A stretch of 64,000 bases of DNA from Geodermatophilus ruber (GTDB lineage Bacteria > Actinomycetota > Actinomycetes > Mycobacteriales > Geodermatophilaceae), in NCBI RefSeq assembly GCF_900114385.1, contig NZ_FOSW01000001.1, positions 372,001 through 436,000 of the forward strand, given 5' to 3'. A program made the translations under genes and the position numbers. Every line of letters starts with the position of its first letter. Within the stretch, counting starts at the first letter, position 1. Shown in pieces: positions 1 to 64,000 of the stretch. The notes beneath the pieces were generated by a model. That model made no database searches. It worked only from the letters and a program-made list of their open reading frames with translations, and had not been told where the DNA came from.

Positions 1-888
1 GTCGCCGTAGCGGACGGTCTGCGTCCGGCCGTCGAGCAGCTCCCCGAGCGCGGGGTAGAACTGCTGGTCGACCGAGACACCGGTGAGGCCGCGACCCTCG
101 AGCAGCCCGAACTGGTCGGCCTGCTTGACGAAGGACACCGCGTCACCGCCGACCACCGCGGAGAGGATCCAGTCGGGGTCGCTGTCGGCCAGCTTGGTGA
201 TGACCGGCTGCCAGTCCGACGTACCCAGCGGCGAGTACTCCTCGGCGACGACGGTCCCGCCGGCCTCCTCGACCAGCTGCCGGGCCACCTCGTGGTAGGT
301 CCGCGGGAAGACGTAGTCGTTGCCGACCAGCGCGACGTTCGGTCCGAACTGCTCGACCATCTGCGGCACGAGGTCGGTGAGCAGCTGGGTCGGCGTCTCG
401 CCGAACGGCCAGAAGTGCGGGCTGCAGAAGTCCAGGGCGGTGGCGATCGCCTGTGACATCGGGACGCCGGCCTGCGCGGCGACGTTCGCAGCGGCGATCG
501 TGGTGTCGTCGGTGATCGTCCCGAAGATGTAGTCGACCTGCTCCTGCTGGACCATCCGCTGGGCTGCCTGGGTGGCGGTCGCGGGGTCGGCCTGGTCGTC
601 GATGAACACGACCTCGACCGGCTGCCCGAAGACCCCGCCGTCGGCGTTGATGTCCTCGATGGCCAGGTCGAAGCCCTGCTGCATCGCGATCCCCTCGGGG
701 GCCGCGGGCCCGGTGATCGGTGCGAGGAAGCCGATCTTGAGCGGCTCCTGGTCGGCGGCTGCGGTGTCCCCGCCGCCGCCGACGGACCCGCCGCACGCCG
801 ACAGGGCGAGCAGCACCGCGGTGCCGCCGGCGACGGCCAGGCGTCGACGGGGGCCGGTCAAGCGACGTTCCGCGTTCTTGTGGACCAC
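1..888 (-). CDS. ABC transporter substrate-binding lipoprotein, branched-chain amino acid/urea type (3' end outside window)
   Basis: Extracellular solute receptor of a LivK/UrtA-like importer; 296 codons are visible and the C-terminus runs off the left edge. The GTG start is chosen because GGAGG lies 8 nt upstream; it gives an Arg-rich n-region, a hydrophobic stretch and a lipobox ending LSAC (Cys32), so a lipid-anchored protein is predicted. The mature part opens KIGFLAPITGP and includes the QGFDLAIEDINADGG stretch typical of the Peripla_BP_6 fold. The start overlaps the permease stop by 31 bp; a TTG at 861 overlapping that stop is an alternative start. Substrate cannot be read from sequence: amide, urea and branched-chain amino acids are all possible. 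Confidence 0.85.
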   Translation of the reverse strand, partial: MVHKNAERRLTGPRRRLAVAGGTAVLLALSACGGSVGGGGDTAAADQEPLKIGFLAPITGPAAPEGIAMQQGFDLAIEDINADGGVFGQPVEVVFIDDQADPATATQAAQRMVQQEQVDYIFGTITDDTTIAAANVAAQAGVPMSQAIATALDFCSPHFWPFGETPTQLLTDLVPQMVEQFGPNVALVGNDYVFPRTYHEVARQLVEEAGGTVVAEEYSPLGTSDWQPVITKLADSDPDWILSAVVGGDAVSFVKQADQFGLLEGRGLTGVSVDQQFYPALGELLDGRTQTVRYGD

Positions 889-1739
889 GAGGGCAACCTC
901 CAGGACAGGCCCGCGGGGCGGGCGGCGATCAGGACGACGAGAGCGGCGAAGAACAGCAGCTCGGCGACGGTCTCGGTGAGGTACCGGCGCAGGAGTGAGG
1001 AGAGGAGCGCTACGACGAACGCCCCGACGATCGGGCCGGTCAGCGAGCCGAGCCGGCCGACGAGGACGGCGAAGAACGCGGGGGCCAGGAAGGCGACGCC
1101 CATCCCGGGCGTGAGCCCGAGGGTGGGGCTCTGCAGGGCGCCGGCCAGGACGGCCAGCAGCGTGCCGACGGCGAAGGTGCCGGCGATCATGAGCCGGGGC
1201 GGAATGCCGAGCACGGCCGCCATGTCCCGGTTCGCGATCGACGCGCGCAGCTTCAGCCCCAGGCTGGTCCGGTAGACCACGAGCAGCGCGAGGACCACCA
1301 CGGCCAGCGACACCCCGGTCACCACCAGCCGGTAGGTCGGGAAGGGCGTGCCCAGGACGACGGTGCTGCCCTCGATCGGGGCCTCGACCGACCGGGGGGT
1401 GGCCCCGAAGATCGCCTCGGCCAGCTGGCGCAGGACGATGCCCAGCCCCCACATGGCCAGCAGGGTCGCCAGCATCCCCCGGCTGTAGAGCCGGCGCAGG
1501 ATCGCCCACTCGGCCGCCAGGCCCAGGACGACGGCGAGCAGGACGGCCAGGAGCACGCGGAGGGGGAAGGGCACCGGCGTGAGCGCGTACATGACGTAGG
1601 CGCCGACCATCACCAGGTCGCCGTGGGCGACGTTGACGACCCCCAGCTGGCCGAACACCAGGCCCAGGCCCAGCGCCAGCAGCGCGTAGAACCCGAAGAG
1701 GTTGGCCGTCGACAGGACGAAGGAGACCAGCGAGTCCAC
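858..1739 (-). CDS. Branched-chain amino acid-type ABC transporter permease (LivH family)
   Basis: 293-residue polytopic inner-membrane subunit forming half of the translocation channel of a LivH/LivM-type importer. The sequence is almost entirely hydrophobic, with about eight predicted membrane segments and the early GLVFGQLGVVNVAHGDLVMVG stretch (split here: GLVFGQLGVVNVAHG, DLVMVG) that is characteristic of LivH/UrtB permeases. It precedes the substrate-binding gene with a 31-bp overlap, so the two are co-transcribed; the partner permease and ATPases probably lie to the left of the window. Start is GTG at 1739 with only a weak G-rich ribosome site. Confidence 0.88.
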   Translation of the reverse strand: MDSLVSFVLSTANLFGFYALLALGLGLVFGQLGVVNVAHGDLVMVGAYVMYALTPVPFPLRVLLAVLLAVVLGLAAEWAILRRLYSRGMLATLLAMWGLGIVLRQLAEAIFGATPRSVEAPIEGSTVVLGTPFPTYRLVVTGVSLAVVVLALLVVYRTSLGLKLRASIANRDMAAVLGIPPRLMIAGTFAVGTLLAVLAGALQSPTLGLTPGMGVAFLAPAFFAVLVGRLGSLTGPIVGAFVVALLSSLLRRYLTETVAELLFFAALVVLIAARPAGLSWRLPSWSTRTRNVA

Positions 1740-1994
1740 TACCGCCCGCCGTTCCGCGGCGCGGCGTCACCTGGCTGCTGCATCGAAGCGGTCCACCTCG
1801 CGTTCACCCGGCCGGGTGCGGGCGGCAGCCGCTCCCCGGTGTCCTGTCTGCCGCCCACGTCCGGATCGAGTGCCGGTGACGGTCTGTGCGAGGAGTCTGT
1901 GGAGCCGCTCGTGCCGATGCAGCAAAGCGGAAACAATGCGTGTCTAACATCCCACTTCCCTGATACGGCGGCCTTTGAGACGGGAGCGGGAGCC

Positions 1995-2585
1995 ATGGCG
2001 CGCAGCGATGCGGCGGAGAACGTCTCGCGGTTGCTGCGTGCTGCGCGAGACGCAGTGGCCGCGGACGGGCCCGGGGTCGGCGTCCGGGTCATCGCCGAGC
2101 GCGCCGAGGTCGGGGTGAGCACGTTGTACCGGCACTTCCCGGACAAGGGCAGCCTCATCGACGCGGTGTCGGTGCACCGCTGGGCGACCATGGACGGGCT
2201 CGCCCGCCGGCCGCTCGCCCGCGAGGGGTCGCTCTCCCGCATCGTGCTGCTGCTCGACACCTTCTCCCGGATGGTCTCCGCCGACCACGGCTTCATCGAG
2301 TCCACCGGCATCCGGGTGGGCCGACTGCCCGCCGCCGCCATCAGGGGCCCGAAGACCGCGTTCGACGAGGCGCTGGCCGGGCTGTGGGTGCGCGCCCAGC
2401 AGGAGGGCCAGGTGCACCGCTACGCCGACCCCCGCGACCTGATCGAGCTGACCGGTGCCATCCGGGAGCGCACCCGACGGCCCGCGCAGCTCCGCCTCCT
2501 GGTGCAGGGGGTCTGCGTGCAGCCCGAGGCGGGCACCGCCCTGCTGACCGACTCCCTGCGCGCCCCGGACCCGGGCTACCTGTGA
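1995..2585 (+). CDS. TetR/AcrR family transcriptional regulator
   Basis: 196-residue DNA-binding regulator. Residues about 10-60 form the TetR helix-turn-helix (VRVIAERAEVGVSTLYRHF followed by PDKGSLIDAV); the remainder is an all-helical ligand-binding/dimer domain without a recognisable ligand signature. The ATG at 1995 is preceded by GGGAGCGGGAG. It is transcribed divergently from the ABC operon across a 255-bp gap, so control of that operon is the simplest guess, although no clear palindromic operator stands out in the gap. The C-terminal tail after residue 160 is Pro/Arg-rich and less typical of the family. Confidence 0.85.
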   Translation: MARSDAAENVSRLLRAARDAVAADGPGVGVRVIAERAEVGVSTLYRHFPDKGSLIDAVSVHRWATMDGLARRPLAREGSLSRIVLLLDTFSRMVSADHGFIESTGIRVGRLPAAAIRGPKTAFDEALAGLWVRAQQEGQVHRYADPRDLIELTGAIRERTRRPAQLRLLVQGVCVQPEAGTALLTDSLRAPDPGYL

Positions 2586-2723
2586 CGATCGCAGGACGGC
2601 CCGGACAGCCCCTCCCCCGGTAGCACCGGCCCGGGCTCCCCACCGGCGGAGAGCGAGCCCGACGCGCGCCGCTGAGGACGAACGGACCTGCGAAGGACAC
2701 CACCGCCCCCCACACTCGGGGAC

Positions 2724-3086
2724 GTGACCACTCCGGATCCGCACCGCGCCCCCACCGACGGGCCGTTCAGCCCCGACCCGGTCACCGGTCCGCTCGCCGA
2801 CGACACCCCGGGGACTCGCCCTCCGCCCGCACCCGCCGCGGCGCCGGTGCGGGAGCGGCACGCCGGGCGCGCCATCGGCCGGACCCTGGCCCTGGCGCTG
2901 CTGCTGTTCGTCACCGTGCTCCTGGTGCTGTTCGTCGTCTTCAACACCCAGACCGTCGAGATCAGCCTCGTCTTCGGCAACGTCCAGGCGCCGCTGGTGC
3001 TGGCCCTCGTCGTCGCGGCCGCCCTCGGCGGGCTGCTGGTCTGGCTGGCCGGGCTGGCCCGGCGCGCGCGCCGCAGCCGCAGCTGA
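2724..3086 (+). CDS. LapA-family (DUF1049) two-helix membrane protein
   Basis: 120-residue protein with a Pro/Asp-rich cytoplasmic N-terminus (about 45 residues), then two membrane helices around residues 55-75 and 90-112. The region from the first helix through FNTQTVEISLVFG and the second helix matches the LapA/YciM-partner DUF1049 pattern in which the short loop carries an N-x-Q-x-V core. In proteobacteria LapA takes part in LPS assembly; actinobacteria lack LPS, so the role here is unknown. GTG start at 2724. Single gene between the TetR gene and fadE. Confidence 0.75.
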   Translation: MTTPDPHRAPTDGPFSPDPVTGPLADDTPGTRPPPAPAAAPVRERHAGRAIGRTLALALLLFVTVLLVLFVVFNTQTVEISLVFGNVQAPLVLALVVAAALGGLLVWLAGLARRARRSRS

Positions 3087-3128
3087 GCTCGGTCCTCACC
3101 CTCGGTGGGCGTGTCCGAGGGTGCGGTG

Positions 3129-3174
3129 TTGCTCCCGCTACTCGCCGGTAATAACGTTTGTTACCGGCGAGTAG
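3129..3174 (+). promoter_or_regulatory. fadE promoter with paired TetR-type operator
   Basis: A plausible sigma70 promoter has -35 TTGCTC (3129-3134), a 17-bp spacer and -10 TAACGT (3152-3157). Perfect 14-bp inverted arms, CTACTCGCCGGTAA (3138-3151) and TTACCGGCGAGTAG (3161-3174), flank the -10 box with a 9-bp gap. Each arm is itself an imperfect palindrome, so two repressor dimers could bind, one in the spacer and one over the start site. The layout suggests repression of the acyl-CoA dehydrogenase; the regulator is not identified. Confidence 0.6.
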
Positions 3175-3213
3175 GACTCGCCCTCCGACCGGCACGCACG
3201 GGAGCCCAGCCAG

Positions 3214-5058
3214 ATGAGCCATTACACCGCCAACCTCCGGGACCTCGAGTTCAACCTCTTCGAGTTCCTGGACACCAAGGACCGCTTCGGCACCGGCCCC
3301 TTCGAGCAGATGGACGCCGAGACCGCGCGCGGTGTGCTGGCCGAGATCCGCCGGCTCGCCGAGGGCCCGATCGCGGAGTCCTTCGTCGACGCCGACCGCA
3401 ACCCGCCCGTGTTCGACCCGGCCACCCACTCGGTGACGCTGCCCGAGTCGTTCAAGAAGTCGGTCCGCTCGCTCAGCGAGGGCGAATGGTTCCGCCTGGG
3501 CCTCACGGGGGAGTTCGGCGGCTTCGGCGCACCGAACACGCTGGCCTGGGCGGCCTTCGAGATGGTCCTGGGCGCGAATCCCGCCGTCTTCATGTACGGC
3601 TCCGGCCCGGCGTTCGCGCAGGTGCTGCACGACCTCGGCACCGAGGAGCAGAAGAAGCTGGCCCAGCTCATGCTGGACAAGGACTGGGGCGCCACCATGG
3701 TGCTCACCGAGCCCGATGCGGGTTCCGACGTCGGCGCCGGCCGCACCAAGGCGGTGCAGCAGGCCGACGGCTCGTGGCACATCACCGGCGTGAAGCGGTT
3801 CATCACCTCGGCCGAGCACGACCTGAGCGACAACATCATCCACCTGGTGCTGGCCCGCCCCGAGGGCGCGAAGGCCGGCACCAAGGGGCTGTCGCTGTTC
3901 GTCGTGCCCAAGTTCCACGTGGATCTGGAGACCGGTGAGCTCGGCGAGCGCAACGGCGTCTACGTGACCAACGTCGAGAAGAAGATGGGCCTCAAGGTCT
4001 CCACGACCTGCGAGGTGACCTTCGGCGACGCTCCCGTGCCGGCCCAGGGCTGGCTGGTCGGCGAGGTGCACGACGGCATCGCGCAGATGTTCAAGATCAT
4101 CGAGTACGCCCGGATGTTCGTCGGCACCAAGGCGATCGCCACGCTGTCGGCCGGCTACCAGGTGGCCCTCGACTACGCGAAGAACCGCGTACAGGGCGCC
4201 GACCTGACCGCGACCAGCAAGGACGCGCCGCGGGTCACGATCACCCACCACCCCGACGTCCGCCGCTCGCTGATGCGGCAGAAGTCCTACGTCGAGGGCA
4301 TGCGTGCGCTCTACCTGTACGCGGCGAGCTTCCGCGACCAGGTCGTCCAGGCCGAGGCGGAGGGCACCGGCGACAGCGAGGAGGCCACGCTGGCCGAGCG
4401 GGTCAACGACCTGCTGCTGCCGATCGTCAAGGGCTACGGCTCGGAGCGGGCCACGGAGCTGCTCACCTCCGAGTCGCTGCAGACCCTGGGCGGCTCGGGC
4501 TTCCTGCAGGACTACCCGATCGAGCAGTACATCCGCGATTCCAAGATCGACACCCTCTACGAGGGGACGACCGCGATCCAGGGCCAGGACTTCTTCTTCC
4601 GGAAGATCGTCAAGGACGGCGGCGTCGCCCTGACCTGGCTGGCGAGCCAGATCCAGGCCACGATCGACGCCGAGGCCGGCAACGGCCGGCTCAAGGAGGA
4701 GCGGGCGCTGCTGGCGACCGCCCTGCAGGACGTCCAGGGCATGCTGACCGCGATGTTCGGCCACCTCACCGAGGCTCAGCAGGACATGCGGTCGGTCTAC
4801 AAGGTCGCGCAGAACACCAGCCGGCTGCTGCTGGCCGCCGGTGACCTGATCACCGCCTGGCTGTTGATCCGCCAGTCGGAGGTGGCGCTGGCCGCGCTGG
4901 CGGGCGACGTCAGCGAGAAGGACCGCTCCTTCTACGAGGGCAAGCTCGCCGCCACCCGGTTCTTCACCACCCAGGTGCTGCCGAAGCTGACCGCCGAGCG
5001 CGTGATCGTCGAGAACACCGACAACGCGCTCATGGAGGTCGACGAGGCCGTCTTCTGA
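3214..5058 (+). CDS. Acyl-CoA dehydrogenase, FadE5-like
   Basis: 614-residue flavoenzyme oxidising acyl-CoA to trans-2-enoyl-CoA in beta-oxidation. The N-terminal opening [17 protein letters not shown] and the length match the mycobacterial FadE5 type, which carries an additional C-terminal acyl-CoA dehydrogenase-like domain (about residues 470-600). Substrate/FAD-binding [11 protein letters not shown] lies near residue 168, and the catalytic Glu is expected in [12 protein letters not shown] near residue 450. It stands alone, behind a strongly structured operator region, with no electron-transfer flavoprotein or hydratase genes next to it. Broad chain-length specificity is known for FadE5 and is only inferred here. 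Confidence 0.93.
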
Positions 5059-5212
5059 CGAAGGACCGTGAGTCGGGCCGGCGGCCGTCTCCCCACCCGG
5101 GAGGCGGCCGCCGGCCGTTTCCCGGGACGGGAGCGCGGGCATGGGCCTCGGGACGACGACGTCCCCGACAACGGGCCCGGCACCCGGACCCGTCCCCGAG
5201 AGGAGGGAACCG

Positions 5213-5401
5213 ATGAGCCAGCCCGACCCCACCGGTTACCGCGAGGGCGCGATCTCCGACGCCCCGGACAGCGGCAACCTGGTCGGCGGCGTACCCGGCG
5301 AGGACCGCGCCGACCGCGGTACGCGCGACACCACCCTCACCACGGACGACGAGGCCCAGCGCGACGAGGAGGCGGTCCGGCCGGGCAACGAGCCCGACTG
5401 A
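5213..5401 (+). CDS. Small acidic disordered protein, 62 aa
   Basis: I do not recognise a family. The 62-residue product is rich in Asp, Glu, Gly and Arg, has no hydrophobic segment or Cys, and ends in EEAVRPGNEPD; it is predicted to be disordered and cytoplasmic. The ATG at 5213 is preceded by a strong GAGAGGAGG ribosome site 7 nt upstream, which supports real translation. It follows fadE by about 150 bp. A second protein of the same character lies at 48000-48221. A stress-related or chaperone-like role would be a guess. Confidence 0.6.
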   Translation: MSQPDPTGYREGAISDAPDSGNLVGGVPGEDRADRGTRDTTLTTDDEAQRDEEAVRPGNEPD

Positions 5402-5470
5402 GACCGGACCCCTCCTGGGCCTCCTCGCAGGCTCCGGGACGCCGAGGCGGGAGCCTCCTACCCTGGGCGG

Positions 5471-6349
5471 GTGCCCGCCGTCCCCACCCGCCTGCCCGCG
5501 GAGGAGTGGACGGCGCGGGCGGCGGCTCACGAGGAGCGGATCGAGCGCTGGACGGCGCCGCACCGCGAGCGCCGCCGCCGCGGGGCGACCCACCCGGTGC
5601 TCGACTTCCTCTTCACCTACTACTCCGAGACGCCGAGCCGGCTGCGCCGGTGGCACCCGGGGCCGGGCACCGCGCTCGCGCCGTCGTCCGCCGGGCCGGC
5701 TCCGCACGCGGGGTGGCGCTGGTACGCGGCCGACGACGACGGCGGGGTGCGTCTGGACACCGCCGCCTACCTCGCCGAGCGCCGGGAGGCCGTGCGGTTC
5801 GTCCGGGATCTGCTGACGGCCACCGCGTCCCGGGCGCCCTTCACCGGCTGCTTCGGGCTGCACGAGTGGGCGATGGTCTACCGCGCGGACGAGCGTCGGC
5901 ACCCGCTGCCGCTCCGTCTCGGGCAGGCCGGCACCGACGCGGTGGTGGAGGGTCACCCGATCCGCTGCACGCACTTCGACGCGTTCCGGTTCTTCACCCC
6001 GGCCGCCGTGGGGCTCAACCGCGTGCAGCCCACGCGGGAGACGCAGCCGGCGCTGGAGCAGCCGGGCTGCCTGCACGCGACCATGGACCTCTACAAGTGG
6101 GCCTACAAGCTCTCCCCCGCCGTCCCGGGGGAACTGCTCGCCGACTGCTTCGAGCTGGCGGTCGACGTGCGCGGGCTGGACATGCGGGCCTCGCCCTACG
6201 ACCTGCGGGCGCACGGGTACGAGCCGGTCGCGATCGAGACCCCCGAGGGCAGGGCCGACTACGTCGCGGCGCAGCGGGAGTTCGCCGCCCGCGGCGCCGC
6301 GCTGCGGAGCCGGCTGACCGACGTCTGCGACCGGCTCCTCGTGGGCTGA
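5471..6349 (+). CDS. Conserved actinobacterial protein of the 3-methyladenine DNA glycosylase-labelled family
   Basis: 292-residue soluble protein. The N-terminal block WTARAAAHEERIERWTAPH followed by THPVLDFLFTYYSETPSRLRRWHPG matches an actinobacterial family whose members carry the database label 3-methyladenine DNA glycosylase; I see no helix-hairpin-helix glycosylase motif, so that label may be wrong. Other conserved-looking features are FTGCFGLHEWAMVYR and CTHFDAFRFFTP, with His and Cys residues that could bind metal or be catalytic. GTG start at 5471, no strong ribosome site. It is followed 46 bp later by the phosphatase gene in the same orientation. Confidence 0.6.
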   Translation: MPAVPTRLPAEEWTARAAAHEERIERWTAPHRERRRRGATHPVLDFLFTYYSETPSRLRRWHPGPGTALAPSSAGPAPHAGWRWYAADDDGGVRLDTAAYLAERREAVRFVRDLLTATASRAPFTGCFGLHEWAMVYRADERRHPLPLRLGQAGTDAVVEGHPIRCTHFDAFRFFTPAAVGLNRVQPTRETQPALEQPGCLHATMDLYKWAYKLSPAVPGELLADCFELAVDVRGLDMRASPYDLRAHGYEPVAIETPEGRADYVAAQREFAARGAALRSRLTDVCDRLLVG

Positions 6350-6395
6350 CCGGCGGGCCGGAGGTCGCGTTGTCGGCAGGTCGTACGGTCGGGGC

Positions 6396-7226
6396 GTGAC
6401 CTCCACGCGCACGGACCGCTGGTTGCGGCTCGACGGGACGACCAACACCCGCGACCTGGGCGGGCTCCCGACCCACGACGGCGGTACCACGGTGCCCGGC
6501 CGCATCCTGCGCAGCGACAACCTGCAGACCCTCAGCGACGCCGACGTCCGGCGGCTGGTTGAGGACGCGCGGCTGCGCGAGGTCATCGACCTGCGGACCA
6601 CCGCAGAGGTCCTGCTCGAGGGGCGCGGCCCGCTGCGCGCGGTGCCCGCGGTCACCCACCGCCACTTCAGCCTGCTCCCCGAGCGCGGCCACCACACCGA
6701 CGTCTTCGCCGTCGAGGAGGCCGACCTGCCCGAGCCGCCGGCCGACTGGGTCGAGACGGTGCTCCCCCGGCAGACCGCCGAGCACGACCGCGAGGAGCTC
6801 CCGGCGGTGCGCTCCTACCTCGGGTACCTGGCGCACCGGCCGGAGAACGTCCTGGGTGCGCTGCGCGCCCTGGCCGCCGGCGCGGACGGCGCCGCCGTCG
6901 TGCACTGCGCGGCCGGCAAGGACCGCACCGGCGTGGTCGTGGCCTTCTCCCTCGCCGCGGCCGGCGTGCCGCACGAGGAGATCGTGGCCGACTACGCCAT
7001 GACCGCCGACGTCATCGACGCGCTGGTGGCCAAGCTCGCCGCCTCGCCGACCTACGCCGAGGACATGGTGCGGCGCGACGTCGCGAGCCACACCCCACGG
7101 GCCGAGACGATGGACCGGCTGCTCGCGCTGCTCGACGAGCGGCACGGCGGGCCGCTCGGCTGGCTGACCGAGCACGGCTTCGGTGCGGACGAGCAGGAGG
7201 CGCTGCGCGCCCGCCTGCGCGGCTGA
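6396..7226 (+). CDS. Tyrosine-protein phosphatase (PtpB/DSP-like)
   Basis: 276-residue phosphatase. The P-loop HCAAGKDRTG (Cys171 nucleophile, Arg177) is the CX5R signature of the PtpB-like tyrosine/dual-specificity or phosphoinositide phosphatases, with Lys-Asp after Gly as in mycobacterial PtpB. The N-terminus RLDGTTNTRDLGG, followed by an RSDNLQTLSDAD stretch, is the usual opening of this family. No signal peptide is seen, so the protein is cytoplasmic or leaderless-secreted. GTG start at 6396. It converges with the diguanylate cyclase gene, leaving only 10 bp between stops. Confidence 0.88.
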   Translation: MTSTRTDRWLRLDGTTNTRDLGGLPTHDGGTTVPGRILRSDNLQTLSDADVRRLVEDARLREVIDLRTTAEVLLEGRGPLRAVPAVTHRHFSLLPERGHHTDVFAVEEADLPEPPADWVETVLPRQTAEHDREELPAVRSYLGYLAHRPENVLGALRALAAGADGAAVVHCAAGKDRTGVVVAFSLAAAGVPHEEIVADYAMTADVIDALVAKLAASPTYAEDMVRRDVASHTPRAETMDRLLALLDERHGGPLGWLTEHGFGADEQEALRARLRG

Positions 7227-7236
7227 GCCCCGCGGC

Positions 7237-9288
7237 TCAGCGGCCGGCGCCCTCGCCATCGCGCCGGCCGGCGTGCTTGTGCCGGTACATCGCGGCGTCG
7301 GCGGCCCGCAGGAGGGCATCGGCACCCCCGGGCCCGCCGCTGTGCACGGCGACCCCGACGCTGGTCCCGACGGTGACCTCGATCCCGTCCAGCCGGAAGG
7401 TCTCGGCGAAGCAGCCGAGCACCCGGGCGACGACCCGCTCGGCGTCCGCGGGCTGGATCAGCACGGGCAGGAGCACAGCGAACTCGTCACCGCTGAGCCG
7501 CCCCACCGTGTCGCCGGGGCGGACGGCGGAGCGCAGCCGGGCGGCCACCTGGCGGAGCAGCTCGTCCCCGGCCGCGTGACCGAGGGAGTCGTTGATCTCC
7601 TTGAACCGGTCGAGGTCGCAGAACAGGACGCCGACGTGGCCGTCCGCGGGCACGTCGGCCAGCGCCGTCTCCAGGCGGTCGAGGAACAGCACCCGGTTCG
7701 GCAGCCCGGTGAGCGCGTCGTGCATCGCCTGGTGGCGGACCGTCTCCAGGAGGCGGGCCTTCTGCAGCGCCGTGGCCGCCTGGTCCCCGACGCCGCGCAG
7801 CCGGGCCAGCGCGTCGCCGTCCAGCCGCTCCGGCGACCGGCCGGTGGCCCACGCGGCGGTGGCCACCCCGAGGAACGCCCGGCCGGCCAGCAGCGGTACG
7901 GCCACCACGTCGGTGATCCCCTGCGAGAGGAGCAGCCGGCGCAGCGGCGGGCTGGAGGTGGCCGAACTGAGGAAGAGCGGCTCCCGGTCGGCGAGCATGC
8001 CGACCAGCTCGGGGAGGTCCTCGGCGGGCATGGCGCTGCCCAGCAGCTGCTCGCGCGCCGCGTCGGGCACCCCGGTCACCGCGGTGGGGTGCAGGCAGCC
8101 GGTCGCGGGATTCCACAGCATCAGCGCGGCGGAGTCCGAGCCGACGACGGCGGGCAGCGCCTCGGCGACCACCGCGCACACGGCGGCGGCGTCCTCGGCC
8201 TGGGCCAGTTCGTGGGCCAGGGCGAGCAGCGCGCCGGCGCGGTGCGCCTCCTCCCGGGAGGACTCCAGTGCGATCAGCAGGTCCAGGGCGCCGGCGGCGT
8301 GGCCGGCGTAGGCGGCGAGCATCTCCCGGTCCCGGCCGCTCGCGCCGTCCCCGGGGCGGTAGACGGCGGCGAGCCGGCCGTGATGACGCCGGGCGGAGGT
8401 GATGTCGACGGCCATCACGTGGGGTCCCGGGTCCGTCCCGGCGAGCAGGGTGGCGGCCAGGGCATCCACCTGCTCCTGCGGGAGACCGGAGCCGTGGACG
8501 AGGGGCGGGCCACCGGCCGGATCGGCGACGGCCAGCACGTGGGCGGGTGCGAGGACGGCCTCGGCGGCGCGGGCCACGATGCGCTCCAGGGCCGTGTCGA
8601 CATCGCCGCTGCTGACCAGGTCCGTGGCCGCGGACTGCAGGATGCGCACCTGGTCGCGGAGGGCCAGCAGCTCGAGTGCTGAGTCCGGGGACCGGCGTCG
8701 CCAGCGCCGGCCGCGACGCTCGTAGGTCAGCCGGAAGACGCACGCCGGGTGCCCGTCGGCCTGGCACTCCTCGTGCCGCACGTCGGCCGGCGGCAACCCG
8801 AACGCCGTGGGCACCATGCCGAGCAGGCCCTGCAGGCAGTCGCAGTGCAGGCGCGAGGGGGGATAGCCCTCGAGGAGGGTGGCGCGGATCGTGGCGCGCC
8901 CGCTCCCGGCCGCCACGGTCTCCACGGTCGAGGCGGTGAAGAGGGTGGCGACGGTGCGGGCGATCTGCCGGTACACCTGCCGCGGTGAGCCCAGGGACCG
9001 GATCAGCAGCACCAGCGCCGGGTTCATCCCGTGGGCCAGCGCCTCCCGGCCCACCCGCAGCATGGTGGCGGGGTCGCCGAGGACCTCGGTCGCTGCAGCG
9101 GACAACCGGATCCGGGTGTCGTAGCTGGTCCAGTACGACGGTCGGGCGAGGTCCTCGGCGCGGTGCCGGACGCCGGCCCGGCGCAGGGTCTCCGCGACCG
9201 CGGCGTCTCCGCCCTGCGCGCGGACGTAGCCGAGCAGCAGCCCGGTCGTGACCCCGGAGGTCTCGCGGGGCTCCGCCGGGGTGCTCAT
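7237..9288 (-). CDS. Diguanylate cyclase with N-terminal V4R-like sensor and two GAF-like domains
   Basis: 683-residue signalling protein. Residues about 1-200 end in RHEECQADGHPACVFRL, a V4R-like His/Cys pattern suggesting a small-molecule or metal sensor. Two GAF-like regions follow (about 215-360 and 375-510), then a GGDEF domain (about 520-675). The active loop is SGDEF at 599-603, a variant still compatible with activity, and RPGD at 590-593 forms an intact inhibitory I-site five residues before it, so product-inhibited c-di-GMP synthesis is expected. No EAL domain or membrane helix is present. ATG at 9288 is chosen; a GTG lies one codon upstream. Confidence 0.88.
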   Translation of the reverse strand: MSTPAEPRETSGVTTGLLLGYVRAQGGDAAVAETLRRAGVRHRAEDLARPSYWTSYDTRIRLSAAATEVLGDPATMLRVGREALAHGMNPALVLLIRSLGSPRQVYRQIARTVATLFTASTVETVAAGSGRATIRATLLEGYPPSRLHCDCLQGLLGMVPTAFGLPPADVRHEECQADGHPACVFRLTYERRGRRWRRRSPDSALELLALRDQVRILQSAATDLVSSGDVDTALERIVARAAEAVLAPAHVLAVADPAGGPPLVHGSGLPQEQVDALAATLLAGTDPGPHVMAVDITSARRHHGRLAAVYRPGDGASGRDREMLAAYAGHAAGALDLLIALESSREEAHRAGALLALAHELAQAEDAAAVCAVVAEALPAVVGSDSAALMLWNPATGCLHPTAVTGVPDAAREQLLGSAMPAEDLPELVGMLADREPLFLSSATSSPPLRRLLLSQGITDVVAVPLLAGRAFLGVATAAWATGRSPERLDGDALARLRGVGDQAATALQKARLLETVRHQAMHDALTGLPNRVLFLDRLETALADVPADGHVGVLFCDLDRFKEINDSLGHAAGDELLRQVAARLRSAVRPGDTVGRLSGDEFAVLLPVLIQPADAERVVARVLGCFAETFRLDGIEVTVGTSVGVAVHSGGPGGADALLRAADAAMYRHKHAGRRDGEGAGR

Positions 9289-9470
9289 CACGCTCCCGCT
9301 CCGCGAGCGCGCCCGCCGCAGGGCCGGTCCGATGTCCTCACGCGAAGTGGAACGGCAGGCCGAGCTGGTCGATTGAGCCAGCCGACCCGAACGGGGTACG
9401 CGCCGGCGCGGATCGGTGGGCTCCTGCCGAACAGGGCTTGCGCGGTGGGAGGGCGTCGAGGTATGAAGTC

Positions 9471-9495
9471 GTTGATACCCCCCAGGGGTATCAAC
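9471..9495. promoter_or_regulatory. CsoR/RicR-like palindromic operator
   Basis: Perfect 11-bp inverted arms GTTGATACCCC and GGGGTATCAAC around the 3-bp centre CCA. The ATACCCC...GGGGTAT core is the type of site bound by copper-sensing CsoR/RicR repressors in actinobacteria. It lies 31 bp upstream of the DUF4396 gene, which starts with a His-rich segment, and is in the intergenic space divergent to the diguanylate cyclase gene. No csoR gene is present in this window, so the regulator would act from elsewhere. Confidence 0.6.
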
Positions 9496-9525
9496 GGTAT
9501 TCAGTGCGGAGCGAGGAGAGTCCCG

Positions 9526-10017
9526 ATGACGGCGACCGCGCACGACCACTCCCACCACCCGCAGCACGGCGCCACCGGCGGGAAGACCTCGTGGGCGACC
9601 GCCGCGTCCGCCACGCTGCACTGCCTCACCGGCTGCGCCATCGGCGAGATCCTCGGCATGATCATCGGCACCTCGATCGGGCTGCACGACGCGGCCACCG
9701 TCGCGCTGTCGGTGGCCCTGGCCTTCGTCTTCGGCTACGCGCTGACGATGCGCGGCGTGCTGCGCGCCGGCCTGCCGTTCCGGCGGGCCCTGCAGGTGGC
9801 CCTGGCCGCCGACACGGTCTCGATCCTGGTGATGGAGGTGGTCGACAACGCGGTCGTGGTGTCGGTCCCCGGGGCCATGGAGGCCGGCGTCACCAGCGCG
9901 GTGTTCTGGTTCGCGCTCGCCGGTGGACTCGCCGTCGCCTTCGTCGTCACCCTGCCGGTCAACCGCCGGCTGATGAGCCGCGGCAAGGGCCACGCCGTCG
10001 TCCACGGCCTGCACTGA
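9526..10017 (+). CDS. DUF4396 membrane protein with His-rich N-terminus
   Basis: 163-residue integral membrane protein. After a His-rich cytoplasmic start (HDHSHHPQH at about residues 6-14), four membrane helices follow, the first containing TLHCLTGCAIGEILGM with two Cys and the second the IIGTSIGL region; this layout is that of DUF4396. The Cys and His residues in or near the membrane make a metal-handling role plausible, and the upstream CsoR-like palindrome points to copper. ATG at 9526 is preceded by GCGAGGAGAG. A strong hairpin terminator follows. No function is experimentally known to me for this family. Confidence 0.75.
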   Translation: MTATAHDHSHHPQHGATGGKTSWATAASATLHCLTGCAIGEILGMIIGTSIGLHDAATVALSVALAFVFGYALTMRGVLRAGLPFRRALQVALAADTVSILVMEVVDNAVVVSVPGAMEAGVTSAVFWFALAGGLAVAFVVTLPVNRRLMSRGKGHAVVHGLH

Positions 10018-10031
10018 CCCCGGACGGCATG

Positions 10032-10062
10032 CGACCCCGGTCTCCGCAGGAGGCCGGGGTCG
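10032..10062 (+). terminator. Hairpin terminator after the DUF4396 gene
   Basis: Arms CGACCCCGGTCTCC and GGAGGCCGGGGTCG pair over 14 bp (one T-G wobble) with a 3-nt loop, 15 bp after the stop codon. There is no T-run, as is usual in very high-GC actinobacteria. Confidence 0.65.
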
Positions 10063-10125
10063 CCCGTGTCCACGCTCTCCTCGGCGTCCCCGCGCGCGCA
10101 GGAGGGCCCAGGAGGGGTCGCTTCT

Positions 10126-10233
10126 CAGCGAGCGGAGAAGTCGCTGGCGTTCGCCATCGTCAGCAGCTCGTCGCGCATCGCCGGGCTGCCGCTGCGGGCC
10201 AGGGCGCGCTCGAGCGCCCGCCGCGTCCGCACC
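10126..10233 (-). CDS. Possible small basic protein, 35 aa
   Basis: A 35-codon frame downstream of ptsI starts with GTG and reads RTRRALERALARSGSPAM then RDELLTMANASDFSAR. The helical, Arg/Ala/Leu-rich composition with an SGSPAMRDELL turn looks protein-like and resembles short hypothetical proteins of actinobacteria, but the ribosome site is weak and the frame remains open upstream into ptsI without a better start. It could be a genuine small gene co-transcribed with ptsI or a chance frame. Confidence is low. Confidence 0.3.
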
Positions 10234-10254
10234 GCCTGCCGCCGCTGCCGGGCC

Positions 10255-11967
10255 TCACGCGCCGGCCAGCACCGCCCGCGCGGCCGCCCGGGCCCCCTGC
10301 GGGTCGTCGGCGCCCAGCGCGCCCTCGGCGGCCCGCCGGCAGGTCGCCAGGTCCGCGGTGGCCAGGCGGGCTCCCACGCCGGCCACCGAGGAGGCCGCGC
10401 ACGACAGCGAGGTGACCCCCAGGCCGACGAGGACGCAGGCCAGCAGCGGGTCGGCGGCGGCCTCCCCGCAGACCCCCACCGGCCGCTCGGCCCGCTGGCC
10501 GGCGGACGCCGTGGCCTCCACGAGCGCCAGCAGCGCCGGCTGCCAGGGGTCGGTGAGGTCGGCCAGGTCGGCGGAGAGCCGGTCGGCGGCGAGGGTGTAC
10601 TGCGAGAGGTCGTTGGTGCCGATCGACAGGAAGTCGACGTGCTCGAACAGGCGGTCGGCCAGCAGCGCCGCCGAGGGCACCTCGACCATCACGCCCGGGA
10701 CGAGGCCGCGCTCGCGCACCAGGGCCGCGAACGCCGCCGCCTCGGGGGCGGTGGCCACCATCGGGGCCATCACCCACGGCTGCGTCCCGGTCCGCCGCGC
10801 CGCCTCGGCGATGGCGTCCAGCTGCCGCTCCAGCAGGCCGGGGCTGCGGCGGGCGACGCGCAGCCCGCGCACCCCGAGCGCCGGGTTGGCCTCGTCGGGG
10901 GCCGTGGCGAAGGCCAGCGGCTTGTCCGATCCCGCGTCCAGCGTGCGGACGACGACCTTGCGGCCCTCGAACGCGGCGAGCACCTCCGCGTACCCCTGCG
11001 CCTGCTCGTCGATCGACGGCTCCGCGGCCCGCCCGAGAAAGGCCAGCTCGGTCCGCAGCAGCCCGACGCCCTCGGCGTGCGCCGCGGCCGCGGCCCGCGC
11101 ACCGGCGCCGTCCTGGACGTTGGCGAGGATCGCGACCGGGACGCCGTCGCGCGTGCTGCCCGGCCCGCGGTAGCCGGCCAGCGCCGCGGCGGCACGGCGG
11201 GCCTCGGCGACGCGGGCGTGCGCCTCCTCCGGGTCCGGGTCGACGGTCACCGTGCCCTGCTCGCCGTCCACCAGGACCGTCGCGCCGGCGGGAACGCGCT
11301 CGAGGCCCTCGACCCCGACCACGCAGGGCAGGCCCAGCTGGCGGGCGATGATCGCCGTGTGGCTGGTGGCGCCGCCCAGCCGGGTGACCAGCCCGAGCAC
11401 GTGGGCCGCGTCGAGGCCGGCGGTGTCGGCCGGCGCGAGGTCCTCGGCCAGCAGAACGGAGGGGATCTCCGGGCGGGGCACGCCCGGCTCCTCCTGGCCG
11501 GTCAGCTCGGCGACGATCCGGTCCCGGATGTCGCGGACGTCGGTCACCCGCTCGGCCATGAGCCCACCCAGGCCGGTGAACAGGTCCACGAACTGCTGCG
11601 CGGCCCGGACGGTCGCCCGCTCCGCCGGCACACCGGCGGAGATCTGCTGCTCGACCGCCGACAGCAGGCCGCGGTCGCGCGCCAGCCCGGCCGTGGTCGC
11701 CAGCACCTCCGCGCTCACCCCCGTCGCGGCCTCCGCGCGCTGCGCGAGACGGCCGGCCACGACCTCGGCGGCGGCGGCGAACCGGGCCGCCTCCGCCGCG
11801 CGCGCCTCCTCCGCGACCACCGATCCGTCATCCTCGGGCAGCCGGACGGCCCCGGCCGGGCGGACCGCGGGACCGAACGCCACACCGGGGACCACGGGGG
11901 TGCCGGTCAGCACCGCAGGCCCACCGGCCGGGACGGGCGCGGCCGGGTCGAACGCAGGAGCGGACAT
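10255..11967 (-). CDS. ptsI: Phosphoenolpyruvate-protein phosphotransferase (PTS enzyme I)
   Basis: 570-residue cytoplasmic enzyme transferring phosphate from PEP to HPr. The N-terminal part carries the phosphohistidine motif GGATSHTAIIARQ with His203; the C-terminal TIM barrel has the LRTELAFL and FLSIGTNDLSQYTL motifs of the PEP-binding site and the conserved Cys of the VGVCGEAAADP region. ATG at 11967 is chosen over upstream codons because GCGAGG lies 6 nt ahead and the product then starts like other actinobacterial EI proteins. It is divergent from the fru operon, and ptsH lies at the end of that operon, so the whole general PTS is local. Confidence 0.95.
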   Translation of the reverse strand: MSAPAFDPAAPVPAGGPAVLTGTPVVPGVAFGPAVRPAGAVRLPEDDGSVVAEEARAAEAARFAAAAEVVAGRLAQRAEAATGVSAEVLATTAGLARDRGLLSAVEQQISAGVPAERATVRAAQQFVDLFTGLGGLMAERVTDVRDIRDRIVAELTGQEEPGVPRPEIPSVLLAEDLAPADTAGLDAAHVLGLVTRLGGATSHTAIIARQLGLPCVVGVEGLERVPAGATVLVDGEQGTVTVDPDPEEAHARVAEARRAAAALAGYRGPGSTRDGVPVAILANVQDGAGARAAAAAHAEGVGLLRTELAFLGRAAEPSIDEQAQGYAEVLAAFEGRKVVVRTLDAGSDKPLAFATAPDEANPALGVRGLRVARRSPGLLERQLDAIAEAARRTGTQPWVMAPMVATAPEAAAFAALVRERGLVPGVMVEVPSAALLADRLFEHVDFLSIGTNDLSQYTLAADRLSADLADLTDPWQPALLALVEATASAGQRAERPVGVCGEAAADPLLACVLVGLGVTSLSCAASSVAGVGARLATADLATCRRAAEGALGADDPQGARAAARAVLAGA

Positions 11968-12052
11968 GAGGACCTCGCTGTCGGGTGAGAGCCCCGAGAG
12001 GGACACGTACGGTCGGACGGCGTCGTGCGGTGACCAGCGTCACGAAAAACTC

Positions 12053-12082
12053 TTGACTTGTCAACACAGTCGGACGTAGAAC
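12053..12082 (+). promoter_or_regulatory. fru operon promoter with embedded operator half-sites
   Basis: -35 TTGACT (12053-12058), 18-bp spacer, -10 TAGAAC (12077-12082). The -35 overlaps the small inverted repeat TTGAC-TT-GTCAA (12053-12064), and CAACAC recurs downstream (12062, 12083 and 12089 areas). These are good candidates for binding by the DeoR-family regulator encoded immediately downstream, and lie in the region divergent to ptsI. Confidence 0.55.
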
Positions 12083-12137
12083 AACACCAACACAGATGCA
12101 ATCCCACATGGGCAGGCATGCGAGACGGAGGGCCGCC

Positions 12138-12905
12138 GTGTACGCCGAGGAACGCCAGCAGGCCATCGCCGGGCTGGTCGCCGACCGCGGCCGGGTCGCG
12201 GTGACCGCGCTCGCCGAGGGGTTCGGGGTCACCACCGAGACCGTCCGCCGCGACCTGGCCCTGCTCGAGCGGGCCGGCATGCTGCGCCGGGTCCACGGCG
12301 GCGCGGTGCCCCCCGGCACGCTCACCTTCGTCGAGACGGCCCTGGGCGAGCGGCACGGGACGCGCAGCGAGCAGAAGCAGAAGATCGCCGCCGCCGCGGC
12401 GGACCTGCTGCCCGACAACGACGGCAGCCTCCTCCTGGACGGGGGCAGCACCACCGCCACGCTGGCCGAGCTGCTGCCCGGCGGCCGGCGGCTGTTCGTG
12501 GCGACGAACTCCGTGCCCATCGCGGCCCGGCTGGCCGGAGCGCCCGGCCTGTCCCTCCACGTGCTGGGCGGCCGGGTCCGGGGGATCACCCAGTGCGCGG
12601 TCGGCGAGCCGGCTGTGGGCGCGCTGGCCGAGCTGCGCGTGGACGTCGCCTTCCTCGGGACCAACGGGATCAGCGCCGAGCACGGGTTCACGACGCCGGA
12701 CGAGGCCGAGGCCTCGGTCAAGCGCGCGATGGCCCGCGCAGCCCGGCGCGTGGTCGTGCTCGCCGACAGCAGCAAGCTGGGGCGCGAACACCTCGTGCGG
12801 TTCGCGGCGACGGCCGACGTCGACGTGCTCGTCACCGACGGGGACGCCTCGGCCGCCGACATCGCGCGCCTCGAGGACGCCGGCATCGAGGTGGTGGTCG
12901 CATGA
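12138..12905 (+). CDS. fruR: DeoR-family transcriptional regulator of the fructose operon
   Basis: 255-residue regulator. The N-terminal winged helix (about residues 1-55) contains LAEGFGVTTETVRRDLALL and RRVHGGA, the standard DeoR signature; the rest is a phosphosugar-isomerase-like sensor domain with DGGSTTATLAELLP and the FLGTNGIS segment. In actinobacteria such FruR proteins sense fructose 1-phosphate or fructose 1,6-bisphosphate; this is inferred from position. GTG at 12138 is chosen because GGAGG lies 6 nt upstream and family members start close to YAEERQQAI; an in-frame ATG at 12096 would add 14 residues. The stop overlaps fruK by ATGA. Confidence 0.88.
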   Translation: MYAEERQQAIAGLVADRGRVAVTALAEGFGVTTETVRRDLALLERAGMLRRVHGGAVPPGTLTFVETALGERHGTRSEQKQKIAAAAADLLPDNDGSLLLDGGSTTATLAELLPGGRRLFVATNSVPIAARLAGAPGLSLHVLGGRVRGITQCAVGEPAVGALAELRVDVAFLGTNGISAEHGFTTPDEAEASVKRAMARAARRVVVLADSSKLGREHLVRFAATADVDVLVTDGDASAADIARLEDAGIEVVVA

Positions 12906-13936
12906 GCACCCAGGCCGCGCCGCCCTCCGGGCGGGTCGTCACCCTCACCGCCAACCCGAGCCTGGACCGCACGCTCACCCTCCCCGGGCCGCTCGAGCGG
13001 GGCGGTGTCGTCCGCCTGGCACCCAGCGCCACCGAACCGGGCGGCAAGGGCGTCAACGTGGCGCGGGCGATCGCGGCCGCGGGTGGGGACGTGGTCACCG
13101 TGCTGCCGGCGGCCGACGACGACCCGATCGTCGCAGCCCTGCACCGGCTCGGCCTCCCGCTGGCCACGGTGCCGGTGACCACGCCCGTGCGCACCAACTA
13201 CACGCTGGCCGAACCCGACGGCACCACCACGAAGCTCAACGAGCCCGGCGCGGCGCTGGACCCCGACACGCGCACCGCGCTGGCCGCCGTCCTGCACCGG
13301 TACGCCCAGGGCGCCCGCTGGGTGGTCCTCTCCGGCTCGCTGCCCCCGGGCACCCCGGTCGACTGGTACGCCGACCTGGTCCGCGCGCTGCGGGACACCG
13401 GCGCGCGGATCGCCGTCGACACCTCCGAGGCCCCGCTCCTGGCCCTGCTGACCGCCGGCCCGGACGCCGTGCCCGACCTGCTCAAGCCCAACGCCGAGGA
13501 GCTCGCCCAGCTGGCCGGGGTGCCCGAGGCCGAGCTGGTCGCCGATCGGGACGCCGCGCTGGCCGCCGTCGGCACACTGCACGAGCGCGGCGTGGCGGAG
13601 GTGCTGCTGACCCTCGGCGCGGAGGGCGCGCTGCTGTCCTCCGCGGAGGGCGTCTGGTCGGCCGCGCCCCCGCCGATCGCCGTCCGCAGCACCGTCGGCG
13701 CCGGCGACTGCAGCCTCGCGGGCCACCTGCTCGCCCACCTCGCGGGCGCCCCGCCCGCCGAGCGGCTGCGCTTCGCCGTCGCCTACGGCGCGGCCAGCGC
13801 GTCGCTGCCCGGATCCGCCGTTCCCACCCCGGCCCAGGTGGACGGTCCAGCAGTTCGGGTCACCGCCGGCCTGTCCGGCTCCACCACCCCGCCCAGCACC
13901 GCCCCCGTCCCGGCCGCCGGCCGGGACGTCCGCTGA
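12902..13936 (+). CDS. fruK: 1-phosphofructokinase
   Basis: 344-residue PfkB-family kinase converting fructose 1-phosphate to fructose 1,6-bisphosphate. N-terminal VVTLTANPSLDRTL and the EPGGKGVNVARA motif, and the C-terminal anion-hole/catalytic motif STVGAGDCSLAG with the catalytic Asp, identify the family; the usual 1-PFK has about 310 residues, and this one has an extra Ser/Thr/Pro-rich C-terminal tail of about 35 residues. It overlaps fruR by 4 bp (ATGA), so is translationally coupled, and is followed by the PTS transporter gene 21 bp later. Confidence 0.95.
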   Translation: MSTQAAPPSGRVVTLTANPSLDRTLTLPGPLERGGVVRLAPSATEPGGKGVNVARAIAAAGGDVVTVLPAADDDPIVAALHRLGLPLATVPVTTPVRTNYTLAEPDGTTTKLNEPGAALDPDTRTALAAVLHRYAQGARWVVLSGSLPPGTPVDWYADLVRALRDTGARIAVDTSEAPLLALLTAGPDAVPDLLKPNAEELAQLAGVPEAELVADRDAALAAVGTLHERGVAEVLLTLGAEGALLSSAEGVWSAAPPPIAVRSTVGAGDCSLAGHLLAHLAGAPPAERLRFAVAYGAASASLPGSAVPTPAQVDGPAVRVTAGLSGSTTPPSTAPVPAAGRDVR

Positions 13937-13957
13937 CGCCTCCGGGAGAGGTCCACC

Positions 13958-16141
13958 ATGCCTCCACTGATCACCACCGATCTGGTCGCGCTCGACGCCG
14001 ACCTGGGTGCCGACAAGGGCACGGTCGTGCGCCGGCTGGCCGAGCTGGTCGCCGCCGCGGGCCGGGCGACGAGCGCCGAGGCGCTGTACGCCGACGCCAT
14101 GGCCCGTGAGGCGCAGGCCCCGACCGGGCTGCCCGGCGGCATCGCCATCCCGCACTGCCGCTCCGAGGCGGTGACCGAGGCGTCCCTGGCCTTCGCCCGG
14201 CTGGACCCGAAGGTGGACTTCGGCGCGCCAGACGGGCCGGCCGACCTGGTGTTCCTCATCGCCGCCCCGGCGCACGGGGACGCCGACCACCTCACACTGC
14301 TGACCGCCCTGGCCCGGGCGCTGGTCCGGCCGGAGTTCGTCGCCTCGCTGCGGTCGGCCACCTCGGCCGAGGAGATCGTGCGCCTGGTCGAGGAGGTCGT
14401 CGCGCCCGAACCGGCCGGGGTGGCCTCCGCCTCGGCCCCGGCCCCCGCCGCTGTCGCTGTCGCCCCCGAGCCCAGCGTCGCGTCGGCTCCCGAGACGCGA
14501 CGGAAGAGCATCGTGGTGGTGAGCGCCTGCCCGACGGGGATCGCGCACACCTACATGGCCGCTGACAAGCTGACCGCCGCCGGCGAGGCGGCCGGCGTGG
14601 ACGTGCACGTGGAGACCCAGGGCTCGTCCGGCTCCACCCCGCTGGCGACCGAGGTGATCCGCGCCGCCGACGCGGTCATCTTCGCCGTGGACGTCGGCGT
14701 CAAGGACCAGGACCGCTTCGCCGGGAAGCCGGTCGTCCAGTCGGGGACCAAGCGGGCGATCAACGAGCCCGACGTCATGGTGCGCGAGGCGCTCACCGCG
14801 GCCGAGGACCCGAATGCCCGCCGGGTCGCCGGTGGCGGCGGTGGCGGTGGCGGTGGCGGTGGCAGCGCCGGCGGGGGCGGGGGCGGGGGCGGGGGCGTCC
14901 CGAGCGGGGCCGGCAAGCCGAGCACCGGCGCGGAGATCCGCCGCTGGCTGCTCACCGGTGTGAGCTACATGATCCCGTTCGTCGCCGCAGGCGGTCTGCT
15001 CATCGCGCTCGGCTTCCTGCTCGCCGGGTACCCGGTGGCGAACACCAACCCGGAGACCGGGCAGTCCTGGGCCCTCACGTGGGTCCTCAACAACACGCTG
15101 TTCGACCTGCCGACCAGCACCGTCGAGCACCTCAACGGCGGACTGCTCGGCTACCTCGGGGCCGTGCTCTTCCTGCTGGGCAGCCTGGCGTTCAGCTTCC
15201 TGGTGCCCGCGCTGGCCGGCTACATCGCCTACGCGATCGCCGACCGGCCGGGCATCGCGCCGGGCTTCACCGTGGGCCTGGTGTCCGTCACCGTGGGCGC
15301 CGGCTTCATCGGCGGCCTGATCGGTGGTGTGATCGCCGGCTTCGCGGCGCTGTGGCTCAGCCGCCTGAAGGTCCCGACGTTCATGCGCGGGCTGATGCCG
15401 GTCGTGATCATCCCGCTCGGTGCGACGCTGATCGCCGGCGGGCTGATGGCCATCGTCCTCGGCCGGCCGCTGGCCGCCGCCGTCAACGGGCTGACCGACT
15501 GGCTCAACGGCCTGACCGGCACGTCCGCGATCCTGCTCGGCATCATCCTCGGCCTGATGATGGCCTTCGACATGGGCGGTCCGGTCAACAAGGCCGCCTA
15601 CGCGTTCGCCACCGCCGGGCTGGCCAGCTACATCGCCGACCCGGGCACCAACACCGGCCCGCTGGTGATCATGGCGACCGTGATGGCCGCGGGCATGGTG
15701 CCCCCGATCGCCCTGTCGATCGCGACGTTCGTCCGCCCGAAGCTGTTCACCCCCGCCGAGCGGGAGCAGGGCAAGGCCGCGTGGCTGCTGGGGCTGGCGT
15801 TCATCACCGAGGGCGCGATCCCGTTCGCCGCAGCCGACCCGCTGCGGGTCATCCCGTCGATCATGATCGGCTCGGCGACCACCGGTGCCATCGTGGCCGC
15901 GGCCGGTGTGCAGGCGCAGGCTCCGCACGGCGGCATCTTCGTGTTCTTCGCGATCAAGGGCTTCCTGATCTGGCTGCTCGCGATCGTGATCGGCGCCGTC
16001 ATCGGCGCGGCGGCGGTGATCGTCGCCAAGGGCATCGGCCGGAAGAAGGCCGAGGAGGTGCCCGAGGACGCCGTCGACCTCGAGCACGCCCACCCCGCCA
16101 CCCACCCGGCCGCGCCCGCCACCCAGCCGGCCCGGGCCTGA
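13958..16141 (+). CDS. fruA: PTS fructose transporter subunit IIABC
   Basis: 727-residue membrane permease that phosphorylates fructose to fructose 1-phosphate during uptake. Domain order: EIIA with GIAIPHCRSE (His66), an Ala/Pro linker, EIIB starting RKSIVVVSACPTGIAHTY (phosphocysteine Cys191), a linker of 20 glycines in two runs (about residues 292-313), then EIIC with about eight membrane helices to residue 710. ATG at 13958 follows GGGAGAGG. It sits between fruK and ptsH in one operon. The poly-Gly linker is unusually long and encoded by simple repeats. Confidence 0.96.
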   Translation: MPPLITTDLVALDADLGADKGTVVRRLAELVAAAGRATSAEALYADAMAREAQAPTGLPGGIAIPHCRSEAVTEASLAFARLDPKVDFGAPDGPADLVFLIAAPAHGDADHLTLLTALARALVRPEFVASLRSATSAEEIVRLVEEVVAPEPAGVASASAPAPAAVAVAPEPSVASAPETRRKSIVVVSACPTGIAHTYMAADKLTAAGEAAGVDVHVETQGSSGSTPLATEVIRAADAVIFAVDVGVKDQDRFAGKPVVQSGTKRAINEPDVMVREALTAAEDPNARRVAGGGGGGGGGGGSAGGGGGGGGGVPSGAGKPSTGAEIRRWLLTGVSYMIPFVAAGGLLIALGFLLAGYPVANTNPETGQSWALTWVLNNTLFDLPTSTVEHLNGGLLGYLGAVLFLLGSLAFSFLVPALAGYIAYAIADRPGIAPGFTVGLVSVTVGAGFIGGLIGGVIAGFAALWLSRLKVPTFMRGLMPVVIIPLGATLIAGGLMAIVLGRPLAAAVNGLTDWLNGLTGTSAILLGIILGLMMAFDMGGPVNKAAYAFATAGLASYIADPGTNTGPLVIMATVMAAGMVPPIALSIATFVRPKLFTPAEREQGKAAWLLGLAFITEGAIPFAAADPLRVIPSIMIGSATTGAIVAAAGVQAQAPHGGIFVFFAIKGFLIWLLAIVIGAVIGAAAVIVAKGIGRKKAEEVPEDAVDLEHAHPATHPAAPATQPARA
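14831..14896 (+). repeat. In-frame GGTGGC and GGGGGC hexanucleotide repeats in fruA linker
   Basis: Tandem GGYGGC units (14831-14863), a 6-bp interruption, then a run of GGGGGC-type units (14870-14896). They encode 11 and 9 glycines between EIIB and EIIC. Because the unit is six bases, unit gain or loss keeps the frame. The second run could form a G-quadruplex on the coding strand. Confidence 0.85.
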
Positions 16142-16207
16142 CCCGGCAAGCTGCACGTGGCAGTTCGTTCGGCGCCCGTTCGTTCCCAGCAGCGAGGATG
16201 AGGACCC

Positions 16208-16468
16208 ATGCCCAGTCAGACCGTCACCGTCGGCTCCCGGGTCGGGCTGCATGCCCGCCCGGCGGCACTGATCGCCGAGGCCGTCGGCAAGGCCGGCGTC
16301 CCGGTCACCCTGGCCACGCCGGGCGGCAACCCGGTGGACGCCGGATCCCCCCTGATGATCATGACTCTCGGCGCCAAGAAGGGCGCGGACGTCGTCGTGA
16401 CCACCGATGACCCCGCCGTGCTCGCACAGATCGCGGACCTGGTCGCTCAGGACCTCGACGCCGAATAG
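16208..16468 (+). CDS. ptsH: PTS phosphocarrier protein HPr
   Basis: 86-residue cytoplasmic phosphocarrier between EI and EIIA. The active-site motif is GLHARPA with His15; the later GNPVDAGSPLMIMTLG segment corresponds to the regulatory-Ser region of HPr, with Ser present, although actinobacterial HPr is generally not controlled by HPr kinase. ATG at 16208 is preceded by GCGAGGATGAGG. It is the last gene of the fructose operon, 66 bp after fruA, and is followed by strong hairpins. Two GTTCGTTC copies (16163 and 16178) lie in its leader, of unknown meaning. Confidence 0.95.
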   Translation: MPSQTVTVGSRVGLHARPAALIAEAVGKAGVPVTLATPGGNPVDAGSPLMIMTLGAKKGADVVVTTDDPAVLAQIADLVAQDLDAE

Positions 16469-16470
16469 CA

Positions 16471-16529
16471 AAGGCCCCGCTGCCCCCCACCCCTCGCACC
16501 TCGGGGCGGGACCCTGCAGCGGGGTCCTT
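16471..16529 (+). terminator. Terminator of the fructose operon
   Basis: Arms AAGGCCCCGCTGC (16471-16483) and GCAGCGGGGTCCTT (16516-16529) pair with one bulged T; the enclosed stretch contains further CCCC/GGGG pairing. It begins 3 bp after the ptsH stop codon. Confidence 0.75.
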
Positions 16530-16531
16530 AC

Positions 16532-16566
16532 CGGCGCCCGTCCCCTGCAGAAGGGGGCGGGCGCCG
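16532..16566. terminator. Second hairpin after ptsH
   Basis: Arms CGGCGCCCG and CGGGCGCCG, extended inward by TCCCC/GGGGG pairing, with a 7-nt loop. Placed in tandem with the first terminator and between convergent genes, so it may serve both strands. Confidence 0.55.
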
Positions 16567-16583
16567 TCTCGTCGTTCCTCAGG

Positions 16584-16657
16584 CCGTGATCATGGGGCTG
16601 TGGTCGCCCCGCGCGGCGAGTCCCGCCGTGTCGGGCGCGACAAGCCCATGATCACGG
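16584..16657. repeat. Long imperfect inverted repeat (REP-like) between convergent genes
   Basis: Perfect 13-bp outer arms CCGTGATCATGGG (16584-16596) and CCCATGATCACGG (16645-16657), with partial inner pairing, giving a roughly 74-nt cruciform or RNA hairpin. It ends 15 bp before the stop of the SRPBCC gene. The size and position suggest a dispersed palindromic repeat acting as a bidirectional terminator; only one copy of this exact arm is present here. Confidence 0.6.
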
Positions 16658-16671
16658 AGGGGCGTGGGGCG

Positions 16672-17133
16672 TCAGCTGGGGCGCTCGACGTCCCCCCGCC
16701 AGGCGCCGGTCTCGGTGCCGCGGCTCTCGATGAACTCCTTGAACCGCTTCGCGTCGGCCTTCACCTGGCGGTCGTCGAAGCCCAGCGCCGCACCAGCCTT
16801 CTCGAGGATGCCCTCGGGCTCCCAGTCGATCTGGATCATGACGCGGGTCCTGTTCTCGTCGAGCCGGTGGAAGGTGACCACCCCGGCGTGCCTGGCCTCG
16901 CCGTCGGTGCTGGTCCAGGCCACCCGCTCGTCGGGGTGCTGCTCGGTGATCTCCGCGTCGAACTCGCGCTTCACGCCGTCGATGCTGGTGACCCAGTGGG
17001 TGTGCCGGTCGTCGATCTGGGTGATCCGCTCGACCCCGCCCATGAACTGGGGGAAGGACTCGAACTGGGTCCACTGGTCGTAGGCGACCCGGATCGGGAC
17101 GTCGACGTCGACGGATTCCTGCACGCTGGCCAC
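16672..17133 (-). CDS. SRPBCC-family (polyketide cyclase/dehydrase-like) protein
   Basis: 153-residue START-like fold protein predicted to bind a hydrophobic ligand. The pattern VPIRVAYDQWTQFESFPQFM near the N-terminus and the closing helix DAKRFKEFIESRG are standard for this family, often annotated as cyclase/dehydrase. There is no signal peptide. GTG start at 17133 follows GAGGAGGACTCCC. It stands alone between the fructose PTS region and the AGE-family gene. The substrate is unknown. Confidence 0.85.
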   Translation of the reverse strand: MASVQESVDVDVPIRVAYDQWTQFESFPQFMGGVERITQIDDRHTHWVTSIDGVKREFDAEITEQHPDERVAWTSTDGEARHAGVVTFHRLDENRTRVMIQIDWEPEGILEKAGAALGFDDRQVKADAKRFKEFIESRGTETGAWRGDVERPS

Positions 17134-17201
17134 GGGAGTCCTCCTCTGCTCGGAAACTCGGTCAGGCAGGCCCTACCCGTGCGATCGGCAACGGACACGT
17201 G

Positions 17202-18368
17202 TCACCGCAGGCTCGCGGCCAGGCTCCCCCGCACCGGCCGCCCCTGGGACAGCAGCAGCATCTGCGCCAGGTGGTAGGCATCGGGCTGACCGGCCCACGT
17301 CCCCGCGGCGACCTCGCCGGACGGCGTCAGCTCGTGGTGCCAGCTCCCGGTGACCGGATCGGCGAACCGCTCCTCGCCGTGCGCCCGCCAGCGCCCGGCC
17401 AGCGTGCGGTAGCGCTCCTCCCCGGTGACCTGTCCCAGCACCGCGGCGGCCGCGATCGCCTCGCAGAGCACCCAGTGCATGCGCGCACCCACCACGACCC
17501 GGTCGTCCCAGTCCAGCGTGTACGGGAAGCCGTCGGGCCCGTCGGCCGCCCAGCCCCGCTCCACCGCGGCATCGAACAGCGCGACGGCGTCGTCGAGCAG
17601 CCAGCCCGGTGGTCCGGAGAGGGCGGCGCGGAGGTGGAGGCAGAGCCGGGCCCACTCGAACTGGTGCCCGATGGTCACGCCGTACGGCCGGAACGGGTGG
17701 GCCGGCTCGTCGCGGTGGTACTCCGGCAGCGGCGTCCAGCCGGAGGTGAAGTGCTCGGGCAGCCGCCAGTCCCGCTCGCGCGCCCAGCCGTGCACCACCC
17801 GCTCGGTGCTGCGGAGGGCCTGCTCGCGCAGCCGGGCCGCCCGCCGGTCGTTCCCGAGCGCGTCGGCGGCGGCCAGCGACGCCTCGACCCCGTGCATCGT
17901 GGCGTTGACCCCGCGGTAGTCCTCGCAGCGGTGCCACGCACGGTCCCACGCCTCGACCGGCAGGCCGGCCGTGTCGTCCCAGAACCTCGTCCGCCAGACC
18001 TCGAGCGCGTCGTCGAGCAGGTCCCGGCCGCCGGGAACGCCGGCGGCCGTGGCCGTCGACCCCGCGAGGACGACGAAGGCGTGCACGTAGGCGGACTTCG
18101 TGTCGTCCTCCGCCGTCGCCCGCCAGCCTCCCCGCTGCCGGTCACGCAGCGCCCCGTCAACCAGCGCCTGCACCCCGTGACGGACCAGTTCCCCCGCTCC
18201 GGGCCGGCCCAGCAGCTGGGCCAGCCCGAGGACGTGGGTCATCCGCGCGACGATCCAGGTCTCCAGCGGCCGGCCGCGGACCACCCGCCCGTCGTCCCCG
18301 AGGTAGCCGAACCCGCCGGGCACCGCGGAGCGCTCGGCGTGGTCCAGCAGCCGCCGCAGGTCCGTCAC
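17202..18368 (-). CDS. AGE-family epimerase/isomerase (mannose or sulfoquinovose isomerase type)
   Basis: 388-residue (alpha/alpha)6-barrel enzyme. Motifs GVNATMHGVEASLAA, HPFRPYGVTIGHQFEW, GSWHHEL and GQPDAYH contain the paired His, Arg and Glu/Asp residues of the N-acylglucosamine 2-epimerase superfamily; the combination is nearer to YihS/mannose isomerase than to true GlcNAc epimerase. It likely interconverts aldose and ketose forms of free hexoses in the cytoplasm. Its start lies 4 bp from the end of the bkdC gene (same strand), so it may be the last gene of the bkd operon, though no metabolic link is obvious. Confidence 0.8.
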   Translation of the reverse strand: MTDLRRLLDHAERSAVPGGFGYLGDDGRVVRGRPLETWIVARMTHVLGLAQLLGRPGAGELVRHGVQALVDGALRDRQRGGWRATAEDDTKSAYVHAFVVLAGSTATAAGVPGGRDLLDDALEVWRTRFWDDTAGLPVEAWDRAWHRCEDYRGVNATMHGVEASLAAADALGNDRRAARLREQALRSTERVVHGWARERDWRLPEHFTSGWTPLPEYHRDEPAHPFRPYGVTIGHQFEWARLCLHLRAALSGPPGWLLDDAVALFDAAVERGWAADGPDGFPYTLDWDDRVVVGARMHWVLCEAIAAAAVLGQVTGEERYRTLAGRWRAHGEERFADPVTGSWHHELTPSGEVAAGTWAGQPDAYHLAQMLLLSQGRPVRGSLAASLR

Positions 18369-18372
18369 GCGG

Positions 18373-19833
18373 TCAGAAGGCCAGCGCGGTGCCGGGGTCG
18401 GAGAGCAGGGTGCCGACGTCGGCGAGAAAGCGGCTGCCCAGCTCCCCGTCGATGATCCGGTGGTCGAAGGAGAGCGCCAGCTGGGTGACCTGCCGCGGCT
18501 TCACCTTGCCCTTGTGCACCCACGGCATCTCCCGCACGGCCCCGAAGGCCAGGATCGCCGCCTCGCCGGGGTTGAGGATGGGCGTGCCGCTGTCGACGCC
18601 GAACACCCCGACGTTGGTGACGGTGATCGTGCCGCCGCTCATGTCCTCCGGGGCGGTGCGTCCGGCCCGGGCGGTCTCGGTGAGCTCGGTCAGGGCGCCG
18701 GCCAGCTCGGCGAGGGAGAGCCGGTCGGCACCCTTGACGGTGGGCACCACCAGCCCGCGGGGGGTGGCCGCGGCGATGCCGAGGTTGACGTAGTCCTTGA
18801 CCACGATCTCCTGCGCGGCCTCGTCCCAGGAGCTGTTCACCATCGGGTGGCGGCGCACGGCCAGCACGAGCGCCCGGGCCACGAACAGCAGCGGGCTGAT
18901 CTTCAGGCCGGCGAGCTCGGGACGGGCGGCCAGCCGCGTGCGCAGCTTCATCATCCGCGTGACGTCGACGGTCAGGAACTCGGTGACGTGCGGGGCGGTG
19001 AACGCGCTGGCCACCATGGCCGCGGCGGTGTGCTTGCGCACGCCCTTGATCGGGATCCGCTGCTCGCGGACGGGCTCTCCGGCGCGGACCGGAACGGCGG
19101 CGCCGGACGCCGCTGCCTGCACGTCGGCGCGGGTGATGAGACCGCCCGCGCCGCTGCCGGTGAGCGTGGTCAGGTCCACGCCGAGGTCCTTGGCCAGCTT
19201 GCGGACCGGCGGCTTGGCCAGCGGCCGGAGCCGGCCCTGCCCGGGCGGGGCGCCGACCGAGGGCGCGGCGGCCTCGCCCAGCGCGTGCGCCTCGGCCTGC
19301 CGGCCCACCTCCAGCCCACCGTGCCGGACCGGCTTGACCGTGGCGTCCGGCGCCGTGCTCAGCAGCGGCGGGTGCGCGGGGGCGGGCTCCGCCCGCGGCG
19401 CCGGGGCGGTCGCGCGGGCCGCGGCGTCGGCGCCGCTGCGGCGCGGGCGCCGCCGGGCCTCGGTGGTGCGCGGCCCGTAGCCCACCAGCACCGCGGTGCG
19501 TCCGCCGGGCGCCGCGCCGCCGATCAGCCCGGCCGTGGGCTCGGCGACGTCGGCGGGCTCCTCGCCGGCTGCGCCTCCCCCACCCTCCCCACCGATGTCG
19601 ATGGTGATGATCGGCGTGCCGACGTCGACGGTCTCACCGGCCTCGTGCAGGAGCGCGGTGACCGTCCCCGCCCACGGCGAGGGCAGCTCGACGGCCGCCT
19701 TGGCCGTCTCCACCTCGCACAGCGGCTGGTTGACCGTGACCGGGTCCCCGACGGCGACCAGCCACTGCAGGATCTCGCCCTCGGTGAGGCCCTCGCCGAC
19801 GTCGGGCAGCTTGAACTGCTTGAGCGCGCCCAT
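18373..19833 (-). CDS. bkdC: Branched-chain 2-oxoacid dehydrogenase E2 (dihydrolipoyl acyltransferase)
   Basis: 486-residue core subunit. An N-terminal lipoyl domain carries VETAKAAVE with lipoylated Lys45; after an Ala/Pro/Gly-rich linker there is a peripheral subunit-binding domain (about 205-245, ending GSGAGGLITRADVQA); the C-terminal acyltransferase domain ends with LSFDHRIIDGE, the HxxxDG catalytic motif. A single lipoyl domain fits the BkdC type. It follows bkdB with 3 bp between them. E3 (lipoamide dehydrogenase) is not encoded here. Confidence 0.93.
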   Translation of the reverse strand: MGALKQFKLPDVGEGLTEGEILQWLVAVGDPVTVNQPLCEVETAKAAVELPSPWAGTVTALLHEAGETVDVGTPIITIDIGGEGGGGAAGEEPADVAEPTAGLIGGAAPGGRTAVLVGYGPRTTEARRRPRRSGADAAARATAPAPRAEPAPAHPPLLSTAPDATVKPVRHGGLEVGRQAEAHALGEAAAPSVGAPPGQGRLRPLAKPPVRKLAKDLGVDLTTLTGSGAGGLITRADVQAAASGAAVPVRAGEPVREQRIPIKGVRKHTAAAMVASAFTAPHVTEFLTVDVTRMMKLRTRLAARPELAGLKISPLLFVARALVLAVRRHPMVNSSWDEAAQEIVVKDYVNLGIAAATPRGLVVPTVKGADRLSLAELAGALTELTETARAGRTAPEDMSGGTITVTNVGVFGVDSGTPILNPGEAAILAFGAVREMPWVHKGKVKPRQVTQLALSFDHRIIDGELGSRFLADVGTLLSDPGTALAF

Positions 19834-19836
19834 CGG

Positions 19837-20817
19837 TCAGAACCCCATCGCGCGGTCGACGGCGTCCAGGACCCGGTCGAGGTCGGGGAGGTACTCCTCC
19901 TCCAGCTTCGCCGGCGGGTAGGGGGTGTCGTAGCCCCCGACCCGCAGCACCGGAGCCTCCAGGGAGTAGAAGCACGTCTCGGTGACCCGGGCGGCGATCT
20001 CCGCGCCCAGGCCGAGGGTCACCGGCGCCTCGTGGACGACGACGCAGCGCCCGGTGCGCCGCACCGACTCGAACACCGGGTCCAGGTCCAGCGGGGAGAG
20101 GGTGCGCAGGTCGATCACCTCGAGGGAGCGGCCCTCCTCGGCGACGGCCTCGGCCGCCTGCAGCACCGTCTTCACCATCGGCCCGTAGGCCAGCACGGTG
20201 ACGTCGTCGCCGCCGCGGACCACCCGGGAGGCGAACAGCGGATCGGGCGTGGCGTCGGTGTCGACCGCTGCCTTCTCCCAGTACCGCCGCTTGGGCTCGA
20301 GGAAGACGATGGGGTCGGGATGGGCGATCGCCTGCTGGATGCCCCAGTAGGCGTCGACCGGGTTGCTGACCGCGACCACCTTGAGCCCGGCGGTGTGCGC
20401 GAAGTAGGCCTCGGGGCTCTCGCTGTGGTGCTCGACGGCGCCGATGCCCCCGCCGAACGGGATGCGGATGACGATCGGCATGGCCAGCTTCCCGCGCGAG
20501 CGGGCGTGGATCTTGGCCACCTGGGTGACGATCTGGTTGTAGGCGGGGAAGACAAACCCGTCGAACTGGATCTCGCAGACCGGGCGGTAGCCGCGCATCG
20601 CCAGGCCGACGGCGGTGCCGAGGATGCCGGCCTCGGCCAGCGGGGTGTCCACAACCCGGTCCTCGCCGAAGTCCTTCTGCAGGCCGTCGGTGATCCGGAA
20701 GACCCCGCCGAGCCGGCCGATGTCCTCGCCCATGAGCACGACCTTGGCGTCGTCCTCCATCGCCCGGCGCAGGCCGAGGTTGAGCGCCTTGCCGATGGTC
20801 AGCGTCTCGGTGCTCAT
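19837..20817 (-). CDS. bkdB: Branched-chain 2-oxoacid dehydrogenase E1 beta subunit
   Basis: 326-residue subunit of the thiamine-diphosphate-dependent E1 component. It contains VVLMGEDIGRLGG near the N-terminus, a CEIQFDGFVFPAYNQI segment, the RIPFGGGIGAVEHHS active-site histidines and VIDLRTLSPLD in the C-terminal transketolase domain. ATG at 20817 overlaps the bkdA stop (TGATG), so the two E1 subunits are translationally coupled, as expected for equal stoichiometry. Substrates are likely 2-oxoisovalerate and related acids; pyruvate is a less likely alternative. Confidence 0.93.
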   Translation of the reverse strand: MSTETLTIGKALNLGLRRAMEDDAKVVLMGEDIGRLGGVFRITDGLQKDFGEDRVVDTPLAEAGILGTAVGLAMRGYRPVCEIQFDGFVFPAYNQIVTQVAKIHARSRGKLAMPIVIRIPFGGGIGAVEHHSESPEAYFAHTAGLKVVAVSNPVDAYWGIQQAIAHPDPIVFLEPKRRYWEKAAVDTDATPDPLFASRVVRGGDDVTVLAYGPMVKTVLQAAEAVAEEGRSLEVIDLRTLSPLDLDPVFESVRRTGRCVVVHEAPVTLGLGAEIAARVTETCFYSLEAPVLRVGGYDTPYPPAKLEEEYLPDLDRVLDAVDRAMGF

Positions 20818-21956
20818 CAGCGCTCGCCCCCCTCGAACGACTCGTGGTAGGCCACGAACGCGGCCCGCTGCTGCGCCAGGTGGGGCGTCTGCTCGGCGTA
20901 GACGGAGTCGAACATCGCGGTGGCGGGCGGGTCGGGCATCTCCACCGTGCCGCTGCGGATCCGGGTGGCCAGCTCGTCGGCCGCCCGCTCGACGGAGTCG
21001 AAGAAGTGGTGGTCGGCGATGCCGCTGCGGGACAGGTGGACCTTGAGCCGGGCGATCGGGTCGCGCAGCTTCCACTCCTCCAGCTCACTGGCCAGCCGGT
21101 AGCGGGTGGGGTCGTCGGAGGTGGTGTGCGCGCCCATCCGGTAGGTGAACGCCTCGATGAACGTCGGCCCCTGGCCCTCCCGGGCGGCGGCCAGGGCCGC
21201 CCGCGTGACCGCGAGGACGGCGAGGACGTCGTTGCCGTCGACCCGCACGCCGGGGAAGCCGAACCCGGCGGCCCGCTGGTAGAGCGGCACCCGGGACTGC
21301 CGCTCCAGCGGCACGCTGATCGCGTACTGGTTGTTCTGGCAGAAGAAGACGACCGGCGCGGAGAAGCTCGCCGCCCAGATCATCGACTCGTTGACCTCGC
21401 CCTGGCTGGTCGCGCCGTCGCCGAGGAAGGCCAGGACGGCGGTCTCCGCGCCGTCCCGCTGGACACCCATCGCGTACCCGGTGGCGTGCAGCGTCTGCGC
21501 GCCGATGACCACGGTGTAGAGGTTGAAGTGCGTCGCCACGGGGTCCCAGCCGCCGTTGTCGACGCCGCGGAACAGGCTGATCACGTCGAGCGGGTCGACG
21601 CCGCGGGTCCAGGCGACGCCGTGCTCCCGGTAGGTCGGGAAGGCCATGTCGTCGGGCTGCAGCGCCCGGCCGGCTCCGATCTGGGCCGCCTCCTGGCCGA
21701 GCAGCGAGGCCCAGATGCCCAGCTCGCCCTGGCGCTGCAGCGCGGTGGCCTCGACGTCCCAGCGGCGGACCAGCACCAGGTCGCGGTACAGGCCGCGAAG
21801 CTCGTCGTCCGAGATCGACAGCGAGTACTCGGGGTGCTCCACCCGCTCGCCCTCGGGGGTCAGCAGCTGGACCAGATCCGGCTGCTGCGGCAGGTGGGGG
21901 GCCTCGGCCCCCGGGATCGGGTCGACCACCTCGGTGGTCACCGAAGACAGGCTCAC
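20817..21956 (-). CDS. bkdA: Branched-chain 2-oxoacid dehydrogenase E1 alpha subunit
   Basis: 379-residue E1 alpha. The ThDP-binding motif is GDGATSQGEVNESMIWAA and ends with CQNNQYAIS; the phosphorylation-loop region reads TYRMGAHTTSDDPTRYR. First gene of the bkdABC operon, which would feed branched-chain acyl-CoA starters for iso/anteiso fatty acids or complete Val/Leu/Ile breakdown. GTG start at 21956 has GGAG 5 nt upstream. It is divergent from an Lrp-type regulator gene, the classical arrangement for bkd operons. Homologues are often labelled pyruvate dehydrogenase E1 alpha. Confidence 0.93.
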   Translation of the reverse strand: MSLSSVTTEVVDPIPGAEAPHLPQQPDLVQLLTPEGERVEHPEYSLSISDDELRGLYRDLVLVRRWDVEATALQRQGELGIWASLLGQEAAQIGAGRALQPDDMAFPTYREHGVAWTRGVDPLDVISLFRGVDNGGWDPVATHFNLYTVVIGAQTLHATGYAMGVQRDGAETAVLAFLGDGATSQGEVNESMIWAASFSAPVVFFCQNNQYAISVPLERQSRVPLYQRAAGFGFPGVRVDGNDVLAVLAVTRAALAAAREGQGPTFIEAFTYRMGAHTTSDDPTRYRLASELEEWKLRDPIARLKVHLSRSGIADHHFFDSVERAADELATRIRSGTVEMPDPPATAMFDSVYAEQTPHLAQQRAAFVAYHESFEGGER

Positions 21957-22099
21957 GGTCTCTCCTCGCCGTCGGCCGCAGCTGCCGGGGTCACCGGCGG
22001 AGCTGGGTCACTGGACGTCTCGCGGCACGGGGGTGTGGTGCCACTCACACATCGTGGCACGACCGCCCCGTCGAGGAGAAGATCATCGACCGTCGAGAA

Positions 22100-22160
22100 T
22101 GCGCAAGGGTGCCACTCGAAACTGCGCACATTGCTCGGTACTAGGACGTCCAGCTATGTC
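22100..22160. promoter_or_regulatory. Divergent bkd-lrp control region: two TGCGCA palindromes and a promoter
   Basis: Palindromic TGCGCA occurs at 22100-22105 and 22123-22128, 23 bp apart (about two helical turns), suitable for an Lrp dimer or octamer. A promoter for the regulator gene reads TTGCTC (22131-22136), 18-bp spacer, TATGTC (22155-22160); the predicted start site falls only a few bases before the GTG codon, so the mRNA would be nearly leaderless. Confidence 0.5.
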
Positions 22161-22171
22161 AGACTGCCAAC

Positions 22172-22645
22172 GTGCCAGCCGTCGACGCCACCGACGCCCG
22201 CCTGGTGCAGGCCCTCTCCGAGGACCCCCGGGCCAGCGTCCTCGCGCTCTCCCAGAAGCTCGGGCTGGCCCGCAACACGGTGCAGGCGCGCCTGGCCCGG
22301 CTGGAGAGCAGCGGCGCGCTCGCGCCCTACGAGCACCGGGTCCGCCCCGAGGCGCTGGGCTACCGGCTGAGCGCCTACGTGACCGTGCTGGTGGTGCAGC
22401 GCAGCCTGTCCGACGTCGGTGAGGCGCTGAGCCACATCCCCGAGGTGCTCGAGGTGACGGCGCTCTCCGGCGTGGCCGACCTGCTGGTGCGGGTGGTGGC
22501 GCGGGATGCCGACGACCTGTGGCGGATCACCGAGCAGGTGCTCGCGATCCCCGGCGTGCAGCGCACCGACACCGCGCTCGCGCTGCGCCGACTGGTCGAG
22601 CACCGGGTGGCCCCGCTGCTGGAGCGGGCGGCCGGCACCGAGTAG
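22172..22645 (+). CDS. Lrp/AsnC family transcriptional regulator, likely of bkd
   Basis: 157-residue regulator. The N-terminal helix-turn-helix contains LVQALSEDPRASVLALSQ and LARNTVQARLARLESSG; the C-terminal RAM (effector-binding) domain contains VLEVTALSGVADLLVRV and DLWRITEQVLAIPGVQ. There is no ribosome site ahead of the GTG, in keeping with leaderless translation. It is divergent from bkdABC; in Streptomyces and Pseudomonas, Lrp-type BkdR controls that operon, and the same is inferred here. Confidence 0.88.
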   Translation: MPAVDATDARLVQALSEDPRASVLALSQKLGLARNTVQARLARLESSGALAPYEHRVRPEALGYRLSAYVTVLVVQRSLSDVGEALSHIPEVLEVTALSGVADLLVRVVARDADDLWRITEQVLAIPGVQRTDTALALRRLVEHRVAPLLERAAGTE

Positions 22646-22685
22646 CGCGCCGGGCCGCCCGCCGTGCCGGGTCACCGGTTGATGG

Positions 22686-23729
22686 TCACGGCACCATGAC
22701 GGCCCGCCCGCGGACCTCACCGCGTTCGAGCTTCGCGTACGCCTCCGCGACATCGGCGAGCGGGAAGACCTGCGTCTCCGCCGTGACGTGCCCCGCCCGG
22801 GCGAGGGCCACCACTTCGGCCAGCTCCTGGTGGTTGCCCCAGAACGGCACCACCGCGCTGGTCTCCACAGGCATCTCGGTGACCGGATTGCCCGGCGTCG
22901 GCCGGAAGGTCAGCTCGCCCTGGCCGAGCCCCACCAGAGCGAGGCGGCCTCCCCGGCTGACGACCGCGCGCGCGGTGTCGAGAGTCGGGGTGACGCCGAC
23001 GAAATCGAGGACGACGTCCGCTCCATCGGGGAACGGTCCCACGATCTCGCGGATGTGCTCGACGGCATCGGGACCGGACCGGACGGTGTGCGCGGCGCCC
23101 AGCCGGGCTGCCAGCTCCAGGGCGGCATCCTCCACGTCCACCGCGATCACGGAGACGCCCGTCGTGGCCGCGAGGATCTGCACGGCCATGTGCCCCAGGC
23201 CGCCGACCCCGATCACCACACAGTGCGTCCCGGGCCGAAGCGCATCCCGGCACAGCTCGATGGCGTGGTAGGCCGTCAATCCGGCGTCCGCGAGAGGAGC
23301 AGCCTGCGTGAGGTCGAGATCGCCCGTGCGGACCAGATGGGTCTCGGGCACCACCACGTAGTCCGCCATGCCACCGTCGCGCGTGAGGCCCAGGCCGTCG
23401 AACCCGACGACGCGGCACCGGTTCTCCAGTCCGAGGACGCATGCCCGGCAGCGACCGCACCCGAACAGGGCATGGACGACGACGGGTTCACCGATGTCCC
23501 ACCCGCTCACGCCGGAGCCCAGGCTCTCGACGTATCCGGCGACCTCGTGGCCGAGCGTGAGGGGAACCGGGAACGCGCCCGGTGGAGCCGCGAGGATGCC
23601 GAGGTCCGAGTGGCAGGCGCCGCTGGCTCCGACCCGCACGAGCACGTCCCCGAGGCCGGGCTCAGGCACGGGGATCTCGGTCAGCTCGGCCCGGTGCGGA
23701 CCCGTGTAGCGATATGCACGCATGGTCAC
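22686..23729 (-). CDS. Zinc-dependent NAD(P) alcohol dehydrogenase (MDR superfamily)
   Basis: 347-residue cytoplasmic oxidoreductase. Catalytic zinc ligands are in GACHSD and GHEVAG; the structural zinc Cys cluster is CGRCRACVLGLENRC; the Rossmann motif is GVGGLGHMAVQI at about residue 180. Substrates are probably primary alcohols or aldehydes. GTG at 23729 is used because GGAAGG lies about 8 nt upstream; an ATG two codons later is possible. Codon use and slightly lower GC in this gene differ mildly from the neighbours (for example more A/T in the intergenic flank), but evidence for transfer is weak. Confidence 0.92.
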   Translation of the reverse strand: MTMRAYRYTGPHRAELTEIPVPEPGLGDVLVRVGASGACHSDLGILAAPPGAFPVPLTLGHEVAGYVESLGSGVSGWDIGEPVVVHALFGCGRCRACVLGLENRCRVVGFDGLGLTRDGGMADYVVVPETHLVRTGDLDLTQAAPLADAGLTAYHAIELCRDALRPGTHCVVIGVGGLGHMAVQILAATTGVSVIAVDVEDAALELAARLGAAHTVRSGPDAVEHIREIVGPFPDGADVVLDFVGVTPTLDTARAVVSRGGRLALVGLGQGELTFRPTPGNPVTEMPVETSAVVPFWGNHQELAEVVALARAGHVTAETQVFPLADVAEAYAKLERGEVRGRAVMVP

Positions 23730-23912
23730 CGTTTCTACCTTCCGCTCATCGTGGACAGGGATCGATTCGCCTCGGCCTGCATCGGGGATGCCCGGCCCTC
23801 CCAGCGAGGTCGAGGCGACGAGGAGTCATCGCGGTGCTCCTGCCCGTCCTCTGCCGGCCGGTGCCGCGCTGATCGGGTGTGCGCACCGGGGGCCTCCGGG
23901 TAGAGCGCGGCC

Positions 23913-24431
23913 ATGGGCATGCGCACCCCCGTGAGGACGATCGGCAAGGGACGACGCAGCATCGGCGTGCTCGGCTGGGCCCTCCGCGGCGCGGCCGCCG
24001 GGGCGGCGGGCACCACCGCGCTCGACGCCGTGACCTACCTGGACATGGTGGTGCGCGGCCGCGGGGCCAGCACCACGCCGGAGCGGACGGTGGAGACGCT
24101 GGCGGAGAAGGCGCACGTACCGATCCCCGGCGAGGGCGAGACGCGCCGGAACCGGGTGCAGGCGCTCGGCGCGCTGACCGGTTTGGTGGCCGGGGTCGGC
24201 ATCGGCGTCGCCGTCGGACTGGTGCACGCCGCCGGCGTCCGCACCCGGCCGCTCGCCGGCACGCTGCTCATCACCGGCGGCGTCCTGGTCGCGACCAACG
24301 GGCCGATGACCGTCCTCGGCGTCACCGACCCGCGCACCTGGTCGGCGGCCGACTGGATCAGCGACCTGGTGCCGCACCTGGCCTACGGCGCCGTGGTGAA
24401 GACGACGATCGACGCCTTCGACCGGCGGTGA
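23913..24431 (+). CDS. Hypothetical membrane protein, 172 aa
   Basis: I do not recognise a family. The protein begins with a basic segment and a Gly/Ala-rich possible helix (about residues 18-38), has a hydrophilic middle with RGRGASTTPERTVETLAEKA, then two Gly/Ala/Val-rich membrane helices (about 85-107 and 118-135) and an amphipathic end with DLVPHLAYGAVVKTT. It resembles short actinobacterial membrane proteins of unknown role. ATG at 23913; a second ATG two codons on is also possible. It converges with the serine hydrolase gene. Confidence 0.55.
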   Translation: MGMRTPVRTIGKGRRSIGVLGWALRGAAAGAAGTTALDAVTYLDMVVRGRGASTTPERTVETLAEKAHVPIPGEGETRRNRVQALGALTGLVAGVGIGVAVGLVHAAGVRTRPLAGTLLITGGVLVATNGPMTVLGVTDPRTWSAADWISDLVPHLAYGAVVKTTIDAFDRR

Positions 24432-24450
24432 CCCGCCCGGCAGCCGGGCC

Positions 24451-25776
24451 TCAGTGCCGCCAGCCGCGCTGGTCCACCCCGCCGGGCACCGGCGCGGTCG
24501 GGTCGTACGGGACGCGGGTGAACACGAAGGTCCCCAGGTCCAGGTGGTCCTCGGCGATGCGCAGCGGCTCCCCGGCGTAGTAGCCGTCCAGCCCCACCCA
24601 GGTGCCGTCCGGACGGCGGGCGAACCGGCTGGCCCGGCCGGCCCGGCCCGGCATCGGCCCCAGGTGCAGCAGGCCGCCCGGCAGGGCGCGCAGCAGGTAC
24701 GGCGCCGGGCCCCAGAACCAGACGCCGAGGGTGTCCAGCGGGACGGGGGACGGCGAGGGCGTCCAGGGTTGGACGACGTGCGGCTCGGCGGCGCGCAGAT
24801 CGGCCAGCAGCCCGGGCAGGAGCGGGTCGAGGCCGCTGGTCGTGTTGGCCAGCGAGACCGCACCGGCCCGCTCCTCGCGGTCGACGAACACGCCGGCGAG
24901 GAAGCCGGGCATGGACCCGCCGTGACCGATCAGGGTGCGGCCGTCGATGCGCAGCACCTGCAGCCCGAGCCCGTAGGCCGACCAGCCCGGCGCCGACGGG
25001 TCCACGCCGGCGGGCACGGTCATCTCCTCCAGCGTGGCCGGGTCGAGCACCTCGCCGGTGTCGCCGAGCAGGAAGACGGCGAACCGGGCGAGGTCGGCCA
25101 GGGTCGCCCACAGCTGCCCGGCCGCAGCCATCACGCCGGCGTCGTGCTCGGGTTCGGGCAGGACGACGTCGGCCCACGGGTGCACGGCGTGGCCCTCGGC
25201 GGCCGGGGCGACCGGCCGCGGCGTCGTCCGGGTCATCCCCAGCGGCGCCAGGACCTCGTCACGGACGACGTCCTCCCAGGCCCGCCCGCGCAGCCGGGCC
25301 ACCAGCTCGCCGAGCAGCCCGAAGCCGAGGTTGGAGTAGTGGAACCGGCGGGCGGCGCCGAGGACGACGTGCTCGTCGGCCAGCCCCAGGTCCTCCAGCG
25401 ACCCGCCCGGGGTCCGCTCCCACCAGCCGCCCGGGCTCTCCGCGGCGGCGCCGGCGACGTGGGCCAGCAACTGGCCGACCGTGCGGTCGCCCAGCGGTGT
25501 ACCGGGCACGTGCCGCTCGAACGGGTCGTCCAGGTGCAGCCGGCCCTCGTCGCGCAACCGCATCACGGCGATCGCGGTGACCGTCTTGCTGATCGAGCCC
25601 AGCCGGTACTGGACGTCGGTGTGCGGCTCGGGCACTGCACCGCGGCCGGCCGACCAGGCCAGCCCGGCCTCCCGGACCACGCCGGCCACCAGGCTGGGGG
25701 CCCTGCCGTCGCGCTGCACCCGGGCGGTGCGGGCGAGCAGGGTGCGGGCGGTCGAGGGCAGGACGGGATCGTGCAT
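24451..25776 (-). CDS. Beta-lactamase-related serine hydrolase (class C/PBP-like)
   Basis: 441-residue enzyme of the Beta-lactamase (PF00144-type) family. The nucleophile motif is GSISKTVTA (SxxK), the second motif YSNLGFGLL (YxN), and the third region may be GHGGSMPG. No clear signal peptide is present, so it is probably a cytoplasmic or peripheral esterase/peptidase rather than an antibiotic-degrading lactamase. The C-terminal 100 residues form an extra lipocalin-like domain with WVGLDGYYAGEPLRI. Start is ATG at 25776. A DUF3817 gene precedes it by 15 bp on the same strand. Confidence 0.85.
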   Translation of the reverse strand: MHDPVLPSTARTLLARTARVQRDGRAPSLVAGVVREAGLAWSAGRGAVPEPHTDVQYRLGSISKTVTAIAVMRLRDEGRLHLDDPFERHVPGTPLGDRTVGQLLAHVAGAAAESPGGWWERTPGGSLEDLGLADEHVVLGAARRFHYSNLGFGLLGELVARLRGRAWEDVVRDEVLAPLGMTRTTPRPVAPAAEGHAVHPWADVVLPEPEHDAGVMAAAGQLWATLADLARFAVFLLGDTGEVLDPATLEEMTVPAGVDPSAPGWSAYGLGLQVLRIDGRTLIGHGGSMPGFLAGVFVDREERAGAVSLANTTSGLDPLLPGLLADLRAAEPHVVQPWTPSPSPVPLDTLGVWFWGPAPYLLRALPGGLLHLGPMPGRAGRASRFARRPDGTWVGLDGYYAGEPLRIAEDHLDLGTFVFTRVPYDPTAPVPGGVDQRGWRH

Positions 25777-25791
25777 GACCGGAGACCGTAG

Positions 25792-26118
25792 TCAGTTCTG
25801 GGCGAGGACTCCGCGCGCCGGGAGCCGGCCCGCGCGCTGCGCCCAGCGCTCGAACCAGACGGTGGCGAAGGGCGGCACCGAGGCGGCCAGCGCCAGCAGC
25901 AGCGTGCCCGGCGACCAGCGCAGCACCCGGGCGGCGACCAGGGCGACGAGGCAGTAGAGCAGGAAGATCCCGCCGTGGATCGGGCCGAACACCTGCACCC
26001 CCACCTCGGAGGACTGCGCGATCCACTTCACGTACATGCCGATCAGCAGGCCCAGCCAGGACAGCGCCTCGGCGACGGCGACGACGCGGAACGCGGTGGC
26101 GACGGTGCGGGGGTTCAT
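25792..26118 (-). CDS. DUF3817 small integral membrane protein
   Basis: 108-residue protein with three membrane helices. The sequence FRVVAVAEALSWLGLLIGM followed by YVKW, the FGPIHGGIFLLYC segment and the closing WFERWAQR are the DUF3817 signature. Function is unknown; such proteins are frequent in actinobacteria and occasionally fused or adjacent to transporters. ATG at 26118 matches the conserved N-terminus; longer readings are not supported. It lies directly upstream of the serine hydrolase gene on the same strand. Confidence 0.82.
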   Translation of the reverse strand: MNPRTVATAFRVVAVAEALSWLGLLIGMYVKWIAQSSEVGVQVFGPIHGGIFLLYCLVALVAARVLRWSPGTLLLALAASVPPFATVWFERWAQRAGRLPARGVLAQN

Positions 26119-26232
26119 CGGGAGCGGGAGTCCTCCGGTCGACGACAGGTCCGCAGCCTCCAACGGCGGCACGCCCCGGATGGTCCCGACCGCGGAGTGT
26201 GACGCTCCCCGCACGTGGCAGGGTCTGCGGGC

Positions 26233-26778
26233 GTGCGAGGTCTGGCGCGGCGGGAGTTCTGCCTGGTGCTGCTGCGCCGGATGGCCGACCTCCGCCCCGA
26301 CCTGGTGGCCGACGCGCTGCCCCGGCTGGGCGCCGACCGCACCGAGGCGCACGCCGCGCACACCCGGTGGCAGGCGCTGCAGCACTCCCGCCGGGCGCCG
26401 CGCGGGCTGGCCCTGCGGACCGCCGTCCTCGGCCCGGCCGAGGCCGTCGAGCCGCGACGGTTCGGCGACCTGGAGCTCGTCGTCCGTCGCTGGCCGCTGC
26501 CGCTGTGGCCGCACCTGCGCTGGGAGGTGCTCTCCGGCCCGGGCGGTGCGGTGCTGCACGAGCACCTCGTGCGCGCGGCCGGCTCGCCGGTCCCCGCGGC
26601 CGCCGCGGGCCGGCTGCGGGTGTGGGAGCACGTGCTGGACGACGTCGTGGGCCTGCCGGGGGCCGTGAGCGTGGACCCGGGCGTGGTGACCCGCTGGGAG
26701 GTGCGGCTGCGCACCGGCGTCCGCGCGCGGTTCGTCTGGGGGCTGCTGCAGGAGGTCGGCTCGGGGCCACCGCGCTGA
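26233..26778 (+). CDS. Hypothetical protein, about 181 aa
   Basis: I do not recognise this protein. It is a soluble, Arg/Leu/Ala-rich product with a helical first half ([21 protein letters not shown] as two helices) and a beta-rich second half with [19 protein letters not shown]. No Cys pair, signal peptide or membrane helix is seen. GTG at 26233 is chosen as start; GTG at 26215 in the same frame would add six residues. Codon third positions are strongly G/C, supporting coding. It is divergent from the DUF3817 gene and convergent with the NlpC/P60 gene. Confidence 0.55.
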
Positions 26779-26805
26779 CGGCCGCCTCCGGCGCCCGCGC
26801 TGGCG

Positions 26806-27945
26806 TCAGCCGATGCGGTTGAACTTCGGCGCGGTCCCCATGGTGTCGACGCTGGCGACCTTGACGACGTCGCCGGAGGTCGGCGCGTGCACCATCTGGC
26901 CGTTGCCGATGTAGATGCCGATGTGGCTGACCGGGCTGTAGAAGGCGACCAGGTCACCGGGGCGGGCCTCGGCCCGGGAGACCGGCGTCCCCGTGGCCGA
27001 CTGCATCCGGCTGGAGTGCGGCAGGCTGATCCCGGCGGCGCGGAAGGCGTACTGGACCAGCCCGGAGCAGTCGTAGGAGCCGGGGCCCGAGGCGGCCCAG
27101 ACGTAGGGCTTGCCCCGCTGGGCCATGGCCGTGTTGATCGCGGTCTGGATGGCCGAGCCGCTGGCGGCCACGGGCGCCGGGGCCGGGGCCGGGGACGTCG
27201 CCGGAACAGCCGGGGCCGGGGACGTCGCCGGAGCAGCCGGGGCCGGGGCGGACTCGGTGCGGTCGGCGCGGCTCGCGCGGCTGCTCTCGGCGTCGCCGTG
27301 CGCGGTGGCCGCCGCGGCGAGTGCGGCCCGCCGCTCATCGGCGGACAGCCGGGCGTAGTCGGCCTGGTAGGCGGCGATCTGGGCCTCGAGATCGGCCTGC
27401 TGGGCGGCGACGGCGTCGTACTGGGCCTGCGCCTGCGCGGCCGCCTCGTCGGCGGCCGTCCGCGCCTGCGCGGCCGCCTCGCCGGCGGCCACCGCCCGCC
27501 CGAGCAGCACGTTCTGGTGGCCGGCGACGGTCTCCAGCAGCGTGATGCGGTTGACGAACTCGTCCGCGGAGCCGCTGGTCATCAGCGCCTGCAGGGAGCC
27601 CATGCTGTCGCCGGTGAAGGCGCTGCGGGCGATGCCCCGCACCTGCTCCTGCGCTCCGGTGACGGCGGCCTGGGCGTCGGCGACCGCGGCGGCGGCGGTC
27701 TCCGCGGCGGCCTGCTGGGCGCGCAGCACCTCGCGGGCCTCGTTGAACTCCTCGGTGATGACCTCGAGCTCGTGCCCGCGGGCCGCGACGAGGGCTGCGG
27801 CCTCGCTCGCGGTGCTGGGCTCGTCGGCGCTCGCGGCCCCGGGGACCAGGGCGATGCCGACGGCTCCGGCGAGGACGAACGCGGACCGGCGCCAGGCGGC
27901 GCGACGGGCGGGCACGCCGAGGACGGCGGCGCGAGGGGTCGCCAT
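26806..27945 (-). CDS. NlpC/P60 peptidoglycan endopeptidase (RipA-like)
   Basis: 379-residue secreted cell-wall hydrolase. A signal peptide ends near AASADEP (residue 40); residues about 45-210 are a long coiled coil; an Ala/Pro/Ser/Thr linker built from repeated PATSPAP units (27170-27250) leads to the NlpC/P60 domain (about 265-379), with catalytic Cys in GSYDCSGLVQY, His in SPVSHIGIYIG and the MVHAPTSG third position. It would cut stem peptides at gamma-D-Glu bonds during growth and division. The leader contains a ydaO-type c-di-AMP riboswitch. Confidence 0.93.
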   Translation of the reverse strand: MATPRAAVLGVPARRAAWRRSAFVLAGAVGIALVPGAASADEPSTASEAAALVAARGHELEVITEEFNEAREVLRAQQAAAETAAAAVADAQAAVTGAQEQVRGIARSAFTGDSMGSLQALMTSGSADEFVNRITLLETVAGHQNVLLGRAVAAGEAAAQARTAADEAAAQAQAQYDAVAAQQADLEAQIAAYQADYARLSADERRAALAAAATAHGDAESSRASRADRTESAPAPAAPATSPAPAVPATSPAPAPAPVAASGSAIQTAINTAMAQRGKPYVWAASGPGSYDCSGLVQYAFRAAGISLPHSSRMQSATGTPVSRAEARPGDLVAFYSPVSHIGIYIGNGQMVHAPTSGDVVKVASVDTMGTAPKFNRIG

Positions 27946-27974
27946 GGTGTGGCGGCTCTCCGTTCTTCCACGGG

Positions 27975-28108
27975 CCGCCTACCGAGTTAGCTGACGGGTT
28001 CGGGCGGGAAGTCGCCCGGCGCACCCGGCTCAGGCCGTGCGCGCTTCACCCCGGTGCTGCGGTGGGTCCCCGGCCCGGCGTCCCTCATCGAGGGGCCGGC
28101 TCGGCGGC
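27975..28108 (-). promoter_or_regulatory. ydaO/yuaA-type cyclic di-AMP riboswitch
   Basis: The minus-strand leader of the NlpC/P60 gene contains, in order, a P1 strand GCCGCCGA (28108-28101), GGGGACCCA, GGGGTGAA, then GCCCGAACCCGTCAGCTAAC and the closing P1 strand GGTAGGCGGC (27984-27975). These are the conserved blocks of the ydaO riboswitch, which is widespread ahead of cell-wall hydrolase genes in actinobacteria and binds c-di-AMP. The 3' P1 strand GGCGGC can instead pair with GCCGCC at 27956-27951, next to the start region, which offers a switching mechanism. Confidence 0.88.
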
Positions 28109-28329
28109 ATCCGGGGAGTGTCACCCAGGCTGGTGACGGAACGCCCCGCCGGACGCACTCACCGTAAGGGCCGTGACGCTGCCGTGACAATTACCTGGAT
28201 GTGATTTGGTGGACTCTCACCTCCACTCCGCCCAGCGCACGAGGTGGGCGGGAGGCGTGGGACGGGAGTGACGCCCGGCCACCCCCGACCGGAGGGGAGA
28301 ACCGGTTCGTCACCGGTTACGGTCCGCCG

Positions 28330-29886
28330 GTGAGCACGCGCAGCAGGTACGACGCCGTCGTCGTGGGGGCCGGGCACAACGGGCTCGTCACGGCCGCCTA
28401 CCTGGCTCGGGCGGGCTGGTCCGTCCTCGTCCTCGAGCGGCTGGAACAGTTGGGCGGCGCCGCGGTCAGCCAGCAGGTCTTCCCGGGCGTCGACGTCCGG
28501 CTGTCGGCCTACTCCTACCTGGTCAGCCTGCTCCCGGACCGGATCGTGGCCGACCTGGGCCTCGACCTCACGCTGGCCGACCGCGCGGTGGCCTCCTACA
28601 CCGCCGTCCCCGAGGGGCCTGGGCTGCTGGTGGAGCGCGACGAAGGGCCGGCGACCGCGGCGTCCTTCCGCGCGCTCACCGGCTCCGACGCCGAGCTGGC
28701 CGGCTGGCGGCGGTTCTACGGCCGGGTGGCCACCCTCGCCGAGGACCTCGCGCCCACCCTCACCGAGCCGCTGCTCTCCCCCGCCGAGCTGACCGGCCGG
28801 CTGCGCGACCCGCAGCTGTGGCACGACCTGAACGAGCGTCCGCTGGCCGACGTGGTGGCCGACGAGCTCACCCACGACGTCGTCCGCGGGGTGGCCCTCA
28901 CCGACGGGCTGATCGGCACCTTCGCCGACGTCCACGCCGCCGACGGGCTGGCCGGGCGCTGCTTCCTCTACCACCTCGTGGGGAACGGCACCGGCCGCTG
29001 GCGGGTGCCGGTCGGGGGGATGGGCGCGGTCACCGGCGCCATGGCGGCCGCGGCCCGGGGCGCCGGCGCGGAGCTGGTCACCCGGGCCGCGGTGACCGCG
29101 CTGGAGCCCCGCGCCGACGGCGTCACCGTGCACTGGACCGACGACGACGGGACCGCGCACGCCGTCGACGCCGGCCAGGTGGTCTGCGGCGCGGCACCCG
29201 CCGTCCTGGAGCGGCTGACCGGCGCGACGCCCGGGCCGACGGCCGACGGCGCCCAGCTGAAGATCAACATGGTGCTGACCCGCCTGCCCCGGCTGCGCTC
29301 GGGCATCGACCCGGCGGTCGCCTTCGCCGGCACCTTCCACGTCGACGAGGCCGCCGCGCAGCTCGACGCCGCCCACGCGCAGGCGGCCGCGGGCCGGCTG
29401 CCCGACGTCATCCCGTTCGAGGTGTACTGCCACTCGCTGTCCGACCCGTCGATCCTGGGGCCGGCCGAGCGGTCGGCGGGCTACCAGACGCTGACCCTGT
29501 TCGGCCTGCACACGCCGGCGGGGCTGTTCCGCGCCGACCCCGTCGGCACACGGCGGGAGGCGGTGCGGCGGGTGCTCGCCCAGCTCGACGCGCGCCTGGA
29601 GGAGCCGCTGCTGGACTGCCTGGCCCGGGACGCCTCCGGCGCGCCGTGCCTGCAGGCGGCCTCGCCGCTGGACGTCGAGGCGTCGCTGGCCATGCCCGGC
29701 GGGCACATCTTCCACGGGGACCTGTCCTGGCCGGTCGCGGCGACGCCGGAGCAGGTGGGCACCTGGGGCGTGGCGACGGCGCACCCGCGGATCGTGTCGG
29801 CGTCGTCGGGCGGCACGGTGCGCGGCGGGGCGGTGAGCGGCCTGGGGGGCTACGCGGCGGCCCGCGCCCTGCTGGACGGCCGCTGA
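28330..29886 (+). CDS. FAD-dependent oxidoreductase, phytoene desaturase/PYROXD2-like
   Basis: 518-residue flavoprotein with N-terminal dinucleotide-binding motif VVVGAGHNGLVTAAYLAR and a C-terminal FAD motif around GGHIFHGDLSWP and SGGTVRGGAVSGLGGYAAA. It belongs to the COG1233-type family that includes phytoene desaturases and the PYROXD2 oxidoreductases; the absence of other carotenoid genes here makes a carotenoid role unlikely. GTG at 28330 places the Rossmann motif 10 residues from the start, the normal position. It converges with the SDR gene. The substrate is unknown. Confidence 0.85.
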   Translation: MSTRSRYDAVVVGAGHNGLVTAAYLARAGWSVLVLERLEQLGGAAVSQQVFPGVDVRLSAYSYLVSLLPDRIVADLGLDLTLADRAVASYTAVPEGPGLLVERDEGPATAASFRALTGSDAELAGWRRFYGRVATLAEDLAPTLTEPLLSPAELTGRLRDPQLWHDLNERPLADVVADELTHDVVRGVALTDGLIGTFADVHAADGLAGRCFLYHLVGNGTGRWRVPVGGMGAVTGAMAAAARGAGAELVTRAAVTALEPRADGVTVHWTDDDGTAHAVDAGQVVCGAAPAVLERLTGATPGPTADGAQLKINMVLTRLPRLRSGIDPAVAFAGTFHVDEAAAQLDAAHAQAAAGRLPDVIPFEVYCHSLSDPSILGPAERSAGYQTLTLFGLHTPAGLFRADPVGTRREAVRRVLAQLDARLEEPLLDCLARDASGAPCLQAASPLDVEASLAMPGGHIFHGDLSWPVAATPEQVGTWGVATAHPRIVSASSGGTVRGGAVSGLGGYAAARALLDGR

Positions 29887-29936
29887 GCCCGGGCCGCCGT
29901 CCGCCCCCGGCAGGACGGCAGCCCGGGGAAGCGGAA

Positions 29937-30749
29937 CTACTTGAGCATGAAGCCGGCGTCCACCGGGATGGTGGAGCCGGTGATCCACTTCGCCTCGTCC
30001 GAGCAGAGGAACGCGACGACTGCCGAGACGTCGGTCATGGGCATCGAGTTGACCGGCATGAGGTTGAAGCGCATGGCGTTGCCGAGTTCCTCGTGCTCCT
30101 CCAGCCACTTCGGGAAGTAGTCGTTGTTCGACATCGGCGAGTCGACGCCGGTCGGGTGGATGGTGTTGACCCGGATCATCTCCGGCGCCAGCTCGCGGGC
30201 CAGCGTCCGCATCAGGCCCACGATCCCGTGCTTGGCCGCCGTGTAGTGCGTGCAGCCGGCGACGCCGCGCAGGCCCGCGATGGACGACGTGATGATGATC
30301 GAGCCGCCGTTGCCACCGGCCCGGATGTGCGGGACGACCGCCCGGCAGGCCTTGAAGACGCCGGTCAGGTTGATGTCGATCATGTCGTCCCACTGCTCAT
30401 CGGTGAGCTCCCACGTGGTGTCCGACAGGCTCAGGATCCCGGCGTTGGCCAGCAGGAAGTCGATCCGGCCGAACTCCGCCATCGCGGTGTCGGCCAGGCG
30501 CTGCATGTCGGCGGTGCTGCGGACGTCGGCCTCGACGGCGACGCACCGCCGGTCGTACTTCTCCACCTCCGCGACGGTCTGCTCCATGTCTCCGGGGCGC
30601 CCGGTCGCGAACGGCACCGAGCCAACCTGCTCGGTGATGTCGCAGATGACGACGTCAGCGCCCTCGCTCGCCAGCCGCACTGCGTGGGAGCGGCCCTGAC
30701 CGCGCCCGCCACCGGTGATGACGGCGACCGTGCCGTCCAGCTTGCCCAT
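29937..30749 (-). CDS. Mycofactocin-coupled SDR family oxidoreductase
   Basis: 270-residue short-chain dehydrogenase. The nucleotide-binding motif GGGRGQGRSHAVRLA is the hallmark of the mycofactocin-coupled SDR subfamily, which holds NAD non-exchangeably; catalytic residues are in IIITSSIAG (Ser) and YTAAKHG (Tyr, Lys). No mycofactocin biosynthesis gene lies in this window, so the redox cofactor would come from elsewhere. It follows the TIM-barrel gene by 141 bp on the same strand and is probably in its operon, hence the substrate may be a carbohydrate alcohol. Confidence 0.88.
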   Translation of the reverse strand: MGKLDGTVAVITGGGRGQGRSHAVRLASEGADVVICDITEQVGSVPFATGRPGDMEQTVAEVEKYDRRCVAVEADVRSTADMQRLADTAMAEFGRIDFLLANAGILSLSDTTWELTDEQWDDMIDINLTGVFKACRAVVPHIRAGGNGGSIIITSSIAGLRGVAGCTHYTAAKHGIVGLMRTLARELAPEMIRVNTIHPTGVDSPMSNNDYFPKWLEEHEELGNAMRFNLMPVNSMPMTDVSAVVAFLCSDEAKWITGSTIPVDAGFMLK

Positions 30750-30890
30750 GACAGGACTCCTCTCGGTACGCCGCTTCTGTGCGGCGGTCGGCGTCGACCA
30801 GTGGGTGAGGGCTCTCCAGGCGGCAGGGCACCGCGGAGGTCGTGCAGGACGCCGACCCCCGCACCGGGAGCCGGGCGCCGGCTCAGCGGG

Positions 30891-31811
30891 TCATGCGACA
30901 AGGAGGGGGGAGAGAGTCCGGTGGGCGACCTGCAGGCCGGTCTCCACCCGGGCCTCGGTCCCGCCCCACACCGGGTCCTCGTGCTCGACGGAGAGCACCC
31001 CGTCGAAGCCGCCCTCGTAGAGCGTGTCGACCAGGCGGCGCCAGTCGACCTGGCCGAGGCCCGGGACGCGGTAGCGCCACCACCCGACGTCCCACGGGTC
31101 CTCGCGGACGACAGCCCTGCCCGGCCACCCGTACCGGTTGCGCCGCTCCGGGAACACCTCGATGTCCTTGGCCTGGGCGTGCGCCACCCGGTCGACGTAG
31201 GGGCGCAGGGCCTCGACCGGGTCGATGCCCATCCACACCAGGTGCGAGGGGTCGTAGTTGAGGTACAGCCCCAGGTCGAACATCCACTCCCACAGCTCCG
31301 GGGAGTAGGCGAGGTTCCCCGGGTAGCCGTCGGGGTGCCAGCCCTCCATGACACAGTTCTCGATGACGATCTTGACGCCGCGCTCCCCGGCGCGCTCGAC
31401 CAGCGGCGCGAAGACCTCCCCGGCCATACGCAGGTTCTCCGCGACCGACCGGCCCGGGTCCCGGCCGACGAAGGTGCCCACGGTCGGCACTCCCAGCAGC
31501 GCGGCGGCGTCGATGCACGCGGTGACGTGCGCGTTGACCGCCTGACGTTCAGCGGGGTCGGGGTGGAGGTTGTTGTCGTAGTAGGCGAGGGAGGACAGCG
31601 TCAGACCGTGCTTGTCGAACAGCGCACGGACCCGCTCCGCGTCCGCGGCGCCGAAACCGACGACATCGACGTGGGTCGCCGTGAACGGCCTGTCGCCCAG
31701 GGCGGGCCAGGCTGCCACCTCCAACGCCGCGTACCCCTGGTCGGCGGCCCACTCCACGAGCTCCTCGAGGGTGCGGCCGGGCAGGCAGGCGGTCAGGAAA
31801 CCGAGCTTCAC
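30891..31811 (-). CDS. Sugar phosphate isomerase/epimerase family TIM-barrel protein (IolE/AP-endonuclease 2 type)
   Basis: 306-residue (beta/alpha)8 enzyme. Metal-binding residues of the AP_endonuc_2 superfamily are visible in the IVIENC (Glu), NYDPSHLVW (Asp, His), AHAQAKD (His) and LSVEHED (Glu) strands. GTG at 31811 is chosen because GGAGG lies 6 nt upstream, giving the conserved KLGFLTA start. It is transcribed away from the ROK regulator gene from a promoter whose element recurs at 39157-39181. Likely catalyses isomerisation, epimerisation or elimination on a keto-sugar. Confidence 0.85.
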   Translation of the reverse strand: MKLGFLTACLPGRTLEELVEWAADQGYAALEVAAWPALGDRPFTATHVDVVGFGAADAERVRALFDKHGLTLSSLAYYDNNLHPDPAERQAVNAHVTACIDAAALLGVPTVGTFVGRDPGRSVAENLRMAGEVFAPLVERAGERGVKIVIENCVMEGWHPDGYPGNLAYSPELWEWMFDLGLYLNYDPSHLVWMGIDPVEALRPYVDRVAHAQAKDIEVFPERRNRYGWPGRAVVREDPWDVGWWRYRVPGLGQVDWRRLVDTLYEGGFDGVLSVEHEDPVWGGTEARVETGLQVAHRTLSPLLVA

Positions 31812-31917
31812 GAAGGTCCTCCACCCAGGTACGGGACGGGTCGCAAGGGGAGAATTCTCGAGCGGGGGAAGCAGTAGGACCGCTTTCACTCCACCCGCTT
31901 TAGCCGGTGCAGTGGGT

Positions 31918-31948
31918 ATGTTGTGCTTCGCTCATGCAGAAGTCAAGG
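31918..31948 (-). promoter_or_regulatory. Promoter/operator A of the carbohydrate cluster
   Basis: On the minus strand: -35 TTGACT (31946-31941), 17-bp spacer TCTGCATGAGCGAAGCA, -10 CAACAT (31923-31918). The 25-bp stretch 31924-31948 matches 39157-39181 at 22 positions, including the whole spacer apart from two bases, so the spacer is probably an operator. It also abuts the ROK regulator gene on the other strand. Confidence 0.7.
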
Positions 31949-31973
31949 TGTGAGCGAGGAAGGAGGGGTGGCA

Positions 31974-33272
31974 GTGACCGACGGACCGGTGGGGATGGCC
32001 GTCCGTGCCCCCGTGAGCACCGACCAGCTCGACGGGTTGGTGACCGTGCTGGACCTGGTGCGGGGCGGCCGCGCGCGCTCCCGGCCCGAGTTGGCCCGCG
32101 CCTCCGGCCTCGGTCGCGGGGCGGTGACCCAGCGCGTGACCCAACTGCTCGACAGCGGGCTGCTCGAGGAGAGCGAGCTGGGCCGCTCCACCGGCGGGCG
32201 CCCTCCGCGCGAGCTCGCCGTCCGCGCCCAGGCCGGATTGGTCCTCGTGGCCCCGTTGGGCGCGACCCACGTCGCGGCTGGGGTCACCGACCTCACCGGC
32301 CGGCTGATCGCCCACGTGCAGGAGCCATGGAGCATCGCCGCCGGGCCGGACGCCGTCCTCACCCGGGTCGAGGAGCTGTTCCGGGAGCTGCTGGCCCGGG
32401 ACACGGTGCCCCGGGCGCCGGTCTACGGCATCGGCATCGGCCTGCCCGGACCGGTCGAGTTCGCCACCGGCACCCCGGTGAACCCGCCGATCATGCCCGG
32501 CTGGGACGGCTACCGCGTGCGCGCCCGGCTGGCCAAGCGGTTCGACGTCCCCGTGTGGGTGGACAACGACGTGAACCTGATGGCCCTGGGGGAGCTCCGG
32601 ACCGGCGCTGCGCAGGCCGAGCGCAACGTCGTGTACGTGAAGATCGGCACCGGCATCGGTGCGGGCCTCATCTCCGACGGCCGGCTGCACCGCGGCGCCA
32701 AGGGGGCCGCCGGCGACATCGGGCACGCCACCGTGGACGTCGCCAGCGGCGTGGTCTGCCGCTGCGGGAACGTCGGCTGCCTGGAGGCGCTGGCCGGGGG
32801 CGCCGCGCTGAGCCGGGACGGGACGACGGCGGCCACCGAGGGCCGCAGCCCCTACCTGCGCGCGGTCCTGGACGCCCAGGGGCAGATCGGCGCGTCCGAC
32901 GTCGCGGCCGCCGCCCAGCACGGGGACACCGTCGCGCTCGAGCTGCTCACCCGGTCGGGACGGCTGGTCGGGGAGACCGTCGCGACGCTGGTGAACTTCT
33001 TCAACCCCTCGCTGGTCCTGCTCGGCGGCGGCGTCGCGCTGGCCGGCGACGTCATCCTGGCCGCCATCCGCCAGGCCGTGTACCAGCGGTCGCTCCCGCT
33101 CGCGACGCGGGACCTGCGCATCGACCGCTCGCTGCTTACCCCCGACCCCGCGCTCCCCGGGGCGGCGCACATGGTCCTCGACGAGCTGTTCAGCCGGCAG
33201 CGGCTGGGCCGCTGGCTGCCCGCCGGATCCCCGGCAGGCTTCCCGGAGCTCGCCGAGGAACGGACCGCCTGA
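31974..33272 (+). CDS. ROK-family transcriptional regulator
   Basis: 432-residue repressor-type ROK protein. A winged helix-turn-helix (about residues 22-75) contains SRPELARASGLGRGAVTQR and VTQLLDSGLLEE; the ROK kinase-like domain has VDNDVNLMALGE, the KIGTGIGAGLI segment, and the zinc motif CRCGNVGCLEAL. GTG at 31974 is chosen because AGGAGG lies 7 nt upstream; upstream GTG codons at 31923, 31950 and 31968 are in the same frame. Placed between two cluster arms that share an operator-like element, it is the likely sugar-responsive regulator of both. Confidence 0.88.
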   Translation: MTDGPVGMAVRAPVSTDQLDGLVTVLDLVRGGRARSRPELARASGLGRGAVTQRVTQLLDSGLLEESELGRSTGGRPPRELAVRAQAGLVLVAPLGATHVAAGVTDLTGRLIAHVQEPWSIAAGPDAVLTRVEELFRELLARDTVPRAPVYGIGIGLPGPVEFATGTPVNPPIMPGWDGYRVRARLAKRFDVPVWVDNDVNLMALGELRTGAAQAERNVVYVKIGTGIGAGLISDGRLHRGAKGAAGDIGHATVDVASGVVCRCGNVGCLEALAGGAALSRDGTTAATEGRSPYLRAVLDAQGQIGASDVAAAAQHGDTVALELLTRSGRLVGETVATLVNFFNPSLVLLGGGVALAGDVILAAIRQAVYQRSLPLATRDLRIDRSLLTPDPALPGAAHMVLDELFSRQRLGRWLPAGSPAGFPELAEERTA

Positions 33273-33296
33273 CGACGTCTCCAGGCGACCCCGCGC

Positions 33297-33356
33297 GATC
33301 GTGCAGTCATCGGGGCCTCCACCCTCGGCCGACAGCCCGATGAGCGCACGACGATC
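33297..33356. repeat. Imperfect inverted repeat between convergent genes
   Basis: GATCGTGCAGTCATCGGGGC (33297-33316) faces a partner at 33335-33356 whose complement starts GATCGTCGTGCG and ends CTCATCGGGC. The arms differ by a 3-nt insertion and a few mismatches. It resembles the element at 16584-16657 in position (between convergent stops), in starting with TGATC or GATCGTG, and in size; a bidirectional terminator is likely. Confidence 0.45.
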
Positions 33357-33385
33357 AGGAGAAGGGCCCGGCGCGCCCACCCCGT

Positions 33386-34468
33386 TCAGGCTGGGAGCTC
33401 CACCCAGCTGCCCGTCGCCGCCGCCTCCACGACCGCCGCCGTCACCCGGGCCGCCCGGAGCCCGTCGGTGAACGTCGGCAGGCCGATGACCTCGCAGCCG
33501 CGCACCGCGGCGATGACGTCGGCGACGAAGGCGTTGAAGCAGTCCTGGTAGCCCTGCGGGTGCCCGGCCGGCAGCACGGCGTACCGAGCGGCGGCCGGGG
33601 ACAGCAGCTCGGGGTCCCGCCGGACGACCCTCTCCTCGGCCACGCCCCCGATCCGCAGTGTCTCCGGGTTCTCCTGGTCGAAGCCGTAGGAGGCCTCCGT
33701 GCCGTCGAACGAGAACGTCAGGCCGTTCTTGCGGCCGGGCGAGACCTGGCTGACGACGACCGAGCCGAGGGCTCCCCGGTCGGTGCGGAAGAGCACGCAC
33801 GCGCCGTCCTCGGTCGCGACCGGCTCCCCGCCCCGCGTCTCGTGCGCCCGGGCGGTGCTCGCGTTCAGTGCGGTGATCCGGTGGCCGGTGACGAACTCCA
33901 TCAGATCGCACCAGTGCACGCCGATGTCGGCGAACGCCCGTGACGCCCCGCCCTGGGCGGGGTCGACCCGCCAGTTGGTCGCCGCGGCCGCCGCCAGCCA
34001 GTCCTGCAGGTAGGCGCCGTGCAGCAGCCACAGCCGGCCGGCGTCGCCGCGGGCGATGCGTTCCCGTGCCTCGCGCACCGTCGGGTAGAAGCGGTAGACG
34101 AACGGCACCGCGTGCACCCGGCCGACCTCGGCCGCCAGCGCGGTCAGCCGCTCGGCATCGGCCGGGGTGAGCGCCAGAGGCTTCTCGCAGACCACGTGCT
34201 TGCCCGCGTGCAAGGCCCGCTCGGCCATCGGCAGGTGCAGGTGGTTGGGCGTGCAGACGCTCACGACGTCGACGTCGGGACAGGCCACCAGCTCGCCGAC
34301 CGACGCGGCCGGACGCTGCGCCTGCAGCAGGGGGGCGAACTGCTCCGCACGCGCCGGCGAGCTGCCGGCCACGCGGGTGACCACCCCGCCGGCGGCGCGG
34401 ACGGCGTGCGCGTGGACGCGCGCCATGAACCCCGTGCCGACGATGCCGAAGCGGACCGGGGCGCTCAC
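33386..34468 (-). CDS. Gfo/Idh/MocA family NAD(P)-dependent dehydrogenase
   Basis: 360-residue oxidoreductase. The N-terminal Rossmann motif is GIVGTGFMARVHA; the catalytic Lys is in CEKPLALT; the active-site Asp/His pair is in FADIGVHWCDLMEF. Such enzymes oxidise sugars or cyclitols at C2 or C3. GTG start at 34468 overlaps the permease stop (GTGA). Together with two TIM-barrel isomerase-like proteins and an ABC importer it suggests a keto-sugar pathway of the inositol or levoglucosan kind; the exact substrate is not deducible. Confidence 0.92.
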   Translation of the reverse strand: MSAPVRFGIVGTGFMARVHAHAVRAAGGVVTRVAGSSPARAEQFAPLLQAQRPAASVGELVACPDVDVVSVCTPNHLHLPMAERALHAGKHVVCEKPLALTPADAERLTALAAEVGRVHAVPFVYRFYPTVREARERIARGDAGRLWLLHGAYLQDWLAAAAATNWRVDPAQGGASRAFADIGVHWCDLMEFVTGHRITALNASTARAHETRGGEPVATEDGACVLFRTDRGALGSVVVSQVSPGRKNGLTFSFDGTEASYGFDQENPETLRIGGVAEERVVRRDPELLSPAAARYAVLPAGHPQGYQDCFNAFVADVIAAVRGCEVIGLPTFTDGLRAARVTAAVVEAAATGSWVELPA

Positions 34469-35451
34469 TTCCGCCGCGCCAGGGCGACGGCGAGGATGAT
34501 GATCGCCCCGCGGACCACCTGCTGCTGGCTGGTCTCCAGGCCGGCGAGGATCAGCCCGTTGTTGATCAGGCTGATCATCAGCGAGCCGAACAGCGTGCCG
34601 ATCACCGACCCGGCCCCGCCGAACAGGCTCGTGCCGCCGAGGATCACCGCGGCGATCGCGGACAGCTCGTCCCCGGCCCCCCACTGGAACCGGCCCGACT
34701 CCAGGCGGCCCGCGTAGAGCATGCCGGCGATGGCGGCCACCACGGAGGCCAGCAGCATCACCTGGAACTTGACCCGCCGGGTCCGCACCCCGCTGAACTC
34801 GGCCGCCGTCCGGTTCCCGCCGGTGGCGAGCACCTGGCGGCCGAACCGGGTCTTGGCCAGCACCACCGCGCCGACGGCGACGAACAGCGCCATCCAGACC
34901 AGCAGGCCGGGGATCGGCCCGAAGTTCCCGCCCCCGAAGACCAGGTTGTAGGTCTGGTCCAGGATCGGCTGCGGGGCCGAGTCGGTGATCCACTGGGCGA
35001 CGCCGGCCGCGATGCCCAGCATGCCCAGGGTCACCAGGAACGACGGGATGTTGAGGAAGGCCACCAGGCTGCCGTTGACGGCGCCGACGACCACGCCGAC
35101 CGCCAGCCCGGTGAGGATCCCCGGGACGAGCCCCCACGCGGCGATGCCCATCGCGGTCGCCACGCTCGCCAGCCCCGCGACCGAGCCGACGCTCAGGTCG
35201 ATCTCAGCGCAGGCGATGACGAAGGTCATGCCCACGGCGATGATCGAGATGGTCGCCGCCTGCCGGAAGATGTTGAGCAGGTTGTTCGTCGAGAGGAAGC
35301 CCTGGTCGCCCAGCGTGACGGCGAAGGCGATGAAGACGACGACGAACCCGATGTAGATGATGTAGCGCCGCCAGTCGAGCCTCGCGAGCAGCGACCGGGA
35401 CGCCGAGGTCGCGGCCGGCGCCTGGGTGGCCGGGCCGGTAGTCGTGGACAT
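34465..35451 (-). CDS. Sugar ABC transporter permease (RbsC-like)
   Basis: 328-residue membrane protein with 8-10 predicted helices. The GTSLFGGAGSVIGTLFGSL stretch is the conserved cytoplasmic-loop signature of ribose/galactose-type permeases, and ACAEIDLSVGSVAGL matches the RbsC N-terminal third. It forms the channel for the ATPase and binding protein encoded upstream; ATPase-permease spacing is 3 bp, and the stop overlaps the dehydrogenase start. One operon is therefore clear. Confidence 0.93.
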   Translation of the reverse strand: MSTTTGPATQAPAATSASRSLLARLDWRRYIIYIGFVVVFIAFAVTLGDQGFLSTNNLLNIFRQAATISIIAVGMTFVIACAEIDLSVGSVAGLASVATAMGIAAWGLVPGILTGLAVGVVVGAVNGSLVAFLNIPSFLVTLGMLGIAAGVAQWITDSAPQPILDQTYNLVFGGGNFGPIPGLLVWMALFVAVGAVVLAKTRFGRQVLATGGNRTAAEFSGVRTRRVKFQVMLLASVVAAIAGMLYAGRLESGRFQWGAGDELSAIAAVILGGTSLFGGAGSVIGTLFGSLMISLINNGLILAGLETSQQQVVRGAIIILAVALARRK

Positions 35452-35454
35452 GGC

Positions 35455-36996
35455 TCAGGCTCCTTGGACGGCGAGTTGGAGGGTGTTCTCGTCAGGGATG
35501 TCGGCCCGGTCCAGCACCCGGTGGACGGCGCCCTCCCGCAGCACGACGACGCGGTCGCTGACGGCCAGCAGCTCCGGGTACTCCGAGGAGATGACCAGGA
35601 CGGCCATGCCCTCGTCGGCGAGGTCACGGATGGTCTGCAGGATCTCGTTCTTGGTGCCGATGTCCACGCCGGCCGTGGGCTCGTCCATCACCAGGACGGC
35701 GGGGTCGGTGCCCAGCCACTTGGCGATGACCACCTTCTGCTGGTTGCCCCCCGAGAGCAGCCGCACCGCCCGGTCGGGGTCAGCCACCTTCACCGCGAAC
35801 CGCTCGATCAGGCCGCGGGCCAGGGACCGACCCTTGCGGTCGTCGACCAGCGGGCCGCGGCGCATCCGGTCCAGCAACGGGAGCGTCAGGTTCTCCCGCA
35901 CCGAGTGCTCGAGCACCAGCCCCTGGGCCCGCCGGTCCTCCGGGATGAGCGCGATGCCCGCGGCGATCGCGTCCGTCGGGCCGGCCAGCCGCAGCTGCTC
36001 GCCGCGGAGCACGATCGACCCGCTCTGCACCGGGTCGATCCCGAACAGCACGCGGGCCAGCTCGGTCCGCCCGCTGCCCATGAGCCCGGCCAGCCCGACG
36101 ATCTCGCCGCGCCCGACGGTGAAGGTGACGTCCCGGACACGGGGCCCGGCGGTCACCTCCCGCAGCTCCAGGAGCGGCTCGCGCGCGCCGTCGTCGGCCG
36201 ACCGCTGCCGGTAGGCCAGCTGGCCCTCGATCTCCTTGCCGACGATCCCCTCGACGATCTGCTCGGGGGTGAACTCCGACAGGGGCTCGGTGAGCAGCCG
36301 CCGGCCGTCGCGGAGGATCGTGATCCGGTCGGCGATCCGGTACACCTCGTCCATCCGGTGCGAGATGTAGATGACCGAGATCCCGCGCTCGGTCAGCCGG
36401 CCGACCAGCTCGAAGAGCACGTCGGCCTCGTGCTTGGCGAGGCTGGCCGTGGGCTCGTCCATGATCAGCACGCGGGCGTCCTGGGACAGCGCCTTGGCGA
36501 TCTCGGTCAGCTGCCAGTACGCCGTCCCCAGGTCGCCGACGACCGCGCGCGGGTCGACGTCCACCTCCATCTCGGCGAAGACCTCCCGGGCCCGCCGCAC
36601 CGCCTCGCGGTCGCGGATGAGCCCGCCGCGGCCGAGCGGCTCGACGCCCAGGGCGATGTTCTGGGCCACGGTCAGCGTCGGGACCAGGCTGAACTCCTGG
36701 AAGACCATCCCGATCCCCGCGGCGCGGGCGTCGTGGATCGACGACAGGCGTACCGGCCGCCCGTCGATCTCGATCTCCCCCGCGTCGAGGCCGTAGACCC
36801 CCTGCAGGATCTTCATCAGGGTGGACTTGCCGGCGCCGTTGCCGCCGGCAAGCGCGTGCACCTCACCCCGGAGGACCTCGAAGTCCACGTCGTCGAGGAC
36901 CCGCACCCCGTCGAAGGACTTGCAGATCCCCCGCATGCGCACCGCGGCGGCCCGGCCCTCCGGCCGGGCCGCCGCGGTCTCCCCCACCGAGCTCAT
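35455..36996 (-). CDS. Sugar ABC transporter ATP-binding protein (RbsA/MglA-like, two ABC domains)
   Basis: 513-residue tandem ATPase. The first domain has Walker A GGNGAGKSTLMKIL and Walker B VLIMDEPTASL; the second has a degenerate Walker A region (GLMGSGRTELARVLFG), signature LSGGNQQKVVIAKWL and Walker B VLVMDEPTAGVD. The unequal domains are typical of carbohydrate-uptake transporter 2 (CUT2) systems importing monosaccharides or inositol. It follows the binding-protein gene with 10 bp between them. Confidence 0.94.
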   Translation of the reverse strand: MSSVGETAAARPEGRAAAVRMRGICKSFDGVRVLDDVDFEVLRGEVHALAGGNGAGKSTLMKILQGVYGLDAGEIEIDGRPVRLSSIHDARAAGIGMVFQEFSLVPTLTVAQNIALGVEPLGRGGLIRDREAVRRAREVFAEMEVDVDPRAVVGDLGTAYWQLTEIAKALSQDARVLIMDEPTASLAKHEADVLFELVGRLTERGISVIYISHRMDEVYRIADRITILRDGRRLLTEPLSEFTPEQIVEGIVGKEIEGQLAYRQRSADDGAREPLLELREVTAGPRVRDVTFTVGRGEIVGLAGLMGSGRTELARVLFGIDPVQSGSIVLRGEQLRLAGPTDAIAAGIALIPEDRRAQGLVLEHSVRENLTLPLLDRMRRGPLVDDRKGRSLARGLIERFAVKVADPDRAVRLLSGGNQQKVVIAKWLGTDPAVLVMDEPTAGVDIGTKNEILQTIRDLADEGMAVLVISSEYPELLAVSDRVVVLREGAVHRVLDRADIPDENTLQLAVQGA

Positions 36997-37006
36997 CGGC
37001 CTGGGC

Positions 37007-38194
37007 TCAGTCGGCGAAGGAGTCGGTCAGGTCCGCGGGCGGGTCCTGCCGGTAGACCTCCTGCCAGGCCTCCAGCACGTTGTCGTGGTCGACCGGGAGG
37101 GCCGGAAGCGCGACGTAGGGCGGGGTCTGCGCCCCCAGCAGCGACAGCGCGGCCAGCCGGGCCTCGGTGACCCCCTGGTCGTAGGGCCGCTGGGCACCCA
37201 GCCCCACGACCAGCTGGTCGCGGGCGAGGGCGAGGGCGACGTTGAGCCCCAGGTCCTCGGTGGCGATCTTCAGGTCCGTGCGGCCGGCCGCCCGGGCCGC
37301 GGCCATGACGCCCTCGGCCGGGACGTCCCAGACGGCCCAGATGCCGTCCAGGTCGGGGTTCTGGCTGAGCATCGCGTTGGCCACGGCCTGGGCGTCACCG
37401 GCGAAGTCCGGGCCGGCGATGCCCTGCTCGGCGACGATCTCGACGTCCGGGTAGTCCTCCTGGATCGTCTGCTTGAAGCCGTCGAACCGCTGCTTCGTCA
37501 CGAAGAAGTCGGCCTCGTGGTAGATCAACCCGATCTGGCCGGAGCCGCCCAGGGCGCGCGCCATGAGGTGGGCGGAGATGACCCCGTTGCCGAAGTTGTC
37601 CGCGGACACCGCCGACACGTAGTCCTGCCCGGCGACGAACCCCTCGGGCACGTTGTCCATGAACACGAGCTTGGTGCCGGCCTGCGCCGCGGCGCGGTAC
37701 GCGCCGGCGGTGGCGATCGGGTCGGTCGGGATCGAGACGATGATGTCCGGCTGCTGGGCCATCACCGTCTCGACGTCGGACACCTGCTGGGCCGGGTCGA
37801 AGTCGGCGTCGGTGGTGGCGATGACCTCGATGCCGAGCCGCTCGAACTCGGAGCGCAGGCCGTCGATCTGGGCCACGGACCAGTCGTCGCCGCTGTAGTG
37901 CATGACGATCGCCGCCGTCGCGCCCAGGGCCTGGACCTGCGCCACCTGCTCGTCGGTCAGCTGGACGTCCTCCGCCGAGGCCGGCTGCTCACCGTTGGGC
38001 CCGGTGCTCAGCACCTGCCCGGTGACCTCCGCCAGGGCGGCCTCGGCCCGGTCGACGGCCGCCTGGTCGACCTCCCCGCCACCGGGGTCCGAGGCGCCCT
38101 CCGAGGCCGGCGAGCAGGCGGTGAGGACGACGGCCGCGAGGGTGGCCAGCAGGACGGGAGCGGCGCCCGGGCGCCGGGTGGGACGACGTCTCAT
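37007..38194 (-). CDS. Sugar-binding lipoprotein (Peripla_BP type 1/4)
   Basis: 395-residue receptor of the CUT2 importer. A basic n-region, hydrophobic stretch and lipobox VLTAC put the lipidated Cys near residue 25. The mature protein is a ribose/galactose-binding fold; a low-complexity Glu/Ala/Asp segment of about 50 residues precedes it. Ligand-contact residues cannot be assigned with confidence. ATG at 38194 is selected since it gives a normal signal peptide. Located 93 bp after the TIM-barrel gene that starts the operon. Confidence 0.9.
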   Translation of the reverse strand: MRRRPTRRPGAAPVLLATLAAVVLTACSPASEGASDPGGGEVDQAAVDRAEAALAEVTGQVLSTGPNGEQPASAEDVQLTDEQVAQVQALGATAAIVMHYSGDDWSVAQIDGLRSEFERLGIEVIATTDADFDPAQQVSDVETVMAQQPDIIVSIPTDPIATAGAYRAAAQAGTKLVFMDNVPEGFVAGQDYVSAVSADNFGNGVISAHLMARALGGSGQIGLIYHEADFFVTKQRFDGFKQTIQEDYPDVEIVAEQGIAGPDFAGDAQAVANAMLSQNPDLDGIWAVWDVPAEGVMAAARAAGRTDLKIATEDLGLNVALALARDQLVVGLGAQRPYDQGVTEARLAALSLLGAQTPPYVALPALPVDHDNVLEAWQEVYRQDPPADLTDSFAD

Positions 38195-38287
38195 GTCGGT
38201 CTCCAAGGTGGACGGGGGGTGCGGACGGCGGTGCGGGAGCCGGCCGTGCCGGACCGGCACGGCGCTGCGGCGACGGGCCGGGACCGG

Positions 38288-39118
38288 TCAGGCGCCGAGG
38301 TCGTCGAGGAGCTTCTGGAGGTAGGCGCGGCTGGCCTCGGCCGCCTCACGGGGATCGCCGTCGTAGGCGTCGAGCTCGACCACGAGCCAGCTGTCGTAGC
38401 CCGCCTCGCGCACGGCGCGGACGATGTCCGGGAGGTCGAGCTCCCCCCGGCCCAGCGGCAGGAACCGCACCGTCCCGAGGTCGATGTCCTTGAGGTGCAC
38501 ATGCCGCAGACGGTCGGCGTACCGGCGGATCAGCGCCGCGGGGTCACCGCCGCCGGCCGCGAGGTGCGCGGTGTCCGGGCAGAACCCGATCCGCGTCCGC
38601 TCCATGAGCCGGTCGAGCTGGTCCGGGCTCTCCACGATGGTGCCCAGGTGCGGGTGGTAGCTGGCCTCCAGTCCGTGCTCGGCGGCGAGGTCCACCACGG
38701 TGTCGAGCCCGGCGGCCAGGCGGTCGTAGTCCTCGGCCGTCGTGCCGGCGGCCCGGCGGGCACCCCCGCCCACCACCAGGCGGGAGGCGCCGAACCTGGC
38801 GGCCAGCCGGCAGGCGGACTCGATGCGGTGCATCTCGTCGGGCAGCACGTCGGCGTAGACGAAGTTGGCGCCGGTGTAGACGCTGACCAGCTCGACCCCG
38901 GTGGCCGCGAGCAGCTCCGTGAGGACGTCGGGGCACTCGGCGTAGGCGACCAGGTTGCCGTCGAAGACCTCGACGCCCTCGTACCCGGCCGCGGAGATGT
39001 CCCGGACGGCGGCCTCGATCGAGCCGTGGGACAGGTAGTGGAGGTCCTTGATGCTGGTGACTCCCTGCGGGGCGCCGACGACCCCGCCCCAGGTGATGCT
39101 GTGGTAGCCGAGCCGCAT
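38288..39118 (-). CDS. Sugar phosphate isomerase/epimerase family TIM-barrel protein (second of two)
   Basis: 276-residue IolE-like (beta/alpha)8 protein. It starts MRLGYHSITWGG and shows the metal-ligand pattern in SYHPHLGT (His), FCPDTAHLAAGG (Asp, His), HVHLKD (His) and WLVVELDAYDG (Glu). The family includes 2-keto-myo-inositol dehydratase and 3-keto-glycoside lyases or isomerases. It is first in the five-gene operon ending with the Gfo/Idh dehydrogenase. ATG at 39118 follows GGGAAGG and lies about 30 nt from the predicted transcription start. Confidence 0.87.
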   Translation of the reverse strand: MRLGYHSITWGGVVGAPQGVTSIKDLHYLSHGSIEAAVRDISAAGYEGVEVFDGNLVAYAECPDVLTELLAATGVELVSVYTGANFVYADVLPDEMHRIESACRLAARFGASRLVVGGGARRAAGTTAEDYDRLAAGLDTVVDLAAEHGLEASYHPHLGTIVESPDQLDRLMERTRIGFCPDTAHLAAGGGDPAALIRRYADRLRHVHLKDIDLGTVRFLPLGRGELDLPDIVRAVREAGYDSWLVVELDAYDGDPREAAEASRAYLQKLLDDLGA

Positions 39119-39149
39119 CGCCGCGCCTTCCCTTCGGAATGTGACGGGC

Positions 39150-39181
39150 ACACTAATGCTTGGCTCGTGCAGAAGTCAACG
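39150..39181 (-). promoter_or_regulatory. Promoter/operator B of the carbohydrate cluster
   Basis: On the minus strand: -35 TTGACT (39179-39174), then TCTGCACGAGCCAAGCA, then -10 TTAGTG or TAGTGT (39156-39150). The 25-bp block 39157-39181 matches promoter A at 22 of 25 positions, pointing to one regulator for both operons. Confidence 0.7.
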
Positions 39182-39250
39182 AGTCGGACGCCGAACCTGT
39201 GGCGCAGGCCACGGCGAGCGGAGACCGGCCGGACCTGGTGGCATGGCCCG

Positions 39251-40123
39251 GTGGACCTGCGGCGGGAGGCGAGCGGCCTGCTGACGGCCGTGCGGGCGCG
39301 GCTGCGCGGCCGGGACCTCGCCCTCGTCGCCGCCGGGCTCACCTTCTACGCCGGCATCGCGGTGGTGCCGCTGCTGCTGGTCGCGTTCGCGCTGACCGCG
39401 CTGCTCACCTCACCGGACACGGTGCGCGAGCTCAGCGCCCGGCTCGGCGACCTGCTCCCGCCCGAGCTGGGGGCGCCCGGGGCGCTGCGGGCCCTGACCG
39501 CGGCCGGGGTGGCGCTCGACCCGCTGGAGTTCGCGCTCGCCCTCCTGCCGCTGTCGCTGTACGGCGAGGGGTTGCGGCGGGCGCTGCTGCGGTTCGTCCC
39601 CCGCCGGGACACGCTGACCGGCTGGCGCGGCCGGCTCCTGGGGCTGCCGCTGGTGCTGATCACCCCGCTGCTGCTGTACCCGCTGCTGCTCGCCGCCTCG
39701 GCGATGGCCGACCTCACCGAGCGCGGCGTCCCGCTGGGCAGCCTGGCGGTCGGCTACTACGCCGTGCTGGCCGCGCTCACCGTGCCTCTGCTGTGGGGGT
39801 TCGGCGTGGTGGGCCCGGGGCACCTGCGCTGGCCGGCCCTCGTCGTCGGGGTGCTGTTCACCGCGGCCTGCCTGTCCGGCTTCCTGCAGGGGTTCGTGCT
39901 GTTCCTGGCCCTGCCCCTGGCGCTGGGGGCGCCGTTCGGCGGCCTGGACGTGGTCGGTGCGGTGGTGGCGATCAGCCTGTGGCTGTTCCTGCTGCACCTG
40001 GTCGTGATCGGCGGCTGGCTGCTGACCCAGTCCCTGGACGAGCGGCTGCGCGCGGGCGCACCGGGACGGGGCTCAGCGGGGGAACTCGGGACCCCAGGGC
40101 ACCTGCGACGCGGGCAGCGGTGA
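39251..40123 (+). CDS. YihY/BrkB-family membrane protein
   Basis: 290-residue integral membrane protein with about six helices. The opening LRGRDLALVAAGLTFYAGIA and the following VPLLLVAF match YihY (historically mis-assigned as RNase BN), and the inner ALLPLSLYGEGLRRALLRF is the conserved amphipathic region of the family. Function is uncharacterised. GTG at 39251 is used; a GTG at 39169 in the same frame overlaps the cluster promoter and is less likely. Its last 51 bp overlap the end of the PBP gene on the other strand. Confidence 0.8.
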   Translation: MDLRREASGLLTAVRARLRGRDLALVAAGLTFYAGIAVVPLLLVAFALTALLTSPDTVRELSARLGDLLPPELGAPGALRALTAAGVALDPLEFALALLPLSLYGEGLRRALLRFVPRRDTLTGWRGRLLGLPLVLITPLLLYPLLLAASAMADLTERGVPLGSLAVGYYAVLAALTVPLLWGFGVVGPGHLRWPALVVGVLFTAACLSGFLQGFVLFLALPLALGAPFGGLDVVGAVVAISLWLFLLHLVVIGGWLLTQSLDERLRAGAPGRGSAGELGTPGHLRRGQR

Positions 40124-42445
40124 CACCGGGGCCGCGGGGGCGGGTGGCGGTGCCGGTCCGGGCTCGGGAGCCGGCGGCGGGACCGGTCCGGGCTCGGGGA
40201 CCGGCGGAGGCTCGGGGGCGGGCTCGACGAAGTCCGAGCCGTTGCTGACCAGGATGGAGACCACCTGCCCGGGCACGGCCCGGCCCCCGCGCCGGGGGCT
40301 GGTGCCCAGCAGGGTGCCCTCCTCGCGATCGCTGTCGACCCGCACCGTGGAGTACTGGAAGCCGGCGTCGGTCAGCGCCGCCTGGCAGCCACGCACCGAC
40401 GAGCAGCCGGGCACCGGGCGGGTGTTGCCGTTCTGGACCTGCGGGTCGGCCGGCGGGAAGTCGCTGCTGCCGCGCGCCTCCAGGACGGGGGCCATCGCGT
40501 CGTGCCAGATCGTCGCGCCCTTGCCGCCACCGAAGCCGCCGACGTCCTCGTTCCGCTTCGGGTTGAGCACCATGACGCTGGCGGTGATCTCGGGCGTGTA
40601 GCCGACGAAGGCGACGGAGAAGTTGTCCTGCGAGGTACCGGTCTTGCCGGCGATCTGGTGGCCGCGGACGTAGGCGCGGGTACCGGTCGCGCCCGGGTTC
40701 CCCGGCTCGACGTCCTTGCGCAGGATCTGGGTCAGCGTCGTGGCCACGCCCGGGGGGATCGCCTCCGGCGTGCAGCGGTCGCCGACCGGCAGCGGCTCCC
40801 CGTCGGCACCGCGGGCCGGCTCCCCGTGCCGGTCGAGGACCGCGGTCACCGGGACGACGTCGCACTGCGTGCCGCCGGCCGCCAGCGTCGAGTAGGCGCT
40901 GGCCAGGGCGAGCGGGCTGGTCGCCTCGGCACCGAAGGTGAACGAGCCGCGGTTCTCGTCGATGATCTGCTGCGGCAGGCCCGGGTCGCTGAACTGGAAC
41001 AGCCCCATGGACTCGGCCATCCGGACCGGCTCCTCGACGCTGCCGAGGGCGTCCTCCAACGCGAGGAAGTAGGTGTTGGAGGACTGGTACAGGGCCGTGG
41101 TGAGGTCCAGCGTCGCCCGGTAGCGGCCGGCGTTCTCCACGTCGTAGGGCCGGCTGCCGTCGCGGTAGACCCGCGAGACGTAGGGGTCCGACGTCGTCAG
41201 CGTGTAGTACGAGGAGTACCCGCGGGCCAGCGCCGCGGCGGCGACGAACACCTTGTAGGTGGAGCCCGAGCCCTGGCTGGCGGCGACGTTGAGGTTGAAG
41301 GACTCCTGCACCGGGTCGGCCCGGTCGTAGCCGAAGATCCGGTTGACGCTCATCGCCAGCAAGTGGCCGGTCCCGGGCTCGACGGCGGTGAACATGCCGG
41401 CCAGCGAGTCGTCCATCGCCAGGGTGTTCAGGACGGCGGCGTCCCCGGCGCGCTGCAGCTCGACGTCCAGCGTGGTCTGGATGACGTAGCCGCCGTTGTC
41501 CAGCTCGTCCTGACTGAGCCCGAGCTCCTGGATCAGGTAGCGCTGCACGAAGTCGCAGACGAACGGGCCCACGCTGGCCTCGACGCAGCCGCGCCGCGGT
41601 GCGGGGGCGGGGGCCAGACCCAGCGGCGCGGCCTGGGCGGCCGTGGCGTCGGCGGCGCTGATGTAGCCCTGCTCGGCCATTCGGCCGAGCACCACGTTCC
41701 GCCGGGCGGTGGCCGCATCGGGGTTGGTGAAGGGGTCGTCGGTGGTGGGGCTCTGCGCCAGGCCGGCCAGCAGGGCCGCCTGCGGCACGTTCAGCGCGGC
41801 GGCGTCGACGCCGAAGAACGCCCGGGCGGCCGGTTGCACGCCGTAGGCGTTCTGCCCGAAGTACACGAGGTTCAGGTAGCGGGTGAGGATCTCGTCCTTG
41901 GAGTAGGTCTCCTCCAGCGCCAGGGCCAGCCGCGCCTCGCGCAGCTTGCGGCCCAGCGTCTGCTCGGTGGCCGCGCGGCGCTCCTCCGGGGTCGGCGCGG
42001 TCTGCAGCAGGGTCTGCTTGACCAGCTGCTGGGTGAGGGTCGAGCCGCCCTCCTGCACGCCGCCGGCGGCGAGGTTGGTGACCAGCGCCCGCAGGGTCCC
42101 CTGGACGTCGAGGCCGCGGTGGTCGTAGAAGCGCGCGTCCTCGATCGCGACCATCGCCTGCTTCATGACCTCGGCGATCGCGTCGCCGGCCACCGGGGCC
42201 CGGTTCTCGTCGTAGAAGTGGGTGATCGGCTCCCCGTTGGCGGCCAGCAGCACGGTGTTGCCCGGGGGCGTGTCGATGGTGAGCTCGGTCGGGAGGTCAC
42301 CGAGCAGGCCGGTCGACCGCTGGGCGGCCACCGCCGGGCCGCCGACCCAGGGGAGGAGGAGTCCCGCGAGGAGCGCTCCGGCCACCACGATGCTGGCGGC
42401 CAACGCGAGCAGCGTCCTGGCCCGTGCGTCCGTGCGCAGGTCCAT
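40073..42445 (-). CDS. Bifunctional penicillin-binding protein (transglycosylase/transpeptidase) with PASTA domain
   Basis: 790-residue class A PBP. One N-terminal membrane anchor (about residues 14-36); glycosyltransferase domain with AIEDARFYDHRGLD and GGSTLTQQLVKQ; transpeptidase domain with GSTYKVF (STYK), SSNTYF (SxN) and GKTGTSQDNF (KTGT); one PASTA domain after about residue 690; and a Pro/Glu/Ala-rich tail of about 40 residues. It polymerises and cross-links peptidoglycan outside the membrane. ATG at 42445 follows GGAAGGGG. The tail-coding end is antisense to the yihY end. Confidence 0.95.
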   Translation of the reverse strand: MDLRTDARARTLLALAASIVVAGALLAGLLLPWVGGPAVAAQRSTGLLGDLPTELTIDTPPGNTVLLAANGEPITHFYDENRAPVAGDAIAEVMKQAMVAIEDARFYDHRGLDVQGTLRALVTNLAAGGVQEGGSTLTQQLVKQTLLQTAPTPEERRAATEQTLGRKLREARLALALEETYSKDEILTRYLNLVYFGQNAYGVQPAARAFFGVDAAALNVPQAALLAGLAQSPTTDDPFTNPDAATARRNVVLGRMAEQGYISAADATAAQAAPLGLAPAPAPRRGCVEASVGPFVCDFVQRYLIQELGLSQDELDNGGYVIQTTLDVELQRAGDAAVLNTLAMDDSLAGMFTAVEPGTGHLLAMSVNRIFGYDRADPVQESFNLNVAASQGSGSTYKVFVAAAALARGYSSYYTLTTSDPYVSRVYRDGSRPYDVENAGRYRATLDLTTALYQSSNTYFLALEDALGSVEEPVRMAESMGLFQFSDPGLPQQIIDENRGSFTFGAEATSPLALASAYSTLAAGGTQCDVVPVTAVLDRHGEPARGADGEPLPVGDRCTPEAIPPGVATTLTQILRKDVEPGNPGATGTRAYVRGHQIAGKTGTSQDNFSVAFVGYTPEITASVMVLNPKRNEDVGGFGGGKGATIWHDAMAPVLEARGSSDFPPADPQVQNGNTRPVPGCSSVRGCQAALTDAGFQYSTVRVDSDREEGTLLGTSPRRGGRAVPGQVVSILVSNGSDFVEPAPEPPPVPEPGPVPPPAPEPGPAPPPAPAAPVSPLPASQVPWGPEFPR

Positions 42446-42547
42446 GGGCCCCCTTCCGTGGAGGAGCCCACTGGAACAGAGAACGGGCCGGTTCACAACC
42501 ACCCGCGCCGGTCCGGTACCGAAGCGTGAGCTGCTCGGACGGGCCGC

Positions 42548-43210
42548 TCAGCGCTCGCCGGGCTCGACGATCTGCACCCGCACGGCCCGGAACTGACGGG
42601 GCGTCTCCAGCAGCACCGCCCGGGTGGGCTCGCCGACCTCCAGGCGCGGATTCCGCCGCAGCGCGGCCAGCGGCCCGAGCCGGGGATCGGCGAGGACGGC
42701 GTCGACGAGGCCCCGGTCGCCGCCGGTGAACAGCGCGGTCAGACCGCCGGCGTGCGGCAGCAACACCCGCGCCGCGGCGTCGGCGGCCGCGCCCACGACG
42801 GCGTCGGTCTGGTGGCCGCGGCGGCGGGCGAAGCGCTGCTGGGACCAGCCGCCGGCCGCCGTGCGCCCCTGCACCAGCCGGCTGTCCACCTTGGAGACGA
42901 CGAGCTCCTCGCCGTCGAACACCCCGACCGCCCAGCGGCCGCGGCGGACCAGCAGCACGCCGGCGCGGTGCGGACGGCGGGTTGCGGCGGTGAACGCGGC
43001 GAGCAGGGCCGGGGCCGCGGGCCGCTCGAACGGCGCCCGGAGGGTGACCGTGGTGCTGTCCGCACAGGTGATCCGGACGGCGTCCCCGTCGTCGGCGACC
43101 TCGGTGAAGCTCCCGTGCCGGGCCGCGACGCCGTCGAGCCAGCGCCCCAGCCGCTCGGGCGGCACGCGCAACTGCCGGCCCCCGCCGGCCGCGGGCCGGG
43201 CGCGGGTCAC
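42548..43210 (-). CDS. acVLRF1-family peptidyl-tRNA hydrolase (Vms1-like release factor)
   Basis: 220-residue protein. It contains GGWSQQRFARRRGHQ, the loop bearing the catalytic Gln of the Vms1/eRF1-like (VLRF1) hydrolases that release nascent chains from split ribosomes; actinobacteria have a dedicated acVLRF1 branch. Preceding VDSRLVQGRTA and following ALFTGGDRGLVDAVL fit the fold. GTG start at 43210 overlaps the rhodanese stop (GTGA), indicating coupling. A role in ribosome-associated quality control is inferred from the family. Confidence 0.82.
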   Translation of the reverse strand: MTRARPAAGGGRQLRVPPERLGRWLDGVAARHGSFTEVADDGDAVRITCADSTTVTLRAPFERPAAPALLAAFTAATRRPHRAGVLLVRRGRWAVGVFDGEELVVSKVDSRLVQGRTAAGGWSQQRFARRRGHQTDAVVGAAADAAARVLLPHAGGLTALFTGGDRGLVDAVLADPRLGPLAALRRNPRLEVGEPTRAVLLETPRQFRAVRVQIVEPGER

Positions 43211-43617
43211 CCGGCGGAGGAGCCCCGCGTGGTCGGCAGCCCGGCGGCGGCCCAGGCCTGGTAGCCGCCGATGACATCGGTGGCGCGGTGCAGACCGAGC
43301 GCGCGCAGGCTGTCCGCGGCGAGGCTGGAGGAGTAGCCCTCGTTGCAGAGCACGACCACCTCGACGTCGTACCCGGTGGCCTCGGGCAGCCGGGCATCGC
43401 TGGCCGGGTCGAACCGCCACTCGAGGACGTTGCGCTCGACGAGCAGCGCCCCGGGCACCTCGCCGTCGCGCTCCCGCTGGGCGGCCGGCCGGGTGTCGAC
43501 CAGCACCGCGCCGGCGGCCATCCGCGCCTGCGCCTCGGTCGGTTCAAGCCGGGCGAGGCGGCCGCGCGCCTCGGCGAGCACCTCGTCGATGGAGCGGGCG
43601 TCAGCGGGTCGGGACAT
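43207..43617 (-). CDS. Rhodanese-like domain protein
   Basis: 136-residue single-domain protein. Motifs AVLVDTRPAAQRERDGEVPG and the active-site loop VVLCNEGYSSSLAA, with the nucleophilic Cys followed by NEGYSS, identify a sulfurtransferase-like domain. ATG at 43617 is selected because GAGAAAGG lies 5 nt upstream; an ATG at 43632 overlapping the MFS stop (ATGA) is the alternative. Placed between MFS and acVLRF1 genes with overlaps, so the three are one transcript. Confidence 0.88.
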   Translation of the reverse strand: MSRPADARSIDEVLAEARGRLARLEPTEAQARMAAGAVLVDTRPAAQRERDGEVPGALLVERNVLEWRFDPASDARLPEATGYDVEVVVLCNEGYSSSLAADSLRALGLHRATDVIGGYQAWAAAGLPTTRGSSAG

Positions 43618-43628
43618 CGGAGCCTTTC

Positions 43629-44843
43629 TCATCGGGCCATCGCGGGGGCGGCCGCGTGCTCAGCGGGCACGTGCAGCACCCGCTGGAAGAGGAGGACGAC
43701 GACCGCGGCGATCGCGGCGGCGGCGGTCGCGACCAGGAAGGCGGCGTTGGCGCCGAAGACATCGACGACCTTACCGGCGGCCGAGGCACCGATCGCCACG
43801 CCCAGCCCGAGCGCGGTCCCGATCCAGGTGAACGCCTCGGTCGTGGCCGACCGGGGCACCAGGAGCTCGGCGAGGGTGAAGGAGCTGATCAGCGACGGCG
43901 AGACGGCCAGGCCGGCGACGATCACGAACGGGATCATCACCCAGATGTTGTGGACCAGGACCAGCGGGACGGTCAGCACGGTCAGCGCCGCGAGGACGAC
44001 GGCCAGCCGCGTGCGCAGCGGCGAGTGCCAGTGCACCACCCCCCAGCCGATGCCGCTGGCCATCGACCCGACGGCGAGGGCGGCGATCAGCACGCCGGAC
44101 AGCGGCATCGCGCCGACCTCGTCGGCGAAGGCGACCAGGGCGATCTCCAGCGTGCCGAGGATGGCGCCGACCGCCGCGCCGACGACGAACAGAACCCGGA
44201 TGCCGGGGCTGCGGATGGCGGACGGGCCGGTGCGCGCCGCGTGCCCGTGCGGGGGCGGCTCGGTGCGTCCCTGGGCGGCGAACAGCAGGCTGCCGACGAC
44301 GGCGAGGGCGAAGGCGGTGACCACGCCGGAGGTGGCGTGCCCGGTCGTGGAGAGGAAGGTGACCAGCACCGGGCCGACGATGAACACCAGCTCGTCGACG
44401 ACGGACTCCATCGCCAGCGCCGTCGGCAACCGGTGGGTGCCGCGCAGCAGGTGGGTCCACCGCACCCGGATCATCGAGGACACCGGCGGGATGCAGGCCC
44501 CGGCCAGCCCCGCGAAGACGAACACCGTCCACAGCGGCCAGTCCTGCTTGACCGCGGTCAGGAAGGCCACGCCGGAGACGACGAAGACCGCGAGCACCGG
44601 CAGCAGCGTGCGCCGCTGCCCGTGGGTGTCGGCCCAGCGCCCGATCAGCGGGCCGGAGAGCGCGGTGGTGACCGCGCCGGCCGCGGCGACGGCGCCGCCG
44701 AGGCCGTAGGACCCGGTCTCGTCGGCCACCAGCAGCACGCAGCCCAGGCCCACCATCGACAGCGGCAGCCGCCCGATGAACGCGGCCAGCACCATGGGCA
44801 GCGCGTGCGGCGTGCGCAGCACGTGCAGGTAGGGATTGGGCAC
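43629..44843 (-). CDS. MFS transporter
   Basis: 404-residue permease with 12 predicted membrane helices. The loop between helices 2 and 3 reads GPLIGRWADTHGQRRTLLP, the MFS motif A (GxxxDRxGRR-like). No specificity-determining motif is evident; drug or metabolite efflux is most likely. GTG start at 44843. It is followed without gap by the rhodanese and acVLRF1 genes and preceded by the pckG terminator. Confidence 0.9.
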   Translation of the reverse strand: MPNPYLHVLRTPHALPMVLAAFIGRLPLSMVGLGCVLLVADETGSYGLGGAVAAAGAVTTALSGPLIGRWADTHGQRRTLLPVLAVFVVSGVAFLTAVKQDWPLWTVFVFAGLAGACIPPVSSMIRVRWTHLLRGTHRLPTALAMESVVDELVFIVGPVLVTFLSTTGHATSGVVTAFALAVVGSLLFAAQGRTEPPPHGHAARTGPSAIRSPGIRVLFVVGAAVGAILGTLEIALVAFADEVGAMPLSGVLIAALAVGSMASGIGWGVVHWHSPLRTRLAVVLAALTVLTVPLVLVHNIWVMIPFVIVAGLAVSPSLISSFTLAELLVPRSATTEAFTWIGTALGLGVAIGASAAGKVVDVFGANAAFLVATAAAAIAAVVVLLFQRVLHVPAEHAAAPAMAR

Positions 44844-44966
44844 GGTGGGCGGGGCCTGTCGTCGGGGTGTGCGGGACGGGCGTACTGCGGGTCACGCTAA
44901 CCGACGTCGTCCGGTCCAGCCGGGCGACGCGCGATCGTCCCTGGTCGGGACGGACCCGGTCAGCGC

Positions 44967-45008
44967 CGAGGCCCCGCTCCGGTCGGCGTCGACCGGTGCG
45001 GGGCCTCG
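44967..45008 (-). terminator. Strong terminator of pckG
   Basis: 19-nt arms at 44967-44985 and 44990-45008 pair with a single T-T mismatch around a 4-nt loop (outer part CGAGGCCCCGC). It lies 60 bp beyond the pckG stop on the minus strand and ahead of the MFS gene, so it separates the two transcripts. Confidence 0.75.
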
Positions 45009-45068
45009 CAGGCCCCCTCCAGGGCACCGCCCCGAGCGTGCGAGGGGTGGGGAGGAGGGGGTCCTTTC

Positions 45069-46883
45069 TCAGCCGAGCCGGTGCTTGAGGATCTCCAGCT
45101 CGTCCCACATGGTGCTGGGCAGCTTGTCGCCGAACTTCTCGAACCACTCGGTGATCTGCGGGACCTCGGCCAGCCACTCGTCGCGGTCGACGGCGAGGGC
45201 CTTGCCCACCTGCTCCGGCGTCATGTCCAGGCCCGAGACGTCGAGCGAGTCCGCCGTCGGCACGTGGCCGATCGGCGTCTCCTCGGCGGCCGCGGAGCCC
45301 TCGAGGCGCTCGACGACCCACTTGAGGACCCGGCTGTTCTCGCCGAAGCCCGGCCACAGGAAGCCGCCGTCCTCGTCGCGGCGGAACCAGTTCACGTAGA
45401 AGATCCGCGGCAGCTTGGTGGCGTCGTGCTGCTTGCCGGTCTCGACCCAGTGGCCGAAGTAGTCACCGGCGTTGTAGCCGATGAACGGCAGCATGGCGAA
45501 CGGGTCGCGGCGGACGACGCCGACCGCACCGGTGGCCGCGGCGGTGGTCTCCGAGGAGAGCGTCGCGCCCATGAAGACGCCGTGGTTCCAGTCCCGGGCC
45601 TCGGTGACCAGCGGGATCGTGGTCTTGCGGCGGCCGCCGAAGAGGATCGCCGAGATCGGCACGCCCTTCGGGTCGTCGTACTCCGGCGCCAGGATCGGGC
45701 ACTGGGTGATCGGCGTGCAGAACCGGCTGTTCGGGTGGCTGGAGGGCTCGTCGCTCTCCGGCGTCCAGTCCCGGCCCTTCCAGTCGGTCAGGTGCGCCGG
45801 GGGCTCGTCGGTCATGCCCTCCCACCAGATGTCGCCGTCGTCGGTGAGGGCGACGTTGGTGAAGACCGAGTTGCCCTTCTCGATCGTGCGCATCGCGTTG
45901 GGATTGGTGTCCCAGCCGGTGCCCGGCGCGACACCGAACAGGCCGTACTCGGGGTTGAGCGCGTAGAGCCGGCCGTCCTCGCCGAAGCGCATCCAGGCGA
46001 TGTCGTCGCCGAGGGTCTCGACCTTCCAGCCCGGGATGGTGGGCTCGAGCATCGCCAGGTTGGTCTTGCCGCAGGCGCTCGGGAAGGCCGCCGCGATGTA
46101 GTAGACCTTCTGCTGCGGGCTGGTCAGCTTCAGGATCAGCATGTGCTCGGCCAGCCAGCCCTCGTCGCGGGCCATCACCGAGGCGATGCGCAGCGAGTAG
46201 CACTTCTTGCCCAGCAGCGCGTTGCCGCCGTAGCCGGAGCCGTAGGACCAGATCATCCGCTCCTCGGGGAACTGGACGATGTACTTGGTGGCGCTGCAGG
46301 GCCACGGGACGTCGGCCTGACCCGGCTCGAGCGGGGCGCCCACGGAGTGCATGGCCGGGACGAACGGGCGGTCGGTGCCCATCGCCTCGAGGATGTGGCT
46401 GCCGATGCGGGCCATGACGCGCATGGAGACGACGACGTACTCGGAGTCGGTGAGCTCGACACCGAACATCGGGTTCTCGGCCTCGACCGGACCCATGCAG
46501 AACGGGATGACGTACATCGTCCGGCCGCGCATGCACCCGCGGTACAGCTCGGTCATGATCGACTTCATCTCGTTCGGGTCCATCCAGTTGTTGGTGGGAC
46601 CCGCGTCGGCCTCGTCGACCGAGCAGATGAAGGTGCGGTCCTCGACGCGCGCCACGTCACTGGGGTCGGAGGCGCACCAGAAGGAGTTGGGCTTGGCCTC
46701 CAGCCGGGTGAAGGTGCCGGCGGCGACCAGCTGCTCGGTGAGGCGCTCCCACTCCTCGTCACTCCCGTCGACCCACACGACCCGGTCCGGAGTCGTCAGC
46801 TCGGCCATCTCCTGCACCCACGCCAGCAGCCGGGCGTGCGTGGTGGGGGCATTCTCGAGACCGGGTGTGGTCACGGAAGTCAC
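45069..46883 (-). CDS. pckG: Phosphoenolpyruvate carboxykinase (GTP)
   Basis: 604-residue gluconeogenic enzyme converting oxaloacetate and GTP to PEP. The kinase P-loop with the hyper-reactive Cys is [12 protein letters not shown]; the metal site is in the LGDDIAWM segment; PEP/GTP-site residues follow in NWFRRDEDG. Length matches GTP-type PEPCK. GTG at 46883 is chosen with GGAG about 5 nt upstream; it removes a non-conserved 12-residue extension. It is monocistronic, with palindromes in its promoter region. Confidence 0.96.
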
Positions 46884-47005
46884 GGCGTCTCCATCCTCTG
46901 GGTACGCCGGGCGGAACACGCCGGCGTTGGTGCAATCTGCGCTGAGGCTGTCACCGGCCCACCGGTGAACGACGGGTGGCGAGCCGGTCGCGACAGACTA
47001 CAAGC

Positions 47006-47039
47006 GGGAACATTCCCCTGTAACCGTGAGAGATGTTAC
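47006..47039. promoter_or_regulatory. Palindromes upstream of pckG
   Basis: GGGAA-CA-TTCCC (47006-47017) is a perfect 12-bp palindrome, and GTAAC (47020-47024) faces GTTAC (47035-47039) across 10 bp. Both are in the 206-bp gap ahead of pckG and after the SRPBCC gene, where regulation by carbon source would be expected. The proteins binding them are not identified. Confidence 0.4.
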
Positions 47040-47089
47040 GTATAGGACGTCTACCTTGCGGGCCGGAAGACCCTGGCGGGGCCCGCCGG

Positions 47090-47599
47090 TCAGCCGGCCG
47101 CGGTCCCCCCGTACCCCGGGCCGACCTCGGCGAGGAAGGCGTCCCAGTCGGCGGGCTGGGGGCGGCCGGAGACCTCGGCCTCGAGCTTGTCGAGGTACCA
47201 GTGCCATCCGGTGGCGACGTCGGGGATCCCGTGCTCGGTGCGGAAGTCCTGGGTGAACAGCAGCGTGGTGCGGTCGCCGTCGGTGGACAGGTCCAGCTCC
47301 ACCCGCCAGTACTCCTCGCCCGCCCAGTCCAGCACCAGACGGCGGGGCGGGTCGCACTCGAGGATCGTCATCCGCTCGCCGACCGGCTCGTCCTCGAAGG
47401 TCATGGTGAACACGCCGGTGCCGCCGGGACCACGGTCGCCGTCGTAGGTGCCGATCCAGCGCGCCAGCCGCTCCGGCTCGGTGAGCGCCGCCCAGACGTC
47501 CTCGATCGGGTCGGGCCACGATCGGCGGAAGCGCAGCCGGCGGGTGCCGTCCGCGCGCTCGGCGATCTCCCCGCGGCGGGTGTCGAGGTCCTCGGTCAT
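47090..47599 (-). CDS. SRPBCC (AHSA1-like) protein paired with ArsR regulator
   Basis: 169-residue START-like protein of the Aha1-C/CalC branch. The pattern RFRRSWPDPIEDVWAALTEP, then WIGTYDGD and the final helix DWDAFLAEVGPG, are typical. ATG at 47599 overlaps the stop of the ArsR gene (ATGA), so the two are translationally coupled. Such ArsR-SRPBCC pairs are very common in actinobacteria; the ligand is unknown. Confidence 0.88.
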   Translation of the reverse strand: MTEDLDTRRGEIAERADGTRRLRFRRSWPDPIEDVWAALTEPERLARWIGTYDGDRGPGGTGVFTMTFEDEPVGERMTILECDPPRRLVLDWAGEEYWRVELDLSTDGDRTTLLFTQDFRTEHGIPDVATGWHWYLDKLEAEVSGRPQPADWDAFLAEVGPGYGGTAAG

Positions 47600-47925
47600 G
47601 TCGGCTCCCCACTCGTCCGTGCCCGCCGGCCGCGGGCGATCTCGGTGTCCAATGCGTCGAACCGCTGGGCCCACAGGTCGCGGTAGGGCTCCAGCCAGGC
47701 GTCGAGCTCCCGCAGCGGGCGTGGGTCGAGCGCGTAGAGGCGCCGCCGCCCATCCTCCCGGCAGGTGACCAGGCCGGCCTCCCGCAGCACGCGCAGGTGT
47801 CGGCTGATCGCCGGCCGGCTCACCCGGAACCGGCCGGCCAGCTCGCCGGCGGCCAGCTCGCCCTGGGCCAGCAGGCCGAGCAGCTGCCGGCGGGTCGGGT
47901 CGGCCAGCGCCGCGAGCGCTTCCAC
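47596..47925 (-). CDS. ArsR family transcriptional regulator
   Basis: 109-residue winged-helix regulator. EALAALADPTRRQLLGLLA opens the domain, the recognition helix is in RVSRPAISRHLRVLREAG and the wing in REDGRRRLY. No metal-binding Cys is present, so it is not an arsenic sensor. GTG at 47925 is selected from the conserved N-terminus, since the GTAAC/GTTAC palindrome sits immediately upstream; a longer reading from 47994 would run through it. No ribosome site is visible, so a leaderless start is possible. Confidence 0.82.
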   Translation of the reverse strand: MEALAALADPTRRQLLGLLAQGELAAGELAGRFRVSRPAISRHLRVLREAGLVTCREDGRRRLYALDPRPLRELDAWLEPYRDLWAQRFDALDTEIARGRRARTSGEPT

Positions 47926-47935
47926 GGTGAGACGT

Positions 47936-47951
47936 GTAACACATCGGTTAC
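47936..47951. promoter_or_regulatory. Palindrome at the ArsR start, likely autoregulatory operator
   Basis: GTAAC (47936-47940) and GTTAC (47947-47951) form an inverted repeat with a 6-bp centre, 11 bp from the ArsR start codon. ArsR repressors usually bind 12-2-12 or shorter palindromes over their own promoter. The same half-sites recur at 47020-47039. Confidence 0.5.
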
Positions 47952-47999
47952 GTTTTCGGTCAGGGATTCGGCGTCGGCCGCGGCGGGCAGGCACGGCTC

Positions 48000-48221
48000 A
48001 TGAGGGTCACCGATCCCGATGTCCCGGACCCGCTCAACGATCCGCGCGCCCGACAGGCCGACCCCGGCGCCTACGGCCAGGGCGAGGACCTCGCCTCGAC
48101 CGCGGACGACCCCGCGGTCACCGGCGAGGAGGAGCTGGCCGCCGGGCGGACCGAGACCGACGACGCCGGGGGTGGGGACGTGACCGGCGGGGCGGTCCCG
48201 GAGTCGCCGCCGCCGCACTGA
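48000..48221 (+). CDS. Small acidic disordered protein, 73 aa
   Basis: Unrecognised. The product has Asp, Glu, Gly, Pro and Ala in more than half of its positions, no Cys, no hydrophobic segment, and repeated DP turns at the N-terminus. It resembles the small protein at 5213-5401 in composition but not by alignment. ATG at 48000 has only a weak ribosome site. Divergent from the ArsR gene and followed by another small gene 79 bp later. Confidence 0.5.
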   Translation: MRVTDPDVPDPLNDPRARQADPGAYGQGEDLASTADDPAVTGEEELAAGRTETDDAGGGDVTGGAVPESPPPH

Positions 48222-48300
48222 GACCGGGCGGTCCGTTTGCCGCCCCGCCGTCCGGGCACCCCTCGGGCCCCGAACGGCTCGGACGACCTGGAGGGCTGCG

Positions 48301-48543
48301 ATGACCAGCGGTGGCACGGACTTCGCCGACGTCACCTACGACCTGATCTCGGTCCAGTACCACGCGCTCAAGGCGGGGAAGCACAACGACCAGTACATCC
48401 GCGACGCGGAGGGCGCCGGCCTGGACGACGTCGCGGGCTTCTTCCGCGAGATCCAGGAACAGGACGCGGCCCGCGCCCGGCGCTGCCACGAGTTCCTGCG
48501 CCGGCTGTCCGGCACCGAGCAGGGCGGTCCGGCGACGCGCTAG
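48301..48543 (+). CDS. Small helical protein, ferritin-like pattern, 80 aa
   Basis: 80-residue protein with two amphipathic helices. The pattern YDLISVQYHALKAGKHNDQY then ADGAGL-type turn and FFREIQEQDAARARRCHEFL resembles small bacterial proteins with a ferritin-like half-bundle, in which Tyr, His and Glu recur at helix positions. Metal binding is conceivable but the classical ExxH pair is absent. ATG at 48301 follows GGAGGGCTGCG, a good ribosome site. Function unknown. Confidence 0.6.
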   Translation: MTSGGTDFADVTYDLISVQYHALKAGKHNDQYIRDAEGAGLDDVAGFFREIQEQDAARARRCHEFLRRLSGTEQGGPATR

Positions 48544-48591
48544 CGGACCGACCCTGCCGGGCGCCGACCGGACACCGAACGCACGGGCAGG

Positions 48592-49563
48592 ATGGGCGGC
48601 GTGATCCAGACGCCGCTCACCCGCAGGTTCGATCTCCGCACCCCGGTCGTCGGGGCCCCGATGGCCGGGGTGGCCGGCGGGGCGCTGGCCCGCGCGGTCT
48701 CCGCGGCCGGCGGGCTCGGGATGATCGGTGTGGGCAACGCCGCCACGCCGGAGTTCGTCGCCGAGCAGGCCGCGTTGCCCGCGGCCGACGAGCTCCCGTT
48801 CGGCGTCGGGCTGATGGCCTGGGTGCTCGCCGACCACCCGGAGCTGCTGGAGGCGACCATCGCCGCGCGGCCGTCGCTGGTGTCGATCTCCTTCGGCGAC
48901 CCGGCGCCGTTCACCGGCCCGTTGCACGAGGCCGGCATCGCCGTCGCGACGCAGGTCAACACGGTCGCCGACGTGGAGCGGGCGCTGGCGGCGGGTGTCG
49001 ACGTCCTGGTGGCCCAGGGCACCGAGGCCGGCGGGCACACCGGGCACCGGGCGACGCTGCCGCTGCTGCAGGAGGTGCTCGCGCTGGCCGACCGGCCGGT
49101 GCTCGCGGCCGGCGGCATCGCCACCGGCCGGGGCATGGCCGCCGCGCTGGCGGCCGGCGCCGCCGGGGTCTGGATCGGCACGCCGCTGCTGGCCTGCCCG
49201 GAGGCGCTCAACTCCCCCGCCGCCCGGGCGCGGGCCTGCGCCGCCGCCGGGGAGGACACCGTGCTCACCCGGGCGTTCGACGTCGCGCAGGGGCTGGCCT
49301 GGCCGGAGCGCTGGCCCGGCCGTGCCCTGGTCAACGACTTCAGCCGGACCTGGCACGGCCGGGAGGGCGCGCTCGCCGGGGACGCCGCGGCGCGGGCCCG
49401 CGTGGTCGAGGCCCGCGCGACCGGCGACCTGGACGCGGCGCCGCTCTACGCCGGCGAGGCGATCGGCCTGGTCACGGCCGAGCGCTCCGCCGGCGACACC
49501 GTCCGGGAGATGGACGCCGAGGCGCAGCGAGCGCTGCGCGCAGCGGCGTCCCTGCTGGACTGA
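48592..49563 (+). CDS. Nitronate monooxygenase (2-nitropropane dioxygenase-like)
   Basis: 323-residue FMN-dependent TIM-barrel enzyme. PVVGAPMAGVAGG near the start, the GTEAGGHTGH loop with the catalytic His, and AAGGIATGRGMAAALAAGA phosphate-binding segment are class hallmarks. It detoxifies propionate 3-nitronate or acts on related nitro compounds or as NAD(P)H:quinone reductase. ATG at 48592; GTG at 48601 is a plausible alternative. Converges with the DsbA-like gene. Confidence 0.9.
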   Translation: MGGVIQTPLTRRFDLRTPVVGAPMAGVAGGALARAVSAAGGLGMIGVGNAATPEFVAEQAALPAADELPFGVGLMAWVLADHPELLEATIAARPSLVSISFGDPAPFTGPLHEAGIAVATQVNTVADVERALAAGVDVLVAQGTEAGGHTGHRATLPLLQEVLALADRPVLAAGGIATGRGMAAALAAGAAGVWIGTPLLACPEALNSPAARARACAAAGEDTVLTRAFDVAQGLAWPERWPGRALVNDFSRTWHGREGALAGDAAARARVVEARATGDLDAAPLYAGEAIGLVTAERSAGDTVREMDAEAQRALRAAASLLD

Positions 49564-49597
49564 GAAGGAACCCGAATCAGGACGGACGGGGTCCGCT

Positions 49598-50290
49598 TCA
49601 GACCGCGCAGCTGTCGTCGGTGCAGCCTTCCGCGGCCGGCACCGTGACCAGCGGGTGGGCGTCGGCCCAGGCCCGCTCGAGGATCTGCAGCAGCAGCTCG
49701 GCCGGCTGGGCGCCGGCGGCACCGTACTTGCGGTCGACGACGAAGAACGGGACGCCGGTCGCGCCGAGCGCCTGCGCCGTCCGGCCGTCCTCGACGACCG
49801 CCGGGCGGAACCGGTGGTCACCCAGCGCGGCCCGCACCTCGGCCTCCTCCAGGCCCACCTCGGCGGCGAGCCCGACGAGGGAGTCGACGTCGAAGACCGA
49901 GCGCCCCTCCTCGAAGTGGGCGTGCAGCAGCCGCTCCTTCATCGCGCCCTGGAGGCCGCGCTCGGCGGCGAGGTGGATCAGCTCGTGCGCGAGCAGCGTG
50001 TTGCCGCTGATGCCCTCGGCGAGGTGGTACTCCAGGCCCTCACCGGCCGCGGTCTCCTCGACGTGCCGCATCATCGCCTGCATCTCCTCGACCGGCCGCC
50101 CGTACTTGGCGGCCAGCGACGGCAGGGTCGCGTGCGTCTCGCCCTCGGGGATGGTCGGGTCGAGCTGGAAGGAGCGCCAGACGACCTCGACCTGGTCGCG
50201 GTGCGGAAACTTCTCGAGCGCGGTCTCGAGACGGCGCTTGCCGATGAAGCACCACGGACAGACGACGTCGGACCAGACCTCTACCTGCAT
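49598..50290 (-). CDS. DsbA family oxidoreductase (FrnE-like, cytoplasmic)
   Basis: 230-residue thioredoxin-fold protein with helical insert. The active site is CPWC (Cys11-Cys14) right at the N-terminus, in VWSDVVCPWCFIGKRRLE; cis-Pro is in GATGVPFFVVD. No signal peptide exists, so it is the intracellular FrnE/2-hydroxychromene isomerase-like branch that assists thiol redox balance. The C-terminal TDDSCAV holds a third Cys. ATG at 50290, 28 bp after the CDF gene end on the same strand. Confidence 0.9.
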   Translation of the reverse strand: MQVEVWSDVVCPWCFIGKRRLETALEKFPHRDQVEVVWRSFQLDPTIPEGETHATLPSLAAKYGRPVEEMQAMMRHVEETAAGEGLEYHLAEGISGNTLLAHELIHLAAERGLQGAMKERLLHAHFEEGRSVFDVDSLVGLAAEVGLEEAEVRAALGDHRFRPAVVEDGRTAQALGATGVPFFVVDRKYGAAGAQPAELLLQILERAWADAHPLVTVPAAEGCTDDSCAV

Positions 50291-50318
50291 GCCCGGCGCA
50301 ACCTCCCCACACCGGACG

Positions 50319-51350
50319 TCATTCCTTGTGCGTTCGACTCTTCCCACTGGTACCGGTGGGGTCCAGGAAGACGTACCGGACGCCGGGGTGCCGGGCGACC
50401 AGTCGGCGCTCGGCCTCGTCTGCGGTGCGCTCGATGTCGGTCGAGGTCGCGTCGTCGGCGAAGTCGACCTTGGCCGCCACGACCAGCTGGCCGGGGCCGA
50501 TGACCGAGGTGACCAGGAGCGGGACGTCCTCGACGTGCGGTAGGGCGGCGATCTCGCGCCGCAGCTCCTCTTCGATCTGCGGGGAGGCCGCCTGACCGAT
50601 GAGCAGCGAGGCGTTGGCCCGGGCCAGCGCGTAGGCCACCCCGAGCAGCAGCACACCGATCGTCACCGCTGCGAGGCCGTCCCAGAGCGGGTCGCCGGTC
50701 AGGTGCTCCAGGAAGAGCCCCAGCGCGGCCAGCACCAGGCCGATCAGGGCCGCGCTGTCCTCGAACGTCACCGCCTTGACGGTCGTGTCGGTGGTGGTGG
50801 CCAGGTAGCGGCCCGGGCTGACCCGCAGCCGGCGGGCCGCGCCCCGCACCTGGCGGACCGCTTTCAGCCACGAGAGCCCCTCGAGGACGAACGACACCGC
50901 CAGGACGACGTAGGAGATCCGCGGGTCGCCCTGCTCCTCGCCGCCGACGATCGTCGCGATGCCCTGCCAGATGGAGAAGCCGGCACCCAGGGTGAAGGTG
51001 GCCAGCGCGGCGAGGAAGGCCCAGAAGTAGGTCTCCCGGCCGTAGCCGAAGGGGTGCTTGTCATCGGCGGGGCGGTTGCCGCGCTTGAGGGCGACGAACA
51101 GCAGCACCTCGGTGATGGTGTCGGCGAGCGAGTGCGCCGCCTCCGAGAGCATCGCCGAGGAGTGGCTGATCAGGCCGCCGATCAGCTTCGCGATCGCGAT
51201 GCCGAGGTTGGCGATCCCGGCGACGACCACGGTGGCGGTGCTCTCGCCGCCCGAGCCGTGCTCGGGGCCGCCGACGTCGCCCTGCACCGGCGGCGCCGGC
51301 GGCCCCGGTGTGACGACGGACCGCTCGGACGGCGCCCCGGGCATGGTCAT
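50319..51350 (-). CDS. Cation diffusion facilitator transporter (ZnT9/SLC30A9-like)
   Basis: 343-residue metal exporter with six membrane helices. Helix 2 has SSAMLSEAAHSLADT and the later helix has TFEDSAALIGL, the EDSAA variant that marks the SLC30A9-like CDF branch in place of the usual HxxxD. The C-terminal domain (about 265-335) is the usual ferredoxin-like metal-sensing module. Zn or Mn efflux is likely. ATG at 51350 is chosen; ATG at 51344 and at 51383 are also in frame. A 38-bp duplicated block lies just upstream. Confidence 0.88.
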   Translation of the reverse strand: MTMPGAPSERSVVTPGPPAPPVQGDVGGPEHGSGGESTATVVVAGIANLGIAIAKLIGGLISHSSAMLSEAAHSLADTITEVLLFVALKRGNRPADDKHPFGYGRETYFWAFLAALATFTLGAGFSIWQGIATIVGGEEQGDPRISYVVLAVSFVLEGLSWLKAVRQVRGAARRLRVSPGRYLATTTDTTVKAVTFEDSAALIGLVLAALGLFLEHLTGDPLWDGLAAVTIGVLLLGVAYALARANASLLIGQAASPQIEEELRREIAALPHVEDVPLLVTSVIGPGQLVVAAKVDFADDATSTDIERTADEAERRLVARHPGVRYVFLDPTGTSGKSRTHKE

Positions 51351-51398
51351 GGCCGCTGCCGTGCCCCACGCGGCGCCGGTCAACCCTCCGCCGACGCG

Positions 51399-51521
51399 GC
51401 GGCTCAGCCGGTCAGGGGGACGGCACCTGGCCGCGGGGGTCGTGCCGAGTGGGGCCCGGAGGGTTCCGCGCAGGCGCGACGATGCGGCTCAGCCGGTCAG
51501 GGGGACGGCACCTGGCCGCGG
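51399..51521. repeat. Two direct copies of a 38-bp block, 85 bp apart
   Basis: 51399-51436 and 51484-51521 are identical over 38 bp, starting GCGGCTCAGCCGG and ending CCTGGCCGCGG. The spacer is 47 bp. The block lies between the CDF start and the FKBP end. It looks like a recent local duplication in a non-coding segment, or a regulatory repeat ahead of the CDF gene. Confidence 0.85.
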
Positions 51522-51543
51522 TGTCGTCCGGAGGACGACGATG

Positions 51544-51921
51544 TCACCGCACACCGACGAGGTCGACGACGAAGACGAGCGTGGCCCCCGGCTTGATGAC
51601 CCCGCCGGCGCCACGGTCGCCGTAGGCCTTGTGCGGCGGGATGGTGAGCCGGCGCCGGCCGCCGACCCGCATGCCGGTGATGCCCTCGTCCCAGCCCTGG
51701 ATGACCATGCCGACGCCGAGCCGGAACTCCAGCGGGTCGCCGCGGTCCCAGGAGGCGTCGAACTGCTCGCCGCCGTCGTGGGTGACCCCGACGTAGTGGG
51801 CCTGCACCAGGCTGCCCGGCGTGGCCTCCGCGCCCTCGCCGACGACGAGGTCCTCGACGACCAGGTCGGCGGGCGCGGGGCCGGTGGGCGGCTCGACGTC
51901 GGGGCGGGTCGGTTCGGCCAC
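51544..51921 (-). CDS. FKBP-type peptidyl-prolyl cis-trans isomerase
   Basis: 125-residue cytoplasmic foldase. The FKBP core appears as VQAHYVGVTHDGGEQFDASWD, then FRLGVGMVIQGWDEGITGM and GGRRRLTIPPHKAYGDRGAGG, containing the Tyr, Asp, Val-Ile, Trp and Tyr positions that line the proline-binding pocket. No signal peptide. GTG at 51921 is chosen from the shared VAEPTRPDVEPP-like N-terminus of actinobacterial relatives. Single gene. Confidence 0.95.
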   Translation of the reverse strand: MAEPTRPDVEPPTGPAPADLVVEDLVVGEGAEATPGSLVQAHYVGVTHDGGEQFDASWDRGDPLEFRLGVGMVIQGWDEGITGMRVGGRRRLTIPPHKAYGDRGAGGVIKPGATLVFVVDLVGVR

Positions 51922-52026
51922 GGTGGGTCTCCTCGGGTGGCTGGGGATGCCGGGCGGTCCCCGACACGCTCTCCCCATCCAAACAGCGGTTCCGCGACCC
52001 CGCCGACCGGGCTAGCGTCGGCCCGC

Positions 52027-52416
52027 GTGATCGACCACCTGGCGCTCCAGGTTGCGGACGTCGAGGCCGCGGCCAGCTTCTACACCCGGGTCTTCGCGGC
52101 ACTCGGCGTCCGGGAGACGACGCGGCTGGACACCCCGACCGGTCTCCGCGTCGCCCTCGGCGGTCCCGACGGCGTCCCGAAGCTCTGGTTCGGTCCGCTG
52201 GTCGACCAGGGCGACCGCCCGGTGCACCTGGCGCTGGCCGCCCCGTCCCGGGACGCGGTCGACCAGGTGTACTTCGCGGCCCGCAAGGCTGGTGCCGAGA
52301 TCCTGCACGAGCCGCAGGTCCGGCCGGAGTACCACCAGGGCTACTACGCGGTCTTCTTCCGCGATCCGGACGGCAACAACGTCGAGGCCGTGCACCACAC
52401 GTTCCCGTCCGCCTGA
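52027..52416 (+). CDS. VOC family (glyoxalase-like) protein
   Basis: 129-residue vicinal-oxygen-chelate fold protein built from two beta-alpha-beta-beta-beta modules. Metal ligands are likely His4 (IDHLALQV), His near PVHLALAAP, and Glu in GNNVEAVHH. Found frequently as glyoxalase I-like or dioxygenase-like proteins of unknown substrate. GTG at 52027 gives the conserved IDHLALQVADVEAA opening; the preceding in-frame codons are not conserved. Upstream of the GH13 gene by 82 bp. Confidence 0.88.
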   Translation: MIDHLALQVADVEAAASFYTRVFAALGVRETTRLDTPTGLRVALGGPDGVPKLWFGPLVDQGDRPVHLALAAPSRDAVDQVYFAARKAGAEILHEPQVRPEYHQGYYAVFFRDPDGNNVEAVHHTFPSA

Positions 52417-52498
52417 CGGCGGACAGGGGCGCGGAGCCAGGCCCCTGGCCTCGCCGTGACCGGATGCGGCCGGGCATCGGCCGTGCTGGGCTGGGCGC

Positions 52499-54220
52499 AT
52501 GCCCGTCGAGCCCGCCCCCGATCAGCCGGCGTGGTGGACCCGCGCCGTGGTCTACCAGGTCTACCCCCGCTCGTTCATGGACTCCGACGGCGACGGCATC
52601 GGCGACCTGGGCGGGCTCCTGCAGCGGCTGGACCACCTGGAGGACCTGGGGGTCGACGTCGTCTGGCTGTCCCCGATCTACCCCTCGCCGCAGGCCGACA
52701 ACGGCTACGACATCAGCGACTACCAGGACGTCGACCCGCTGTTCGGCGACCTGACGCAGCTGGACCAGCTGATCGCGGCGCTGCACGAACGCGGCATGAA
52801 GCTGGTCATGGACCTCGTGGTGAACCACACCAGCGACGCGCACCCGTGGTTCCTGGAGAGCAGGGCATCCCGGACGTCTCCGAAGCGGGACTGGTACTGG
52901 TGGCGGCCGCCGCGGCCGGGGATGGCGGCCGGAACGCCGGGGGCGGAGCCGACCAACTGGCACTCGTTCTTCTCCGGGTCCACCTGGGAGCTGGACGAGG
53001 CCAGCGGCGAGTACTACCTGCACCTGTTCGATCGCAGGCAGCCGGACCTGAACTGGGAGAACCCGGAGGTCCGGCAAGCGGTCTACGCGATGATGCGGTG
53101 GTGGCTCGACCGCGGGGTCGACGGCTTCCGCATGGACGTCATCAACATGATCAGCAAGGACGTCACGCCGGACGGTGAGCTGCACGACGGCCCGCCGCTG
53201 CCCGGGCTGGCCTACGGTGACGGCTCGGCCTCCTACCTGTGCGGCCCGCGGATCCACGAGTTCCTGCAGGAGATGCACGCCGCGGTCGTCGCCGGCCACG
53301 AGTCGACGCTCCTGCTGGTCGGCGAGATGCCCGGCGTCACGGTGGAGCAGGCCCGGCTGTTCACCGACCCGGCTCGGCGCGAGGTGGACATGGTGTTCCA
53401 GTTCGAGCACGTCGGCCTCGACCACGGCGTCTCGAAGTGGGACCACCGCCCGCTGCGGATGCGCGACCTCAAGGCGTCCTTCGGCCGCTGGCAGGCCGGG
53501 CTGGCCGAGGCCGGCTGGAACTCCCTCTACTGGGACAACCACGACCAGCCGCGGGCGGTCTCCCGGTTCGGCGACGACTCCCCGCGGTACCGGCGCGACT
53601 CGGCCACCTGCCTGGCCACGCTGCTGCACCTGCACCGGGGGACGCCGTACGTCTACCAGGGCGAGGAGCTCGGGATGGCGAACGCCCCGTTCGACAGCCT
53701 CGACGACTTCCGCGACATCGAGTCGCTCAACCACTACGCCCAGGCGGTGGCGGCCGGCGAGGACCCGGCGCAGGTGCTGGCGGCGCTGCGCCGGACGAGC
53801 CGGGACAACGCCCGGACGCCGGTGCAGTGGGACGCCTCGGAGCACGCCGGCTTCACCACCGGCAAGCCCTGGCTGGCGGTCAACCCCGACCACGTCCGGT
53901 GGAACGCCGCGGCCCAGCGCCGGGACCCGCGCTCGGTGCTCGCCCACCACAAGCGGCTGATCGCGCTGCGGCACGAGAACCCGGTGGTGGCGCTCGGGGA
54001 CTTCACCATGCTGCTGCCCGACCACGACGACGTGTACGCCTTCACCCGGAGCCTGGACGGCGAGACGCTGCTCGTCGTCTGCAATCTCGGCGGGCACGAG
54101 CACCGCCTGGCCGGGCTGCTGCCCGAGGCGGTCGGCGCGGAGCTGGTGCTGGGCAACCTGCCCGACGGCCCCCCCGCCGTCCTCCGCCCCTGGGAGGCCC
54201 GGGTGCTGCGCCCCACGTGA
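52499..54220 (+). CDS. GH13 alpha-glucosidase (oligo-1,6-glucosidase type)
   Basis: 573-residue cytoplasmic glycoside hydrolase. The barrel shows VYQVYPRSFMDSDGDGIGDL at the start; catalytic nucleophile Asp213 in GFRMDVINM, acid/base Glu276 in LVGEMPG and Asp349 in YWDNHDQPR. QPDLNWENP and Val directly after the nucleophile are features reported for enzymes preferring alpha-1,6 bonds. It would release glucose from isomaltose or short dextrins. ATG at 52499; no transporter gene adjoins, so sugars must come from another importer. Confidence 0.94.
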   Translation: MPVEPAPDQPAWWTRAVVYQVYPRSFMDSDGDGIGDLGGLLQRLDHLEDLGVDVVWLSPIYPSPQADNGYDISDYQDVDPLFGDLTQLDQLIAALHERGMKLVMDLVVNHTSDAHPWFLESRASRTSPKRDWYWWRPPRPGMAAGTPGAEPTNWHSFFSGSTWELDEASGEYYLHLFDRRQPDLNWENPEVRQAVYAMMRWWLDRGVDGFRMDVINMISKDVTPDGELHDGPPLPGLAYGDGSASYLCGPRIHEFLQEMHAAVVAGHESTLLLVGEMPGVTVEQARLFTDPARREVDMVFQFEHVGLDHGVSKWDHRPLRMRDLKASFGRWQAGLAEAGWNSLYWDNHDQPRAVSRFGDDSPRYRRDSATCLATLLHLHRGTPYVYQGEELGMANAPFDSLDDFRDIESLNHYAQAVAAGEDPAQVLAALRRTSRDNARTPVQWDASEHAGFTTGKPWLAVNPDHVRWNAAAQRRDPRSVLAHHKRLIALRHENPVVALGDFTMLLPDHDDVYAFTRSLDGETLLVVCNLGGHEHRLAGLLPEAVGAELVLGNLPDGPPAVLRPWEARVLRPT

Positions 54221-54226
54221 GGGAGG

Positions 54227-54604
54227 TCAGCCGTTCCAGTCGACGAGCTGGACGACGACGCCGTTGGGGTCCTGGACCTGGAACGCCCGCTCGCCCCACT
54301 CCTCGGTGGTCAGCGGCATGGTGATCGGTACGCCCTCCGCCTGCAGCCGGCCCAGCTCGCCTTCGAGGTCGTCGACGACGAAGGCGAGGATCAGCCCGCC
54401 GGCGTGGCGGTCGCGCTGGCCGGCCGGCATGGTCGGCAGGCCCCGGCGGACGAAGACGACGTTCATGCCGGCGTCGTCGCGGGTCAGCGAGGCGAAGCCG
54501 TCGGCGGCCATCTCCTCCCGGAAGCCGAAGTGGTCGACGAGGAAGGCGCTGGCGCCCGGCACGTCGTCGACTGTCAGGGAGACGGCGGAGGCGGTGATGC
54601 GCAT
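54227..54604 (-). CDS. VOC family protein (glyoxalase/bleomycin-resistance-like)
   Basis: 125-residue VOC protein. ITASAVSLTVDDVPGASAFL opens the first module and ends with FQVQDPNGVVVQLVDW, where the second Glu of many family members is replaced by Gln, so metal binding may be altered. The insert RRGLPTMPAGQRDRHAGG is longer than typical. ATG at 54604 ends 6 bp before the GH13 stop on the other strand. Substrate unknown. Confidence 0.88.
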   Translation of the reverse strand: MRITASAVSLTVDDVPGASAFLVDHFGFREEMAADGFASLTRDDAGMNVVFVRRGLPTMPAGQRDRHAGGLILAFVVDDLEGELGRLQAEGVPITMPLTTEEWGERAFQVQDPNGVVVQLVDWNG

Positions 54605-54650
54605 GGGGGCTCCTGACGACGGCGCGGACTACGTACAGCGTACGGCGTCG

Positions 54651-55952
54651 TCAGGGGGTGGGGAGCGGGACGACGTCCGCCGGCTCGGCCGGGCGCCGGT
54701 CGAGCGGGTGGGCGAGCTCGTCGGCGGGCAGCCGGGCGGCGAGGATCGCGACCACCGCCAGCACCGGCGGGACCAGGCCGGCCACCAGGAAGGTCGCGGT
54801 CAGCCCGATCCCCTCGCTGACCGGCCCGGCCAGGGCCATCGACAGCGGCAGGAACGCCGTCGAGACGAAGAAGTCCAGGCTGGAGACCCGGCCGAGCAGC
54901 GCCGGGGGGACCCGCCGCTGCAGCAGCGTGCCCCAGATGACCATGCCCGCCTGCGAGGTGGCGCCGGTGACCAGCCCGGCGGCGATCATCACGGCCAGCG
55001 AGGTCGTGGTGCCGAAGACGACCATCGGCAGGCAGCCCAGCCCCCACAGCAGGTTCATCACCGTGAGGTAGCGCCGGGGCAGCCGGAGGGAGGCGAGCAC
55101 CGTCGACCCGAGGGCCCCGCCGATGCCGAACGCGGCCAGCACGAGGGCGTGCTCGAGCGGTCCCCCGCCGGCGCGGTCCTTGATCGCGAAGGGCGCCAGC
55201 ACCTCGAAGGGGCCGAGCATCACCAGCAGCATCAGCGAGGCGAACACCAGCGTGGCCAGCAGCCAGGGCGTGCGAACCATGTAGCCGAAGCCCTCGCGCA
55301 TGTCCGCGACCAGGCCGCGCACCGGGTGCGCCGGCGCCGCACCGGGGTCCCGCCGCACCGGCGTCGCGGGCAGCAGGCCCACGCAGACGGCCGCCCCCAG
55401 CGCCGTGGCGGCGGTGAGGACCAGGGCCACGCCGGGGGACGTCGCGGCGATCAGCCCGCCGGCCACGGCCGGGCCGGTGGCCAGGTAGAGCACCGGCCGC
55501 ATGGTGCCCTCGAGTCCGTTGGCCGCCAGCAGCATGTCCTCGGGGAGCAGCGCCGGCACCAGCGCGGAGTACGCCGGGTAGTAGAGGCCGTTGGCCGCGC
55601 CCCCGGCCAGGGCGACGGCAGCCAGCTGCCACAGGGTCAGCAGGCCGGTCAGCGAGAGCGCCGCGACGAGGGCGATGCTCACCGTCTGCACCAGCGCGAC
55701 GGCCAGCAGGATGTGCCGCTGCGGGATGCGGTCGGCGAGCGCGCCGCCGAGCAGCGTGCTGGCCAGCATCCCGCCGGCGCTCAGCCCGGTGACCAACGAG
55801 AGCTGCGCGGGGCCACCCTTCAGCGCGACCACCTGCCACACCACCGCAACGGTGAACGTGCTGTTGGTCAGCAGGGAGAGCCCCAGCGAGGCGGCCAGCC
55901 GGCGGTAGCGGGGGTAGCGCAGCGGTTGCAGCGCCCGCGGCAGGCCGGCCAT
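54651..55952 (-). CDS. MFS transporter (macrolide-efflux/enterobactin-exporter-like)
   Basis: 433-residue permease with 12 helices in the MFS_3 (Mef/EntS-like) arrangement. The helix 2-3 loop is GALADRIPQRHILL, and the central loop contains RDPGAAPAHPVRGLVADMREG, a typical position for this group. Drug or siderophore export is likely but not provable. ATG at 55952 with GGGGAG upstream (a GTG is one codon earlier). Monocistronic, between VOC and acyl-CoA dehydrogenase genes. Confidence 0.88.
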   Translation of the reverse strand: MAGLPRALQPLRYPRYRRLAASLGLSLLTNSTFTVAVVWQVVALKGGPAQLSLVTGLSAGGMLASTLLGGALADRIPQRHILLAVALVQTVSIALVAALSLTGLLTLWQLAAVALAGGAANGLYYPAYSALVPALLPEDMLLAANGLEGTMRPVLYLATGPAVAGGLIAATSPGVALVLTAATALGAAVCVGLLPATPVRRDPGAAPAHPVRGLVADMREGFGYMVRTPWLLATLVFASLMLLVMLGPFEVLAPFAIKDRAGGGPLEHALVLAAFGIGGALGSTVLASLRLPRRYLTVMNLLWGLGCLPMVVFGTTTSLAVMIAAGLVTGATSQAGMVIWGTLLQRRVPPALLGRVSSLDFFVSTAFLPLSMALAGPVSEGIGLTATFLVAGLVPPVLAVVAILAARLPADELAHPLDRRPAEPADVVPLPTP

Positions 55953-56095
55953 CACACTCCCCGTCGTCCCGCCCCCCGAGGTGCCGGACGGCGGGGCCAT
56001 CCTGCCTGCCGCCGCCGCCCGGCCGCGCGCAGATATCACCGACGGCGTCCGAGCGGAGTGGATCCGTGCGCGTTACGCGGAGGAATCCACTCCGG

Positions 56096-57361
56096 TCAGG
56101 CGAGCGGGGAGCGCGGGAGGAGGCGGTCGCTGATGATCCGCCGCTGGATCTCGCTGGTGCCCTCGAAGATCGTGGTCAGCCGGGCGTCGCGCCAGTGCCG
56201 CTCGACCTGCCGCTCGGTGGTGTAGCCGTTGCCGCCGTGCAGCTGCATGGCCTGGTTGGTCACCCGAACGGCCATCTCGGTGGCCTCGAGCTTCACCATC
56301 GAGGCCTCCTTCTCGCACGGGACGCCGAGGTCGAGCAGGTGGGCCACCTGCCGGTAGAAGGCGCGCGACTGCTCGACCTGCGCGGCCATGTCGGCGACGG
56401 CGAAGCGCAGCGCCTGGAAGTCGCCGATCGGGTGGCCGAACTGCTCGCGCTCCTGCAGGTAGAGCAGCGAGTCCTCGAGCGCCGCACGCGCCAACCCCAC
56501 GGCGCGGGCGGCGGTGTGCACCCGAGCGGTGTTGAGGAACTTCTGCGCCTCGGCGAAGCCGGCCCGCTTGGCCGCATCACCCTCCTCGTCGCTGGCCGCC
56601 GCCTCGTCGATGACGTTGCCGGCCGGAATGCGGACGCCGTCGAAGGTCAGGTCCCAGGTGAGGAACCCGTGGTAGCCGACCTTGTCGATCGGGTAGCCGG
56701 AGAGCCCCTCGGGGAACTCGCCGCGCTCCTTCTCCAGCAGCAGGTTCACCAGCCCCTTGGAGCGGGACTCCCCCGGCTCGGGGTCGCGCTCGCGCACGAG
56801 CACCTGGATGAAGTCGGCGGCCTTCGCGTTGCCGCACCACCGCTTGCGGCCGGTGACGACCCACTCGTCGCCGTCGAGGACGGCGCGGGTCGAGACGCCG
56901 GCCAGGTCGGACCCCGCGTCGGGCTCGGACAGCGCGATCGCGCCGATCCACTGCCCGCGGGCACTGCGGCGCAGCAGCTCGTGGCGGCGGTCGGCGTCGG
57001 CCACCGCCGTCCCCAGACCCTGCGAGCGGGCCAGGATGCTGGCCGTCGACATCCACGCGCGAGCCAGTTCCTCGCTGACCATGCAGTACTCGAACACGCC
57101 CAGGCCCAGGCCGCCGCACTCGGCCGGAACCGTGATGCCGAAGTAGCCGAGCTCGGCCAGCCGGGCCAGCAGCGACGACGGGATCTCGCCCTTCTGCGGG
57201 TCCAGCTCGTTGGCGACCGGCAGCACCTCGTCCATCGCGAACCGGCGGGCCTGCTCCTGCAGCTTCTCCCGCTCCGGCGTGTGCCACGGCGGCAGCAGCG
57301 CGGGCGGTTGCGGCTCCAGGACGTCGTCGGTGGACTCGTCAGCGCGCTGGGTCGACGTCAT
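56096..57361 (-). CDS. Acyl-CoA dehydrogenase
   Basis: 421-residue enzyme. Family motifs SEPDAGSDLAGVSTRA (substrate-binding) and IFEGTSEIQRRII with the catalytic Glu near the C-terminus. Usual length for short/medium/branched acyl-CoA dehydrogenases, clearly different from the 614-residue FadE at 3214. Probably acts on short branched, aryl or glutaryl-type CoA esters. It lies 245 bp downstream of the FAD monooxygenase gene with a palindrome (57446-57467) between them, so it has its own promoter or a read-through operon link. Confidence 0.92.
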   Translation of the reverse strand: MTSTQRADESTDDVLEPQPPALLPPWHTPEREKLQEQARRFAMDEVLPVANELDPQKGEIPSSLLARLAELGYFGITVPAECGGLGLGVFEYCMVSEELARAWMSTASILARSQGLGTAVADADRRHELLRRSARGQWIGAIALSEPDAGSDLAGVSTRAVLDGDEWVVTGRKRWCGNAKAADFIQVLVRERDPEPGESRSKGLVNLLLEKERGEFPEGLSGYPIDKVGYHGFLTWDLTFDGVRIPAGNVIDEAAASDEEGDAAKRAGFAEAQKFLNTARVHTAARAVGLARAALEDSLLYLQEREQFGHPIGDFQALRFAVADMAAQVEQSRAFYRQVAHLLDLGVPCEKEASMVKLEATEMAVRVTNQAMQLHGGNGYTTERQVERHWRDARLTTIFEGTSEIQRRIISDRLLPRSPLA

Positions 57362-57445
57362 CGTCGGTCGTCTCTCCTCGACAGAGGCGGATGATCACGT
57401 ACACCTTGGCGGCTGGGGATGCCCGCCGCACGCCGTCCTCACCCG

Positions 57446-57467
57446 CACCGTGAGCGGCCTCACGGTG
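57446..57467. promoter_or_regulatory. 22-bp palindrome ahead of the acyl-CoA dehydrogenase gene
   Basis: Arms CACCGTGA (57446-57453) and TCACGGTG (57460-57467) around GCGGCC. It lies 85 bp upstream of the start codon, and 140 bp past the monooxygenase stop; operator for a TetR- or GntR-like protein, or a terminator hairpin, are both possible. Confidence 0.45.
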
Positions 57468-57606
57468 GCCGGCCGTGCGCGGTCGAGGTCGACCCCGCCC
57501 CTGTCGAGAGAACCCGCTGGTGCGCTGGACCGCCGCCGTACCGCCCCTCGTCGCCCTCGCGGCGCCGAGCGGGCCGGGGGCCGCGGGCCGCGGGCCGCGG
57601 GCCGCG

Positions 57607-58887
57607 TCAGCGAGCCGCCCGCTCCCGGGCGAGGGCGATGTCGCGGGCCTGCTCCCGCCCGGCCGGGGGCGGGCCCGGGTGCCAGGACGGCACGAAGGGC
57701 AGCTCCCCGCGTCGGGCGGCCAGAATCAGCCGCTGCGCGGTGTCGACGGCTCCCTGCACGAGCCGCGCCGGCCGCAGCTGCTCGGCCCTGAACACCCGCT
57801 CGCGCATGGACGACGGCGGGGAGTTGCGCGTGGCCATCGCGTACGCGGCGTCGACGGCGTCGCGACCGTCGAGGTAGTCGTCGGCGTGCTCGTACCAGTT
57901 CATGCTGCCGCGGGCGTGCCGCTGGACGCGCTCCAGGTTCGGGCGGGCCCGGTGGTCGAAGTCGCGCAGCGCCGCGGCCAGGTCCCCGGGGAAGTCGTCG
58001 AGGCTGCGCACCAGCTCCACCGCGTCGATCACCGCCAGCCGGGTGCCGGACCCGATCGTGAAGTGCGTGGTGTGCGCGGCGTCGCCGATCAGCACGACGT
58101 TGTCGTGCCACCAGGTCCGGTTGGAGACCTCCTTGAACCGCAGCCAGCGGGCCGGCTCGCCGCGGGACTGGCTGATCAGGGAGTGGCCCTGCAGGGACCG
58201 CTCGAAGATCTGCGCCAGCAGCCGGATGCCGTCGTCCTCGTCCCGCTCGTCCATGCCGAGCGCCCGCCAGGTCGTCTCCGTGCACTCGACGATGCAGGTG
58301 CTGACCGTGCCGCTCGACGGGTAGGCGTGGAACCACAGCCAGCCGGCGGGGGTCTTCTCGAAGGCGAACACGAAGCTGGGGAACACCATGTCGGTCCCCA
58401 GCCAGATGTAGGGGTTGGCGCCCGTCTCGACCCGGGTGCCGAAGTGGTCGCCGTGCAGCTGCCGGGTCCGGCTGCCCGCACCGTCGGCGGCCACGATCAG
58501 GTCGGCGTCCGCGAACGGGGTCAGGTCCTCGACCGGGTGGTCGTACTCGACCGTGACGCCGAGCCGGCGCGCGCGGTCGACCAGCGTCTCGAGGAACTCG
58601 GCACGCTGCATGGCGAAGCCGTACCCCCCCAGGTGAGCGACCCCGCCGCTGACGTGGATCTCCTGGTCCTTCCACAGCGTGGAGGCCCGGCGCAGCGCCC
58701 GCCCGCTCTCCGGGTCGTTGACGTAGAGCAGGTCGAGCATGTCGTCCCAGTAGACGACGCCCCAGCCGTACGTCGCGCCCTGCGGATCCCTCTCGAGGAC
58801 GGTGATGTCCCGGCTGGGGTCGCTCCGCTTCGCCGAGATGGCGAAGTACAGGCCGGCTGGGCCGGCACCGACGCAGACGATCTTCAT
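57607..58887 (-). CDS. FAD-dependent monooxygenase (anthraniloyl-/salicylyl-CoA hydroxylase N-terminal-like)
   Basis: 426-residue group A flavoprotein hydroxylase. The FAD motif GAGPAGLYFAISAKRSD and ITVLERDPQGATYGWGVVY match the flavin domain of 2-aminobenzoyl-CoA and salicylyl-CoA monooxygenases; GDAAHTTHFTIGSG is the second FAD motif. The natural homologues carry a C-terminal OYE-like domain that is missing here, so this is the stand-alone form. ATG overlaps the ABC transporter stop (ATGA). Aromatic CoA ester hydroxylation is inferred. Confidence 0.82.
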   Translation of the reverse strand: MKIVCVGAGPAGLYFAISAKRSDPSRDITVLERDPQGATYGWGVVYWDDMLDLLYVNDPESGRALRRASTLWKDQEIHVSGGVAHLGGYGFAMQRAEFLETLVDRARRLGVTVEYDHPVEDLTPFADADLIVAADGAGSRTRQLHGDHFGTRVETGANPYIWLGTDMVFPSFVFAFEKTPAGWLWFHAYPSSGTVSTCIVECTETTWRALGMDERDEDDGIRLLAQIFERSLQGHSLISQSRGEPARWLRFKEVSNRTWWHDNVVLIGDAAHTTHFTIGSGTRLAVIDAVELVRSLDDFPGDLAAALRDFDHRARPNLERVQRHARGSMNWYEHADDYLDGRDAVDAAYAMATRNSPPSSMRERVFRAEQLRPARLVQGAVDTAQRLILAARRGELPFVPSWHPGPPPAGREQARDIALARERAAR

Positions 58888-60914
58888 CGAGGTCCTCCGG
58901 GGGGCGCGATGCGGTGGGGATCGGGGCCCGGCCGGCCGTCGTCCTCCTCGCCGGACCCCCAGGGGACCGGCGCGGGCTGCTGCAGCCACGGCGGCGGGCC
59001 GTCCGGGAACGGTTCGTCCCACTCGCCGTCCGCCCAGGGCGGGGGGCCGACCGGTTCCGGCTCGGGGTGCCGGTGCCGGCCGCCGGCCGGTGCGCGGCGC
59101 AGGGCGTGGCGCAGCGAGTACAGGTGGGCGTAGCCGTTGCCCGCTTGCAGCAGCTCCTCGTGCGAGCCGGATTCGATGATCCGCCCGTGCTCCAGGTGCA
59201 CGATCTGGTCGGCCTCGGCGGCGGTCAGCAGGTCGTGCGAGATGACGATCGTGGTGCGGCCGGCCATCAGCCGGCGCATCGGACCGAGGATCCGCTCGGC
59301 GGCCTGGGCGTCGAGGCTGGCGGTGGGCTCGTCGAGCAGCAGGATCGGCGCGTCGCGCACCATGGCCCGCGCGATGGCCACCCGCTGCCGCTGGCCGCCG
59401 GAGAGCAGCCGGCCGCGCTGGCCGACCCGGGTGTCGTAGCCCTCGGGCAGCCGCACGATGAACTCCTCGGCGTCGGCCGCCCGGGCGGCGCGGACGATCT
59501 CCTCGTCCGTGGCGTCCGGCCGGCCGGCGCGGATGTTGTCCGCGACGCTGGCGTCGAGCAGCAGGGTCTCCTGCAGCACGATCGCGATGTTGGCCCGCAG
59601 CTCCGCGGGGTCCAGGTCGCGCAGGTCGTGCCCGTCCAGGGTGATCCGGCCCGCGGTCGGGTCGAACAGCCGCAGGAGCAGCCGGGCGAGGGTGGACTTG
59701 CCGGCCCCGCTCACACCGACCAGGGCGGTCGTCGTGCCGGGGTCGGCGCTGAAGCTGATGCCGTGCAGCACGTCGTCGGCCGTGCCGGGGTAACGGAAGT
59801 CGACGTCCTCCACCCGGATCCGCCCGGCCGCCCGGCCGAGCGGCACCGGGTGCTCGGGCGCCCGCACCTCGGCCTGCTGGTCGAGCAGCTCGATGATGCG
59901 CTCGGCGCCGGCGGCCGCGGCGAAGACGACGGTGGACAGCTGCCCCAGGGCGCTCACCGGGCCGTAGAGCAGGGACAGCGCGAGCAGGAAGGCCAGCAGG
60001 TCGCCCAGGGTCATGCGGCCGGAGCTCAGCTGCCAGGCCCCTGCCCCGACGATGGTGATCACGCCGACGACCTGCACGAGGTCGACGAACGGGGTGAACA
60101 ACGCGCCGATCCGGGTGGCCCGCAGGGCCGCCGCGACGCTGCCCAGCGACTGGCCGGTGAACCGGCCGACCTCAGCCTGCTCCCGGCCGTAGGCCTGGAC
60201 CAGTGGGGCGTTGCCCAGGCTCTCCTCGACGACCGTGGCGATCGATCCGCTGCGCCGGCGGACCTCGCCGGAGGCCGCCTTGATCCGGCGGGCGAAGATG
60301 CGGGTGATCAGCCAGAACACCGGGATGACGGCCATCGAGATCAGGGCCAGCTGCCAGTCCAGCACGAACAGCAGGCCGGCGAACACGACGATCTTCAGCG
60401 CCGACAGGACCAGCGCGGCGACACCGGAGAGGATGAGGCTCTCGATCGCGATGACGTCGCCGGTGAGCCGGCTGATGATGTCGCCGAGCCGCCGCCGGTC
60501 GAAAAAGCCGATCGAGAGCGTCTGCAGGTGGGCGAAGACCGACGTGCGCAGCCGGTGCAGGAAGCTCTCCCCCGTCCACGCCGTGAGGTAGGCGCCGACG
60601 AAGCCGAGGATCCCCGTGCCCAGGGTGATCGCCAGGTAGGCGGCCGCGAGCGGCGCGAAGGCACTGAAATCGCGGGGCACGAGGACGTTGTCGACCAGCA
60701 ACTTGGTCAGCCAGATGCCCAGCCCCTCGAGCGCGGGCCCGACGCTGCCGAGCACCATGCTGACCAGCAGCCACCAGCGCAGCGGCCGGGCGTAGGGCCA
60801 GAACCGCCGGAAGATGTCGCGGACGGCGACCGTCGGCGCGGCCTCGACCAGCGCCTCGTCCTCCGGCGAGCCCGGGCTCACCAGCGTGCGCGTGATGTCC
60901 CACACGGGCACCAC
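58884..60914 (-). CDS. ABC transporter, fused permease and ATPase (MsbA/LmrA-like exporter)
   Basis: About 676-residue half-transporter. Six membrane helices occupy about residues 40-340; the nucleotide-binding domain has Walker A VGVSGAGKSTLARLLL, signature LSGGQRQRVAIARAM and Walker B ILLLDEPTASLD. A Pro/Trp/Asp-rich C-terminal extension of about 80 residues (with WADGEWDEPFPDGPPPW) is unusual and may bind a partner. No C39 peptidase is fused. GTG at 60914, 60911 or 60905 are candidate starts; GGAG and GAGG lie upstream of each. Confidence 0.92.
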   Translation of the reverse strand: MVPVWDITRTLVSPGSPEDEALVEAAPTVAVRDIFRRFWPYARPLRWWLLVSMVLGSVGPALEGLGIWLTKLLVDNVLVPRDFSAFAPLAAAYLAITLGTGILGFVGAYLTAWTGESFLHRLRTSVFAHLQTLSIGFFDRRRLGDIISRLTGDVIAIESLILSGVAALVLSALKIVVFAGLLFVLDWQLALISMAVIPVFWLITRIFARRIKAASGEVRRRSGSIATVVEESLGNAPLVQAYGREQAEVGRFTGQSLGSVAAALRATRIGALFTPFVDLVQVVGVITIVGAGAWQLSSGRMTLGDLLAFLLALSLLYGPVSALGQLSTVVFAAAAGAERIIELLDQQAEVRAPEHPVPLGRAAGRIRVEDVDFRYPGTADDVLHGISFSADPGTTTALVGVSGAGKSTLARLLLRLFDPTAGRITLDGHDLRDLDPAELRANIAIVLQETLLLDASVADNIRAGRPDATDEEIVRAARAADAEEFIVRLPEGYDTRVGQRGRLLSGGQRQRVAIARAMVRDAPILLLDEPTASLDAQAAERILGPMRRLMAGRTTIVISHDLLTAAEADQIVHLEHGRIIESGSHEELLQAGNGYAHLYSLRHALRRAPAGGRHRHPEPEPVGPPPWADGEWDEPFPDGPPPWLQQPAPVPWGSGEEDDGRPGPDPHRIAPPGGPR

Positions 60915-60947
60915 CTCGTCTCCGGAGCCGGCCGGATTCCCCGACGG

Positions 60948-60993
60948 CCCCTCGTAGAGGGGTGGCCCCCCGCGCCGAGCGCGGAGGGCCACC
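60948..60993 (-). terminator. Two abutting stem-loops between the Trp-rich ORF and the ABC exporter
   Basis: On the minus strand, arms GGTGGCCCTCCGCGC (60993-60979) and GCGCGGGGGGCCACC (60975-60961) form a 15-bp stem (one U-G) with a 3-nt loop. A second stem pairs CCCCTC (60962-60957) with GAGGGG (60953-60948) around a 3-nt loop, and shares two bases with the first, so they partly exclude one another. This is a layout expected of an attenuator or of a partial terminator that keeps the upstream ORF highly expressed. Confidence 0.65.
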
Positions 60994-61034
60994 CGCCGGA
61001 CCGCAAGGGTCTGGCTGGATGGAACAGACGGGTG

Positions 61035-61184
61035 TCAGTCGTCGTCGTGCTTCCACCCGTGGCGGCGGTGCCAGCCGCCCCAGCCGCCCCAGCCGCCCCA
61101 CCAGCCCCACCAGCCCCAGTGGTCCCGGCCGTGGCGCCAGCCACCCCACCAGCCGCCCCAGTGGTCGTCGTCTCTCCACGTCAT
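61035..61184 (-). CDS. Trp/Gly-rich microprotein or leader peptide, 49 aa
   Basis: The 49-residue frame contains 14 Trp, 14 Gly, 6 His and 7 Asp and only eight amino-acid types in all. It is built from DHWGGWWGGW (residues 7-16) and DHWGWWGWWG followed by GWGGWGGW (21-38), with an RRHGWKHDDD end. ATG at 61184 has AAAGGA 8 nt upstream, which supports translation. It has no known family to me. It lies 120 bp upstream of the ABC exporter and FAD monooxygenase on the same strand, with tandem hairpins between. A leader peptide for attenuation or an exported metal-binding or membrane-active peptide are possible. Confidence 0.55.
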   Translation of the reverse strand: MTWRDDDHWGGWWGGWRHGRDHWGWWGWWGGWGGWGGWHRRHGWKHDDD

Positions 61185-61908
61185 GATCTCGGTCCTTTCT
61201 CGGATTCTCCTGATGAGGCATGCCGCCTCGGAAAAGCACTCCGACTGATCCGGACCCCCCGCGAGATGCTGAATTTCGACTCAGCCGGGATCGACACTCT
61301 TTGCGTTGGCGGTAATCCCTCCCCCTGAGATGTGCGTGGTGGAACCCCCACGAATGTGCGTGGAGGTCTGCTGGTGGAGGCCTACCGCGGCCGGCCACGC
61401 TGGAGGAGGCAGCCGACGGTAGGCATCGGGACGGCACGCGACGGTTGATCGACCGCCCACGGCCGCGGGGCCGTGGGGAAACCTGGGCGCGTGCGTGACC
61501 CGCAGGCGCTCGCCTGGGTCACAGAGGAAGTAGACGCTCGGCGGGACCGGCCGATCGCGCAGTGGTCGCGCGGCTCCGGCAGGGGCGGGCGGCATGGACC
61601 ACGTACTCGGTGTCGCTGGGCCGCTCCCAGGGTGCGATCGCGACGTCGTCGGTCGCACCCACTCACCCGCTATCCCGCGGTGGGGCTGTTCACCTCCTCG
61701 GCGGTGGAATGCAGAGAACAGTAGTTGAAGGTGCGGCCCACGCATCGCCCTGAAGCCCGAAACCGGCACGAGTTCGGGCGTATCCGGAGAACCGCCGCGC
61801 GGCGTCACACCCCGCGAGCAGTCGGGCAGCACAGTGCTCGGGGAATGGCGCCGCCCCAGGGCCGGAAGGCCCTGGGGGATTCCCGCCCAAGGCACCTACC
61901 GCCGCGGT
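61185..61908. other. Gene-poor stretch of about 720 bp
   Basis: No frame here has convincing protein character on either strand; the longest (61281-61895, minus) is Pro/Arg/Ser-rich shadow-like sequence. A decayed gene is conceivable on the plus strand from 61491 (DPQALAWVTEEVDARRD-like start, then a frame change). ATGTGCGTGG occurs twice, at 61330-61339 and 61354-61363. The segment also includes the presumed promoter of the Trp-rich ORF, which I could not locate precisely. Confidence 0.45.
61854..61877 (-). terminator. Terminator of the epimerase gene
   Basis: Perfect 10-bp arms CCCCAGGGCC and GGCCCTGGGG around a 4-nt loop (GGAA on the plus strand), 32 bp after the stop codon on the minus strand. 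Confidence 0.7.
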
Positions 61909-62850
61909 TCAGCTCATCGCCCGGAGGCCGCGCTGCACCGCCGTGGCCCCCTCGGTGAGCCGGGCGCCGGCCTCGGGCAGCAGCCGGCCGTCGGCGTCGA
62001 GCAGGTCCCGCCAGCTGCGCAGCGGTACCCAGCCGAGGAGCTTCTCGGCCTTGGTGCTGGAGATGCCCGAGGCGTCCGGGCGGGCGACCGGCCGCAGCTC
62101 GACGGCGTCGCCGAAGTGCCGGCGGACGAGCTCGTGCAACGGCAGACCGTTGGCGTTGTCGGCGGCGGCCGCGTACAGCACCTCGTGCCCGGTCGTGTCG
62201 CCCGCGACCGCGGCAGCCAGCAGGTCGGCCAGGTCGTCGACCACGACGTAGGACCAGAACGAGGCGCTCCGGTCGGCGCCCTGGGCCCGCACGATCGGCC
62301 CCACGTTGCGCTCGATGTTGCCCTCCCACTGCACCCACGTCGGCCGGATCGAGAAGGCGGTGAGGTCCGAGCGGGCCACGGCGGCGTCCATCAGCTTCTC
62401 GCCGAACCACTTCGAGAGGGCGTAGGGGTCCTGCGGGGCGATCGGGTGCCCCTCGTCGATCGGCGCGTACTGGGCGTGGAAGTAGCGCCGGGGATAGGAG
62501 AACCCGGGCACGGTCTCGCTCGAGATGTGCACGAACCGGCCGACTCCGCTGCGCTCGGCCGCCTCGAGCGTGTGGTAGGTCGCCATGAGGTTGGTGCCGA
62601 AGATGACGTGCGGTGGGTTCTTCGCCGGGCTCGGGATGGCGGCGGCGTGCACCACCGCCTCGTGGCCGGGCACGACCGCGGCCGCGTGCCCGGCATCGGT
62701 GAGGTCGGCCTGGACGTACCGGACCTCGCCGGCGCGCTCGTAGACCGGCGGCTGCCGGTCTACCGCGGTGATTTCGTGCCCGTCCCGCATCAGCCGGTCC
62801 ACAGCCGCCGCGCCGACCTTGCCGCGGGCCCCCGTCACCAGGATGCGCAT
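61909..62850 (-). CDS. NAD-dependent epimerase/dehydratase (extended SDR)
   Basis: 313-residue Rossmann-fold protein. The cofactor motif is LVTGARGKVGAAAVD; catalytic Tyr-Lys are in DPYALSKWFGEK, and the Ser/Thr in HISSET. It belongs to the extended SDRs that modify nucleotide sugars or act as uronate dehydrogenases; the substrate cannot be determined. ATG at 62850. Divergent from the hydrolase gene across 130 bp, and followed by a clear terminator. Confidence 0.9.
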   Translation of the reverse strand: MRILVTGARGKVGAAAVDRLMRDGHEITAVDRQPPVYERAGEVRYVQADLTDAGHAAAVVPGHEAVVHAAAIPSPAKNPPHVIFGTNLMATYHTLEAAERSGVGRFVHISSETVPGFSYPRRYFHAQYAPIDEGHPIAPQDPYALSKWFGEKLMDAAVARSDLTAFSIRPTWVQWEGNIERNVGPIVRAQGADRSASFWSYVVVDDLADLLAAAVAGDTTGHEVLYAAAADNANGLPLHELVRRHFGDAVELRPVARPDASGISSTKAEKLLGWVPLRSWRDLLDADGRLLPEAGARLTEGATAVQRGLRAMS

Positions 62851-62980
62851 GCCTCGGGATACCCCTCACGCCCGATCCCGCACCCGGCCCGCGGCGTGTC
62901 GCCGGCCGACCCGCCGGCGCGGCACCGAGGACTACCGTCGTCCGCACCAGCTGGCCGGCGTCCGGAGAGGGGCGGGGCTG

Positions 62981-63748
62981 ATGGCGACGTTCGTGCTCGT
63001 GCACGCCGCCTGGTTCGGCGGCTGGTGCTGGCGGAGGCTCGCGCCCCGGCTCCGGGCAGCCGGGCACGACGTCCTCACCCCGACCCTCACCGGGCTCGGT
63101 GAGCGCGCGCACCTGCTCGACCACGGGATCGACCTGCTCACGCACGTCGAGGACGTCGTCAACGTGCTGGTCTACGAGGACCTGGACCGGGTCGTGCTCG
63201 TGGGCAGCAGCTCCGCGGGGATGGTGATCACCGGTGTCGCCGACCGGGTGCCGGAGCGGGTGGCCGAGCTGGCCTACGTGGACGCCTTCGTGCCCGAGGA
63301 CGGCCAGTCCCTGTTCGACCTGATCGGGCCGGAGCACCGGGCAGCGATGGAGGAGCTCGTCGCGACAGAGGGCGACGGGTGGCTGCTGCCCCGGTTCGCG
63401 CCACCGCCGTGGGAGGAGATCCTGCCCCGGCTCTGGGAGATCACCGACCCGGCCGAGCTGGCGTGGCTGGTGCCCCGGCTGCGCGCGACACCGGTCGGGC
63501 ACTTCACGCGGGCGCTGCGGCTGGGAGACCCGGCGGCCCGGGCGCCGACCCGCAGCTACGTCCGCTGCGTGCGCTTCCCGCACGCGGGGCTCGACCGGTT
63601 CGCGGAGCGGGCACGGGAGAGTGCGGACTGGCGGCACCGCACGCTGGACTGCTCCCACATCCCGCACGTCACCTGCCCCCGGGAGCTGGCCGCCGTCCTG
63701 CTCGAGCTGGTGCCGAGCGACCGCGCGGGGGTGCCCGCCGGGAGGTGA
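62981..63748 (+). CDS. Alpha/beta hydrolase (EstC/salicylate-esterase-like)
   Basis: 255-residue serine hydrolase. The oxyanion-loop HAAWFGGWCWRRL is typical of this plant MES/bacterial EstC-like group, and the nucleophile elbow is VGSSSAGMV, where the usual His-x-x-Gly-Gly of GHSYGG is replaced by SSSAG. The His of the triad is likely in DCSHIPHV, and Asp in the LGD/TRSY region or near the DPAAR segment. ATG at 62981 is chosen from the conserved FVLVHAAWFGG start. Substrate is probably a small ester. Confidence 0.88.
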   Translation: MATFVLVHAAWFGGWCWRRLAPRLRAAGHDVLTPTLTGLGERAHLLDHGIDLLTHVEDVVNVLVYEDLDRVVLVGSSSAGMVITGVADRVPERVAELAYVDAFVPEDGQSLFDLIGPEHRAAMEELVATEGDGWLLPRFAPPPWEEILPRLWEITDPAELAWLVPRLRATPVGHFTRALRLGDPAARAPTRSYVRCVRFPHAGLDRFAERARESADWRHRTLDCSHIPHVTCPRELAAVLLELVPSDRAGVPAGR

Positions 63749-63763
63749 GCGGGACGGCGCCGC

Positions 63764-64000
63764 TCAGCGGGCGCCGCGGGCGTGCGCCAGTGCGACGTAG
63801 TGCTCGACGGCGGCCGGGTCGTCGACCGCGCCGACGTTGAGGGCCGTGGCCGGGTCGACCCCCTGGAAGAGCCGCTTGAGCGGCACCTCGAGCCGCTTGC
63901 CGGTGCGGGTGCGCGGGACGGCGGGCACCACGAGGATCTCGTCGGGGACGTGGCGGGGGCTGGCCTGGCGGCGGATGGCATCCGTGATCGCGGTGCGGAG
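63764..64000 (-). CDS. Acetoacetyl-CoA synthetase-like AMP-forming ligase, C-terminus (partial)
   Basis: Only the last 78 codons are visible; the rest lies beyond the right edge. The stretch RRQASPRHVPDEILVVPAVP and the RTRTGKRLEVPLKRL motif with the acetyl-CoA-synthetase A10 catalytic Lys is characteristic of acetoacetate-CoA ligase, as are GVDPATALNVGAVDDP and the final helix HYVALAH. It would activate acetoacetate or a similar ketoacid to its CoA ester with ATP. Convergent with the hydrolase gene, 15 bp between stops. Confidence 0.82.
   Translation of the reverse strand, partial: LRTAITDAIRRQASPRHVPDEILVVPAVPRTRTGKRLEVPLKRLFQGVDPATALNVGAVDDPAAVEHYVALAHARGAR

Follow-up and report, generated by a model that had tools for sequence, protein, structure and literature searches.

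What does a peptide with 14 Trp and 14 Gly residues among its 49 amino acids do when its gene lies directly ahead of genes for an ABC exporter and a flavin monooxygenase? The question is raised by a 64,000-nucleotide stretch of the Geodermatophilus ruber genome (here called the window), for which a preliminary description had offered two answers: an extreme Trp-codon attenuation leader, or a secreted or membrane-active microprotein served by the adjacent exporter. The analysis presented here points to a form of the second, which we give about an even chance: a cassette resembling those of RiPPs, in which a precursor-like peptide would be supplied to the exporter and its indoles would be hydroxylated by the flavoenzyme. 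The features concerned are collected in Table 1.

Table 1. Features of the proposed cassette in window coordinates
Feature	Coordinates	Strand	Basis or remark
Ribosome-binding site AAAGGA	61193..61198	-	8 nt before the peptide ATG; read from the sequence
Gene for a 49-aa peptide rich in Trp, Gly, His, and Asp; proposed precursor for export	61035..61184	-	ORF (ATG 61184-61182, stop ending at 61035), GC3, position kept across the clade
G+C-rich hairpin between peptide and exporter genes, terminator or processing type, no T-tract	60960..60994	-	Inverted repeat
MsbA-like ABC half-exporter (transmembrane + ATPase)	58884..60911	-	Pfam ABC_membrane + ABC_tran; start GTG at 60911 or 60905
FAD monooxygenase	57607..58887	-	Pfam FAD_binding_3; ATG overlaps the exporter stop (ATGA)

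The frame encodes MTWRDDDHWGGWWGGWRHGRDHWGWWGWWGGWGGWGGWHRRHGWKHDDD on the minus strand, which the preliminary description had left unstated; the 49 codons, the Trp and Gly counts, the HDDD C terminus, and the AAAGGA ribosome-binding site are all exactly as first placed. GC content at codon positions 1, 2, and 3 is 0.63, 0.69, and 0.96, the pattern of a high-GC bacterial coding frame. TGG occurs 14 times in frame but 0 and 1 times when the same strand is read in its two other frames, and as the best-frame maximum across 2,000 dinucleotide shuffles was 9, the Trp content lies beyond chance. Only 4 of the 235 short ORFs in the window, the peptide ORF included, contain at least 10% Trp, with the runner-up at 14% against 29%. 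The DNA is an imperfect 9-base repeat (unit TGG GGC GGC). We regard the ORF as almost certainly a real coding gene. Upstream of it, at 61321-61366, lie two 22-nucleotide direct repeats, 24 nucleotides apart and 77% alike, which are possibly an operator.

A search of related genomes for conservation, proposed in the preliminary description, had a divided outcome: by sequence no homologue was found, and by position a Trp-rich ORF occupies the same place and strand at all 11 clade exporters with upstream DNA, the window's included. The peptide sequence had no match in the genomes of 60 relatives, a set that does not include the four cassette-bearing family members described below. Against the genome_contigs collection, cassette holders included, 116 pattern stretches were obtained and none was confirmed, and the 12 from viral_contigs fared likewise. 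Rfam gave no match to positions 58500-64000 at E ≤ 1, and eight representative peptides had no Pfam or NCBIfam match at E ≤ 1. The pattern GWHKWHDD occurs in 2 of 112 family genomes, at two places in each, all within known cassette loci. No description of such a cassette was found in the literature (PMC), as judged from titles and abstract openings. Exporter-linked micropeptides of this kind escape both sequence search and the two family libraries used (Pfam and NCBIfam), because it is mainly position and composition that are conserved.

Among the same 112 family genomes, four from other genera carry exporters 73 to 77% identical to that of the window, one of them in two copies, and Trp-rich ORFs lie 5' of these exporters where DNA is available (MTDRQRRRDDDKWGGWWGGWRRDRHDGRWGWWGGWD; MTYTKKSEKRPEWGGWWGGWGGHGGWWGGHGGWWGHKGW; MSYNGHSNDDGWHKWHGDDDRGWHKWHDDDKGWHKWHDDDNKGWHKWHD; MSQSSDKWHDDGWHKDDKDKGWHKWHDDGWHKWHDDKGWHKWHK). 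When about 85,000 species genomes were scanned with the exporter alignment, the set grew by Saccharopolyspora rosea, S. spinosa (NRRL 18395, L047), S. shandongensis, and S. elongata, Pseudonocardia kujensis, and a Pseudonocardiales MAG, all with a Trp-rich ORF. Since a sequence had to contain either of two short motifs to be picked up, and the best 80 of 179 relatives were retained, "the clade" denotes the 12 exporters found, from Geodermatophilaceae (Blastococcus and Modestobacter MAGs included), Saccharopolyspora, Pseudonocardia, and the one Pseudonocardiales MAG. The twelfth (L045) comes from a sequence that begins inside the exporter and so has no upstream DNA. In an exporter tree of 85 rows built by a quick method, from which L087 was left out as its frame was too short as cut, these 12 exporters lie together on one side of a branch whose SH-aLRT support is 100. 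Within the genus, this exporter was present at E ≤ 1e-150 only in the window's own genome among 26, so that the cassette is sporadic there, having been either gained or often lost.

The 11 Trp-type ORFs are 29 to 60 amino acids long with 14 to 29% Trp each, and their pooled composition is 29% Gly, 21% Trp, 12% Asp, 9% His, 7% Arg, and 6% Lys. Two kinds of repeat occur, W-G-G and W-H-K-W-H-D-D, so that composition and position are conserved and the DNA repeat itself is not. A Blastococcus MAG (L035, 3898-14210) has two copies of the cassette, one with a peptide of the WHKWHDD type and the other with one of the WGGWWGGW type, and between them lies an acyl-CoA dehydrogenase 92% identical to that of the window. 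N termini differ among the Geodermatophilaceae peptides; three Saccharopolyspora peptides have MQIKDSFRFDRFRS in common, with cores of differing length. In all five Geodermatophilaceae frames GC3 is 0.89 to 1.00 and a start signal is present, an SD-like sequence preceding the peptide in the four loci other than the window's as well. The Gly codons of 10 of the 11 peptides (GGC 99, GGT 16, GGG 5, GGA 5) vary at the third position in a way that only fits protein-level constraint, and codon evidence for the Trp type is weak, as Trp has a single codon.

The exporter has, at E ≤ 0.001 in Pfam, only transmembrane- and ATPase-type families, and the N-terminal C39 peptidase that marks PCAT bacteriocin exporters was not found by that search. 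Its NCBIfam score against MsbA (TIGR02203) is 471 bits, below the cutoff of 602, which places it outside the MsbA lipid A exporter family as curated. The suggestion of a secreted microprotein served by this exporter is supported by the conserved order of peptide, exporter, and monooxygenase genes, by other low-complexity micropeptides beside exporter relatives, and by tandem peptide copies. The Trp-rich peptide is probably the substrate of the exporter.

Association with the flavoenzyme is confined to the Trp type. Its gene lies no more than 500 nucleotides beyond the exporter at all 12 clade loci, and at none of the 75 unique exporters examined outside the clade (the set of 89 rows comprises 87 unique exporters once the second copies of two that occur twice are removed), a co-occurrence that does not represent many independent events, as the Trp-type loci are one clade. 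In four Saccharopolyspora species its gene is convergent to that of the exporter yet adjacent to it, and adjacency despite reversed orientation argues for a functional link rather than one inherited with an operon. A short gene conserved beside a candidate enzyme is what would be expected of a RiPP precursor, and both are found here (peptide 11/11, enzyme 12/12). Flavoenzyme relatives also occur in 173 records of the plasmid collection; in the two examined, from Pseudonocardia autotrophica and Nonomuraea gerenzanensis (45 to 47%), no exporter relative was detected at 1e-10 within 13 kb around the enzyme, with the Nonomuraea record having one about 74 kb away. Near these two enzymes lie four and one short ORFs, respectively, with at least 10% Trp and of mixed composition.

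The nearest solved relative of the flavoenzyme is VioD (8gqr; 2.2e-48 by phmmer against the PDB). An AlphaFold2 model, built from nine sequences with a pLDDT of 80.6, was matched by Foldseek to VioD at 3.0e-30 and then to kynurenine monooxygenase at 9.8e-18, and VIA-align gave a Z of 37.4 to 8gqr_B (root mean square deviation 2.8, 346 residues aligned) with the next family at 29.9. A VioD-type flavin hydroxylase fold is therefore predicted from the model. The exclusive pairing of a VioD-like enzyme with Trp-rich peptides suggests that indole hydroxylation takes place on the peptide, and we lean toward the view that the Trp residues are oxidized by this enzyme.

The exporter also belongs to a wider family in which peptides of other composition occupy the same place. 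Exporters 43 to 54% identical to that of the window, mainly from Streptomyces, likewise have a short low-complexity ORF on their 5' side (e.g., MSFKKLAPLPPKPKSKQLPPPPKPKPKKHAPKPLPKPLPGQDR and MSFHKIVPVKKHRKPAPAPKKPAPKKPAPKRPVGHKG), as does an Anaeromyxobacter exporter (MLFTELIPALNHGCGGKTKKSKKTRSCKTKTRTRTRGCGHGRGRSGCH); the non-Trp kinds are Pro/Lys-rich, Lys/Pro/Ala-rich, and others. By a low-complexity cutoff chosen after the peptides had been seen, such an ORF lies upstream of the exporter at 67 of 79 loci, or at 60 of 70 once the Trp type is set aside, compared with 18 of 426 control genes from the same loci. The 12 misses are mostly just over the cutoff, have a longer chosen start, or lie further upstream. 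An N-terminal motif also chosen after the fact, [FLM], one to three residues, then [LIV]-x-P-[ALMVS], is present in 69 of 72 non-Trp peptides (after manual correction of five starts and the addition of two peptides) against 381 of 14,400 shuffles, and in 0 of the 11 Trp-type peptides. Identity is 0.84 in the first ten columns against 0.70 in the rest for 33 P-rich peptides and 0.86 against 0.56 for 23 K/P/A-rich ones, with pN/pS values for two non-Trp types of 0.61 (31 loci) and 0.64 (23 loci).

On the exporter tree, the P-rich, K/P/A, and N/Q types need one change each, and 11 rows fall in no group. Two or three tandem MSF-type peptide genes lie within 700 nucleotides upstream of the exporter at 18 of 68 loci (L053-L120), L087, L095, and L113 among them, with those of L095 being three nearly identical copies. 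An EamA-type transporter gene follows many of the P-rich Streptomyces exporters and is treated here as a neighbor without known relevance. At L123 and L125-L128, whose exporters are 50 to 54% identical to that of the window, the cutoff gives no Trp-rich ORF directly upstream and the peptides are of other composition; L126 has one TTG-start Trp-rich ORF about 900 nucleotides upstream. The peptide-ORF rule gave none for L048, L091, and L127r. Other scans found one at L048 (where the hairpin was seen in a separate analysis) and at L127r, and L091 is without a peptide in every analysis.

A second enzyme, a stand-alone protein kinase (Pfam was run on two), is encoded directly after the exporter at seven loci outside the Trp clade (L052, L068, L106, L123, L129, L130, and L132), which span Chloroflexota, Myxococcota, and Actinomycetota. 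The ORF at L052, in Chloroflexota, is mildly rich in Trp (5 W in 40), and the kinase there takes the place of the flavoenzyme. The Ser/Thr fraction of the seven peptides is 0.09 to 0.34, that of L123 not being rich, and Cys is present in four. A pairing of kinase with Ser/Thr-rich peptide, as another case of enzyme matched to peptide, is only suggestive.

With this family in view, it could be argued that the Trp-rich peptide is exported unmodified, for example as a metal-binding or surface peptide, while the flavoenzyme has some other, small aromatic molecule as its substrate, an explanation that we consider rather unlikely. In its favor, neither flavoenzyme nor kinase adjoins 68 of the 87 unique exporters (downstream DNA of at least 1,500 nucleotides being available for all but L074 and L131), and a short peptide ORF is present at 65 of the 67 loci containing these exporters. 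By hidden Markov model the enzyme is also nearer to salicylyl-CoA 5-hydroxylase (374 bits, cutoff 1,078) than to VioD (NF053547; 199.9 bits, cutoff 620), so that a small-molecule substrate is possible, with both scores below cutoff and the enzyme therefore a member of neither family as curated. Furthermore, an acyl-CoA dehydrogenase gene (56096-57361), followed by one for an MFS transporter, comes after the flavoenzyme in the window, and one lies between both cassettes of the G093 locus. Against this stands the restriction of the flavoenzyme to the Trp type, in either orientation. In addition, no relative of the dehydrogenase was seen in the Modestobacter (L036 and L037) or Saccharopolyspora (L046-L049) stretches, of which those of L036 and L048 are short, ending soon after or inside the flavoenzyme; the dehydrogenase is thus probably outside the cassette.

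The hairpin bears on both the proposed precursor and the leader offered as one option by the preliminary description. In the window (inverted repeat I1) it has 16-nucleotide arms, 94% complementary, and a 3-nucleotide loop. A hairpin scoring at least 30 is found in this place at each of the 10 Trp-type loci tested and at 47 of the 72 other loci, whereas mononucleotide shuffling of intergenic regions gave 8 in 820; its sequence varies between clades. The hairpin would fit partial termination, by which more peptide than exporter is made. It could instead be proposed that the peptide is a regulatory leader or arrest peptide, in which a terminator before the exporter responds to how a codon-biased or stall-prone ORF is translated, so that Trp supply or ribosome slowing is sensed. 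The order of elements, with the peptide immediately 5' of a strong hairpin and then the exporter, is compatible with this, as are the many P-rich Streptomyces hairpins that finish in T runs and the ability of Pro runs to stall ribosomes.

Attenuation, however, calls for a competing antiterminator, and none was consistently present. In the window the best such duplex scores -24.1 against a shuffle mean of -25.8, with 81 of 100 shuffles as good and the terminator at -37.3; at 8 of the 10 Trp-type loci, the window included, at least 9 of 100 shuffles are as good, and the terminator is more stable than the competing duplex at all 10. The exceptions are L043 and L049, where just 2 and 4 of 100 shuffles, respectively, do as well, which counts toward a leader, and the signal is absent from all four P-rich loci tested (of 33). 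Tandem peptide genes, two or three of them complete at 18 of 68 loci, are more than a leader would need, and one whole cassette is duplicated; the convergent monooxygenase of the four Saccharopolyspora species lies beyond a leader's control. The neighboring genes are not those of Trp biosynthesis, and the exporter family keeps the same architecture with peptides that are not Trp-rich. Trp attenuation of the cassette is consequently unlikely, and we hold a leader or arrest peptide of any kind to be improbable.

A chance open frame in a GC-rich repeat, with no product, would be consistent with the 9-base repeat and the lack of a sequence homologue but is scarcely credible and was rejected on the shuffle test (14 TGG against at most 9) and on the agreement of 11 of 11 loci in place, strand, and composition, some with the different repeat GWHKWHDD, together with the GC3 values and start signals of the five Geodermatophilaceae frames.

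Returning to the precursor, the computed features (the ORF, its conserved Trp-rich character and position, the hairpin, the exclusive co-occurrence of peptide and flavoenzyme, and the predicted fold of the latter) can be arranged into a three-gene cassette in the order peptide, hairpin, ABC exporter, flavin monooxygenase. We infer that the peptide would be translated in excess of the exporter, with the hairpin passing only part of transcription into the exporter gene; that the VioD-like enzyme would hydroxylate the indole rings of its Trp residues; and that the MsbA-like exporter would move it out of the cell, where the product may have an activity. Several observations count against this reading: neither a leader protease nor a further tailoring enzyme was recognized beside the window cassette, the N-terminal motif of the wider family is absent from the Trp-type peptides, the peptide has no sequence homologue, and L052 combines a mildly Trp-rich ORF with a kinase and no flavoenzyme. 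If the proposal is correct, this would be a new peptide natural-product cassette in which a single flavin hydroxylase acts on peptidyl Trp.

More tentatively, the loci may represent an undescribed family of exported low-complexity micropeptides in Actinomycetota, Myxococcota, and Chloroflexota, with one exporter scaffold serving very different cores and some branches having an enzyme matched to the chemistry of the peptide (Trp-rich with VioD-like indole hydroxylase, Ser/Thr-containing with kinase). In the branch of the window, up to 14 indoles might then be hydroxylated to give an exported hydroxyindole-rich material that is redox-active, metal-binding, or melanin-like. The wider family would in that case be a large set of exporter-linked micropeptides.

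Comparison with known systems places these proposals in context. Like trp-type attenuation leaders, the locus has a short ORF containing Trp codons, followed by a terminator-like hairpin; it differs in having 14 such codons, no consistent antiterminator, and an ABC exporter and a flavoenzyme downstream in place of genes for Trp biosynthesis or transport. Salicylyl-CoA 5-hydroxylase gives the best NCBIfam score, over flavoenzyme residues 1-355, yet the match is confined to positions 1-361 of a 768-amino-acid model and misses its cutoff, and here the flavoenzyme is associated with an exporter and a peptide gene. VioD, a flavin hydroxylase of the violacein pathway with an indole-type substrate, is the nearest solved structure by both sequence and fold, and the PDB entry 3c4a is titled a probable tryptophan hydroxylase. 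The flavoenzyme is, however, only 29 to 30% identical to VioD and reaches 200 bits of the 620 set as cutoff; the substrate of VioD is a small molecule, and the enzyme is not known to be linked to a peptide gene. RiPP cassettes with peptidase-less ABC exporters, such as those of lasso peptides, similarly bring together a short precursor gene, an exporter, and a tailoring enzyme. According to PMC9266682, 7-hydroxy-Trp is known in the lasso peptides RES-701-2 and RES-701-4, and the hydroxylase is there put forward as a proposal. The difference is that no lasso cyclase or protease was recognized among the window neighbors scanned and that the core is a Trp/Gly or Trp/His/Asp repeat.

To our knowledge, hydroxylation of peptidyl Trp by a single flavin hydroxylase has one characterized example, QhpG. 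The flavoenzyme of the window scores just 25 bits against the QhpG model (NF049967, cutoff 240), outside that family, and no QhpG structure appears among the 50 Foldseek and 50 VIA matches listed, which excludes nothing. As set out in PMC7876137, one Trp of QhpC is converted, and the radical-SAM protein QhpD and the protease QhpE are required; no protein of QhpD or QhpE type was recognized among the six other proteins scanned at 54651-63748 of the window. In the same pathway, the flavoprotein QhpG dihydroxylates peptidyl Trp of QhpC, which the ABC efflux transporter QhpF exports (PMC7876137). A small gene product with target Trp, a Trp-hydroxylating flavoprotein, and an ABC exporter thus come together in that system, and by functional analogy the qhp tryptophylquinone pathway may serve as a precedent for the steps proposed for this cassette.
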